Below, piece after piece: positions 1 through 44,084 of a DNA stretch of 44,084 bases. Origin of the DNA: an uncultured Oscillospiraceae bacterium. GTDB taxonomy: Bacteria > Bacillota > Clostridia > Oscillospirales > Oscillospiraceae. How positions within the stretch are numbered: position 1 is the stretch's first letter; every line of letters starts with the position of its first letter. The notes under the pieces were generated by a model, which had not been told where the DNA came from, searched no databases, and saw nothing but the letters and a program-made list of their open reading frames with translations. The translations under genes were made by a program, and so were the position numbers. The stretch is from assembly GCA_944385445.1 (NCBI GenBank), contig CALWXF010000018.1, forward strand, positions 1 to 44,084, read 5' to 3'.

Positions 1-262
1 GCCAGCAGCACACATAGGCTACTGGCCGGGAAAACTTTATATTTTTTCACTGTCCTCTTGACGGGGAGCGGTTCACTTTCCGGGATACCCAGTCTGTCTT
101 TTGCTTGGCCTGTTTTGCAACAAACCCTTTCATATTCCCATTTGTTTATGGCGGAGACAGTGAGCCTTCAACCTTTGCTCAGTATCCGCCGCAGTTTCTG
201 TGCCAAATACGGCGCTGCCAGCTACGGAGCGCTGCGAGGGACAATGGGCCGACTGCTTGGGA

Positions 263-1207
263 TTAGCCCTGGGATACCAGGGACTTGGTTACCTCCACAA
301 TGTGGTCGGCGCACAGCCCAAACTCCTTGAGCAGGGCAGCGGCGGGGCCGGAGTAGCCGAACTCGTCGTTGACGCCGATGCGGCGGATGAGGGTGGGCTG
401 GCGCTCGCTGAGCAGGCTGCTCACTGCCTCGCCCAGGCCGCCCACAATGGAGTGCTCCTCCACGGTGACGATCTTGCCGCAGTCCTTTGCGGCCTTGAGC
501 ACCAGCTCCTCGTCCAGAGGCTTGATGGTGGCCATGTTGATGACTCGGGCGGAGATGCCAGCCTCGTGAAGGGCCTTACCGGCCTCAATGGCCTCAGGCA
601 CCATGATGCCGGTGGCGATGATGGCCACATCGGTGCCGTCCTGAATCACTTCGCCCTTGCCGATCTGGAAGTCGAAGTCCTCGTCGTGGAACACGGGAGT
701 GGCAGAGCGTCCGAAGCGCATATACACGGGACCCTCCATAGCATAGGCGGCCTTTACCATCTTACGGGCCTCCACTTCATCGGAGGGACACATGACAGTC
801 ATGCCGGGGATGGTGCGCATGAGGGCGAAGTCCTCACAGCACTGGTGGGAAGCGCCGTCCTCGCCCACGGAGATGCCGCCGTGGGTGGCGCCGATCTTGA
901 CGTTCAGATGGGGATAGCCGACGGTATTGCGCACCTGTTCATAGGCCCGTCCGGCGGCGAACATGGCGAAGGAAGAGACGAAGGGGACCAGACCCATGGT
1001 GGACAGACCGGCGGCCACATTGACCATGTTGGCCTCGGCAATGCCACAGTTGAAATGCCGGTCGGGGAACGCCTTTTTGAAGACAGCGGTCTTGGTGGCT
1101 CCGGCCAGGTCGGCGTCCAGCACCACCAGGTTGGGGTGCACCTCGCCCAGCTCCGTCAGAGCTTTGCCGTAACCTTCACGGGTCGCAATTTTCTTTACTT
1201 CTGCCAT
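263..1207 (-). CDS. Transketolase, C-terminal subunit
   Basis: This 314-aa protein is the pyrimidine-binding plus C-terminal half of a two-subunit transketolase, which moves two-carbon ketol units between sugar phosphates in the non-oxidative pentose phosphate pathway in the cytoplasm. The central part carries the family run from FEDFALMRTIPGM to CPSDEVEA, and a C-terminal transketolase domain follows, with VEEHSIVGGLGEAV near residue 250. The length is normal for the split form. It starts 2 nt after the stop of the N-terminal subunit, and its ribosome binding site (GGAGGTG) lies inside the end of that gene, so the two are translationally coupled. No clear terminator follows the stop towards position 1. 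Confidence 0.95.
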   Translation of the reverse strand: MAEVKKIATREGYGKALTELGEVHPNLVVLDADLAGATKTAVFKKAFPDRHFNCGIAEANMVNVAAGLSTMGLVPFVSSFAMFAAGRAYEQVRNTVGYPHLNVKIGATHGGISVGEDGASHQCCEDFALMRTIPGMTVMCPSDEVEARKMVKAAYAMEGPVYMRFGRSATPVFHDEDFDFQIGKGEVIQDGTDVAIIATGIMVPEAIEAGKALHEAGISARVINMATIKPLDEELVLKAAKDCGKIVTVEEHSIVGGLGEAVSSLLSERQPTLIRRIGVNDEFGYSGPAAALLKEFGLCADHIVEVTKSLVSQG

Positions 1208-1209
1208 AA

Positions 1210-2058
1210 TTACACCTCCAGGGCAGCCCGAGCGGCTGCCAGTTCTGCCATAGCCTGTGCGTACTCCTCATCGTTGGGAGCCTTGCCGTGCCAGCTGGCC
1301 TGATCCTCCATGTAGGACACACCCTTGCCCTTGGTGGTGGCCATGAGGATGGCGGTGGGCTTGCCGGTGCCTCGGTTGGCGTGGAACTTGGCGAAGGCGG
1401 TCTCCATCTCGTTGAAGTCGTGGCCGTTGATTTTCACCACATCGCAGCCGAAGGCGGCGAACTTCTCGTCCACGGGCTCGGTGTTCATGACATCGCAGGT
1501 GCGGCCATCAATTTGCAGGCCGTTGATGTCCACGATGATGCACAGGTTGTCCAGCTTGTAGTGGGCGGCGAACATGGTGGCCTCCCAGATCTGGCCCTCG
1601 GCCAGCTCGCCGTCTCCCAGCAGGCTGTAGACGTTCACGTCCTTGCCCAGGAACTTGGCGCCCTTGGCCATGCCGGCGGCGGCGGACAGACCCTGGCCCA
1701 GAGAGCCGGTGGACATGTCCACGCCGGGGGTGGAGTTCATGTTGGGGTGGCCCTGGAGGTGGCTGCCGATGTGGCGCAGGGTGAGCAGGTCCTCCACGGG
1801 GAAGAAGCCCCGGTGGGCCATAGCGGCATACATACCGGGGGCAGTGTGGCCCTTGGAGAGGACGAAACGGTCCCGATCTTCCCAAGTGGGATTCTTAGGG
1901 TCAATGCGCAGCTCTTTGAAGTAGAGATAGGTGAACAGGTCGGCGGCGGACAGAGAGCCGCCGGGATGTCCAGCCTTGGCGGCGTGGGTGCCGGTGAGCA
2001 CGCCCTCCCGCACGGAGACGGCGGTGAGCTTTAGGGATTTTTCTTCCGCAGAAGTCAT
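1210..2058 (-). CDS. Transketolase, N-terminal (thiamine-diphosphate binding) subunit
   Basis: This 282-aa protein is the cofactor-binding half of the split transketolase. It has KAGHPGGSLS at residues 28-37 and the thiamine-diphosphate motif starting GDG at 148-150 and closing with Asn about 179. It forms the active enzyme with the product of the next gene. The ATG is preceded by a strong AAGGAGGAAG site. The 5' leader between this gene and position 2405 holds a decayed araD fragment in the same frame and strand, which suggests the pair once formed part of a pentose-use operon. I could not place a convincing promoter. Confidence 0.95.
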   Translation of the reverse strand: MTSAEEKSLKLTAVSVREGVLTGTHAAKAGHPGGSLSAADLFTYLYFKELRIDPKNPTWEDRDRFVLSKGHTAPGMYAAMAHRGFFPVEDLLTLRHIGSHLQGHPNMNSTPGVDMSTGSLGQGLSAAAGMAKGAKFLGKDVNVYSLLGDGELAEGQIWEATMFAAHYKLDNLCIIVDINGLQIDGRTCDVMNTEPVDEKFAAFGCDVVKINGHDFNEMETAFAKFHANRGTGKPTAILMATTKGKGVSYMEDQASWHGKAPNDEEYAQAMAELAAARAALEV

Positions 2059-2103
2059 GCAAACTTCCTCCTTCTTGGTGTTGGCTGGTGGCCAGCTCTT
2101 GCT

Positions 2104-2242
2104 TGTTGGCTTGACCGTAGTAGGCGTTGGGGCCGTGGGTGTGGACGATGCCGCTGACGTTGCCCCAGGTGTAGGTCACAGGACCCCGGCGAGACAGTTC
2201 CATATGGGACATATGCACGGTTTGATCGGTTTTTTTCAGCAT
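2104..2242 (-). pseudogene. araD: Remnant of L-ribulose-5-phosphate 4-epimerase (araD), internally deleted
   Basis: Read on the minus strand from an ATG at 2242, this frame encodes SRRGPVTYTWGNVSGI joined directly to VHTHGPNAYYGQA. In AraD the first string (LVTxTWGNVSGID) lies near the N terminus, and the second (GGIVHTHSxxAxxWAQAG) lies about 60 residues further on and carries the metal-binding histidines. Here they are fused, so a middle block is missing, and the whole C-terminal half is absent. The frame then runs on into the transketolase start region. It sits immediately upstream of the transketolase genes, whose substrate D-xylulose 5-phosphate is the AraD product. Either a relic or a small retained leader reading frame; loss of function is near certain. 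Confidence 0.75.
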
Positions 2243-2284
2243 AGATAACCCATCAAATGGATGCAAATATGGACGTATCTCGGT

Positions 2285-2326
2285 GCACCAGCTCCATAGC
2301 CCGCAGGGGGGCTGGTGCGGCTTTTT
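2285..2326 (+). terminator. Orphan rho-independent terminator, plus-strand orientation
   Basis: GCACCAGC (2285-2292) pairs with GCTGGTGC (2311-2318), with further pairing of AGCCC with GGGCT-like bases inside, and is followed by CGGCTTTTTA. The T-run places it on the plus strand, yet no plus-strand gene ends upstream. It may belong to a lost gene or protect the minus-strand gene at 2406-2780 from antisense transcription. Confidence 0.5.
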
Positions 2327-2405
2327 ATTCTATCATAAAAAAATAGAATGGACCAGATGTGAATTACAGATTTCTAAAAAATATAGTGATTATGGAGGGT
2401 GAACG

Positions 2406-2780
2406 CTACTTAACCATGGAAAATTTGTACGCTTCATCCACCCACCCCATCACCGTCTCATCCAAATCGGCCGGAGAAGTGAGGAGCACATGGTGGGTCC
2501 AGCGGTTGGGATAGGGCTCCACCGCCAGGGCGATGCGGGGATGCTCCTTGCGGCAGGACAGGCCGAAGGAGAGCAGCAGATACTCTTCCGGCCACCCCTT
2601 GACCTTGCGCCAGGGCAGGGACACGGTGGCAAAGACATACCGGTTGCGCAGGGAAATCTGGGTTTTTCCCACTTTGACGGTGATGTCCGGGTGAAGTCGG
2701 TCCAGCTGTTCCCGCAGCGCTGTGTAAAGAGGAAGCATCTGGGGCATAGAAGTGAAAAACATCAGTTCATCGTTGGACAT
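2406..2780 (-). CDS. Small conserved protein, DUF5655-like
   Basis: I predict a 124-aa cytoplasmic protein beginning MSNDELMFFTSMPQM. That ATG at 2780 has a good GGGAGGTG site upstream; an in-frame extension to 2894 lacks one and reads through the leader. The sequence has a LYTALREQ...HPDITVKVGKTQISL segment and a later string of hydrophobic and aromatic residues, resembling the DUF5655 type of domain of unknown function found in many Clostridia. There is no signal peptide or membrane segment. It is divergent from the galR gene and appears to be a single-gene unit. Family assignment is from memory of the pattern and is only moderately sure; no function is proposed. Confidence 0.7.
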   Translation of the reverse strand: MSNDELMFFTSMPQMLPLYTALREQLDRLHPDITVKVGKTQISLRNRYVFATVSLPWRKVKGWPEEYLLLSFGLSCRKEHPRIALAVEPYPNRWTHHVLLTSPADLDETVMGWVDEAYKFSMVK

Positions 2781-2849
2781 GCTGGAGCACCTCCCAAAAT
2801 CGGCCCGCCGTGTGCGGGGGGTGAATTTACCTGTTACGGGGATAAAAAT

Positions 2850-2878
2850 AGTATAGCGGAGCGGAGAGATAATTTCTA
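2850..2878 (-). promoter_or_regulatory. Possible promoter of the 2406-2780 gene
   Basis: On the minus strand TAGAAA, a 17-bp spacer and TATACT lie about 70 bp upstream of the chosen start. The -10 is excellent, the -35 weak. Confidence 0.4.
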
Positions 2879-3027
2879 CCTGTTGTGGTGACATTTTTGA
2901 GGGGTTTGCGGGGAAATTTTAGGGCAAGAGTCTGAAAACGAATATCTTTGTTGTGTGGAACTGACAAATGGTACGGGCAGAAATATGGAAAAACAGGAGA
3001 AAATCACGAATTCTTACCAAAAGGTCA

Positions 3028-3056
3028 TTGCCAACAGGCTGGAACAATGATAAAAT
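3028..3056 (+). promoter_or_regulatory. Promoter of the galR-like gene
   Basis: TTGCCA (3028-3033), a 17-bp spacer and TAAAAT (3051-3056) stand about 33 bp before the start codon. The rest of 2781-3089 holds only this promoter, the leader of the divergent gene and AT-rich DNA. Confidence 0.65.
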
Positions 3057-3089
3057 AATTTTTACCGAAATAGAAAGGGGGCGAAGCCC

Positions 3090-4148
3090 ATGGCAACGCT
3101 GAAAGAAATCTCCCAGCGCACCGGCTACTCGCCTGCCACCATCTCCCGGATCTTGTCCGGGGACCCACAGCTTTCCGTGACCCCCGAGGCACGCCGGAAG
3201 GTATTGGAGGAGGCGGGACGGCTGAATTATACCCAGACCAAGAGCAGACGGGGACGCACCCCCAAGGGCGTGCTGCGGGTGGGTATTGCGGAGATGCTCT
3301 CACCGGTGCAGCAGTTGGACGACCCTTATTACCTGTATTTGAGTGGATTTGTGCGCCAGCGCTGTCTGGATAAGCGGTATACCGCTGTGCCTTTGGAGAA
3401 TCGGGGCAGTGAGTTTGTGGTGCCCACCGGAGGGGAGAAGCTGGACGGCATCGTGGCCATTGGCCTGTTTGAGCCCGACCAGATCCGTTCCCTGGCGGGG
3501 CTGTGCCCCAACCTGGTGTTTGTGGACTCCTCCCCCTGGGAGAGCCAGCATGATTCGGTGGTTCTCAACTACTCTTTGGGCATCTCTCTGGCTCTGGAGC
3601 ACCTGGAGAAGCTGGGACACCGGAAAATCGGCTTCATCGGCCCGGAGTGGAAGTATGACGATCTGCGCCAGCGGGCCCTGGAGACCCGGCGCAAACTGTT
3701 TGTGGAGCAGATGGAGCGCCGGGGCGCTCTGCATCCTGAGTGGCTGCTGGAGTGTCCCATGCAGACTGACGAGGCCGCCCTGGCGGTGGAACAGTTCCTG
3801 GCCCGGGGAGGAGACCGCCCCACCGCCTTCATCGCCGCCAACGAAGAGGTGGCCATCGGTGCGGTGCGGGCCATGCGGGAGCTGAATATCTCGGTGCCGG
3901 AACAGATTTCGGTGGTGTCCTTTAACAACACCCCCCGGTCCGCCCTGCTGGACCCACCCCTGACGTCCATCTCTGCCCATGTGGAGCAGATGGCTGCCAC
4001 CGCTCTGGACCTGCTGCGCACCCGGGTACCCCTGCCCGGCCGGGAGGCGGAGCGCACCCTGCCCTTGAAAGTGGTGGTTCCCCCCACCATGATTGAGCGA
4101 AAGAGCACAACCAGCCCCCCGGAATTTGTGCAAGACTCCAAAGAATAA
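3090..4148 (+). CDS. galR: LacI-family transcriptional regulator, GalR-like
   Basis: This 352-aa protein has an N-terminal LacI-type helix-turn-helix (MATLKEISQRTGYSPATISR, residues 1-20) and a periplasmic-binding-protein-like ligand domain from about residue 60 to 340. It resembles streptococcal GalR, including the QLDDPYY motif after the linker. The linker (TQTKSRRGRTPKG) lacks the usual LacI hinge helix with its intercalating leucine, so operator geometry may differ from LacI or PurR. It precedes galKET on the same strand by 82 bp and probably controls it, with galactose or a Leloir intermediate as ligand (inference). A GGGGGCGAAG-type site precedes the ATG. Confidence 0.85.
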   Translation: MATLKEISQRTGYSPATISRILSGDPQLSVTPEARRKVLEEAGRLNYTQTKSRRGRTPKGVLRVGIAEMLSPVQQLDDPYYLYLSGFVRQRCLDKRYTAVPLENRGSEFVVPTGGEKLDGIVAIGLFEPDQIRSLAGLCPNLVFVDSSPWESQHDSVVLNYSLGISLALEHLEKLGHRKIGFIGPEWKYDDLRQRALETRRKLFVEQMERRGALHPEWLLECPMQTDEAALAVEQFLARGGDRPTAFIAANEEVAIGAVRAMRELNISVPEQISVVSFNNTPRSALLDPPLTSISAHVEQMAATALDLLRTRVPLPGREAERTLPLKVVVPPTMIERKSTTSPPEFVQDSKE

Positions 4149-4166
4149 TTTAACCGGAAGAAAAGG

Positions 4167-4195
4167 TTGAATTTTTAGTAAAATAAAAGTATACT
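4167..4195 (+). promoter_or_regulatory. Promoter of the galKET operon
   Basis: TTGAAT (4167-4172), a 17-bp spacer and TATACT (4190-4195) form a near-consensus vegetative promoter 35 bp upstream of galK. Confidence 0.75.
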
Positions 4196-4200
4196 TTTAT
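4183..4200. promoter_or_regulatory. Perfect 18-bp palindrome overlapping the galK -10, candidate GalR operator
   Basis: ATAAAAGTATACTTTTAT is a perfect inverted repeat that covers the end of the spacer and the whole -10 box. A repressor bound here would block RNA polymerase. Its centre is TA rather than the CG typical of LacI-family operators, which fits the atypical hinge of the neighbouring regulator. The regulator-operator link is inferred from position. Confidence 0.6.
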
Positions 4201-4230
4201 CAACAACAAAAAATGGAGAGGTGAAAGGAC

Positions 4231-5523
4231 ATGCACGATTGCAACAAGCTCCTGGAGGAGCTGAAAGCGGGACAGTTGGATGAGTCTCTGGCCCGTGTGT
4301 ACGACCTGCACGACGGCGGCAAGGCCCTGGAGCAGGGACGTGAGCGCAGCATTCATGTCACAGAAGAATTTATCAAGCTGTTTGGGAACCAGGCGGGCGC
4401 TGGGCTGTATACCGGCCCCGGCCGCACCGAGATCTGCGGCAACCACACCGACCACCAGCGGGGCCGTGTGCTGGCCGCTGCGGTGGACCTGGACTTCCTG
4501 GTGTGCGCCGCCCCCAATGGCACCAATACCATCCGGTTTATGTCTGAGGGCTGGCATATGGTGGAGGTGAACCTGGACAACCTGGAGCCTGTGGAAGAGG
4601 AGAAGGAGGGCACTGCCGCCCTGGTGCGTGGCGTGGCCGCTGGCATTGCCCAGCGGGGCTACACCCCTGTGGGCTTCGACGCCTACGCCACCAGCAAGGT
4701 GCTGCCCGGTTCCGGCCTGTCCTCCTCCGCCGCCTGTGAGGTGACCATCGGGGTCATCCTCAACCACCTGGTGTGCGGGGATGCGCTGGACGCCGTGACC
4801 ATCGCCCAGATCGGCCAGTATGCCGAGAACGTGTTCTTCGGCAAGCCCTGCGGCCTGATGGACCAGACCGCCTCCTCTGTGGGCGGCGCTGTGGCCATCG
4901 ATTTTGCCGACACCGCCAACCCTGTGGTGCGTCCCATCCAGGTGGACCTGGCTGGCTACGGCCACGCCCTGTGCATCATCGACTCCGGCGCTGACCACGC
5001 TGACCTCACCGCTGAGTACGCCGCCATTCCCCAGGAGATGAAGGCGGTAGCCAACTATTTTGGCTGCGAGGTGCTGCGAGAGGTGGATGAGAGCCGCATC
5101 TGGGCGGATATGCCCGGCCTGCGGAAGGCTGTGGGCGACCGGGCGGTGCTCCGTGCCATGCACTTCTTCGCCGACGACCAGCGGGTGGCCCTGGAGGCCG
5201 ACGCCCTGGAGCGGGGCGACTTTGACGCCTTCCTGAAGGTGGTGCAGCAGTCCGGGGAGTCCTCCTGGATGTACCTGCAAAACATTGCCCCCACCGGCGC
5301 TGTGGCCGAGCAGGCTATGGCGGTGGCTCTGGCCACGGCTGGCCACGCCCTCAAGGGCCGGGGCGCTTACCGGGTCCACGGCGGCGGCTTTGCCGGCACC
5401 ATCCAGGCCTTCGTGCCCCTGGATATGCTGGACGAGTTCAAGACCACTGTGGAGTCTGTGCTGGGAACTGGCAGCTGCCATGTGCTCACCGTCCGGGCTG
5501 TGGGCGGCGCCGTGGTGTGCTAA
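4231..5523 (+). CDS. galK: Galactokinase
   Basis: This 430-aa GHMP-family kinase phosphorylates galactose at C1 with ATP, the first step of the Leloir pathway. All three family motifs are visible: PGRTEICGNHTDH (about 63-75), LPGSGLSSSAACE (about 158-171, phosphate loop) and GGGFAGTIQAFVP near residue 384. The protein is longer than the enterobacterial enzyme because of an N-terminal extension of about 40 residues. A GGAGAGGTG site stands before the ATG. It is the first gene of galK-galE-galT, 30 bp from galE. No galactose transporter or mutarotase gene is in the window. Confidence 0.96.
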   Translation: MHDCNKLLEELKAGQLDESLARVYDLHDGGKALEQGRERSIHVTEEFIKLFGNQAGAGLYTGPGRTEICGNHTDHQRGRVLAAAVDLDFLVCAAPNGTNTIRFMSEGWHMVEVNLDNLEPVEEEKEGTAALVRGVAAGIAQRGYTPVGFDAYATSKVLPGSGLSSSAACEVTIGVILNHLVCGDALDAVTIAQIGQYAENVFFGKPCGLMDQTASSVGGAVAIDFADTANPVVRPIQVDLAGYGHALCIIDSGADHADLTAEYAAIPQEMKAVANYFGCEVLREVDESRIWADMPGLRKAVGDRAVLRAMHFFADDQRVALEADALERGDFDAFLKVVQQSGESSWMYLQNIAPTGAVAEQAMAVALATAGHALKGRGAYRVHGGGFAGTIQAFVPLDMLDEFKTTVESVLGTGSCHVLTVRAVGGAVVC

Positions 5524-5553
5524 GAAAATAGAATCGAAAGGGAGCGAACTGTA

Positions 5554-6543
<990 letters not shown>

Positions 6544-6558
6544 GGGAGGATACAAGAG

Positions 6559-8049
6559 ATGAACGAAGCCATTTCCAAGCTGATTACTTACGCTGTCCGC
6601 ACCGGGCTCATTGAGCCCTGCGAGACCACCTGGGCCACCAATGCGGTGCTGGAGGTGCTGAAGCTGGACAGCTACACCGACCCCGGACAGGAATGGGGCG
6701 ACATCGACCTGGCCGCCGTGCTGGATGAGCTGCTGGACGATGCCTATGCCCGTGGCGTCCTCACCGAGAACTCCGTGGTGTACCGGGACCTCTTCGACAC
6801 CGCCATCATGGGCGCCCTCACCCCCCGGCCCAGCCAGGTGCGGGCCAAGTTCCAGGCCCTGTACAACGAGGACCCGGAGAAGGCCACCGACTGGTACTAC
6901 ACCTTCTCCCAGGACACCAACTACATCCGCCGGGACCGCATTGCCCGTGACGTGCGGTGGAAGGCAGACACCGAGTACGGGGAGATGGACATCACCATCA
7001 ACCTCTCCAAGCCGGAGAAGGACCCCAAGGCCATTGCCGCTGCCCGCAACCTCCCCGCCTCCAACTATCCCCGCTGCCAGCTGTGTGCGGAGAATGAGGG
7101 CTATGCCGGACGGGTGAACCACCCCGCCCGCCAGAACCACCGCATTGTGCCCATCACCATTAACAACTCCCCCTGGTATTTGCAGTACTCCCCCTATGTG
7201 TACTACAATGAGCACTGCATCTGCTTCAACCAGGAGCACACCCCCATGAAGATCGACCGGGCCTGCTTCGGCAAGCTGCTGGACTTCGTGCGCCAGTACC
7301 CCCACTACTTCGTGGGCTCCAACGCCGACTTGCCCATCGTGGGCGGCTCCATCCTGGCCCACGACCACTTCCAGGGCGGCCGGTACACCTTCGCCATGGC
7401 CACCGCTCCCGTGGAGACTCCCGTCACCTTTGCCGGGTATGAGGATGTGGCCGCTGGCATCGTCAAGTGGCCCATGTCCGTCATCCGCATTTCCAGTGAG
7501 GACCCCCAGCGGCTGGTGGACCTGGCCGACAAGATCCTGCTCAGCTGGAGAGGGTACACCGACGAGGACGCCTTCATCTATGCCGAGACCGATGGGGAGC
7601 CCCACAACACCATCACCCCCATCGCCCGCATGCGGGACGGCAAGTATGAGCTGGACCTGGTGCTGCGCAACAACATCACCACCGAGGAGTACCCCCTGGG
7701 TGTGTATCATCCCCACCAGGAGCTCCACCACATCAAGAAGGAGAACATCGGCCTCATCGAGGTCATGGGCCTGGCCGTGCTGCCCGCCCGCCTGAAGGAG
7801 GAGCTGGCCCAGGTGGCCGACTGCCTGGCCAACGGCGGCGACCTGCGTGCCCAGGAGACCACCGCCAAGCACGCCGACTGGGCGGAGGGCTTCAAGACCA
7901 AGTACGAGTCCATCACCAAGGACAACGCCTGGGACATCGTCCAGTACGAGACCGGCCTGGTGTTTGCCAAGGTGCTGGAGCACGCCGGCGTGTATAAGCG
8001 CACTGCTGAGGGCAAAGAGCAGTTCCTCAAGTTCATTGCACAGGTGTAA
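6559..8049 (+). CDS. galT: Galactose-1-phosphate uridylyltransferase, Firmicutes type
   Basis: This 496-aa enzyme transfers UMP from UDP-glucose to galactose 1-phosphate. It belongs to the longer Firmicutes class (about 490-500 aa) rather than the roughly 350-aa enterobacterial class. The catalytic region is the AHDHFQGG motif near residue 266, where the histidine acts as nucleophile, and the C-terminal domain includes YHPHQELHHIKKENIGLIE. It ends the galKET operon and is followed 14 bp later by a strong terminator. A GGGAGGATAC site precedes the ATG. Confidence 0.95.
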   Translation: MNEAISKLITYAVRTGLIEPCETTWATNAVLEVLKLDSYTDPGQEWGDIDLAAVLDELLDDAYARGVLTENSVVYRDLFDTAIMGALTPRPSQVRAKFQALYNEDPEKATDWYYTFSQDTNYIRRDRIARDVRWKADTEYGEMDITINLSKPEKDPKAIAAARNLPASNYPRCQLCAENEGYAGRVNHPARQNHRIVPITINNSPWYLQYSPYVYYNEHCICFNQEHTPMKIDRACFGKLLDFVRQYPHYFVGSNADLPIVGGSILAHDHFQGGRYTFAMATAPVETPVTFAGYEDVAAGIVKWPMSVIRISSEDPQRLVDLADKILLSWRGYTDEDAFIYAETDGEPHNTITPIARMRDGKYELDLVLRNNITTEEYPLGVYHPHQELHHIKKENIGLIEVMGLAVLPARLKEELAQVADCLANGGDLRAQETTAKHADWAEGFKTKYESITKDNAWDIVQYETGLVFAKVLEHAGVYKRTAEGKEQFLKFIAQV

Positions 8050-8063
8050 TTGACAAGAAATGA

Positions 8064-8090
8064 CCCCGGAGCTACGGCTCCGGGGTTTTG
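8064..8090 (+). terminator. Terminator of galKET
   Basis: CCCCGGAGC and GCTCCGGGG form a perfect 9-bp stem with a TACG loop, followed by TTTTG. Confidence 0.9.
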
Positions 8091-8170
8091 TTTGTCTATT
8101 GCAAGGCTGAGGGGAGCAGTCTGTGACGTAGACTGAGAGGTTATCCGTCTAACCGCCCAAGATTCCGGCT

Positions 8171-8692
8171 TGCCAGCCTGGTGGGGACGCTCCGCTGGGG
8201 CCCATTTTGACTGGCCAAAATGGGCGAAAAGCCACTTAGGGCGTTCCCCCCTAAGGACCTCCCTTGGGGTACCAGACTGGAACTGCGTCAATCCTATGGC
8301 CGACCCTGGCCCTGGTGGGGTCACATAGATGGCTTGGCAAGTCTATAGAAAGTATTCCCTTCTCTGTGAGACTGTGCCTCTGTTTCCAGGGCCTCACCCG
8401 GGTGTGCGGCGTTTCCGCCGCCGGGAGCCTGGCCCCCGATCGCTGGGAACAGCGGCTCACCAGAGTAAGGCCCTGGGGGTAGAAGGAGTAACTGCCAGAT
8501 AAGCAGGCACTTCACATGGATGTTCCACGCCACCCATGTGACATGAACTAGAACCAGGGCCGTAGAACGAACGGCGGAAAACCCAGCCCCGTACCGGCGG
8601 GGTGGATTCCACAAGGCGGGGGAAGACCCCGCCTTTGGCGGCCTTTGGTGACTTTCTGGCGGCAGAAAGTCACCCCAGCGGAGCGTCCCCCA
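8171..8692. repeat. Non-coding inverted-end element, copy A (candidate structured RNA)
   Basis: This about 522-bp block has complementary ends (TGGGGACGCTCCGCTGGGG at 8182-8200 pairs with 8673-8691) and is similar along its length to 14998-15535. Internal stems are at 8201-8224, 8235-8255, 8406-8421, 8441-8454 (GGAA loop), 8613-8635 and 8647-8674 (12 bp perfect). Several stems differ in sequence from copy B yet keep pairing. The stretch TAAGGCCCTGGGGGTAGAAG (8465-8484) is nearly identical in both copies and is unpaired in my reading. The outermost TGCCAG...CTGGC end is retained only on the left. It lies between the convergent galT and PiT genes. I see no protein gene inside. Confidence 0.75.
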
Positions 8693-8751
8693 TCGGGACG
8701 CAGGTTTGTGCCGAGACATGGATAAAAAATTGCCCACTCCAGTGTTTGCCC

Positions 8752-9681
8752 TTACCGCATTAAAAGGGCAAACACATATCCCAGCCCCATGCAGGCGGGG
8801 AAGGTGAGCACCCACACCAGCAGCAGCTGGGCCACCACCCCCGCCTTGGGATGGGGAGACGCCCCGCAGATGGCGGCCACCTTGGCGTGGCTGGTGGACA
8901 CGGGCAGGCCTAGTGCCGAGCACATTCCCAGCACCACCCCGGTGGCCAGATCGGCGGCCAGCCCCTGGGTGGGGGTGAGGTGGGCCAGCTCATGGCCGAT
9001 TTTCTCCACAATCCGCCGCCCCCCCAGCCCAGTGCCCAGGGCCATGGTGCAGGCAGTGAGGAGCAGCAGGGTGAGGGGCGGCCGGGCGGCGCTCACCCCC
9101 TGGGCCATGAGGAGCAGAGCCAGAAACTTCTGCCCGTCCTGGGCCCCGTGGAGAAAGGCGGTGAGGGCGGCAGCCCACCGCTGCCCCGCCATGGGGTTGT
9201 GGGGGATGCGGCCCAACCCACGGCACACCCCCCGGCCTGCCACCACCCCGGCGGGGAGGGAGAGCACCAGTCCCATCCCCACCGCCACCCAGGCGGAGGG
9301 CTGGATGTCTGCCCCCAGAGCCAGAGCAGCCCCGGATAGCCCCGCCAGCAGCGCATGGCTCTCGCTGGTGGGCAGGCCGAATCGCCATGCCGCTACCCCC
9401 CACAAGATGACCGCCAGCAACGCCCCGCACAGTCCCGCCTGGGTGTCCTGGGGGGAGGAGAAGCGCACCAGATTCTCCATGGTGGCAGCCACGGCGGGAA
9501 AGCACAGACAGGCCAGGGCCACCCCGGCAAAGTTGCACACCGCCGCCAGAGCCACAGCGGGGCGGAAGGACAGGGCCCCGGAGCCCACGGCGGTGGCAAT
9601 GGCGTTGGGGGCGTCGGTCCAGCCGTTGACCAGAATGACGCACAGCACCAGCAGAGGTAATAGGGCGGTGTGGATGGGCAT
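8752..9681 (-). CDS. PiT-family inorganic phosphate transporter
   Basis: This 309-aa integral membrane protein is likely to import inorganic phosphate with a cation. Both inverted PiT signatures are present: NGWTDAPNAIATAVGSGAL near the N terminus (19-37) and FLHGAQDGQKFLALLL in the second half. About nine hydrophobic segments can be read. The start at 9681 has a GGAGGAATG site. At 309 aa it is at the short end of the family. A PhoU-like (DUF47) partner gene, often found next to such transporters, is absent here. The ion specificity is inferred from the family. Confidence 0.85.
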   Translation of the reverse strand: MPIHTALLPLLVLCVILVNGWTDAPNAIATAVGSGALSFRPAVALAAVCNFAGVALACLCFPAVAATMENLVRFSSPQDTQAGLCGALLAVILWGVAAWRFGLPTSESHALLAGLSGAALALGADIQPSAWVAVGMGLVLSLPAGVVAGRGVCRGLGRIPHNPMAGQRWAAALTAFLHGAQDGQKFLALLLMAQGVSAARPPLTLLLLTACTMALGTGLGGRRIVEKIGHELAHLTPTQGLAADLATGVVLGMCSALGLPVSTSHAKVAAICGASPHPKAGVVAQLLLVWVLTFPACMGLGYVFALLMR

Positions 9682-9821
9682 GAGACATTCCTCCTTGCCA
9701 TACCCTATGGAGGGGACAAGAGGGGTATGAAAAAAGTTTTCAAAAAATTTTGAAAAAAAGAAGGGTTCCCGCCAGATATGGAGTATATAGTGATAGGAAA
9801 TATCGGATAGGAGGGGTGCTA

Positions 9822-10826
9822 ATGGAAATTCGTACCTACACCGAGGAGTTGGAGCGACAGATTCTCTCTCCCCGGGCCTGCCTGGCTGCCCAGTCCAAAG
9901 GGCGGGCGGTGGACATCCCTCCCTGTCCTATGCGCACCTGTTTCCAGCGGGATGTGGACCGGGTGGTGCATTCCAAGGCCTTTCGGCGGCTGATGCACAA
10001 GACCCAGGTATTCCTCCAGCCGGAGGGGGACCACTACCGCACCCGTATGACCCACACCCTGGAGGTGTCGGGAATTGCCCGGAGCATGGCCCGGGCGCTG
10101 CGCCTGAACCAGGACCTCACCGAGGCCGCCGCCCTGGCCCACGATTTGGGCCACACCCCCTTCGGCCACGCCGGAGAGCGGGCGCTGAGCCGGATGGTGG
10201 AGGGGGGCTTCCGCCACTATGAGCAGTCCCTGCGGGTGGTGGACCGCCTGGAGCGGGACGGCGCCGGGCTGAACCTGTGCTATGAGGTGCGGGACGGCAT
10301 CCTCCGCCACACCACCGGACCCATGGCTCAGACTCTGGAGGGGCAGCTGGTGCGCTACGCCGACAAAATCGCCTACATCAACCACGACATTGACGACGCC
10401 ATGCGGGGCGGCATCATCTATCCCACCGACATCCCGGTGCACATCTCTCAGGTGCTGGGCTTCACCCACGGGGAGCGCATTGAGCGGCTGGTGTTGGACA
10501 TTGTGGCCAATAGCCAGGAGGGGATGGAGATCCACCAGTCCCCGGAGGTGGCTCAGGCCATGGCAGAGCTGAAAAACTTCATGTTTGAGGCGGTGTACTT
10601 CAATCCCCGTGCCAAGGGGGAAGAGTCCAAGGCGGAGGACATGATCTGCCACATGTTTGAATACTACTGCCGTCACAACGACAAGCTCCCCTGTGAGTAC
10701 CAGGACATTCTGGTGCGGGAGGGCGTGGAGCGGGCGGTCACCGACTACATCGCCGGCATGAGCGACGCCTACGCCGTGGAGAAATTTGAAGAGCTTTTTA
10801 TTCCCATGCGGTGGATGATTAAATAA
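9822..10826 (+). CDS. dgt: Deoxyguanosinetriphosphate triphosphohydrolase-like HD protein
   Basis: This 334-aa HD-domain enzyme is expected to hydrolyse dNTPs to nucleosides and triphosphate. The metal-binding HD signature is in the run RMTHTLEVSGIARSMARAL followed by LAHDLGHTPFGHAGE; the N-terminal CFQRDVDRVVHSKAFRRL is typical of the family. I start at the ATG at 9822 (MEIRTYTEELE) because AGGAGGGG lies just upstream; an in-frame ATG at 9750 lies in AT-rich non-coding DNA. It sits upstream of dnaG and rpoD, a common order in Clostridia, but is separated from dnaG by a palindromic repeat. Confidence 0.93.
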   Translation: MEIRTYTEELERQILSPRACLAAQSKGRAVDIPPCPMRTCFQRDVDRVVHSKAFRRLMHKTQVFLQPEGDHYRTRMTHTLEVSGIARSMARALRLNQDLTEAAALAHDLGHTPFGHAGERALSRMVEGGFRHYEQSLRVVDRLERDGAGLNLCYEVRDGILRHTTGPMAQTLEGQLVRYADKIAYINHDIDDAMRGGIIYPTDIPVHISQVLGFTHGERIERLVLDIVANSQEGMEIHQSPEVAQAMAELKNFMFEAVYFNPRAKGEESKAEDMICHMFEYYCRHNDKLPCEYQDILVREGVERAVTDYIAGMSDAYAVEKFEELFIPMRWMIK

Positions 10827-10828
10827 CA

Positions 10829-10990
10829 GGGCAACACCGAACAATGTCGTCTGCGCACCTTTGCGGAAATTTTGCACCCATATTTCGTTGTGATTTTTTG
10901 CAATACACCAAGTATTGCTGCAAAACCACGCCTCATCTGGATGTAAAATTTACTCGCAAATCCGTCTTGCCGAATTGTGCGGTGTTACCC
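10829..10990. repeat. Imperfect 162-bp palindromic repeat (MITE-like)
   Basis: The left end (GGGCAACACCGAACAAT) and right end (ATTGTGCGGTGTTACCC) are complementary, and pairing continues inward with mismatches to a central hairpin GCAATAC/GTATTGC at 10900-10918. The block fills the dgt-dnaG gap and ends about 20 bp before the dnaG ribosome binding site. It has no coding capacity. I recall similar palindromes as dispersed repeats in gut Clostridia, but cannot verify copy number here. Confidence 0.7.
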
Positions 10991-11024
10991 GGATAAAATA
11001 TGGCTAGAATGGGGAGGTGAAACC

Positions 11025-12803
11025 ATGGCCATACCCGAACAATTTTTGGACGAGCTGAGCAGTCGGCTCAACATTGTGGACGTGGTGTCCGCCTACGTCC
11101 CCCTTACCCGGAAGGGTGGCAACTACTGGGGCCTGTGTCCCTTCCACCGGGAAAAGACCCCCTCCTTCTCCGTCAACGAGAGCAAGCAGATTTTCCACTG
11201 CTTCGGCTGCGGCAAGGGGGGCGGTGCGGTGCGCTTTGTCATGGAGATGGAGAATCTCCCCTTCCCCGAGGCGGTGCGCAAGCTGGCCGCCCAGGCTGGC
11301 ATGGAGGTGCCCGAGGACAACAGCAATGGGGCGTGGCGGGAAAAACGCCAGCGTATCCTGGAACTGAATAAAGAGGCCGCCCGGTTCTACCGCTCTATGC
11401 TCTCCCAGCCCGAAGGTGCCCAAGTGGCGGAGTATATCGCAAAAAAGCGGCGCATCAGCCCCAAGTTTTCCGCTCGCTTCGGCCTGGGGGCCGCCCCCAA
11501 CGCCTGGGATCGGCTCATTTTGGCCATGCGGGAGAAGGGGTACGACAAGGCCGACCTCATCGAGGCGGGCCTGGCCGTGGCGGGAAAAAACGGCGGCATC
11601 TATGACAAGTACCGAAACCGCCTCATGCTCCCGGTCATCGACGTGCGGGGCAACGTCATCGGCTTTACCAGCCGGGTGATGGACGACTCCACCCCCAAGT
11701 ATTTGAACACCCCGGAGACTGCCATCTTCAAAAAGCGGTCCATTTTATATGGCCTCAACTACGCCAAGAACACCAAACGGCCCAACATGATTCTGGTGGA
11801 GGGCAACATTGACGTCATCACCTTGCATCAGGCGGGCTTTGACAACACCATCGCCACCATGGGCACGGCCCTGACGGAAGAGCACATCCGCATTCTGGAA
11901 AAATACACCCAGGAGCTGGTGCTGTGCTACGACAACGACAACGCCGGCGTGGACGCCACCCAGCGGGCCATCGCTCTGCTGAAAGGCTCCCAGTTGCAAG
12001 TGAAGGTGCTCCAGCTGCCCCGTCGGCGGGACGACAGCGGCCAGCTGGTGAAGCAGGATGCGGACGATTTCATCAAGCACCAGGGACCCGAGGTATTTGA
12101 AGGACTGCTCCAGGGCTGCGCCAACTCGGTGGAGTACCGCCTGGAGGAGGTGCGCCAGGGCTTTGACTTGAGCCAGGACGACCAGAAGGCCCAGTACTTA
12201 CAGGCGGCGGCGGGTCTGGTAGCAGGGCTCAACAGCCCGGTGGAGCGGGAGATCTACGGAAACCGAGCCGCCGACGCCGCAGGCATCAGCCGGGAGGCCA
12301 TGGCCCAGGAGGTGGAGCAGCAGCGCCGCCAAAAGGGGCGACAGGCCCGGCGTCAGGAGGAGCGGCGCAGCCTCACCCCCACCCAGACGCTACAGCCCAA
12401 GCAGCGGGAGCTGCGCTACACCAATGTGCGTTCGGCCCTGGCGGAGGAGGGCGTGCTGCGGGTGGTGCTGCTGGATGGCAGCTACTTCAAGCAGCTCACG
12501 GACTTACAGGAGTCTGACTTCTCTGCCCCTCTGCTGGGGCGGGCCTATGGCCTGTTGCGGCAACGGTGGCAGGAGGGCAAGACAGTGAGCTTGGCGGCCC
12601 TGGACGGGGTGTTTACCCCCGAGGAGATGGACCACCTGTCCGCCGTGGTGCAGCAGCCCCAGCCCATGCACACGGCCCAGGCGGCCTTAGACGATTACAA
12701 GCAGACCATCCTTGCGCAACACCGCAAGGCAGACATACACAGCGGCCAGGACTTGGCCCAACTCAGAGACCTACTCAAACAGAAAAAAAGCTACGGAGGA
12801 TGA
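11025..12803 (+). CDS. dnaG: DNA primase
   Basis: This 592-aa primase makes RNA primers at the replication fork. The N-terminal zinc-binding domain has Cys38, His41, Cys59 and Cys62 (CPFH...CFGC). The catalytic core and TOPRIM fold follow, with VEGNIDVI near residue 257 and the acidic CYDNDNAG string near residue 303. The C-terminal third is the helicase-interacting region. The start at 11025 ([10 protein letters not shown]) follows GGGGAGGTG; a longer in-frame form from 10977 runs into the palindromic repeat. Its stop is 5 bp before the rpoD start, so the two genes are probably co-transcribed, the classic macromolecular-synthesis order. Confidence 0.95.
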
Positions 12804-12808
12804 AAACC

Positions 12809-14122
12809 ATGAGTGAAAAGAAGAAAAACGGCAAGAAGCCCGAGGTGGCTTCCGGCATTAGCATGGTCAGCAAGGAGAAGTTCGAGAGCGCCAAGGCCGA
12901 GCTGGTGAAGCTGGTGGAGGGCATCCAGGGCGGTGAACGCCTGGTGGAGCTGGTGGACGCCGGCTACAAGAAGGGCAAGCTGTCCTCCGGTGAGATGATG
13001 GAAGTGCTGGAGTCCATGAACCTGGAGAGCGAGCAGATGGACAAGATGTACGACATCATGGAGAACCTGGGCGTGGACGCCGCCGGGGAGGAGGACCTGA
13101 TGCCCATCCTCAGCGAGGAGGACCTGCTGCCCCCCGCCGAGGAGATGGAGGACTTCAACGAGGAGGAGCTGGTGGACCCCAACACCCTGGTGGACTCCTT
13201 CGCCATCGACGACCCCGTGCGCATGTACCTCAAGGAGATCGGTAAGGTAGACCTGCTCTCTCCCGACCAGGAGATCGAGCTGGCCCAGGCCATGGCCGCC
13301 GGCAACCTGGCCAAGGAGCAGAAGGCTGAGCTGGAGAAGACCGGGGAGGAGCTGCCCGCCGAGGTGCTCCAGGAGCTCAGCAAGAGCATCAAGGCCGGGG
13401 AGCGGGCCAAGCAGAAGCTGGCCGAGGCCAACCTGCGTCTGGTGGTGTCCATCGCCAAGCGGTATGTGGGCCGTGGTATGCTGTTCCTGGATCTGATTCA
13501 GGAGGGTAACCTGGGCCTCATTAAGGCCGTGGAGAAGTTCGACTACACCAAGGGCTACAAGTTCTCTACCTACGCCACCTGGTGGATTCGTCAGGCCATC
13601 ACCCGTGCCATCGCCGACCAGGCCCGTACCATCCGCATCCCCGTGCACATGGTGGAGACCATCAACAAGGTCATCCGGGTCAACCGTCAGCTGCTCCAGG
13701 AGCTGGGACACGATCCCACCCCCGAGGAGACCGCCGCTGAGATGAACATGCCTGTGGAGAAGGTGCGGGAGATCTTGAAGATTGCCCAGGAGCCCGTCTC
13801 CCTGGAGACCCCCATCGGCGAGGAGGAGGACAGCCACCTGGGCGACTTCATCCCCGACGAGGATGCCTCCGAGCCCTCCGAGGCCGCCTCTTTCACCCTG
13901 CTGAAGGAGCAGCTGGTGGACGTGCTGTCCACCCTCACCCCCCGAGAGGAGAAGGTGCTCAAGCTGCGCTTCGGCATTGAGGACGGCCGCACCCGCACCC
14001 TGGAGGAAGTGGGCAAGGAGTTCAACGTCACCCGGGAACGTATCCGTCAGATCGAGGCCAAGGCCCTGCGCAAGCTGCGCCACCCCAGCCGCTCCAAGAA
14101 GCTCAAGGACTTTTTGAGCTAA
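12809..14122 (+). CDS. rpoD: RNA polymerase primary sigma factor
   Basis: This 437-aa sigma-70 protein directs RNA polymerase to vegetative promoters. Region 1.1 is seen in the N-terminal 80 residues, region 1.2 at [11 protein letters not shown], region 2 at [20 protein letters not shown] and [15 protein letters not shown], region 3 after [13 protein letters not shown], and region 4 at [20 protein letters not shown]. The start at 12809 (MSEKKK) is 9 nt from GGAGG; an ATG at 12800 overlapping the dnaG stop is possible but too close to that site. The terminator at 14139 follows directly. The vegetative promoters listed here match what this factor reads. Confidence 0.95.
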
Positions 14123-14138
14123 TTCAAATTACAAAAAG

Positions 14139-14185
14139 CCCCGCCGTCTCCGCCCAAGTTTTGGGCAGAGATGGCGGGGTTTTTG
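14139..14185 (+). terminator. Terminator of dnaG-rpoD
   Basis: CCCCGCCGTCTC pairs with GAGATGGCGGGG (one G-T pair), with a second inner stem CGCCCA/TGGGC, followed by TTTTTG. The minus-strand SLOG gene ends just beyond at 14190. Confidence 0.85.
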
Positions 14186-14189
14186 TATG

Positions 14190-14630
14190 CTATGGGGCTG
14201 TGACACCGGGGACATAGGAGAGAATGAGTTTCTTTTTCTGCCTGGCATAGCGTAGGGTAGCGGCAGCTCCGCCCCAGTTGTGGAGAACGTAAGACACCAC
14301 CACCTGGGAGGCGTCCACCATCCACTGGTTGCGCTTGGGAATGGCAAGGTGAGGTGGAACCGACTCCAGAGGCGGATAGACGCTATAGTCATAGCCGGAG
14401 CCGTCCATGTTCCGGTTGAGATAGGGCCGAACCAGCACCAGCTTTATGTCTGGATGGGTCTCTTTCTGTTTGCGCAGGACCTGGGCCGCCAACTCGTCGA
14501 ACGCGCCGTACCCGCCCAGATAAAAGGTGGTGGCGCCCTGCTCAATTAGGGCCTGTGAGACTTCAAACAGCCAGTCTTGCACAGATTTCGGATCTGAAAT
14601 TTTGGCATGTCCACAAAAGGTTACGTTCAT
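14190..14630 (-). CDS. SLOG-superfamily (DUF1273/YpsA-like) protein
   Basis: This 146-aa soluble protein has the SLOG nucleotide-binding pattern: N-terminal MNVTFCGHAKI, then TTFYLGGYGAFDELA (glycine-rich loop followed by Asp) and KRNQWMVDASQVVVSYV with a later GGAAATLRYA. SLOG proteins bind nucleotide-related ligands, and some act in stress or phage-defence circuits; the ligand here is unknown. The start at 14630 has an ideal GAGGAGGTG site; frames extending upstream would cross the promoter. It is transcribed away from a small HTH gene, with a 28-bp palindrome between, and ends beside the rpoD terminator. I think the HTH protein controls it (inference). Confidence 0.75.
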   Translation of the reverse strand: MNVTFCGHAKISDPKSVQDWLFEVSQALIEQGATTFYLGGYGAFDELAAQVLRKQKETHPDIKLVLVRPYLNRNMDGSGYDYSVYPPLESVPPHLAIPKRNQWMVDASQVVVSYVLHNWGGAAATLRYARQKKKLILSYVPGVTAP

Positions 14631-14644
14631 ATAAATCACCTCCT

Positions 14645-14672
14645 CATTATAGTGATTATAATCACTATAATG
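14645..14672. promoter_or_regulatory. Perfect 28-bp palindrome, candidate operator
   Basis: The 14-base arm beginning CATTATAGTGATTA is followed immediately by its exact reverse complement. The palindrome covers the -10 and most of the spacer of the SLOG-gene promoter and touches the -35 zone of the divergent HTH gene, so one bound dimer could act on both. It is AT-only apart from four G/C pairs, in sharp contrast with the GC-rich surroundings. Confidence 0.75.
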
Positions 14673-14683
14673 AAAAGTTTCAA
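14655..14683 (-). promoter_or_regulatory. Promoter of the SLOG gene
   Basis: On the minus strand TTGAAA (14683-14678), a 17-bp spacer and TATAAT (14660-14655) give a near-perfect vegetative promoter, with the start codon about 25 bp downstream of the -10. Confidence 0.8.
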
Positions 14684-14715
14684 GCCCCATATAATAGCCG
14701 CAGTGGGGTGATAAA

Positions 14716-14934
14716 ATGCCAATTTCATTTAGGCCTATGCGGCAATTCATGGAGGACAATCACATATCCTATTATCGTTTGGCCAATGCTGGCATGGATG
14801 CCCAGACGTTACAGAGAATTCGACACGACAAGCCGATTACCACCGAGACTCTGGGAAAGTTGTGTTTCCTGTTGCAGTGTCAGCCGGGGGACTTGATGGA
14901 GTATATTCGGGATGAATCGGATGCACCCAAGTAG
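14716..14934 (+). CDS. Small XRE/Cro-type helix-turn-helix regulator
   Basis: This 72-aa protein is essentially one Cro/CI-type DNA-binding domain: FMEDNHISYYRLANAGMD, AQTLQRIRHDKPITTETL and GKLCFLLQCQPGDLMEYI follow the five-helix pattern of the HTH_26/YozG kind. It probably binds the adjacent 28-bp palindrome and represses the divergent SLOG gene, and possibly itself (inference). A TATAAT at 14690-14695 could be its -10, but I see no matching -35. A GTGGGGTG sequence precedes the ATG. It is followed by a terminator and then by repeat copy B. Confidence 0.75.
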   Translation: MPISFRPMRQFMEDNHISYYRLANAGMDAQTLQRIRHDKPITTETLGKLCFLLQCQPGDLMEYIRDESDAPK

Positions 14935-14949
14935 AATATGGTTGATGAT

Positions 14950-14986
14950 GAGCCACACATGTGAATTGCATGGTGGCTCTTTTTCT
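14950..14986 (+). terminator. Terminator of the small HTH gene
   Basis: GAGCCAC (14950-14956) pairs with GTGGCTC (14973-14979), with ACAT/ATG pairing inside, followed by TTTTTC. Confidence 0.7.
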
Positions 14987-14997
14987 TGGAATAGGCT

Positions 14998-15535
14998 TGC
15001 CAGCCTGGCGGGGACGCTCCCCGCTGGGGGTTCCTTTTGCTCGGTCAAAAGGAACCAAAACCCGCTTAGGGCGTTCCCCCCTAAGTACCCCCCTGGGGTA
15101 CTTGGCTGGGAATGCGTCAAGTTTGTGTTCGGCCCGTGACCCTTGCTGTGGCTCCTGTCACTACCACCATACCAGACTACCATGGCAGCTGGCCCTATAG
15201 CTGGGTGATTTCCATATCCGGGCCTACCCCGGAGAAGCGGCGTTCCCGCCGCCGGGAGCCAGGCCTCCGGCAACTGGGAACAGTTGCACACCAGGGTAAG
15301 GTCCTGGGGGTAGAAGAACATGCTAACATAGAAGTAAGTGCCGTCCATAGGACTGGTAAGCCATCTTATGTGACCCCACCGGGCCAAGGGCCGAAAAGCG
15401 GACGGCGCACACTCCACCCCGTATTGGCGGGGTGGATTCCAAAGGCGGGGAAAGGCCCCGCCTTTGGCGGGTTTTCGTCCATTTTGCCCGGTCAAAATGG
15501 ACCCCAGCGGAGCGCGTCCCCCTTGCCAGGCTGGC
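14998..15535. repeat. Non-coding inverted-end element, copy B (candidate structured RNA)
   Basis: This about 538-bp block is the more complete copy. The left end (from TGCCAGCCTGGCGGGGACG at 14998) is complementary to the right end (15502-15535, finishing TGCCAGGCTGGCA). Internal stems are at 15031-15054, 15065-15085, 15237-15252, 15271-15286 (CAACTG-GGAA-CAGTTG), 15414-15435, 15442-15464 and 15477-15502. The order and spacing match copy A at 8171-8692 and the orientation is the same. It lies between a plus-strand and a minus-strand gene that converge. Short open frames inside are not conserved between the copies and look spurious. Confidence 0.8.
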
Positions 15536-15560
15536 ATATTGAAAAGTCATGATGAATCAA

Positions 15561-15597
15561 AAAGACAGACGGTGGAACCCTTCCACTGTCTGTCTTT
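15561..15597 (-). terminator. Terminator, probably bidirectional
   Basis: AAAGACAGACGGTGGAA pairs with TTCCACTGTCTGTCTTT around a CCC loop, giving a 17-bp stem with one G-T pair. On the minus strand it is followed by TTTTTG-like sequence and ends the membrane-protein gene; on the plus strand it closes off copy B. Confidence 0.85.
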
Positions 15598-15602
15598 GTA
15601 TC

Positions 15603-16064
15603 TTATTCTTCGTCCCAGTCCTCTTCTTCTTCCAACTCAGGGTGGAAGGAGCGGAACTTGGAGAGCATGTACTCCACCGCTTCATCGTCTATGAGGTTGT
15701 AGAAGAAGCGGACGGGAGGCTGGCCCGGTAGCTGATAGTAAAAGTACAGGGCGTTGGTTCCTCCGCTAAAAGCGGTCCAGGCCTTTTCCAGCTCACTGTA
15801 GCGGTGATAACGCCCATTTCCTGGTTTGGTCTGATGATAAAAGCCGTTTTCGCCCACCAGGAACTTTACGATGAACCGCCGATACAGCCCCATCAACGTC
15901 ATCACCAGCATGAACAGAGCGAACAGGCCCACAAAGAACACCGCTGGATTTTTGGCCAAAGCCAGCGCAATGGCAACGCCGCCAGACACGGCCAGGCCAA
16001 TCAGGGGGAATATTACACTCAAGCTGTCTTTCCCAATTTGATATACCCACTTGTCTTCTTGCAT
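15603..16064 (-). CDS. Hypothetical membrane protein with two N-terminal helices
   Basis: This 153-aa protein of unknown function has two adjacent hydrophobic segments (about residues 16-35 and 40-61), joined by a short turn, and a soluble C-terminal domain containing VGENGFYHQT, ALYFYYQLPGQPP and FYNLIDDEAVEYML. The tail is very acidic (ELEEEEDWDEE). The layout resembles YcxB-like domain proteins, but I would not assign it. It starts 27 bp after the pseudouridine synthase gene with a GGGAGGAA site, so the two form an operon, and a strong terminator follows. Confidence 0.75.
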   Translation of the reverse strand: MQEDKWVYQIGKDSLSVIFPLIGLAVSGGVAIALALAKNPAVFFVGLFALFMLVMTLMGLYRRFIVKFLVGENGFYHQTKPGNGRYHRYSELEKAWTAFSGGTNALYFYYQLPGQPPVRFFYNLIDDEAVEYMLSKFRSFHPELEEEEDWDEE

Positions 16065-16091
16065 CTCGATTCCTCCCTCAAACGTTCCACA

Positions 16092-16991
16092 TTATCGGAA
16101 CACCCGGTTGAAGTCCCGGGGCATCTTGGCCTTGAAGGTGGTGGGCTGTCCGGTGGCGGGGTGGTTGAAGGACAGCTCATTGGCGTGGAGGCACAGCCGC
16201 CCGATGGGGTTGGTGCGGGCGTCGTACTGCTTGTCCCCGGCGATGGGGCAGCCTCGCTCCTTCATGTGGACACGAATCTGGTTTTTTCGGCCGGTGTCAA
16301 TGGAGATATCCAGCAGGGAGTACCCGGAACCGGACTTGAGAAGCTCATAGTTGGTGATGGCCTCCTTGGCCCCGGGGCCGGGGTCGCCGGAGAAGATCAT
16401 GTGGGTCTTGGTCTCCACCAGGAAGGAGCGGATGGTGTCCCGTTCCGGGCGGGGGGTGCCCTCCACCACCGCCAGATAGCCCCGGCGGGTGACAATATCG
16501 TTCCAGCGGGACTGGAACAGCTCTTTGGTGGCCTCGTCCTTGGCGAACATCAACACGCCGGAGGTGTCCCGGTCCAGACGGTGGATGACAAAAATCCGGT
16601 TGTCGATGTGCTGGCTCTTCACATAGTCGGTGACCATGTGGTAGGCCGTGCGCACCTTCTCCTTCTCGTTGCCCACGCTCAAAAGCTTGGCGGGCTTGTT
16701 GACCACAATGAGGTGCTCGTCCTCAAAGAGGATGGGGAAGGGGAGGGTATCCTGCTTGGGGGCGGACACGGACAGGATGGTCACCACCTGGCCGGGGGTC
16801 AGGGGGGTGTCGAACTGGGAGGTGGGGCGTCCGTCCACCGTTACCAGCTTGCGGGAGAGCAGGGACTTGACGTTGTTGCGGCTCTTCCCCTTGAGGGTGC
16901 AGAGCAGAAAGGGAAGGAGGGTGGTGGGCTCGGCCACGGTGTAGCTGGGCTCCCGGCTCTTATCCCGGTATTTGGGGCTGTTTGGTTGCAT
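16092..16991 (-). CDS. RluA-family RNA pseudouridine synthase
   Basis: This 299-aa enzyme converts specific uridines in rRNA or tRNA to pseudouridine. An N-terminal S4-like segment (LLSRKLVTVDGRP) is followed by the catalytic domain with HRLDRDTSG at 137-145, in which Asp140 is the expected catalytic residue, and by TGRKNQIRVHM near residue 229. The length suits the RluD/YlyB type. The exact target cannot be told from sequence. It is the first gene of a two-gene minus-strand operon, divergent from yqfC; the ribosome binding site (GGCGG) is weak. Confidence 0.92.
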   Translation of the reverse strand: MQPNSPKYRDKSREPSYTVAEPTTLLPFLLCTLKGKSRNNVKSLLSRKLVTVDGRPTSQFDTPLTPGQVVTILSVSAPKQDTLPFPILFEDEHLIVVNKPAKLLSVGNEKEKVRTAYHMVTDYVKSQHIDNRIFVIHRLDRDTSGVLMFAKDEATKELFQSRWNDIVTRRGYLAVVEGTPRPERDTIRSFLVETKTHMIFSGDPGPGAKEAITNYELLKSGSGYSLLDISIDTGRKNQIRVHMKERGCPIAGDKQYDARTNPIGRLCLHANELSFNHPATGQPTTFKAKMPRDFNRVFR

Positions 16992-17122
16992 GGATGTTGT
17001 ACCGCCTTTTCTTCACATTTTTCTCTACTCTATCACAACCTGGGGCAAATGTCCACGCAAAATCCCATTGGGACAGGCAAGTGGCGGGCGGGTTGTTCAT
17101 AGAGTTTCCAGAGGTGATGGAC

Positions 17123-17398
17123 ATGGAGAAAAAGCAGAGCCTGTTGGAGCGGGCCTCTCGGCTGCTGGATGTGCCGGGGGATGTGTTGGCGGGGCTGCCC
17201 CGGCTGGAGCTCATCGGAGACGGGGAGCTGCGCATGGAGCCACACCGGGGCATTTTGGCCTATGGACCGGAGGAGATCCACATCTCTGCGGGCAAACTGC
17301 TGGTGATGGTGAAGGGGGAGGGGCTGGAGCTGCGGGCCATGAACCCCACTCAGCTGCTCATTACCGGACGGATCACAGCGGTGGAGCTGACGAGGTGA
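17123..17398 (+). CDS. yqfC: Sporulation protein YqfC
   Basis: This 91-aa protein belongs to the YqfC family, found in endospore formers and made in the mother cell under SigE in Bacillus. The conserved core is visible in LELIGDGELRMEPHRGI, YGPEEIHISAGK and LLITGRITAVEL. I choose the ATG at 17123 because GAGGTG sits 6 nt before it; an in-frame ATG at 17117 overlaps that site. It lies 4 bp upstream of yqfD, the standard pairing. No clear SigE promoter was identified. Its presence supports an endospore-forming lineage. Confidence 0.85.
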   Translation: MEKKQSLLERASRLLDVPGDVLAGLPRLELIGDGELRMEPHRGILAYGPEEIHISAGKLLVMVKGEGLELRAMNPTQLLITGRITAVELTR

Positions 17399-17402
17399 GG
17401 GT

Positions 17403-18650
17403 ATGAAAAAATGGTTCAACCTGCTGTTTGGCTACGCCGTCATCCAAGTGACAGGGGCCTATCCTGAGCGGTTTCTCAATCTCTGCGCCCAGAACCGCCG
17501 GGGCTTTTGGCGGCTCAGGTGGCCCGATGCCCACACCGTCCAGGTGCGGGTGCACCTGTCCGACCTGGAGGAGCTCAAGGAGCTGGCAGGGCGGTGCGGG
17601 TGCACTCTGGAGGTGCACGCCCGGCGGGGCGGCGTGGCCCAGGCCCAGCGGCTGTCCAAGCGGTGGGGGTTTGTGCTGGGCCTGGGCCTGTGCCTGGCGG
17701 CGGTGAGCATTCTGAGCCAGTTTGTGCTGGTGGTGGAGGTGGTGGGCAATGAGACGGTGCCCTCTGCGGTGATTCTCACCCAGCTGGAGCGGCTGGGGGT
17801 GCGTCCGGGGGTGTACGCCCCCTCCATCCCTCAGCGGGAGGTGGCCAACGAGGCGCTCATGTCCCTGCCCGAGCTGTCCTTCATGGCCATCAACATCTAC
17901 GGCACCCGGGTGGTGGTGCAGGTGGAGGAGGCGGAAGACAAGCCGGAACTGCTGGACCAGTCCACCCCGGCGGACATTGTGGCCGCTGCCGACGGCATCA
18001 TTGAGGACATCCAGACTTCCGCAGGTCAGGCGCAATTTGTGGATGGAGACATCGTGGCCAAGGGCGAAGTGCTCATCAGCGGCACCATTCCCCTCTACCA
18101 GCAAAACCCGGAAAAGCCCTATGCCGGGGACCTGGTGGTCCACGCCACTGGCACCGTCACCGCCCGCACCTGGCGCACCCTGGAGGAGCGTCTGCCCCTC
18201 ACGGTGCCCACCAAAGTGTATGAGGAGGACACCCACACCGGGTACCGCCTGGGAACTTTGGGGCTGGAACTGGATTTTTTCGAAAAGAGTAGCATTTTCC
18301 CCGAAGGATATGATAAAATAACCAACACGGAGTTCCTGAAGCTGGGCGGCTATACCTGGCCGGTGTGGTGGCAGACCACCACCTGCCGGGGGTATACCAT
18401 CCAGGAGCAGCAGGTGGACCCACAGCAGGGGGAAGCGCTGTTGAAGGAATTGTTGCAGCAGCGGCTGGAGCGGCTGCTGGAGGTGGGAGACGGGGAGATT
18501 CTCCACCAGGACTTTGTCACCCGGGTAGAGGGGGACACCCTGGTGGTGTCCATGGTGGCCGAGTGCCGGGAACAGATCGGCCGCACCGTGGAGCGCCCGG
18601 GCACCACCGGACATGTAGAACCGGAAACCCAGAGTGGGGAGGAATCTTAA
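17403..18650 (+). CDS. yqfD: Sporulation protein YqfD
   Basis: This 415-aa membrane protein is the YqfD family member always paired with YqfC and needed for efficient sporulation in Bacillus. An N-terminal soluble part (1-87) is followed by one membrane helix (about 88-110: FVLGLGLCLAAVSILSQFVLVV) and a large outward domain starting with a POTRA-like segment (VEVVGNETVPSAVILTQLERLGV). The gene is followed 3 bp later by phoH, so transcription probably continues into the phoH-ybeY group. Confidence 0.88.
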   Translation: MKKWFNLLFGYAVIQVTGAYPERFLNLCAQNRRGFWRLRWPDAHTVQVRVHLSDLEELKELAGRCGCTLEVHARRGGVAQAQRLSKRWGFVLGLGLCLAAVSILSQFVLVVEVVGNETVPSAVILTQLERLGVRPGVYAPSIPQREVANEALMSLPELSFMAINIYGTRVVVQVEEAEDKPELLDQSTPADIVAAADGIIEDIQTSAGQAQFVDGDIVAKGEVLISGTIPLYQQNPEKPYAGDLVVHATGTVTARTWRTLEERLPLTVPTKVYEEDTHTGYRLGTLGLELDFFEKSSIFPEGYDKITNTEFLKLGGYTWPVWWQTTTCRGYTIQEQQVDPQQGEALLKELLQQRLERLLEVGDGEILHQDFVTRVEGDTLVVSMVAECREQIGRTVERPGTTGHVEPETQSGEES

Positions 18651-18653
18651 CAA

Positions 18654-19664
18654 ATGACAGAGCAGTGCATCAGCATTGAGCGTATGGAGGAGGCCATCAA
18701 CCTGTTCGGCCTCTTTGACGAAAATATCCGCATCATCGAGCAGGAGCTGGGGGTCACAGTGGTAAACCGGGAGTCCAACCTGAAAATCTCCGGCGACGGG
18801 GAGGCGGTGATGTGGGCGGTGAAGGCGGTGCAGGGCCTTCTCTCCCTGTCTGCCAAGGGGGAGCCCATCAACCAGCAGAATGTGCGCTACATCATTGAGT
18901 TGGTGCGGGCGGGCAACGAGGGCAAGATCGCCCAGCTGGCGGGGGACGTGGTGTGCGTCACCGCCAAGGGCAAGCCCATCAAGGCCAAGACCGTGGGCCA
19001 GAAGAAGTATATCGACTCCATCAAAAACAACACCGTGACCCTGGGCGTGGGCCCTGCCGGTACCGGTAAGACCTACCTGGCGGTGGCCGCTGCGGTGGCC
19101 GCCTTCCGGGAGAAGCAGATCAACCGCATCATCCTCACCCGTCCGGCGGTGGAGGCGGGAGAGCGGCTGGGCTTTTTGCCCGGCGATTTGCAGTCCAAGG
19201 TGGACCCCTACCTGCGCCCCCTGTACGACGCCCTCTTTGACATGCTGGGGGCGGAGACCTACCAGAAGTACCTGGAGCGGGGCAACATCGAGGTGGCCCC
19301 TCTGGCCTACATGCGTGGCCGCACCCTGGACGACAGCTTTATCATCCTGGACGAGGCCCAGAACACCAGCCGGGAGCAGATGAAAATGTTCCTCACCCGT
19401 ATGGGCTTCGGCTCCAAGGTGGTCATCACCGGCGATGTGACCCAGATCGACCTGCCCGCCGACAAGACCAGCGGCCTGAAAGAGGCCATGCGGGTGCTGC
19501 GTGGGGTGGAGGACATTGCCATCTGCCAGCTCACCGACCAGGACGTGGTGCGCCACGTCATTGTCCAGCGCATCATCAAAGCCTATGACGACTACTATCA
19601 CGCCAACCAGCCCCCCAAGGATAAGGCGGGCGACAAGCAGGGGAGGAGGAAGACCCATGGCTGA
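18654..19664 (+). CDS. PhoH-like ATPase
   Basis: This 336-aa P-loop ATPase is of the PhoH/YbeZ type, linked to RNA metabolism together with YbeY. An N-terminal KH-like segment is followed by Walker A GPAGTGKT at 133-140, [17 protein letters not shown], and Walker [11 protein letters not shown] near 228. The length is typical. The start follows TGGGGAGGAATC in the end of yqfD. It overlaps ybeY by 8 bp, so the two are translationally coupled. Confidence 0.93.
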
Positions 19665-20151
19665 CAAGCACCAGATCTCCATCTCCACCGAGGTGGAGGG
19701 GGCGGACACCGAGGAAACCTGTGCTCTCATCCGCTCCACCATTGCCACCGCTCTGGCCGCCCAGGGGGTGGAGGTGCCCTGCGAAATTGACGTGCTGCTC
19801 AGCGACGATGCGGGCATTCACGCCATCAACCTGGACATGCGGGGGGTGGACCGCCCCACCGATGTCTTGTCCTTCCCCATGTTTGAGCTCACCCCCGGGG
19901 AGAAGCCCCAGGCGGAGTGGGCCGACCCGGACAGCGGCTGTGTCCCTCTGGGGGATATGGTGCTGTCTCTGGAGCGGGTGGAGGCTCAGGCCCAGGAGTA
20001 CGGCCACAGCCGGGAGCGGGAGCTGTCCTACCTGGTGGTGCACTCGGTGCTCCACCTGCTGGGCTACGACCACCTGGACGAGGGACCTCAGAAGGCCCAG
20101 ATGCGGGCACGAGAGGACGCCATCATGGAGAAAATCGGACTGACCCGATAA
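19657..20151 (+). CDS. ybeY: Endoribonuclease YbeY, 16S rRNA maturation
   Basis: This 164-aa metal-dependent RNase takes part in 16S rRNA 3'-end processing and ribosome quality control. The zinc-binding signature is complete: His129, His133 and His139 in HSVLHLLGYDH. TDVLSFPMFE and GDMVLSLERV are further family strings. I start at the ATG at 19657, 8 bp before the phoH stop, preceded by GGGAGGAGG. The typical Firmicutes order would continue with dgkA and cdd; here a lipoprotein gene follows instead, then era. Confidence 0.93.
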   Translation: MADKHQISISTEVEGADTEETCALIRSTIATALAAQGVEVPCEIDVLLSDDAGIHAINLDMRGVDRPTDVLSFPMFELTPGEKPQAEWADPDSGCVPLGDMVLSLERVEAQAQEYGHSRERELSYLVVHSVLHLLGYDHLDEGPQKAQMRAREDAIMEKIGLTR

Positions 20152-20177
20152 CCAACGTATGAAAAGGAGGCTGTACC

Positions 20178-20732
20178 ATGAAGAAGTTGCTGATGTTATC
20201 CGCTGCCACCCTGTGCGCCGGGCTGCTTCTCACCGGGTGCACAGCCTTTATCAACAAAACCGAAGTGACCACGGAGGAGAAGGTCACCACCCTAAAGCCC
20301 GTTCAGACCCCAGAACCCGTGGGACAAACAGAGGTGTTTGACGCCCTGGCGGGAGAGAGCATTCTGGGTGTGGTGATTCTAAATCCCACCCAGGCGGAGC
20401 TGGACCTGGTTCAAAACGTAGATCAGGTGTACCCCGCTCAGGAGTACGGGGAGTATATGCTGGTGGTGCCCCGGCTGCCGGGGAGCACCATCACCTTGCA
20501 GGAGATCTCCTACGATATGAACACCGGAGAGATCACCGATATCCAGGACGTGCACACCACCAGCGGCCCTGAGCCCGTGTCCATGCTGGTGCAGCAGGAC
20601 ATTCCCGAGGGCTTCCCCACCCTGCGGGTGGTGATTGAAGCCGACGGCCGCACCGGAACCTATGATTTGAGCTATTATGGCAAAGGGGACGGACGGCGGG
20701 ACTTCTATGTCATGTGGGATCGGGAACCGTGA
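20178..20732 (+). CDS. Predicted lipoprotein of unknown function
   Basis: This 184-aa protein begins with a clear type II signal peptide (MKKLLMLSAATLCAGLLLTGC), so Cys21 should be lipidated and the protein anchored on the outer face of the membrane. A short Thr/Pro-rich linker leads to a compact domain with repeated beta-strand character (ILGVVILNPTQAELDLV, YMLVVPRLPGSTITLQ). I do not recognise the family. AAAAGGAGG precedes the ATG. It lies between ybeY and era, where dgkA and cdd usually sit, and probably belongs to the same transcription unit. Confidence 0.8.
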   Translation: MKKLLMLSAATLCAGLLLTGCTAFINKTEVTTEEKVTTLKPVQTPEPVGQTEVFDALAGESILGVVILNPTQAELDLVQNVDQVYPAQEYGEYMLVVPRLPGSTITLQEISYDMNTGEITDIQDVHTTSGPEPVSMLVQQDIPEGFPTLRVVIEADGRTGTYDLSYYGKGDGRRDFYVMWDREP

Positions 20733-20799
20733 GTTCCCTTCCAATATAAAACGGCCATTGTTCAATGCCGATACCAAAGAAAGTTGAGGATCATCTACT

Positions 20800-21696
20800 A
20801 TGTCTCAGATCAAGAAAAGCGGAATTATCACCATTGTGGGCCGCCCCAACGTGGGCAAGTCCACCCTGACCAACACCCTGGTGGGGGAGAAGATCGCCAT
20901 TGTCTCCTCCAAGCCCCAGACCACCCGCAACCGCATCTGTGCGGTGCTCAACCGGGGTGACACCCAGTTCGTCTTTGTGGACACTCCCGGCCTGCACAAG
21001 GCCCGCACCCGCCTGGGCGACTATATGGTGAAGGTGGTGCGCCAGTCCGTGGCGGATGTGGACGGGGTGATGCTGCTGGTGGAGCCGGTGGACCGCATCG
21101 GTCCCGCCGAAGAGGAGCTCATCGGCCGCATCAAGGCCCTGGGCGCTCCCGCCGTGCTGGTCATCAATAAGATTGACACCATCGAGAAGGAGAAGCTGCT
21201 GTCTGTGATGGCCGTGTATGGCGCCGCCCACAACTGGGACGCCGTCATGCCCATTTCGGCCAAAACCGGGGAGGGTGTGGAAGAACTGCTGGACCTGCTG
21301 GCCAAGTGGATTCCCGAGGGGCCCCAGCTGTTCCCCGACGATGTGGTCACCGACCAGCCCGAGCGGCAGATCATGGCGGAGATCGTCCGGGAGAAGCTGC
21401 TGCGCAACCTGGACCAGGAGATTCCCCACGGCACCGCTGTGGAGGTGACCCGATTCACCCAGCGGGACGACGATATCATCGACTGTCACGTCACCATCTA
21501 CTGTGAGAAGGACTCCCACAAGGGCATCATCATCGGCAAGAAGGGCTCCATGCTCAAGAAGATCTCCACCCAGGCCAGGGAGGACATGGAGGCCTTTATG
21601 GGGGCCAAGGTGTACCTGGAAACTTGGGTGAAGGTGAAAGAAAACTGGCGAGATAATGTGAATCTGATTCACAATTTCGGATATACCGAGGACTAA
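20800..21696 (+). CDS. era: GTPase Era
   Basis: This 298-aa GTPase binds the 3' end of 16S rRNA and checks small-subunit maturation. G1 is GRPNVGKS (14-21), followed by KPQTTRNR as switch I, DTPG (61-64) as G3, NKID (about 124) as G4 and SAKTGEG as G5. The C-terminal KH domain has KGIIIGKKGSMLKKI. Length and order are standard. The ribosome binding site (GTTGAGGATC) is modest. The recO side downstream is separated by a dispersed repeat and a small yqzL-like gene. Confidence 0.96.
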   Translation: MSQIKKSGIITIVGRPNVGKSTLTNTLVGEKIAIVSSKPQTTRNRICAVLNRGDTQFVFVDTPGLHKARTRLGDYMVKVVRQSVADVDGVMLLVEPVDRIGPAEEELIGRIKALGAPAVLVINKIDTIEKEKLLSVMAVYGAAHNWDAVMPISAKTGEGVEELLDLLAKWIPEGPQLFPDDVVTDQPERQIMAEIVREKLLRNLDQEIPHGTAVEVTRFTQRDDDIIDCHVTIYCEKDSHKGIIIGKKGSMLKKISTQAREDMEAFMGAKVYLETWVKVKENWRDNVNLIHNFGYTED

Positions 21697-21727
21697 AGGT
21701 TTCCAATCATTCGACTGCCACCGGTGT

Positions 21728-21850
21728 CAATCCCTCCGCCATGGCTTCGCCATGCCACCTCCCTTTACACAAGGGAGGCTTTGGGGTGAAGCGCAGGACG
21801 TAGGCCCCCTTGTGTAAAGGGGGCTGTCACCGCAGGTGACTGGGGGATTG
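21728..21850. repeat. Dispersed palindromic repeat, about 123 bp
   Basis: The block starts CAATCCCTCC and ends GGGGGATTG. Inside, CCTCCCTTTACACAAGGGAGG and GCCCCCTTGTGTAAAGGGGGC are each hairpins and are also complementary to one another, and small hairpins (CATGGCTTCGCCATG; GTCACCGCAGGTGAC) flank them. I recall this kind of sequence as a common intergenic repeat in gut Clostridia. It lies between era and the yqzL-like gene. Confidence 0.75.
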
Positions 21851-21910
21851 TTTTGGCCGGTGACGGACTTCAACCCAATTTTTGAAGGATTTTCCACACA
21901 TAACCCCACA

Positions 21911-21945
21911 CATCCCCTCTCACCCTAAGGGGTAGAAAGGGGATG
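21911..21945 (+). promoter_or_regulatory. Hairpin holding the yqzL ribosome binding site
   Basis: CATCCCC (21911-21917) is complementary to GGGGATG (21939-21945), with further partial pairing inside. The downstream arm contains the only AAAGGGG site for the GTG start at 21952, so folding would hide it. Confidence 0.4.
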
Positions 21946-21951
21946 TGAAGC

Positions 21952-22152
21952 GTGAAGCCATTGGGGAACTGGGACCTGTTTTGGAAGACCGGGCTGCCCG
22001 AGGCGTGGCTCATGACCCGCTGGGAGCGCCCGGAGACGGAGAAAGAAGGAAAGACCAATGCTCAAACGTGTCACCCAGGTGGAGCCGGAGACGGTGCGCC
22101 GTCTGGTGGAGCTCTACCGGGAGTCCATGGACCAACTGGCACGCAATTTTGA
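21952..22152 (+). CDS. yqzL: YqzL-like small protein
   Basis: A GTG-started frame of 66 codons begins VKPLGNWDLFWKTGLPEAWL. The W-x-x-F-x-x-TG-x-x-xA-x-LL pattern and the place between era and recO match the YqzL family of about 45-50 residues in Bacillus and Clostridia; its role is unknown. AAAGGGG lies 9 nt upstream. The frame does not stop at the usual length but runs 95 bp into the acetyltransferase gene in another frame, so the real C terminus is odd: either a long overlap or a lost stop codon. Family membership is inferred from a short motif plus synteny. Confidence 0.55.
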   Translation: MKPLGNWDLFWKTGLPEAWLMTRWERPETEKEGKTNAQTCHPGGAGDGAPSGGALPGVHGPTGTQF

Positions 22153-22558
22153 ATCGCCCCAGGCCATGGAACAGGCCTATGAAGAATTTTTGAAAGAATT
22201 TGTCACCCACCACCGCCAGATGGTGCTGGTGGAAGAGGTGGACGGCGTGTGGGTCAGCGGCCTGCGCTGCGTGGAGAGCGCCCCGGGGGTGTGGTTCCTG
22301 GAGGCCCTGGAGACCGCACCCCAGGCCCGGGGCAAGGGCTGGGCCAAGCAGCTGATGAAGCACACCCAGGAGCTGCTCACCGGGCAGGGAGCGGGGGAGC
22401 TGTTCAGCCTGGTCTCCCCCCGCAATGCCCCCTCCATCGCCACCCATGTGGCCTGCGGGTTTGCGGCCACGGAGCGCCAGCCCATCAACGGCTGGGGCGA
22501 GGAGGAGCCGGGCATGATTTTGTATGCCTGGCAATCGGAGGGCACCCCATGTACCTGA
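22058..22558 (+). CDS. GNAT-family N-acetyltransferase
   Basis: This 166-aa protein has the GNAT fold signature: WFLEALETAPQARGKGWAKQL, with the acetyl-CoA binding R/Q-x-x-G-x-G/A loop (ARGKGWA), then a SLVSPRNAPSIATHVACGF segment typical of the C-terminal half. The substrate cannot be predicted. GAAGGAAAG precedes the ATG. It overlaps the yqzL-like frame by 95 bp and recO by 10 bp, so it is embedded in the era-recO group, where no acetyltransferase is normally found. Confidence 0.85.
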   Translation: MLKRVTQVEPETVRRLVELYRESMDQLARNFESPQAMEQAYEEFLKEFVTHHRQMVLVEEVDGVWVSGLRCVESAPGVWFLEALETAPQARGKGWAKQLMKHTQELLTGQGAGELFSLVSPRNAPSIATHVACGFAATERQPINGWGEEEPGMILYAWQSEGTPCT

Positions 22559-23325
22559 CCACCACAGCCCTGGTCCTGCGGGAAGTGGAGTACAAGGACT
22601 CGGATAAGCTGCTCACGGTGCTCACCCCGGAGCAGGGCAAGCTCACCCTGTCCGCCCGGGGGGTGCGCAAGAAAAAGGACGCCACCGCTGCCGCCTGCCA
22701 GGTGCTGACCTGGGCGGAGTTCACCCTCTCTCAGCGCCAGGGGCGCTGGCAGGTGAAGGAGGCGGTGACCCAGCGGGCCTTTCGTGGGGTGCGGGAGGAC
22801 TTGGACAAGCTGGCCCTGGGCAGCTATTTTGCCCAGGTCACCGAGACCCTGTGCGAGGAGGAGCAGCCCGAGCCGGAGCTGCTGGCCCTCACCCTCAACG
22901 CCCTCCACGCCCTGGACCGGATGCCGGTCTCCCTCACCCAGGTGAAGACCGCCTTTGAGTGGAAGGCCATGGCCCTGGCGGGCTACGAGCCTATGGTGGG
23001 GGAGTGCGGGGTGTGCGGCTGCGAGACCCCGGAGACTCCCTGCCTCCACCTGAGGGAGGGGGTGCTCCACTGCAAGGGGTGCCGGGAGAAGCTGGGGGAG
23101 GGAGTGTCCATGCCCCTGACCGGGGCGGCTGTGGCGGCCCTGCGGTACCTCATGTGGGGCAACCCCAAGCGGCTGTTCTCCTTTACCCTGGACGAGCCGT
23201 CCCTCCGCAAGCTGGCGGACACCTCCGAGGCCTATCTCATGACCCAGTTGGAACGAGGATTTCATACCCTGGACTTCTATAAGTCCTTGCATACGGAGAC
23301 TATGACATATGACAGAACTACTTGA
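22549..23325 (+). CDS. recO: DNA repair protein RecO
   Basis: This 258-aa protein works with RecR and RecF to load RecA on gaps. The N-terminal OB-fold starts MYLTTTALVLREVEYKDSD, followed by LTPEQGKLTLSARGVRKKK. A four-cysteine zinc motif is present around residues 152-178 (CGVCGCE...CKGC). I start at the ATG at 22549, which overlaps the acetyltransferase stop; the longer in-frame form from 22249 is antagonistic to that gene. It overlaps mutS2 by 17 bp, a sign of coupling. Confidence 0.92.
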   Translation: MYLTTTALVLREVEYKDSDKLLTVLTPEQGKLTLSARGVRKKKDATAAACQVLTWAEFTLSQRQGRWQVKEAVTQRAFRGVREDLDKLALGSYFAQVTETLCEEEQPEPELLALTLNALHALDRMPVSLTQVKTAFEWKAMALAGYEPMVGECGVCGCETPETPCLHLREGVLHCKGCREKLGEGVSMPLTGAAVAALRYLMWGNPKRLFSFTLDEPSLRKLADTSEAYLMTQLERGFHTLDFYKSLHTETMTYDRTT

Positions 23326-25693
23326 AAAATCCATACAGACCCTGGAACTGCCGAGGGTGCTGGCCATGCTGGCCGACGAGGCGGTGACCGAGGAGGGCAA
23401 GGAGACCTGCCGCAAGGTTCGTCCTCAGACGGTGGTGTCCGACGTGTCCCGGCTGCAAAAGCAGACCTCGGCCGCCTTTCAAATGCTGGTCAAGCACGGC
23501 ACCCCCTCCTTTTCTGGGGTGCGCCCGGTGGCTGCTGCCCTGCAGCGGGCGGACCGGGGCGGTGCGCTGAACACCCGGGAGCTGCTGGACATCGCCCAGG
23601 TGCTGCGCTGCGCCCGCAATGTGCGGGAGTACGGAGTGGGGGAGAGCACGGAAAAGACCGTGCTGGACGGCTACTTCCACAGCCTGTCCCCCAACCGCTT
23701 TTTGGAGGAGAAGATCAGCGGCTCCATCCTCAGTGAGGATGAGATCGCCGACTCCGCCTCTCCCGAGCTGGCGGACATCCGCCGCCACATCCGGGCGGCG
23801 GCGGGGAAGGTGCGGGACGTGCTCAACCGCCTCATCTCCTCCAACCAGTCCAAGTATTTGCAGGAGTCTATCATCACCATGCGGGGCGGCCGCTATGTGG
23901 TGCCGGTAAAGAGCGAGCACAAAAACGAGATTCCCGGCCTGGTCCACGACGTGTCCGGCTCCGGCGGCACCTTCTTCATCGAGCCCATGGGGGTGGTCAA
24001 CGCCAACAATGAGCTGCGAGAGCTGCAAATGAAGGAGCAGAAGGAGATTGAGCGCATTCTGGCGGAGCTGTCCGCCGACTGCGCCGGGTTCCGGGAAGGC
24101 ATCGAGGATAACTACCGCACCCTCATCGCCCTGGACGTGATCTTCGCCCGGGCCAAGCTGTCCACCCATATGGGGGGCATGGAGCCGGTGCTGGGGGACT
24201 ACATCGAGCTGAAAAAGGCCCGCCACCCCCTGCTGGACCCCAAGACCGCCGTGCGCAACGACCTGTACTTGGGGAAAGACTTTGACACCCTGGTCATCAC
24301 CGGCCCTAACACCGGCGGTAAGACGGTGACCTTGAAGACCCTGGGCCTCTTGACCCTCATGGCCCAGTGCGGCCTCCACATCCCCGCCCTGGACGGGTCC
24401 ACCATCCGGGTGTGCTCGGCGGTGCTGGCGGACATCGGCGACGAGCAGTCCATCGACCAGTCCCTGTCCACCTTCTCCTCCCACATGGTGAACATTGTGG
24501 CCATGCTGGAGCAGCTGGACCAGGACACCCTGGTGCTCTTCGACGAGCTGGGCGCGGGCACCGACCCGGTGGAGGGCGCCGCTCTGGCCGCCGCCATCAT
24601 CGAGTCCGCCCGGCAGCTGGGGGCCCGTGTGGCGGCCACCACCCACTACGCCGAGTTGAAGGTGTACGCCATGACCACCCAGGGGGTGGAGAACGCCTCC
24701 TGTGAGTTCAACGTGGATACTCTGGCCCCCACCTACCGGGTGCTCATCGGCATCCCCGGCAAGTCCAACGCCTTTGCCATCTCCCGCCGCCTGGGACTGC
24801 CCGACTACATCATCCAGCGGGCCGCCGACCGCATCGACGCCGAGAACGTCCGCTTTGAGGACGTCATCAGCCAGCTGGAAGGCCAGCGTCAGGCCATGGA
24901 GCGGGAGAAGGAGAAGGCCCAGGAGCTGCGCCGGGAGATGGAGCGCACCAAGGCCGAGGCAGACCATTACCGGGAGCGCATCGAGGAGGAGCGGCGGAAG
25001 GCCACGGAAAAGGCCCAGGCCGAGGCCCGTGCCATCATCCAGGAGGCCCGGGACACCGCCGATGCGGTCTTTAAGGAACTCAACGCCATGCGCCGCCGTC
25101 AGGAGAAGGCCAAGGCGTGGGTGGACGACAACCAGCAGCGCTCCGACCTGCGCCGTACCCTCAACGAGGCGGAGAACGCCCTGGGGGCCAAGGGCGAGGA
25201 GCTGGAAGCCCCCGCACCCACCCGCCCGGCGGTGGTGGGAGATATGGTGGAGGTGCTGAAAACCCACACCCAGGCCCAGGTGGTGGGGGTGAACAAGGAC
25301 GGCACCCTCCAGCTCCAGGCTGGCATCTTGAAGCTCAAGGCCAAGCAGGACGAGGTGCGGGTGCTGGAAGAGGCCACCGCCCGCCACAAGCAGAGCCAGA
25401 AGGACAAGGCCCGCAAGGCCACCGTCACCCGCCCCTTCCGGGCCGCTGCCGCCAAGGCGGAGCTGGACCTGCGGGGTATGATGGTGGACGAGGCCCTGGC
25501 CGCTGTGGACATGTTTTTGGACAACGCCCTCATGGGCAAGCTGGAGACGGTGACCATCATCCACGGCAAGGGCACCGGAGCGCTGCGGAAAGCGGTGCGG
25601 GAGCACCTCAAACGCAGCCGATATGTGAAGTCTGCCCGCCCCGGTGCATATGGTGAAGGGGAGGACGGCGTCACCGTGGTGACCATGAAATAA
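23309..25693 (+). CDS. mutS2: Endonuclease MutS2
   Basis: This 794-aa MutS paralogue acts against homologous recombination or, in recent Bacillus work, rescues collided ribosomes. The MutS core domains come first, then the ATPase with Walker A GPNTGGKTVTLK (about 331-342) and Walker B LVLFDELGAGTDP (about 410), a long charged coiled coil (about 515-620), a KOW-like segment and the C-terminal Smr nuclease domain with LDLRGMMVDEAL and HGKGTGALR. Length is typical. It closes the phoH-to-mutS2 group; no clear terminator follows. Confidence 0.95.
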   Translation: MTELLEKSIQTLELPRVLAMLADEAVTEEGKETCRKVRPQTVVSDVSRLQKQTSAAFQMLVKHGTPSFSGVRPVAAALQRADRGGALNTRELLDIAQVLRCARNVREYGVGESTEKTVLDGYFHSLSPNRFLEEKISGSILSEDEIADSASPELADIRRHIRAAAGKVRDVLNRLISSNQSKYLQESIITMRGGRYVVPVKSEHKNEIPGLVHDVSGSGGTFFIEPMGVVNANNELRELQMKEQKEIERILAELSADCAGFREGIEDNYRTLIALDVIFARAKLSTHMGGMEPVLGDYIELKKARHPLLDPKTAVRNDLYLGKDFDTLVITGPNTGGKTVTLKTLGLLTLMAQCGLHIPALDGSTIRVCSAVLADIGDEQSIDQSLSTFSSHMVNIVAMLEQLDQDTLVLFDELGAGTDPVEGAALAAAIIESARQLGARVAATTHYAELKVYAMTTQGVENASCEFNVDTLAPTYRVLIGIPGKSNAFAISRRLGLPDYIIQRAADRIDAENVRFEDVISQLEGQRQAMEREKEKAQELRREMERTKAEADHYRERIEEERRKATEKAQAEARAIIQEARDTADAVFKELNAMRRRQEKAKAWVDDNQQRSDLRRTLNEAENALGAKGEELEAPAPTRPAVVGDMVEVLKTHTQAQVVGVNKDGTLQLQAGILKLKAKQDEVRVLEEATARHKQSQKDKARKATVTRPFRAAAAKAELDLRGMMVDEALAAVDMFLDNALMGKLETVTIIHGKGTGALRKAVREHLKRSRYVKSARPGAYGEGEDGVTVVTMK

Positions 25694-25755
25694 CCAAGGA
25701 TGGGGCGAATCGTACTTTTCACCAAACCGCCCGCTGCGATTTGTACAAAATGCTG

Positions 25756-25784
25756 TTGACGTTACTTGCCAAATTTGGTATGCT
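25756..25784 (+). promoter_or_regulatory. Promoter of the HPr gene
   Basis: TTGACG (25756-25761), a 17-bp spacer and TATGCT (25779-25784) stand about 78 bp before the ATG. Confidence 0.75.
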
Positions 25785-25861
25785 AGGAATGCAAATATTT
25801 TTCGGGGAAAGCGCGGGATAGTAATCCCCCAATCCAAGCAAGAATATGGAGGGAATCTCTT

Positions 25862-26125
25862 ATGGTAACGAAAGAGACTGTTGTGAACAACCAGGTTGGC
25901 CTGCACGCTCGTCCGGCCACCTTCTTTATCCAGAAAGCCAATGAATTCAAGAGCTCCGTGTGGGTGGAAAAGGAAGAGCGCCGTGTCAACGCCAAGAGCC
26001 TGCTGGGCGTGCTCTCTCTGGGCATCGTCAAGGGCACTGCCATCACCCTCATCGCCGACGGCCCCGACGAGGAAGAGGCTGTCAACGCTCTGGTGGAGCT
26101 GATCAACTCCGATTTTTCTGAGTAA
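25862..26125 (+). CDS. HPr family phosphocarrier protein
   Basis: This 87-aa protein is HPr of the phosphotransferase system. Both regulatory residues keep canonical numbering: His15 in GLHARPA (phosphorylated by enzyme I) and Ser46 in AKSLLGVLSLG (target of HPr kinase, used in CcpA-type catabolite control in Firmicutes). The presence of His15 argues against the Crh paralogue. It is a single-gene unit with its own promoter and terminator, and no enzyme I or sugar permease gene is adjacent. GGAGGGAA precedes the ATG. Confidence 0.95.
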   Translation: MVTKETVVNNQVGLHARPATFFIQKANEFKSSVWVEKEERRVNAKSLLGVLSLGIVKGTAITLIADGPDEEEAVNALVELINSDFSE

Positions 26126-26142
26126 GCCAGACAAACAGATGA

Positions 26143-26170
26143 AAGCGCCGCAGTTTGCGGCGCTTTTTTC
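26143..26170 (+). terminator. Terminator of the HPr gene
   Basis: AAGCGCCGCA and TGCGGCGCTT form a perfect 10-bp stem followed by TTTTTTC. uvrC starts 16 bp later, so uvrC needs read-through or a promoter inside this short interval. Confidence 0.92.
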
Positions 26171-26185
26171 GTGGGGAGGGTAACG

Positions 26186-28006
26186 ATGACCTTTGAAGAG
26201 CTGCGGGACAAGGCCCACGCACTGCCGCTAAAGCCTGGGGTGTATATCATGCAAAACGCCGCCAGCGAAGTGATCTATGTGGGCAAGGCCAAGGCGCTGA
26301 AAAACCGGGTGAGCCAGTATTTCCAGGACCAGAGCCGCCACAATGAAAAGACCCGGGCCATGGTCTCCCAGATCCACCACTTTGACGTCATTGTGGTGGC
26401 CACGGAGTTCGAGGCCCTGGTGCTGGAGTGCGCCCTCATCAAGCGCCACCAGCCCCGGTACAACATTCTGCTCAAGGACAGCAAGGGCTACCCCTATATC
26501 CGCCTCAGCGTCCAGGAGGAGTATCCCCAGTTCTCCCTTACCACCAAGGTGGCCCGGGACGGGGCCCGGTACTTCGGCCCCTACGGCACCCGGGGGGCCA
26601 GCCAGGGCATCATTGACGCCCTGCTCTCCGCTCTGCGCCTGCCCACCTGTAAGCGGAAGTTCCCCCGGGACATCGGCAAGGAGCGCCCCTGCCTCAACTT
26701 CCACATGGGCACCTGTGACGGCTATTGCCGCGCCGATATGGACCAGAGTCAGTACCGGGCCAACATGGACAAGGCGGTGCAGCTGCTGGAGGGCAAGCTG
26801 GACCAGGTGGTGGCGGAGTGGACCGGAGAGATGGAACAGGCCGCCGAGGACCTGCGCTTTGAGAAGGCAGCCCAGTACCGGGACCGGATTCGAGCGGTGC
26901 AGCTGCTGGCCAAGCGGCAGAAGGCGGTGGTGGGCTCTCTGGCGGACACCGACGTGGTGGGCTACCACCGGGGAGAGGCCAAGAGCTGCTTTGTGGTGCT
27001 CCACTATGTGGATGGGGAGCTGGCGGCCAAGGACTGGCAGCTGCTGCCCCTGCCCATGGAGGAGGACGAGGGGGAGAGCGTGGCCACCCTCACCGCCCAG
27101 TATTACCAGGGCCGCCAGGCCCTGCCCCGGCAGATTCTCCTCCCCCTGGATTTTGACGGCCAGGTGGAGCTGGCCCGGATGCTCACCCAGGCGGTGGGCC
27201 GGAAGGTGGAGCTGCTCACCCCACAGCGAGGGGCCAAGACGGAGCTGGTGGCCATGGCCAACCAAAACGCCGCCGAGGAGGTGCAGCGGGCCACTTCCGC
27301 CCAGGAGCGCACCTCCAAGCTTATGGAAGCATTGGGGCGGCTGTTGGGCCTGCCCAAGCCTCCCCACCGCATGGAGGCCTTCGACATCTCCAACAGCGGC
27401 AACTCGGACATCGTGGCCTCCATGACGGTGCATGTGGACGGCAGACCCCTGAAACGGGACTACCGCCACTTCACCCTCAAGGGGCTGGAGCACGCCGACG
27501 ACTACGCCTCCATGGAGCAGGTCATCGCCCGCCGTTTCCGGCGGTATCTGGACGGGGACGAGAAGTTCGGGGAGCTGCCCGACGTGCTGCTCATGGACGG
27601 CGGCGTGGGACAGGTACGGGCGGCGGCTTCGGCCCTGAAGGAGCTGGGCCTCAGCGTCCCCATCTTCGGCATGGTCAAGGACGACCGACACCGCACCCGG
27701 GCCCTGGTGGACGGGGAGGGGCAGGAGATCGGCTTGCAGCAAAACCAGGCCCTCTTTGCCCTCATTGGCCGCATCCAGGAGGAGACCCACCGCTTTGCCA
27801 TTGAGTTTCTGCGCTCTCGCCAGGGCAAGCGGATGAAGGGCTCGGTGCTGGACGAGATTGCCGGGGTGGGTCCCACCCGCAAGACCGCTCTGCTCAAACA
27901 CTTTAAGAGCATCAAGGCCATCCGGGGCGCCACCGTGGAGCAGCTGCGGGAAGTGGTGCCTCAAAACGCCGCCCAGGCGGTGTATGACTATTTTCATAAG
28001 GAGTGA
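26186..28006 (+). CDS. uvrC: Excinuclease ABC subunit C
   Basis: This 606-aa nuclease makes both incisions in nucleotide excision repair. The N-terminal GIY-YIG domain is clear (GVY 18-20, YVGKAKALKNR 31-41), followed by cysteines in CNF-type positions (CKRKFPR, CLNFHMGTCDGYC), a UVR motif for UvrB binding (DLRFEKAAQYRDRI near residue 220), the RNase H-like domain (MEAFDISN...) and tandem helix-hairpin-helix at the end. GGGGAGGG precedes the ATG at 26186; a GTG 15 nt upstream in frame is part of that site. It leads uvrC-rsmD-coaD. Confidence 0.95.
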   Translation: MTFEELRDKAHALPLKPGVYIMQNAASEVIYVGKAKALKNRVSQYFQDQSRHNEKTRAMVSQIHHFDVIVVATEFEALVLECALIKRHQPRYNILLKDSKGYPYIRLSVQEEYPQFSLTTKVARDGARYFGPYGTRGASQGIIDALLSALRLPTCKRKFPRDIGKERPCLNFHMGTCDGYCRADMDQSQYRANMDKAVQLLEGKLDQVVAEWTGEMEQAAEDLRFEKAAQYRDRIRAVQLLAKRQKAVVGSLADTDVVGYHRGEAKSCFVVLHYVDGELAAKDWQLLPLPMEEDEGESVATLTAQYYQGRQALPRQILLPLDFDGQVELARMLTQAVGRKVELLTPQRGAKTELVAMANQNAAEEVQRATSAQERTSKLMEALGRLLGLPKPPHRMEAFDISNSGNSDIVASMTVHVDGRPLKRDYRHFTLKGLEHADDYASMEQVIARRFRRYLDGDEKFGELPDVLLMDGGVGQVRAAASALKELGLSVPIFGMVKDDRHRTRALVDGEGQEIGLQQNQALFALIGRIQEETHRFAIEFLRSRQGKRMKGSVLDEIAGVGPTRKTALLKHFKSIKAIRGATVEQLREVVPQNAAQAVYDYFHKE

Positions 28007-28015
28007 GACGTTACC

Positions 28016-28561
28016 ATGCGTGTCATCACGGGAACCGCCCGGGGAAAGCGGCTCAAGGAGCTGCCCGGCATGGACACCCGCCCCACCACCGACCGGGTGA
28101 AAGAGGGGCTGTTCAATATCATTCAATTTGACATTCCCGGCAGACGGGTGCTGGACCTGTTTGCCGGCACCGGACAGCTGGGCATCGAGTGCCTGTCCCG
28201 GGGGGCGGCCTGGTGCGATTTTGTGGACCATTCTCCCGCTGCCATGAAGATCGTGCGGGAAAATGTGAAGGCCTGCAACCTCACTGACCGGGCGGCCTTC
28301 CATCAAACCGAGTTCGACGCTTTCCTGGCCAGTGCCAAGGGCCCCTATGACCTGGTGTTCCTGGACCCGCCCTATGCCTCCGACTGCATAAAACAGGCCC
28401 TGGAACGCATCACGGCAATTGACATTGTGTCGAAAAATGGTATAATAGTATGCGAGTCTCCGGTGGAAGCCCAGCTTCCGGAGCTTGCGGCCCCCTATGA
28501 GAAGGGGCGTGACTACCGGTACGGGAAGATCAAGCTGACCTTGTACCGCAGGAGTGTGTGA
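28016..28561 (+). CDS. rsmD: 16S rRNA (guanine-N2)-methyltransferase RsmD
   Basis: This 181-aa SAM-dependent enzyme methylates G966 (E. coli numbering) of 16S rRNA. The SAM-binding VLDLFAGTGQLGIE is at 46-58 and the catalytic DPPY at 117-120; the N-terminal RVITGTARGKRL and TTDRVKEGLFN strings are family hallmarks. Length is typical. It lies 9 bp after uvrC and 4 bp before coaD, and rsmD-coaD is a widespread pair. Confidence 0.94.
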   Translation: MRVITGTARGKRLKELPGMDTRPTTDRVKEGLFNIIQFDIPGRRVLDLFAGTGQLGIECLSRGAAWCDFVDHSPAAMKIVRENVKACNLTDRAAFHQTEFDAFLASAKGPYDLVFLDPPYASDCIKQALERITAIDIVSKNGIIVCESPVEAQLPELAAPYEKGRDYRYGKIKLTLYRRSV

Positions 28562-28565
28562 CCCA

Positions 28566-29057
28566 ATGAAACGAGCCATCTACCCCGGCAGCTTTGACCC
28601 GGTGACGCTGGGGCATTTGAACATCATCAAGCGGGCGGCCGCCATCTTTGACGAGCTCATCGTGTGTGTGATGGTCAATTCCAGCAAAAACGGCCTGTTC
28701 ACCCCGGAAGAGCGGGTGGAACTCATTGAGAAGGTGACGGAAGGCCTGCCCAACGTGAAGGTGGACTGTTCCCGCCAGCTGCTGGCCGACTACGCCAGAC
28801 AGCACGGGGCCAAGGTGCTGGTGAAGGGTTTGCGGGCCGTGTCCGACTATGAGTCTGAGATTCAAATGGCCATGATCAATGCCAAGCTGTATGAGGAGCT
28901 GGATACCGTGTTTTTATACACCAGTCCCAAGTACGCCTATCTCAGCTCTACCGTGGTGAAAGAAATGGCAAGATACGGGGCAGACCTATCGGAATTTGTC
29001 CCGAGACAGATTATTACCCAGGTACAGAATCGGGTCAATGGGGCCCAGGAACAATAA
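28566..29057 (+). CDS. coaD: Phosphopantetheine adenylyltransferase
   Basis: This 163-aa nucleotidyltransferase carries out the fourth step of coenzyme A synthesis, joining ATP and 4'-phosphopantetheine. The YPGSFDPVTLGHLNII block (6-21) holds the T-x-G-H active site, and YLSSTVVKEMARYG near 127-140 is the second signature. The start at 28566 (MKRAIYPG) is standard; an upstream in-frame codon at 28554 lies in rsmD. It is followed by a coiled-coil gene 13 bp later. Confidence 0.95.
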   Translation: MKRAIYPGSFDPVTLGHLNIIKRAAAIFDELIVCVMVNSSKNGLFTPEERVELIEKVTEGLPNVKVDCSRQLLADYARQHGAKVLVKGLRAVSDYESEIQMAMINAKLYEELDTVFLYTSPKYAYLSSTVVKEMARYGADLSEFVPRQIITQVQNRVNGAQEQ

Positions 29058-29070
29058 GGAGGAATGACCA

Positions 29071-29583
29071 ATGGCAACTTCCGTGGAAGAATTGCTGAAT
29101 ATGCTGTTTGATATGGTGGACGAGGCCCGCAATGCGCCTTTGAGCTCTGAGAAGTGCGTCATCGAGCGGGACAAGGCCCTGGACCTCATCGAGGATGCCA
29201 AGGCCCAGCTGCCCGTGGAGCTGGCCGAGGCCCGCAAGGTGCTCAACAACCGCAACGAGCTGCTCTCCAGTGCCAAGCGTGAGGCGGAGGACCTGCAGAA
29301 GCGGGCAGAGAACGAGGCCCGCCGCCTGGTCAGCGAGACCGAGGTGATGGCTGTGGCCCGCCAGAAGGCCAGCGAGATGATGGCCCAGGCTGACCAGAAG
29401 TCCAAGGAAATGCGCACCGCTGCCAACCAGTACTGTGAGGACGTGATGCGCCGGGCGGAGGAGGCTCTGGGCGAGGCCCACGCCGAGATGCGTCGGGTGC
29501 AGAGCAAGTTCCACGAGGCCCTGGGCATTCCCAGCAGCACAACCTCTGCCAACCGGGCTTATGACGCCGAGGCAGATCAATAA
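29071..29583 (+). CDS. Coiled-coil protein of unknown function
   Basis: This 170-aa protein is almost entirely charged alpha-helix, with long heptad-type stretches (LSSAKREAEDLQKRAENEARRL and ASEMMAQADQKSKEMRT). The N-terminal 20 residues (ATSVEELLNMLFDMVDEARN) look like a short membrane-proximal or DivIVA-like head. Similar proteins follow coaD in many Clostridia and are sometimes named ATPase- or ATP-synthase-B-like, which I think only reflects the coiled coil. There is no signal peptide or transmembrane helix. AAGGAGGAA precedes the ATG. It is the last gene before the dcw cluster, followed by a terminator. Confidence 0.75.
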   Translation: MATSVEELLNMLFDMVDEARNAPLSSEKCVIERDKALDLIEDAKAQLPVELAEARKVLNNRNELLSSAKREAEDLQKRAENEARRLVSETEVMAVARQKASEMMAQADQKSKEMRTAANQYCEDVMRRAEEALGEAHAEMRRVQSKFHEALGIPSSTTSANRAYDAEADQ

Positions 29584-29593
29584 GTGAGATGTG

Positions 29594-29640
29594 AATGGAG
29601 GACCGCAGGATGGCGCACATTCTGTGGTCCTCCATTTTAC
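29594..29640 (+). terminator. Terminator of uvrC-rsmD-coaD-coiled-coil group
   Basis: AATGGAGGACCGCAG pairs with CTGTGGTCCTCCATT over 15 bp (one G-T pair), followed by TTTTA. Confidence 0.85.
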
Positions 29641-29768
29641 TCCACCACCCGGGCAGCCTGGGAGGTATAGAACGAATAAGTGGCGGAATTCCCGGCGTTT
29701 GGCAGAATAAACAGGGGAATCCGTGATTTTATTCAAGAAAACTTCATATTTTTCCAGGAAAAAAGTCC

Positions 29769-29797
29769 TTGCAATTTCCACCAGGGGGATGTATACT
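29769..29797 (+). promoter_or_regulatory. Promoter of the dcw cluster
   Basis: TTGCAA (29769-29774), a 17-bp spacer and TATACT (29792-29797) stand 45 bp before mraZ. Confidence 0.75.
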
Positions 29798-29807
29798 AGG
29801 GGTAACT

Positions 29808-29832
29808 TGGAGTGAAATGGAGTGAAATGGAG
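29808..29832 (+). promoter_or_regulatory. Three MraZ-box-like direct repeats
   Basis: TGGAG occurs at 29808, 29818 and 29828, exactly 10 bp apart, with TGAAA in both gaps. MraZ is known to bind three or four such 10-bp-spaced direct repeats just downstream of its own promoter and repress the cluster. The third box overlaps the mraZ ribosome binding region. Confidence 0.75.
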
Positions 29833-29842
29833 GGGACGCAGG

Positions 29843-30259
29843 ATGACTGGCACCTACGAGCATAGTCTTGACAGCGCCGGGCGTCTCATTGTCCCGTCCA
29901 AGCTCCGGGAAGAATTGGGCTCCCAGTTTTACCTGGCTGTGGGGGTCAAGGAGAATCTGACCCTGTACCCCATGGCAGCGTGGAACAAGCTCCAAGAGCG
30001 GGTGGCCAACCTGACCACCGCACAGGCAGCCTCCATGGATGTCTTCTTTGCCTCGGCCCAGCTTTGTGAGCCGGACAAGCAGTGGCGCTTTCAGGTGCCC
30101 TCTTATTTGAAGGACTATGCCAAGATCGATCGGGATGTGGTGATCACCGGCAACAACGACCGGGCCCAGATCTGGAGTGCGGAGAACTGGAAGGCCAAGA
30201 CCGCACAGCAGCTCAACCCCGAGCACATTGCGGCCCTGTTGGAAGGACTGGGGATTTGA
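29843..30259 (+). CDS. mraZ: Transcriptional regulator MraZ
   Basis: This 138-aa protein is the autorepressor at the head of the division and cell-wall cluster. It holds two SpoVT/AbrB-like halves; the first begins GTYEHSLDSAGRLIVPSKLRE, the second contains KIDRDVVITGNNDRAQIWS. The start at 29843 follows GGAGGGG. The direct repeats upstream give its likely operator. It is 3 bp from rsmH. Confidence 0.94.
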   Translation: MTGTYEHSLDSAGRLIVPSKLREELGSQFYLAVGVKENLTLYPMAAWNKLQERVANLTTAQAASMDVFFASAQLCEPDKQWRFQVPSYLKDYAKIDRDVVITGNNDRAQIWSAENWKAKTAQQLNPEHIAALLEGLGI

Positions 30260-30262
30260 TCC

Positions 30263-31195
30263 ATGGAATATACACACAAGTCTGTGCTGCTCCAGGAGTG
30301 CCTGGACGGCTTGAACATCAAGCCTGACGGTATTTATGTGGACGGCACTCTGGGCCGGGCGGGGCACTCGCTAGAGATTGCCAAGCGCCTGACCTCCGGC
30401 CGACTCATCGGCATTGACCGGGACGCCGCCGCTTTGGAAGCGGCGCCTGCCCGACTGGAAGGGCTCATGGACCGGGTGACCCTGGTGCGTGGGAACTTCA
30501 GCCAGGTGGGGGAGATCCTCCGCAAGCTGGATATCCCCGCCGTGGATGGTATGTTATTTGACCTGGGCGTGTCCTCCCCCCAGCTGGACGAGGCAGCCCG
30601 TGGTTTTTCCTATTTACAAGACGCCCCTCTGGACATGCGGATGGACCAGTCCGCCGCCCTCACCGCCTATGAGGTGGTCAACGAGTGGTCCCAGGAGGAG
30701 CTGAAACGAATCCTATGGCAGTACGGGGAGGAGCGTTACGCCGGCCCCATCGCCGCCGCCATTGTCCGCCACCGGGCCCAGGCTCCGGTGCGCACCACCC
30801 TGGAGCTGGCGGATTTGATCCGCAGCGCCATGCCCGCCAAGGCGTGCCGGGAGAAACAGCACCCGGCCAAGCGGTCCTTCCAGGCCATTCGCATCGCCGT
30901 CAACGACGAGTTGGGGGAAGTGGAGCGGATGCTGGATACCGCCCTGGACCTTTTGAATCCCGGCGGGCGGCTGGCTATCATTTCCTTCCACTCCCTGGAG
31001 GACCGTCTGGTGAAGACGGCCTATGCCCGATGGGCCAAGGGCTGTACCTGCCCCCCGGACTTCCCTGTGTGCGTGTGCGGGAAGACCCCAAAGGTGCGCC
31101 TGGTGGGAAAAAAGCCCATTGTTTCCACCCCCCAGGAACTTGAAGAGAATCCAAGGGCTCGCAGTGCCAAGTTGCGTGTGGCAGAGAAGCTGTGA
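30263..31195 (+). CDS. rsmH: 16S rRNA (cytosine-N4)-methyltransferase RsmH
   Basis: This 310-aa SAM-dependent enzyme (MraW) methylates C1402 of 16S rRNA. It begins EYTHKSVLLQECLDGL and has the SAM motif YVDGTLGRAGHS (the second glycine-rich position reads GRAGHS rather than GGGGHS), LFDLGVSSPQLD, GFSYLQDAPLDMRMD and IISFHSLEDRLVK. The length is normal. It is the second gene of the dcw cluster, followed by an ftsL-like gene after 26 bp. Confidence 0.95.
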   Translation: MEYTHKSVLLQECLDGLNIKPDGIYVDGTLGRAGHSLEIAKRLTSGRLIGIDRDAAALEAAPARLEGLMDRVTLVRGNFSQVGEILRKLDIPAVDGMLFDLGVSSPQLDEAARGFSYLQDAPLDMRMDQSAALTAYEVVNEWSQEELKRILWQYGEERYAGPIAAAIVRHRAQAPVRTTLELADLIRSAMPAKACREKQHPAKRSFQAIRIAVNDELGEVERMLDTALDLLNPGGRLAIISFHSLEDRLVKTAYARWAKGCTCPPDFPVCVCGKTPKVRLVGKKPIVSTPQELEENPRARSAKLRVAEKL

Positions 31196-31221
31196 GTGAG
31201 AGAATAAAAGGAGACTTCACT

Positions 31222-31758
31222 ATGGCAACCCAGCGCAAAGTCAGACCCTACGCCACCTATGGCAACGTAGCTTATAAAGTAGATAACGCCGCCCCTGCTC
31301 GGGAGCGGAGAAGAGAGGCGGAGCAGCCCCGGCGGCCCAGGGTAAGACCCCGGGAGCGGGTGGCCACCCGGCCCCAGGTAGAGGTCCGGCCCCAGAGTGC
31401 CGTGGCCCCCTTCACCATTGTGGGATTTATGGCAGCCATCGCCTGTGCCCTGTTGCTGGTGGTGTGCAGTGCCCAGCTGGCCATGGTCAATGCGGAGACG
31501 GTGGAACTGCGTTCTACCCTGTCCGAATTGCAGGATGAGAAAAAAACACTGATGGCCCAGTATGAAAAGACCTTTGACCTGACAGCGCTGGAGCAGCAGC
31601 TTACCGCTGACGGTTCCATGGTAGAGGCGGGCGCAGGCCAGACGGTCTACCTGGATCTGTCCCAGGACGACAGTGTGGTGTACTACCAGGAGGCTCGAGA
31701 GGGGGTCTCCGGCCTGGTTCGCCAAATTGAGGAATTTCTGAGCGGCATACTGTCATAA
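31222..31758 (+). CDS. FtsL-like cell division protein
   Basis: This 178-aa bitopic membrane protein has the FtsL layout: a cytoplasmic N terminus of about 60 residues very rich in Arg/Pro, one membrane helix (about 64-84: FTIVGFMAAIACALLLVVCS) and an outer coiled coil (AETVELRSTLSELQDEKKTL). The C-terminal tail of about 60 residues is longer than in classical FtsL. Sequence identity is low across this family, so the call rests on topology and the position between rsmH and the penicillin-binding protein gene. The ATG at 31222 follows AAAAGGAG. Confidence 0.75.
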   Translation: MATQRKVRPYATYGNVAYKVDNAAPARERRREAEQPRRPRVRPRERVATRPQVEVRPQSAVAPFTIVGFMAAIACALLLVVCSAQLAMVNAETVELRSTLSELQDEKKTLMAQYEKTFDLTALEQQLTADGSMVEAGAGQTVYLDLSQDDSVVYYQEAREGVSGLVRQIEEFLSGILS

Positions 31759-31808
31759 TCGCCGCCCCAGAACACATACAATGAAATGCGGACATAAGAG
31801 AGAATGAG

Positions 31809-31848
31809 GGGCGTAAGAAAACTTTGATTGGTTTCTTACGCCCTTCTT
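31809..31848 (+). terminator. Stem-loop between ftsL and pbp, possible attenuator
   Basis: GGGCGTAAGAAA (31809-31820) and TTTCTTACGCCC (31832-31843) form a perfect 12-bp stem with an 11-base loop, followed by the weak T-stretch TTCTTGT. It sits inside the dcw cluster, so partial termination or transcript processing is likelier than a full stop. Confidence 0.55.
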
Positions 31849-31899
31849 GTCCCGATATACCGCCACGCCAAACCGGAACATATATAGGAGCGAAGACAA

Positions 31900-34311
31900 A
31901 TGCAAAAACCCAAATCCAATCAACGCCGATCTCCCGGACAGGGGAACCGCAGCCTCTTCCACCGCACGGTATTTCTCCTTGCAGTGGTGGGGGTGCTGGC
32001 TTTTGTGCCCCTGGTGGTCCAGCTGGTGAGGCTGCAAATCATCCAGCACGACCAGTGGGAGCAGCGGGCAGCCAACCAGCAGACCCTGGACATGGCAGTC
32101 AACGCCGGACGGGGTACCATCTATGACGCCCAGGGCCGCACCCTGGCCCGGTCCGGCACCGTCTACCAGCTCATTCTCTCTCCACGGGACGTGGTGGTCT
32201 CGGTGAATAAGAAAAACTATGAGGATGAGGACGGCAAGCTGAAGCAGGCCGAGTACGAGCAGGCCATCGAGGACAAGCGGAACCTGATTGTGGACGGTCT
32301 GGTGGACCTGCTGGGTCTCAACGAGGAGCGGCTGCGCCAGCGCATTGAGAACACCAAATCCGCCTATGAGCCTCTGGCCTACGAGCTGGAAGAGGAGGAG
32401 ACCACGGCGGTGCGGGAGTTTATCAAGGAGAACAAACTCTCCTCCATGCTCTACTTCGAGCCCTCCAGCAAGCGCTACTACCCCTACTCCTCGGTGGGTG
32501 CCCATATCCTGGGCTTCATGGCCTATACCGAAGATAGCGGCAACGTGAAGGTGGGCGCCCAGGGTGTGGAGGCCCTGTATCAGGATGTTTTGTCCGGGGC
32601 CACCGGACGGGTGGTCACCTCCAGAACGGGGGCTGGCACCGAGATGCTCTCCTCCTATGAGGAGTACATCGACGCCGAGAACGGCGGCAACCTCCACCTG
32701 ACCATCGATGCCTCCATCCAGTCCATGCTGGAGCAGGCCCTGGAGGAGGGCATCCAGACCTACAACGTGAAAAAAGGCGGTTTTGCCATTGCCATGGACC
32801 CCTCCACCGGGGCGATTCTGGGCATGGCCAGCAGCCCCAACTTTGACCCCAACAACTACGCCAGTGTCTTTGACCAGGACCTGCTGAATGAACTGAAAGC
32901 CCTGGCCGAGGAGTATGGGGAGGACAGCGACGAGTACAACCAGGCGGTCAGCGACGCCCTCAACCGCCAGTGGCGGGATAAGGCCCTCAGCGACACCTAC
33001 GAGCCCGGCTCCACCTTCAAGCCTCTGGTGGTGGCGGCGGCTCTGGAGGAGGGGGTCATCTCTCCCGACGACCACTTCTACTGTGACGGCGGTGAACAGG
33101 TGGCAGACCGATACATCCCCTGCCACAAGCACTACCCCGGCCACGGCGACCAGAACGTCACCCAGGTGCTGGAGAACTCCTGCAACGACGGCATGATGCA
33201 GATTGTGCGAAAGCTGGGGGCGGAGACCTTCTGGGAGTATCTGGAGAGCTACGGCCTGTTTGACTCCACCGGTATCGACCTGTACGGAGAGGGCACCAGC
33301 GTGTTCTGGCCCGGCGGCAAGGATTTCTTTACCGGCATCTATGGTGTCACCTCGGTGGCCACCGGCTCCTTCGGCCAGACCTTTAAGATCACCCCCATTC
33401 AGATGATCACCGCCTTTGCCTCTATGATCAACGGCGGCCATCTGTTGGAGCCTTATGTGGTGCAGTCGGTGAGTGATGACGCTGGGAACAACACCTATTA
33501 CCACCAGGTGAAGGAGGTGCGCCAGGTCATCAGTGAGGAGACCTCTTCCACCCTCCGTGGGATGCTGGAGAGCGTCGTGGCCGGGCCCAAGGCCTCGGGC
33601 CGCAACGCCTACATGGCGGGCTACCGCATCGGCGGTAAGACGGGTACCTCGGAGAAGCGAGACGAGGACACCGGCGATCTGATCTGTTCCTTCATGGGCT
33701 TTGCTCCGGTGGATAACCCCAAGGTCCTGGTGCTTCTGGCCTATGACTCTCCTGCCCAGTCCTCTCGCGGCTCCAGCTACACCCCCTCCGGTACCTACAT
33801 CAGCGGCGGTAACATTGCCGCCCCCATGGCCGGACAACTGCTGGCCGACATCCTGGACTACATGGGGATGGAGAAGCAGTACACCACCGATGAGCTGGAG
33901 GCTTCGGACACCACCATGATCAACGTCACCGGCTACGAGCTCACCGTGGCCAAGGGCCTGCTCACCGACCGCGGCATTCGCTGCCGCACGGTGGGCAGCG
34001 GCAACACCGTCACCGGGCAGCTGCCCAAAAGCGGTGTGACCATCCCGGGCAGCTCCACGGTGATCCTGTACCTGGGTGAGGACGCACCCACCGACAAGGT
34101 GAAGGTGCCCAACCTGGAGGGCATGAGCCCCTCGCAGGCCAAAAATACCCTGGAAGAGATGGGCCTATTCTTGAAAGCCACAGGCGTGACAGGCGATGAG
34201 AGCGAAATGGAGGCTCTCAGCCAGAGCATTGCCCCCGACATGGAGGTGTCGCCGGGCACGGTGGTGGAAGTGAGGTTTGTCAGCAGTGTTATCGACTACG
34301 GCGATCAATAG
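31900..34311 (+). CDS. PASTA-domain penicillin-binding protein (FtsI/SpoVD type transpeptidase)
   Basis: This 803-aa class B penicillin-binding protein cross-links peptidoglycan at the division or spore septum. One membrane helix lies at about 22-42; the dimerisation domain follows; the transpeptidase has Ser371-x-x-Lys374 (STFK), Ser427-Cys-Asn429 (SCN) and Lys580-Thr-Gly582 (KTGT). Two C-terminal PASTA repeats (about 669-726 and 727-795, the second with KVPNLEGMSPSQAKNTL) may sense muropeptides. Two PASTA domains and an unlinked FtsW next door fit either the vegetative PBP2 or SpoVD; I cannot decide. AGGAGCG precedes the ATG. Confidence 0.92.
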   Translation: MQKPKSNQRRSPGQGNRSLFHRTVFLLAVVGVLAFVPLVVQLVRLQIIQHDQWEQRAANQQTLDMAVNAGRGTIYDAQGRTLARSGTVYQLILSPRDVVVSVNKKNYEDEDGKLKQAEYEQAIEDKRNLIVDGLVDLLGLNEERLRQRIENTKSAYEPLAYELEEEETTAVREFIKENKLSSMLYFEPSSKRYYPYSSVGAHILGFMAYTEDSGNVKVGAQGVEALYQDVLSGATGRVVTSRTGAGTEMLSSYEEYIDAENGGNLHLTIDASIQSMLEQALEEGIQTYNVKKGGFAIAMDPSTGAILGMASSPNFDPNNYASVFDQDLLNELKALAEEYGEDSDEYNQAVSDALNRQWRDKALSDTYEPGSTFKPLVVAAALEEGVISPDDHFYCDGGEQVADRYIPCHKHYPGHGDQNVTQVLENSCNDGMMQIVRKLGAETFWEYLESYGLFDSTGIDLYGEGTSVFWPGGKDFFTGIYGVTSVATGSFGQTFKITPIQMITAFASMINGGHLLEPYVVQSVSDDAGNNTYYHQVKEVRQVISEETSSTLRGMLESVVAGPKASGRNAYMAGYRIGGKTGTSEKRDEDTGDLICSFMGFAPVDNPKVLVLLAYDSPAQSSRGSSYTPSGTYISGGNIAAPMAGQLLADILDYMGMEKQYTTDELEASDTTMINVTGYELTVAKGLLTDRGIRCRTVGSGNTVTGQLPKSGVTIPGSSTVILYLGEDAPTDKVKVPNLEGMSPSQAKNTLEEMGLFLKATGVTGDESEMEALSQSIAPDMEVSPGTVVEVRFVSSVIDYGDQ

Positions 34312-34825
34312 CACCGACCCCATTGCTGTGGTGGGGCGTGGAAACACCGCCACGGCCCACCTGCTGCGCCGTTTGACCGGGGCGCAGGTGGTGGAACTCA
34401 ATCCCTATGAGGCCGCCATGGCCGGGGACGACACGTCCCGGTATCAGGCCGTGGTGGTGGAAAACTTCGAGCCCCGGGACCGCCGCACCCTCTCCCCCTG
34501 TGCGGTGGCCCGGTGGGAGCTGTCCCGGCGGGCCGGAGTCACCGTGGTGGCCCTGGACGACGGGGAGGGGCGGCGGACGGCCCGGGCCATGAGGGGCCGG
34601 GTGTTCGCCTACTCCGATGGGAAGCCCCAGGCGGACCTCACCGCCAAAAATGTCTGTCTGCGCCGCCACCAGGTGGAGTTTGAGGCCCTGACCCAGGATG
34701 ATCTGCTCCGGGTCCGGGTCCCCCAGGGGCAGGGCGGTGTATACGAGAGCCTGGCCGCCTTGGCGGCGGCTGTGGCGCTGGGCGTGCCGCTGGAGCAGGC
34801 GGCCCGGCGCTTGAACCAATCCTAG
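34286..34825 (+). CDS. Degenerate Mur-ligase-like protein
   Basis: I predict 179 aa from a GTG at 34286 (10 nt after AGTGAGG); a TTG at 34277 is also possible. The gene overlaps the pbp stop by 26 bp. The C-terminal part (PQADLTAKNVCL, VYESLAALAAAVALGVPLEQA) matches the end of a Mur-ligase central domain (HNVYNALAAIA...LG). The N-terminal IAVVGRGNTATAHLL aligns with the ATP-binding GTNGKTTT loop but lacks the lysine. The DHLD/Y..AK block and the C-terminal ligase domain are missing. It occupies the place where murE/murF normally stand. Catalysis is unlikely; a binding or regulatory role is conceivable. The frame is intact with good codon use, so it may be functional. Confidence 0.65.
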   Translation: MLSTTAINSTDPIAVVGRGNTATAHLLRRLTGAQVVELNPYEAAMAGDDTSRYQAVVVENFEPRDRRTLSPCAVARWELSRRAGVTVVALDDGEGRRTARAMRGRVFAYSDGKPQADLTAKNVCLRRHQVEFEALTQDDLLRVRVPQGQGGVYESLAALAAAVALGVPLEQAARRLNQS

Positions 34826-34856
34826 ATACAAAAGAGAGAGTGGAGGTTTATAAACC

Positions 34857-35843
34857 ATGATGAGTTTCGCAGCGGCGGCAACCGCCTTTCTGGTCACTGC
34901 AGTGGTGGGTAAGTTCCTGATCCCCATCCTCCGGGCCATGAAGGCCGGCCAATCCATCAAAGAGATTGGCCCCAACTGGCACATGACCAAGCAGGGCACC
35001 CCCACCATGGGCGGCATTATGTTTATGGTGGGCATCACGGTGGCGGTGCTGATCTTCTGTTGGAAGGACATGATGGGCGGGGACTATTCCGCCCTCATCG
35101 TGCTGGGCCTGGCCCTGGTGTACGGGGCCATCGGCTTCATCGACGACTTCGCCAAGGTCAAGAAAAAAGAGAACACCGGCCTCACCGCCGGGTGGAAGCT
35201 GCTGCTGCAGCTGGCCGTGTCCGTGGCCTTCCTGGCCCTGATGCGCAAGTTCGGCTATCTCTCCCCCAACCTGTACGTCCCCTTTGCCAACATCGACATC
35301 CCCCTGCCCTGGGCGGTGTACCTGGTGTTTGCCGCCTTCGTGCTGGTGGGCTGCGTCAACTCGGTGAACCTCACCGACGGCCTGGACGGCCTGGCGGGCT
35401 CTGTGACCCTGCCTGTGGCCATCTTCTTCTCCCTGCTGGCCGCCTGGTGGGATAATGGCAGTGTGGGGGCCTTTGCCGCCGCTCTGGCCGGAGGCATCCT
35501 GGGCTTCCTCATTTACAATTTCTACCCCGCCAAGGTGTTCATGGGGGATACCGGATCCCTGTTTTTGGGCGGCGCTGTGTGCGGCATGGCCTTTGCCGTG
35601 GACGCACCCCTCATCCTCATCCCCGTGGGCATCATCTACATCGCTGAGACCATGAGCGATATCATCCAGGTGGGCTACTTCAAGCTCACCCACGGCAAGC
35701 GGATTTTCCGTATGGCCCCCCTCCACCACCACCTGGAGCTGGGTGGGTGGAGCGAGGTGCGCATTGTGCTCACCTTTACCGCCATCACCGTGGCGTTCTG
35801 TCTGCTGGCCTTTGCCGGCGTGATGTACCGCTACGGCGTGTAA
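34857..35843 (+). CDS. mraY: Phospho-N-acetylmuramoyl-pentapeptide transferase
   Basis: This 328-aa polytopic membrane enzyme attaches phospho-MurNAc-pentapeptide to undecaprenyl phosphate, giving lipid I. Family strings are all present: GPNWHMTKQGTPTMGGIMF near residue 40, FIDDFAKVKKKENTGLT, NSVNLTDGLDGLAGS, FMGDTGSLFLGG and PLHHHLELGGWSE near the C terminus. About ten membrane segments can be read. TGGAGG lies 10 nt before the ATG. Confidence 0.96.
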   Translation: MMSFAAAATAFLVTAVVGKFLIPILRAMKAGQSIKEIGPNWHMTKQGTPTMGGIMFMVGITVAVLIFCWKDMMGGDYSALIVLGLALVYGAIGFIDDFAKVKKKENTGLTAGWKLLLQLAVSVAFLALMRKFGYLSPNLYVPFANIDIPLPWAVYLVFAAFVLVGCVNSVNLTDGLDGLAGSVTLPVAIFFSLLAAWWDNGSVGAFAAALAGGILGFLIYNFYPAKVFMGDTGSLFLGGAVCGMAFAVDAPLILIPVGIIYIAETMSDIIQVGYFKLTHGKRIFRMAPLHHHLELGGWSEVRIVLTFTAITVAFCLLAFAGVMYRYGV

Positions 35844-35901
35844 CAGGACCTGACCCCAGGCCCTGGTCTGCATTTTTTCTTTCCGGGAAGGAGGCGCACC
35901 T

Positions 35902-37128
35902 GTGCGCAAAATAGCCAAACGAGATCTCACCATAGAGCAGCAGCTGGCCCGGGGGCCGCTGGACCTGCCCTATCTGGCCCTGGTGCTGCTGCTGACGGCC
36001 ATCGGCCTGATTATGCTGCTTTCGGCCTCCTACGCATCCGCTTACTACAACCTGGACCCCAGTGTCAACACCCACGGCAACCCCTATTACTACTTTATGG
36101 GGCAGCTGAAGTTTGCCGTGGTAGGTGTTGTGGGCATGTATTTGGTGTCGAAAATCGACTACCAGTGGTGGCGGGGACTGTCCGTGTTTGCCCTGGCGTT
36201 CAGTATTTTGCTGCTGATTCTGGTCTTTACCCCTCTGGGGCGGTCCAGTAACGGCGCACGGCGGTGGCTGGACATCGGCTTTTCCTTCCAGCCCTCGGAG
36301 CTGGTGAAGGTGGCGGTGATTCTGTTTTTTGCCGCCCGGCTGTCCAAGCGCAAGGACCAGATCAAAGCGCCCCCCAAGAAGTGGAACCAGCGCACCCTCC
36401 GGGGGCGCATGGGGGCATGGCTGGAGAAGATCGGTCTGCTGGAGCTCATCCCCTACGCCATCATTTTGCTGATCATCCTCTTTTTGCTCTACAAGCAGCC
36501 CCACATGTCCGGTATGATTCTGGTGTGCTCGGGGGCGGCGGCGGTGCTGTTCGCCTCGGGTATCCGGCTGTACTGGTTCGTGGGAGGCGGTGCCCTGGTG
36601 GGTGGAGCGCTGTTCTTCCTCATCACCCAGACCGAGTACATGACCGCCCGCATGCAGTCCTGGCTCAATCCTGGCAGCGACCTGCAGGGGGACGGCTACC
36701 AGCTGTGGCAGTCCCAGATCGCCATCGGCTCCGGTGGCCTGCTGGGCACCGGGCTGGGCAACAGCCGCCAGAAGTACATGTTCCTCCCCGAGGAGCACAA
36801 CGACTTTGTCTTTGCCATTGTCTGTGAGGAGCTGGGGCTCATCGGCGCCTGCCTCATCATTGTCCTCTTTGCCCTGCTCATCATCCGGGGCTACTGGCTG
36901 GCTCTCCATGCCCGGGACCGCTTCGGCAGCCTGATGATCGTGGGCATCAACACCCAGCTGGCCGCCCAGGTCATCCTGAACATCGGCGTGGTCACGGGCG
37001 CTCTGCCCACCACCGGTATCTCTCTGCCCTTCTTCAGCTACGGCGGCACCGCACTGATGGTGCAGCTGGCGGAAGTGGGCCTGATCTTAGCGGTGTCCAG
37101 GCAAATCGTAGCGCCAAAGGAAGAGTAG
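35902..37128 (+). CDS. ftsW: SEDS-family peptidoglycan glycosyltransferase FtsW/SpoVE
   Basis: This 408-aa polytopic membrane protein of the SEDS family polymerises glycan strands with a partner class B penicillin-binding protein, probably the one at 31900-34311. The conserved strings are LSASYASAY near the first helix, RRWLDIGFSFQPSELVKVAVI, GLLGTGLGNSRQKYMFLPEEHNDFVFAI and LPFFSYGGTALM. The GTG start at 35902 has GGAAGGAGG upstream. A hydrophilic loop of about 30 residues (SKRKDQIKAPPKKWNQR) is longer than usual. FtsW and SpoVE cannot be told apart by sequence alone. Confidence 0.92.
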   Translation: MRKIAKRDLTIEQQLARGPLDLPYLALVLLLTAIGLIMLLSASYASAYYNLDPSVNTHGNPYYYFMGQLKFAVVGVVGMYLVSKIDYQWWRGLSVFALAFSILLLILVFTPLGRSSNGARRWLDIGFSFQPSELVKVAVILFFAARLSKRKDQIKAPPKKWNQRTLRGRMGAWLEKIGLLELIPYAIILLIILFLLYKQPHMSGMILVCSGAAAVLFASGIRLYWFVGGGALVGGALFFLITQTEYMTARMQSWLNPGSDLQGDGYQLWQSQIAIGSGGLLGTGLGNSRQKYMFLPEEHNDFVFAIVCEELGLIGACLIIVLFALLIIRGYWLALHARDRFGSLMIVGINTQLAAQVILNIGVVTGALPTTGISLPFFSYGGTALMVQLAEVGLILAVSRQIVAPKEE

Positions 37129-37138
37129 GAGGGGGAGC

Positions 37139-38248
37139 ATGAAGGTACTGTTTACCTGCGGCGGCACGGCGGGGCACGTCAACCCGGCCCTGGCCGTGGC
37201 CCAGACCTTTGAGAGATACCATCCCGGCTGTCAGGTCCTCTTTGTGGGGGCGGAGAAGGGGATGGAGAAACGACTGGTGGAGCAGGCGGGCTATCCCATC
37301 CGCTGCGTGAAGGTGTCCACCTTCGAGCGGCAGCTGAGCTGGAAGATCATCCGCCACAACTTCAAAAGTGTATTCAAAGTCCCGGTGGGGCAGTGGCAGG
37401 CCTCCCGGATTTTGCGGCAGTTCAAGCCCGACCTGGTGGTGGGCACCGGAGGCTACGCCTCCTTTCCCGCCGTGCGGGAGGCCACCCGCATGGGCATTCC
37501 CACCGCCATCCACGAGTCCAACGCCTTTCCCGGCCTCACCACTCGAGTGCTGGCCAAGCGGGTGGACCTGGTGATGGTGGGCTTCCCCGAGGCGGCGGAG
37601 TACTATACCAACGCCAAACAGGTGGCGGTGACAGGTACCCCGGTGCGGGGTGCCTTTTTCCGCCTGGACCGGGAGCAGGCCCGGCGAGAGCTGCGCCTGG
37701 ACGACGACAAGCCCCTGGTGGTGTCCTTCTGGGGCTCCCAGGGGGCCCGGGACATGAACCTGATGACCGAGGACTTCGTGCAGCGGTGGGTGGAGGAAGG
37801 CCGACCCTTCCACTACATCCACAGCGGTGGCCGGGACTATGAGACCATGGTCCAGCACCTCAAGGAGCGGGGCGTGTCGGTGACCGACCAGGAGGTGCGC
37901 CCCTACATTGACAACATGCCCACGGTGATGGCAGCCGCCGACCTGGTGATCTGTCGGGCCGGGGCCTCCACCCTGGGCGAGCTCACCGCCATGGGCAAGC
38001 CTGCGGTGCTGGTGCCCTCTCCCTATGTGGCCGCCAACCACCAGTTCAAAAATGCCAAGGTGTTGGCGGACCGGGGTGCGGCGGAGCTGCTGGAGGAGAA
38101 GACCTGCTCCGGCCAGAGCTTGTACGACACCGCCGTGTCCCTGCTGTCCAACGCCGACAAACGCCGGGCCATGAGCCGGGCCATGAAGGAGCTGGCCACC
38201 CCCCGGGCAGCGGAGGACATTTACAAGGCTCTGATGGAGCTTCTTTAA
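37139..38248 (+). CDS. murG: UDP-GlcNAc:lipid I N-acetylglucosamine transferase
   Basis: This 369-aa membrane-associated GT-B glycosyltransferase adds GlcNAc to lipid I to give lipid II. The N-terminal donor-acceptor loops are GGTAGHVNPALAVA (8-21) and VGTGGYASFPAV; the C-terminal UDP-GlcNAc site is CRAGASTLGELTAMGKPAVLVPSP. The interdomain glycine loop reads WGSQGA instead of the usual GGSLGA. GGAGGGGG stands before the ATG, 10 bp after ftsW. Length and order are typical. Confidence 0.95.
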   Translation: MKVLFTCGGTAGHVNPALAVAQTFERYHPGCQVLFVGAEKGMEKRLVEQAGYPIRCVKVSTFERQLSWKIIRHNFKSVFKVPVGQWQASRILRQFKPDLVVGTGGYASFPAVREATRMGIPTAIHESNAFPGLTTRVLAKRVDLVMVGFPEAAEYYTNAKQVAVTGTPVRGAFFRLDREQARRELRLDDDKPLVVSFWGSQGARDMNLMTEDFVQRWVEEGRPFHYIHSGGRDYETMVQHLKERGVSVTDQEVRPYIDNMPTVMAAADLVICRAGASTLGELTAMGKPAVLVPSPYVAANHQFKNAKVLADRGAAELLEEKTCSGQSLYDTAVSLLSNADKRRAMSRAMKELATPRAAEDIYKALMELL

Positions 38249-38304
38249 CCATTTTCCCTTTTCTTTCATAGAATGTGCCAATGGAAGGAAAGGGAGGCGT
38301 TTTC

Positions 38305-39558
38305 ATGAGCGTCATGTACATACAGGGCGGCACCCCGCTGGAGGGGGCATGGCGGGTCCAGGGGGCAAAAAACAGTGTGCTCCCCGTTTTAGCGGGGTGC
38401 CTGCTGGCCCCCGAGCCGGTGGTCATCCGCAACTGCCCCCGCCTGTCCGACGTGGACGCCGCCGTGGACATCCTCCAACACCTGGGGGCCAGCTGCCGCT
38501 GGGAGGGGGAGGAGCTGGTGGTGGACGCCGGGCAAGCCACAGGCACCGCCATTGACGAGGGCCGTATGCGGGCCATGCGGTCCTCCATTATGTTTCTGGG
38601 CCCTCTGGCCGCCCGGATGGGGGAGGCCACCCTCACCTATCCCGGCGGGTGCGAGCTGGGGCCCCGGCCCATTGACCTGCACCTGGAGGCCCTGCGGGCC
38701 ATGGGGTGCCAGGTGGAGGAGCGGGACGGCACCATCACCTGCCGGGGCCGTCCCCGGGGCGGGGTGGTGACCCTGCGGTTCCCCAGCGTGGGGGCCACGG
38801 AAAACGCCATGCTGTGCGGAGCAGGGGCGGCGGAGGACACCACCATCATCAACGCCGCCCGGGAGCCGGAGATCGTCCAGCTCCAGCAGTTTCTCAACGC
38901 CCTGGGCGGTGAGGTGACCGGTGCCGGAGGCAGCGTCATCACGGTCCGGGGCGGGCGACCCCTCCACGGCGGAGCAATCTCCATTTTGGGGGACCGCATT
39001 GTGGCCGCCACCCTGCTGTCCGGGGTGGCGGCGGCAGGGGGAGAGGTGGAGCTCCAGGGCGTGGACTGGCGGCATCTGTCCACGGTGCTCCAGCTGTTGG
39101 AACAGGGGGGAGGTCGGGTGCGCAGCGCACCGGGCCGCATCTGGTTTTCACGGCGAGGGGATGTCCCCATGAAGTCGGTGGGACCCGTTGCCACCGCCCC
39201 CTATCCCGGCTTTCCCACCGACGCCCAGGCTCCGGTGATGGCGGCCTTCGCCACTGCCCGAGGCACCACCATTTTTCAAGAGACGATGTTCTCCCGCCGT
39301 TTCGGCCATGTGCCGGAGCTGCGGGCCATGGGAGCAGACATCTCCCTGAACGGCCAAGGGGCCTGGGTGCGGGGCGTAAAGCGGCTTCACGGGGCCCAAG
39401 TGTCCGCCACCGACCTGCGGGGCGGGGGCGCTCTGGCCGTGGCCGCCCTGGGGGCCCAGGGCGAGACCCAGCTGCGGGGCGTGGAACACATTGACCGGGG
39501 CTATGAGCATCTGGAGCAGATGTTCAACAGCCTGGGGGCCCACATCCGGCGCAGATAA
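38305..39558 (+). CDS. murA: UDP-N-acetylglucosamine 1-carboxyvinyltransferase
   Basis: This 417-aa enzyme transfers enolpyruvate to UDP-GlcNAc, the first committed step of peptidoglycan synthesis. Lys22-Asn23 (QGAKNSVLP) and the fosfomycin-sensitive Cys116 in GGCELGPRPIDLHL are present; an Asp in place of that Cys would have meant natural resistance. I start at 38305 (MSVMYIQGG), 7 nt after AGGGAGG, rather than at an in-frame ATG at 38275. It is in the dcw cluster between murG and ftsQ. Whether it is the only murA copy cannot be seen. Confidence 0.94.
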   Translation: MSVMYIQGGTPLEGAWRVQGAKNSVLPVLAGCLLAPEPVVIRNCPRLSDVDAAVDILQHLGASCRWEGEELVVDAGQATGTAIDEGRMRAMRSSIMFLGPLAARMGEATLTYPGGCELGPRPIDLHLEALRAMGCQVEERDGTITCRGRPRGGVVTLRFPSVGATENAMLCGAGAAEDTTIINAAREPEIVQLQQFLNALGGEVTGAGGSVITVRGGRPLHGGAISILGDRIVAATLLSGVAAAGGEVELQGVDWRHLSTVLQLLEQGGGRVRSAPGRIWFSRRGDVPMKSVGPVATAPYPGFPTDAQAPVMAAFATARGTTIFQETMFSRRFGHVPELRAMGADISLNGQGAWVRGVKRLHGAQVSATDLRGGGALAVAALGAQGETQLRGVEHIDRGYEHLEQMFNSLGAHIRRR

Positions 39559-39580
39559 CTTTACTACAGAGGTGATTGGC

Positions 39581-40507
39581 ATGGCACGAGAGCGAAAGCA
39601 CCCCCGGCGCACGAAGCGCCGAGGCCGGTTTCGGTTTCTCTATAAATTGATCTCGCTGGTGGTAGTGGCAGCAGCCATGGTCACCGCCTGTGTCATCTTC
39701 TTTCGGGTCAATGAGGTGCGGGTGGAGGGTAACTCCCACTACACCCCCCAGGAGATCATCGAGGCCTCGGAGATCGAGATGGGGGATAACCTGGTGACCC
39801 TGTGGACCTGGCAGATCAACCGGCTGGTGGGCAGCAAGCTGCCCTATGTCCAGCGGGTGGTGGTGGGCCACACCTTCCCGGACAAGGTGACCCTCCAGGT
39901 GGTGGAGCGCACCGTGGCCGCCACCGTGGAAGGCAATGGCCGCCAATGGCTCATGGCCGCCGACGGCTATCTGCTGGAGACCACCGGACAGAGCCAGGGC
40001 ATTGCCATTGTGGGCCTGGAGGTGGTGGACCCCCAGGCGGGCCAGCCCATGCAGGTCAGCGAAAAGGACCAGTCCAAGGGGAAGGCCATTGTCCCTCTCA
40101 TGGAGGCGCTGAAGCGGGCGGGTAAGCTGGACCAGTGCACCAAGTTTGACTGTTCGGCAGCCTCCTCCATCCTGGTCAGCTATGGCATCCATCAGCTGCG
40201 CTTCCCCCTCCACGGGGACTATGACCGGATGCTGGAGCTGTTCCAGGCGGCTTTGGACAGCGGGCAGGTCCCCAACGAGCCCCGGGTGTTTGACTTTACC
40301 ATCCTGGATAACCGGGTGTTCATGCAAAATCCCAAGCAGTCTGACAAGCCGGAGCCCAGCCAGGACCCGGAGGCCACACCTTCGGATGCTCCGGCCTCCC
40401 AGTCGCCGGACCCGGAGCCCTCGGCCTCTGCGGAGCCCGCAGCCTCCCCATCCCCCGAGCCCACAGCTACCCCTTCCCCGGAGCCCTCTGTCGCCCCGGA
40501 GGCGTGA
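39581..40507 (+). CDS. ftsQ: Cell division protein FtsQ/DivIB-like
   Basis: This 308-aa bitopic membrane protein has a basic cytoplasmic N terminus (RKHPRRTKRRGRFR), one membrane helix (about 20-41) and an outer POTRA domain (FRVNEVRVEGNSHYTPQEII, about 41-112) followed by the FtsQ domain (QVVERTVAATVEG...). The last 55 residues are a Pro/Glu/Ser/Ala-rich low-complexity tail (PEPSQDPEATPSDAPASQ and more) that could cross or touch the wall. Together with FtsL and a FtsB/DivIC-like partner it activates FtsWI. It is the last gene before a terminator. AGAGGTGATT precedes the ATG. Confidence 0.85.
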   Translation: MARERKHPRRTKRRGRFRFLYKLISLVVVAAAMVTACVIFFRVNEVRVEGNSHYTPQEIIEASEIEMGDNLVTLWTWQINRLVGSKLPYVQRVVVGHTFPDKVTLQVVERTVAATVEGNGRQWLMAADGYLLETTGQSQGIAIVGLEVVDPQAGQPMQVSEKDQSKGKAIVPLMEALKRAGKLDQCTKFDCSAASSILVSYGIHQLRFPLHGDYDRMLELFQAALDSGQVPNEPRVFDFTILDNRVFMQNPKQSDKPEPSQDPEATPSDAPASQSPDPEPSASAEPAASPSPEPTATPSPEPSVAPEA

Positions 40508-40518
40508 GACCCATTCAT

Positions 40519-40554
40519 CCCCCACCGTACCCATGTGCGTGCGGTGGGGGTTTT
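40519..40554 (+). terminator. Terminator after ftsQ
   Basis: CCCCCACCG (40519-40527) and CGGTGGGGG (40542-40550) form a perfect 9-bp stem followed by TTTTG. It separates ftsZ from the rest of the cluster. Confidence 0.88.
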
Positions 40555-40622
40555 GCGTTTCCATTGGCTGGAACTGCCAAAAGTCCTCGACAAATTTCTG
40601 TAAAAAAACTTGCATTTCACTA

Positions 40623-40651
40623 TTGACCCCGTGGGAAAAAGCCGCTAAAAT
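40623..40651 (+). promoter_or_regulatory. Promoter of ftsZ
   Basis: TTGACC (40623-40628), a 17-bp spacer and TAAAAT (40646-40651) lie about 73 bp before ftsZ. The sequence TAAAATAAAAT also forms the -10 region of guaB. Confidence 0.75.
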
Positions 40652-40723
40652 AAAATGTGATTTGTAGTCTGGATTATTGCAGGCATGGACACAAACTGTT
40701 TTGGATATAGGAGGGTCATATTT

Positions 40724-41770
40724 ATGGCTTTTGTCATGGATTCTGAGGTAAAAAGTGGCGACACCCTGAAGGTTATCGGTGTCGGCGGCGGCGGTTGTAA
40801 CGTGGTCAACCGCATGGTGCGTGTGGGGATGCAGGGCGTGGAGTTCATTGCTGTGAACACCGACCGCCAGTGCCTGGCCGCTTCCGAGGCCACCCAGAAG
40901 CTGCCCATCGGCGAGAAGCTCACCGCCGGTAAGGGCGCCGGCGCCAATCCCGAGGTGGGCCGTGAGTCCGCCAAGGAGAGCAAGGACCAGATTTCTGCTC
41001 TGCTGGACAACACCGACATGGTGTTCGTCACCGCCGGTATGGGCGGTGGTACCGGCACCGGTGCCGCTCCCGTGGTGGCTGAGATCGCCAAGTCCCGTGG
41101 TATCCTCACCGTGGGCGTGGTCACCAAGCCCTTCAGCTTTGAGGGCCGCCGCCGTATGGACCAGGCCATGAAGGGCATCGAGGAGCTGCAGTCCAAGGTG
41201 GACTCCCTGGTCATCATCCCCAACGACCGCCTCCAGTACGCCACCGACGAGAAGATCACCTTTGCCAACGCCTTTGCCATCGCCGACGATGTGCTGCGTC
41301 AGGCTGTGCAGTCCATCTCCGACCTGATCACCACCACGGGTCTGATTAACCTGGACTTTGCCGACGTCACCGCCGTCATGAAGGACGCCGGTCTGGCCCA
41401 CATGGGCGTGGGCCGTGCCGCCGGCAAGAACCGTGCCGAGGAGGCCACCCGCTTGGCCATCAACAGCCCCCTGCTGGAGACCTCCATCCAGGGTGCCAAG
41501 GGCATCATCGTCAACATCACCGGTCCCATGGACATCGGTCTGGACGAGGTGGAAGTGGCCGCCGAGATGGTCAAGGAAGTGGCCGATCCCGACGCCCTGT
41601 TCATGATGGGTGCCGCCTTTGACGACTCTCTCCAGGACGAGATCCGGGTCACCGTCATCGCCACCGGCTTCGGCGGCGTGAGCAACCCCACTCCCGGCAA
41701 GGAGGAGCAGGAGCAGCCCAAGGAGAAGGACCCCTTCGACGACATCTTCCAGATTTTCCAGAATAAGTAA
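40724..41770 (+). CDS. ftsZ: Cell division protein FtsZ
   Basis: This 348-aa tubulin-like GTPase forms the Z-ring. It has [14 protein letters not shown] (18-31), the GTP-binding GGGTGTG (107-113) and the T7-loop [11 protein letters not shown] (about 207-217) that completes hydrolysis. The C-terminal linker is very short, and the tail ends [13 protein letters not shown] rather than the usual D/E-I-P-x-F-L-R/K-R type peptide for FtsA, SepF or ZipA binding. No ftsA or sepF gene is nearby. It has its own promoter and is bounded by hairpins, so it is expressed apart from the upstream cluster. ATAGGAGGG precedes the ATG. Confidence 0.96.
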
Positions 41771-41780
41771 TCCATATTCA

Positions 41781-41810
41781 CTCGTGCCGCTGCGCCTGCA
41801 GCGGCACGAG
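41781..41810 (+). terminator. Perfect 13-bp hairpin after ftsZ
   Basis: CTCGTGCCGCTGC pairs exactly with GCAGCGGCACGAG around a GCCT loop. There is no following T-run (CGCTATTATA), so it may work as an RNA-stabilising 3' hairpin or a T-poor terminator rather than a classical one. Confidence 0.6.
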
Positions 41811-41839
41811 CGCTATTATATCAACAGGAGAGATGGACC

Positions 41840-42762
41840 ATGACGGTACGGGGACGGTTTGCCCCCAGTCCCAGCGGGCGGATGCACCTGGGCAACCTGC
41901 TGGCGGCGCTGCTGGCCTGGCTGGATGTGCGCAGCCAGGGCGGGGTGATGGTGCTGCGCATTGAGGACTTGGACCCCCAGCGGTGCTCTCTGGACAAGGC
42001 GGCACAGCTGGTGGAGGATTTACAGTGGCTGGGCCTGGACTGGGACGAGGGTGGACTGGAGCCGGAATACTGCCAGTCCCGCCGCTCCCACCACTATGAG
42101 GAGGCGTTCCGACGCTTAGAGGAGCTGGGGATTATCTACCCCTGCTACTGTACCCGGGCTGAGCGCCTGGCGGCCTCGGCTCCCCACGCCTCGGACGGTG
42201 CGGTGGTGTACTCTGGCCGCTGCGCCCATCTAACCCAAGAACAGCGGCAGGACCTGGAGACAGCGGGCCGCCGCCCAGCCTTCCGGGTTCGGGTGCCTCA
42301 GGAGAAAATCACCATAGAGGACGGACACATGGGACCCTATACCCAGCAGCTGGACCGAGACTGCGGGGACTTCATCGTCCGCCGCTCCGACGGGGTGTGG
42401 GCCTATCAGCTGGCGGTGGTGGTGGATGACGCCCTTATGGGAGTGAACCATGTGGTGCGGGGGTGTGATCTGCTCTCTTCGTCCCCCGCCCAGACGTGGC
42501 TCCACCGCACCCTGGGGTATGAGCCGCCTGAGTTTTACCACCTGCCTCTGCTGGTGGATGCCCAGGGGCGGCGATTGTCCAAGCGGGACCGGGACCTGGA
42601 TATGGGGGTGCTGCGGGAAAAATACACCCCCCAGGAGCTGGTGGGCTGGCTGGGCTGGCTGGCGGGATTGCAGGATACGCCGAAAAGTGCCACACCGGGC
42701 CAGCTGATTTCCCGGTTCCAATGGTCAAAAGTGCCGAAAACGTCCATTGTTGTATGTTCAAC

Positions 42763-42766
<4 letters not shown>
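41840..42766 (+). CDS. gluQ: Glutamyl-Q tRNA(Asp) synthetase-like protein
   Basis: This 308-aa class I aminoacyl-tRNA synthetase paralogue, shorter than GltX and without the anticodon-binding part, attaches glutamate to queuosine in tRNA(Asp). It has the HIGH-type APSPSGRMHLGN (8-19), LRIEDLDPQRC, a zinc-site pattern CYC...YSGRC and the KMSKS-type LSKRDRDLDMG near residue 248. The product may be called GluQRS (YadB). It is alone between ftsZ and guaB; its stop codon overlaps the -35 of the guaB promoter. AGGAGAG precedes the ATG. Confidence 0.9.

Positions 42767-44084
<1,318 letters not shown>

What the first reader, a model, noticed from the sequence alone, without database searches (positions are those of the whole stretch)
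8171..15535. Two diverged copies of an unrecognised 520-540-bp non-coding element with complementary ends
8171-8692 and 14998-15535 share order, spacing and orientation of sequence blocks over their full length, yet encode no conserved protein. Their ends are long complementary arms (left arm with GGGGACGCTCC, right arm with the reverse), so each could fold into a closed structure. Both copies occupy gaps between convergent genes. This looks like a dispersed family, either a large structured RNA or a non-autonomous mobile element. I do not recognise it.
Basis: seen in the sequence. Interest (0 to 1): 0.8.

Follow-up and report, generated by a model that had tools for sequence, protein, structure and literature searches.

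The report
Palindromic DNA repeat with pseudoknotted ends
Between the genes of a gut bacterium sit dozens of copies of a roughly 520-letter, almost mirror-symmetric DNA element with no recognised gene of its own, which looks like a passively spread mobile repeat and whose ends keep a knotted fold with a perfection that points to folded DNA more than to a working RNA.

Summary
The two copies (80.2% identical over 494 aligned columns) belong to a family with at least 60 places (39 full, 13 left-half, 8 right-half; 25.3 kb) in the 2.15-Mb draft genome. It is amplified in part of one genus (Pseudoflavonifractor/Enterenecus records); weak structural matches occur in other genera of the family. No Rfam match lies on the elements. 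Anatomy: GGGGACGCT..GCTGGGG terminal inverted repeats, then at each end a perfect hairpin whose loop mostly pairs with the linker beside it (a pseudoknot). Loop and linker co-vary: 115 of 145 against a permuted mean of 49.6; other genera 11 of 13 distinct arms against 5.3. In 31 left arms 81 of 682 pair cells changed on both sides, none by a one-sided G-U step. G-T and A-C mismatches are about equal (259:218), unlike RNase P (35:6). I favour a non-autonomous palindromic mobile DNA element over a structured RNA. Many sites are inherited; one 466-bp block is 99.6% identical at two places. The mobilising enzyme is unknown; Y1 transposase was found in 2 of the 7 genomes with strong matches.

The parts
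8167..8692 (+). Copy 1 of the element (left half about 8167-8430, right half about 8431-8692)
   Evidence: 80.2% identical to copy 2; at least 60 related places in the genome
8167..8178 (+). Outer end word GGCTTGCCAGCC, shared left terminus of many copies
   Evidence: left boundary of a 99.6% identical 466-bp block at two other loci
8183..8200 (+). Left terminal inverted repeat GGGGACGCTCCGCTGGGG
8200..8225 (+). Left hairpin P1 (10-bp perfect stem, loop ACTGGC 8210-8215)
   Evidence: family alignment
8226..8234 (+). Linker GAAAA + GCCA; GCCA (8231-8234) can pair with loop TGGC (8212-8215): pseudoknot
   Evidence: read; family evidence
8235..8255 (+). Hairpin P2 (CTTAGGG/CCCTAAG)
   Evidence: family alignment
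8613..8635 (+). Right-half hairpin AAGGCGGGG/CCCCGCCTT
   Evidence: family alignment
8647..8674 (+). Right hairpin P1' (12-bp perfect stem, loop GCGG); belongs to the minority loop type (CCGC read inward) without a 4-base loop-linker match
   Evidence: family
8673..8690 (-). Right terminal inverted repeat, perfect reverse complement of 8183-8200
14994..15536 (+). Copy 2 of the element
15010..15029 (+). Left terminal inverted repeat GGGGACGCTCCCCGCTGGGG
15029..15056 (+). Left hairpin P1 (11-bp perfect stem, loop CTCGGT; a loop type without a 4-base linker match)
15061..15064 (+). Linker word CCCG
   Evidence: family
15441..15464 (+). Right-half hairpin (AAAGGCGGGG/CCCCGCCTTT)
15468..15490 (+). 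Right pseudoknot: CGGG (15468-15471) can pair with loop bases CCCG (15487-15490) of hairpin 15477-15502
   Evidence: read; hairpin
15477..15502 (+). Right hairpin P1' (10-bp perfect stem)
15502..15521 (-). Right terminal inverted repeat (CCCCAGCGGAGCGCGTCCCC on the + strand)

Best explanation
A non-autonomous palindromic mobile DNA element (MITE/REPIN-like in behaviour), built as an inverted pair of two diverged half-units, each about 265 bp and rich in hairpins. When the DNA is single-stranded or extruded, each end folds into a hairpin whose loop pairs with the adjacent linker (a pseudoknot). An enzyme supplied in trans, not identified here, recognises these ends and copies or moves the unit into intergenic DNA next to gene ends; half-units can stand alone. 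Shown: family, copy number, terminal repeats, half-units, co-varying loop and linker, near-equal G-T and A-C mismatches, location mostly next to gene ends, different occupants at the same site in different species, one near-identical 466-bp block at two sites. Inferred: mobility itself, that folded DNA is what an enzyme sees, and that the 466-bp block moved by transposition rather than by recombination between repeats.
For: At least 60 places in the genome; 81 terminal-repeat matches against 0 for the control. Half-units alone: 13 left, 8 right; two own left-halves sit at the same site in another species (L029/L133, L059/L100). End hairpins in 95 full copies: Watson-Crick in 97.5% and 98.2% of cells, 178 and 215 compensatory cells. 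31 left arms: 81 two-sided and no one-sided changes in 682 cells; covariation score 0.360, 0 of 500 shuffles as high, slid controls 0.010-0.081. Loop-linker match: 115/145 against permuted mean 49.6, max 64 of 2000; distinct combinations 46/55 against 15.1, max 25. Other genera: 15/17 against mean 6.9, max 13 of 5000; after removing repeats 11/13 against 5.3, reached by 1 of 5000. G-T 259 against A-C 218 in the 115 pairs predicted on both strands; RNase P of the genus 35 against 6 (30 sequences) or 29 against 9 (20 sequences). Tandem copies 8 along and 10 against transcription. The site of L025 is nearly empty in L104 and holds other repeats in L178, L143, L102. 31 orthologous pairs, 8 (at 5 sites) with the element inverted, those only 81.1-88.8% identical. 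466-bp block 99.6% identical at C8 and C13 with different sequence outside both ends.
Against: No transposase carrying these ends was found: of 23 neighbouring +/- terminal-repeat pairs in the own draft genome, 20 are 131-922 bp apart and the other three (4.4, 14.9, 18.6 kb) start in copies already listed. No target-site duplication and no clean empty site was seen. Many orthologous copies are inherited in place, up to 98.3% identical. The block could be recombination between repeats. Equal folding energy on the two strands is expected of a near-palindrome and is no independent evidence. Some long-range helices keep a modest G-T excess (e.g. 46 against 24). In one search the count of further pair types does not exceed shuffles (304 of 500 as high), and cells count sequences, not events. 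The outer boundary varies, so the exact mobile unit is uncertain. Own genome 91% complete.
Confidence: 0.55

Rival explanations
1. A multi-copy structured non-coding RNA (ROOL/GOLLD-like in size), whose pseudoknots are RNA folds.
For: Large stable folds; co-varying pseudoknot with an A-rich linker, a topology common in RNA (recalled). Some long-range helices with a modest G-T excess.
Against: 0 Rfam matches at gathering in the window, none overlapping the elements at E<=1. G-T and A-C near equal in shared pairs against 35:6 for RNase P. No one-sided G-U steps in 682 cells. No orientation bias to tandem neighbours. 21 of 60 places are half-units.
Confidence: 0.2
2. A host cis-acting DNA site repeated at gene ends (as BIMEs are proposed to bind gyrase or shape the nucleoid; recalled), spread slowly by recombination and kept because it is useful.
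For: In 30 of 32 copies at least one neighbouring gene points at the element; many sites inherited.
Against: High copy only in part of one genus; sites lost, swapped or replaced between species; no function tested.
Confidence: 0.13
3. Stem perfection is mainly a by-product of replication template switching in quasi-palindromes, with no selection on the fold; the elements are dead repeats.
For: Perfect stems with two-sided changes and no intermediates fit template switching, which PMC8794818 proposes for RNA stems (abstract and passages seen).
Against: Does not simply explain loop-linker complementarity across genera with different words. Loop inversion, which it can produce, is rare here: two pairs of mutually reverse-complementary words among 43 loop words in 139 hairpins.
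Confidence: 0.12

Closest known systems
REPINs / REP elements (PMC3116915, PMC3733652; abstracts and section lists seen)
   Same: High-copy extragenic palindromic DNA, pairs of units in inverted orientation, located mainly between tandem and convergent genes and downstream of coding regions.
   Different: REP units are 20-40 bp; here half-units are about 265 bp with several hairpins, terminal inverted repeats and a loop-linker pseudoknot. No Y1 (RAYT-type) transposase was found in 5 of the 7 genomes with strong BLAST matches, own genome included.
MITEs (general knowledge)
   Same: Short, non-coding, terminal inverted repeats, many copies.
   Different: No target-site duplication and no parent transposon found; both halves carry conserved internal hairpins.
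ERIC / IRU repeats (recalled; a literature search listed one paper that I did not open)
   Same: Intergenic imperfect palindromes.
   Different: ERIC is about 127 bp (recalled); no sequence relation tested.
Large bacterial structured RNAs: ROOL, GOLLD, OLE, HEARO (Rfam)
   Same: Size and fold complexity.
   Different: No Rfam match on the elements; G-T and A-C mismatches near equal; tens of copies per genome.

Membership tests
REPIN / REP | Two palindromic units in inverted orientation, extragenic, high copy | tested here: met
REPIN / REP | Unit of 20-40 bp | tested here: not met
   Half-units about 265 bp; shortest form seen about 90-130 bp.
REPIN / REP | Unpaired GTAG or CGTC tag at one end of the palindrome | not tested
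   The letters CGTC occur inside the right terminal repeat; no scan for tags was made.
REPIN / REP | Associated REP-type tyrosine (Y1) transposase | tested here: not met
   PF01797: none in G000, G009, G018, G020, G024; one weak match with a stop in G010; two in G001. Own genome 91% complete.
MITE of a DDE transposon | Terminal inverted repeats, no recognised coding capacity | tested here: met
MITE of a DDE transposon | Target-site duplication of fixed length | tested here: inconclusive
   None seen at the sites compared, but no clean empty site was available.
MITE of a DDE transposon | Autonomous parent with the same ends | tested here: inconclusive
   20 of 23 neighbouring +/- end pairs in the own draft genome are 131-922 bp apart, the other three run from listed copies over 4.4-18.6 kb; exact pattern only; other genomes not searched this way.
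Large structured RNAs in Rfam (ROOL, GOLLD, OLE, HEARO, group II introns) | Match to the family covariance model | tested here: not met
   0 at gathering in the whole window; 4 matches at E<=1 in 8050-15640, none over either element.
Large structured RNAs in Rfam (ROOL, GOLLD, OLE, HEARO, group II introns) | Transcription | not testable with these tools
   No expression data.
IS91-type (Y2) non-autonomous relatives | Y2 transposase present | tested here: inconclusive
   PF04986: 0 of 7 genomes, but the control genomes did not ring either.

The most novel reading that the evidence does not exclude
A family-wide class of mobile DNA whose ends are recognised as single-stranded DNA pseudoknots (hairpin loop paired with the neighbouring linker) by an enzyme outside the known HuH Y1 group, with paired half-units acting as exchangeable modules.
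Probability: 0.2. Interest if true: 0.85.

Novelty: new variant of a known kind. Interest (0 to 1): 0.6.

Why it matters
These repeats fill about 1.2% of a small gut-bacterial draft genome (25.3 kb of 2.15 Mb) and match nothing in the RNA and protein family libraries searched. Their arms give a clean natural test of how a fold is kept: two-sided changes with no one-sided steps, and a loop-linker pairing that persists across genera with new words. If the pseudoknot is what a mobilising enzyme reads, that would be a new recognition principle.

Tried and rejected
Structured RNA: tested by Rfam, mismatch symmetry with an RNase P control (on 20 of the 30 fetched loci, chosen by me without a fixed rule and without the own genome's copy; on all 30), and gene orientation. 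On re-check two points weakened my first wording. The G-T excess of RNase P on its own predicted strand (320:19) is mirrored on the other strand (41:339), so that ratio does not discriminate; the pairs predicted on both strands do (35:6). Equal energies on both strands are expected of a near-palindrome (RNase P -142.0 and -101.9). I therefore moved the RNA rival from 0.15 to 0.2 and the main reading from 0.6 to 0.55.

Protein-coding: 0 families for four ORFs. Y1 transposase, Y2 transposase (control did not ring), reverse transcriptase (none in the own genome, present in the 6 others searched): no consistent partner; other transposase families were not searched. Phages and plasmids: copy 2 has no match at E<=1e-5; core word not found in viral contigs; the terminal-repeat pattern gave 43 viral contigs with one match each, read as chance and not studied. 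First idea that some copies were flipped internally was an error: genome-search loci keep contig orientation (corrected). The first gene-orientation count was discarded because its codon model was trained partly on antisense ORFs; one search replaces it after Pfam checks, but it misses dnaG in the window, and in 5 of the 32 copies a called gene touches the element, which makes those calls doubtful. Literature searches on Pseudoflavonifractor, Oscillospiraceae, Faecalibacterium and Flavonifractor with repeat words gave nothing relevant; 'not in print' holds only for those searches of that library.
Full report
OBSERVATION. The two stretches are real, co-oriented and 80.2% identical over 494 aligned columns; score 255 against at most 12 in 200 two-base-block shuffles. 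Both have terminal inverted repeats: in copy 1 GGGGACGCTCCGCTGGGG at 8183-8200 is repeated inverted at 8673-8690, 18 of 18. Both fold better than their shuffles (z -7.0 and -11.1, 100 each). Four overlapping ORFs match no Pfam or NCBIfam family at E<=1.

COPY NUMBER AND ANATOMY. DNA searches of the own genome with each copy scored 40 of 91 and 40 of 86 first-look candidates, so counts are lower bounds. I merged 46 of the 109 and 24 of the 70 matches listed; those left out are repeats of the same places, reverse-strand matches inside them, or short end matches. The result is 60 places: 39 full, 13 left-half, 8 right-half, 25.3 kb. An exact terminal-repeat pattern has 81 matches against 0 for its reversed control. 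The element is two diverged half-units in inverted orientation. Other arrangements occur: left arm with inverted left arm (L118, L122) and right part with inverted right part (L145) (my reading of the match coordinates); short forms of about 200 and 90 bp (L104/L089, L166) and 131 bp (L218). The same half sits at the same site in two species (L029/L133, L059/L100). Outside the terminal repeats, 15 of 32 copies have half of a smaller palindromic repeat pointing at them, in most cases 46-61 bases away, against 2 hits in 35 kb of background.

PSEUDOKNOT. Next to each terminal repeat stands a hairpin with a perfect stem of about 10-13 bp, then an A-rich linker, then in most copies four bases complementary to the loop. 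In 145 distinct arms from the fetched loci (found by a pattern that fixes part of the stem and the A-run), 115 have an exact 4-base loop-linker match; permuted pairings give mean 49.6, maximum 64 in 2000; by distinct combinations 46 of 55 against 15.1, maximum 25. Exceptions include loop types CGGT and CCGC; the window's copy 1 right arm and copy 2 left arm are among them. In 17 hairpins from seven other genomes of the family, chosen through the right-arm model (which does not contain the loop-linker pairing), 15 match; after removing repeats 11 of 13, against mean 5.3, reached by 1 of 5000 permutations.

COVARIATION. On 31 aligned left arms (31 of 34 that I picked from 95 full copies), P1, pseudoknot and P2 have 97.8% paired cells, 81 of 682 cells with both sides changed, 15 unpaired, none with one side changed. 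0 of 500 shuffles reach the covariation score; slid controls give 0.010-0.081 against 0.360; the number of further pair types is not above shuffles (304 of 500). The structure was read from these sequences, which favours it over the slid versions, and cells count sequences, not events. In all 95 copies the two end hairpins are Watson-Crick in 97.5% and 98.2% of cells; the main long-range helices are at about 84-92%, several inner ones lower.

RNA OR DNA. In the 115 pairs predicted on both strands G-T and A-C mismatches are 259 and 218. The same measure on RNase P of the genus gives 35 and 6 (30 sequences, 49 pairs, median identity 0.81) or 29 and 9 (20 sequences). Ratios within the fold of one strand do not discriminate: element 851:369 on plus and 515:1042 on minus, RNase P 320:19 and 41:339. 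Equal fold energy on the two strands (-332.0, -329.8) is expected of a near-palindrome. With no Rfam match on the elements, no one-sided G-U step in the arms and no orientation bias (8 against 10 tandem copies), I read the fold as kept at the DNA level, with RNA as the main rival.

CONTEXT AND EVOLUTION. Of 32 full copies (of 39), 12 lie between convergent genes, 18 between tandem genes, 2 between divergent ones (own codon model trained on 16 Pfam-supported window genes; 5 copies have a doubtful call touching the element). Many sites are shared between species: 31 orthologous pairs of full copies, 23 in the same orientation (79.9-98.3% identical) and 8 inverted at 5 sites (81.1-88.8%), so inverted ones look like replacement by another copy rather than a flip. 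One site (L025) is almost empty in L104 (34 bp between the flank matches) and filled with other repeats in L178, L143 and L102. A 466-bp block starting at AGGCTTGCCAGCC is 99.6% identical at two loci with different outside sequence: recent copying by some route.

DISTRIBUTION. BLAST at E<=1e-10 finds it in 7 of 99 genomes, own included, all one genus (42 genomes). The right-arm covariance model matches 29 of 42 genus genomes at E<=1e-3, with 91 matches from 91 scored candidates in the own genome, and 30 of 200 family genomes at E<=1e-5, in 22 of 106 genera, own included. E-values are rough (short calibration); outside the genus the listed scores are 36-58 bits. The fetched examples share the hairpin-linker-loop logic.

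MECHANISM AND PARTNER. Best reading: a non-autonomous palindromic mobile DNA element, its folded ends read by a trans-acting enzyme that I could not identify. Y1 transposase was not found in five of the seven genomes with strong BLAST matches. No target duplication and no gene-bearing parent were found. The nearest known kind is REP/REPIN DNA (PMC3116915 and PMC3733652, abstracts read), which it resembles in layout and location but not in unit size or transposase.

Noticed in passing
L168:5640-5760; L178:3926-4071; flanks of many copies, e.g. window 8100-8165: A smaller (~120 bp) palindromic repeat, also an inverted pair of two-hairpin units (..GACGGAGGGATTG / GACTGAGGGGTTG..), stands alone or flanks the large element at near-fixed distances.
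   Followed up: partly
L143:1906-2103; L145:7169-7393; L102:3816-4012: Another ~200 bp intergenic repeat with AATGAAGAATG-like ends occupies the same sites in other species.
   Followed up: no
L052:724-1189 and L053:1572-2037 (minus): 466-bp block 99.6% identical at two loci of the own genome, starting at AGGCTTGCCAGCC and ending at GAGGGGTTG.
   Followed up: partly
L120:6524-6834: The site of element L016 in another species holds a quite different ~300 bp insert with GTGCTATCCAGAGCGGATAGCAC repeated at both ends.
   Followed up: no
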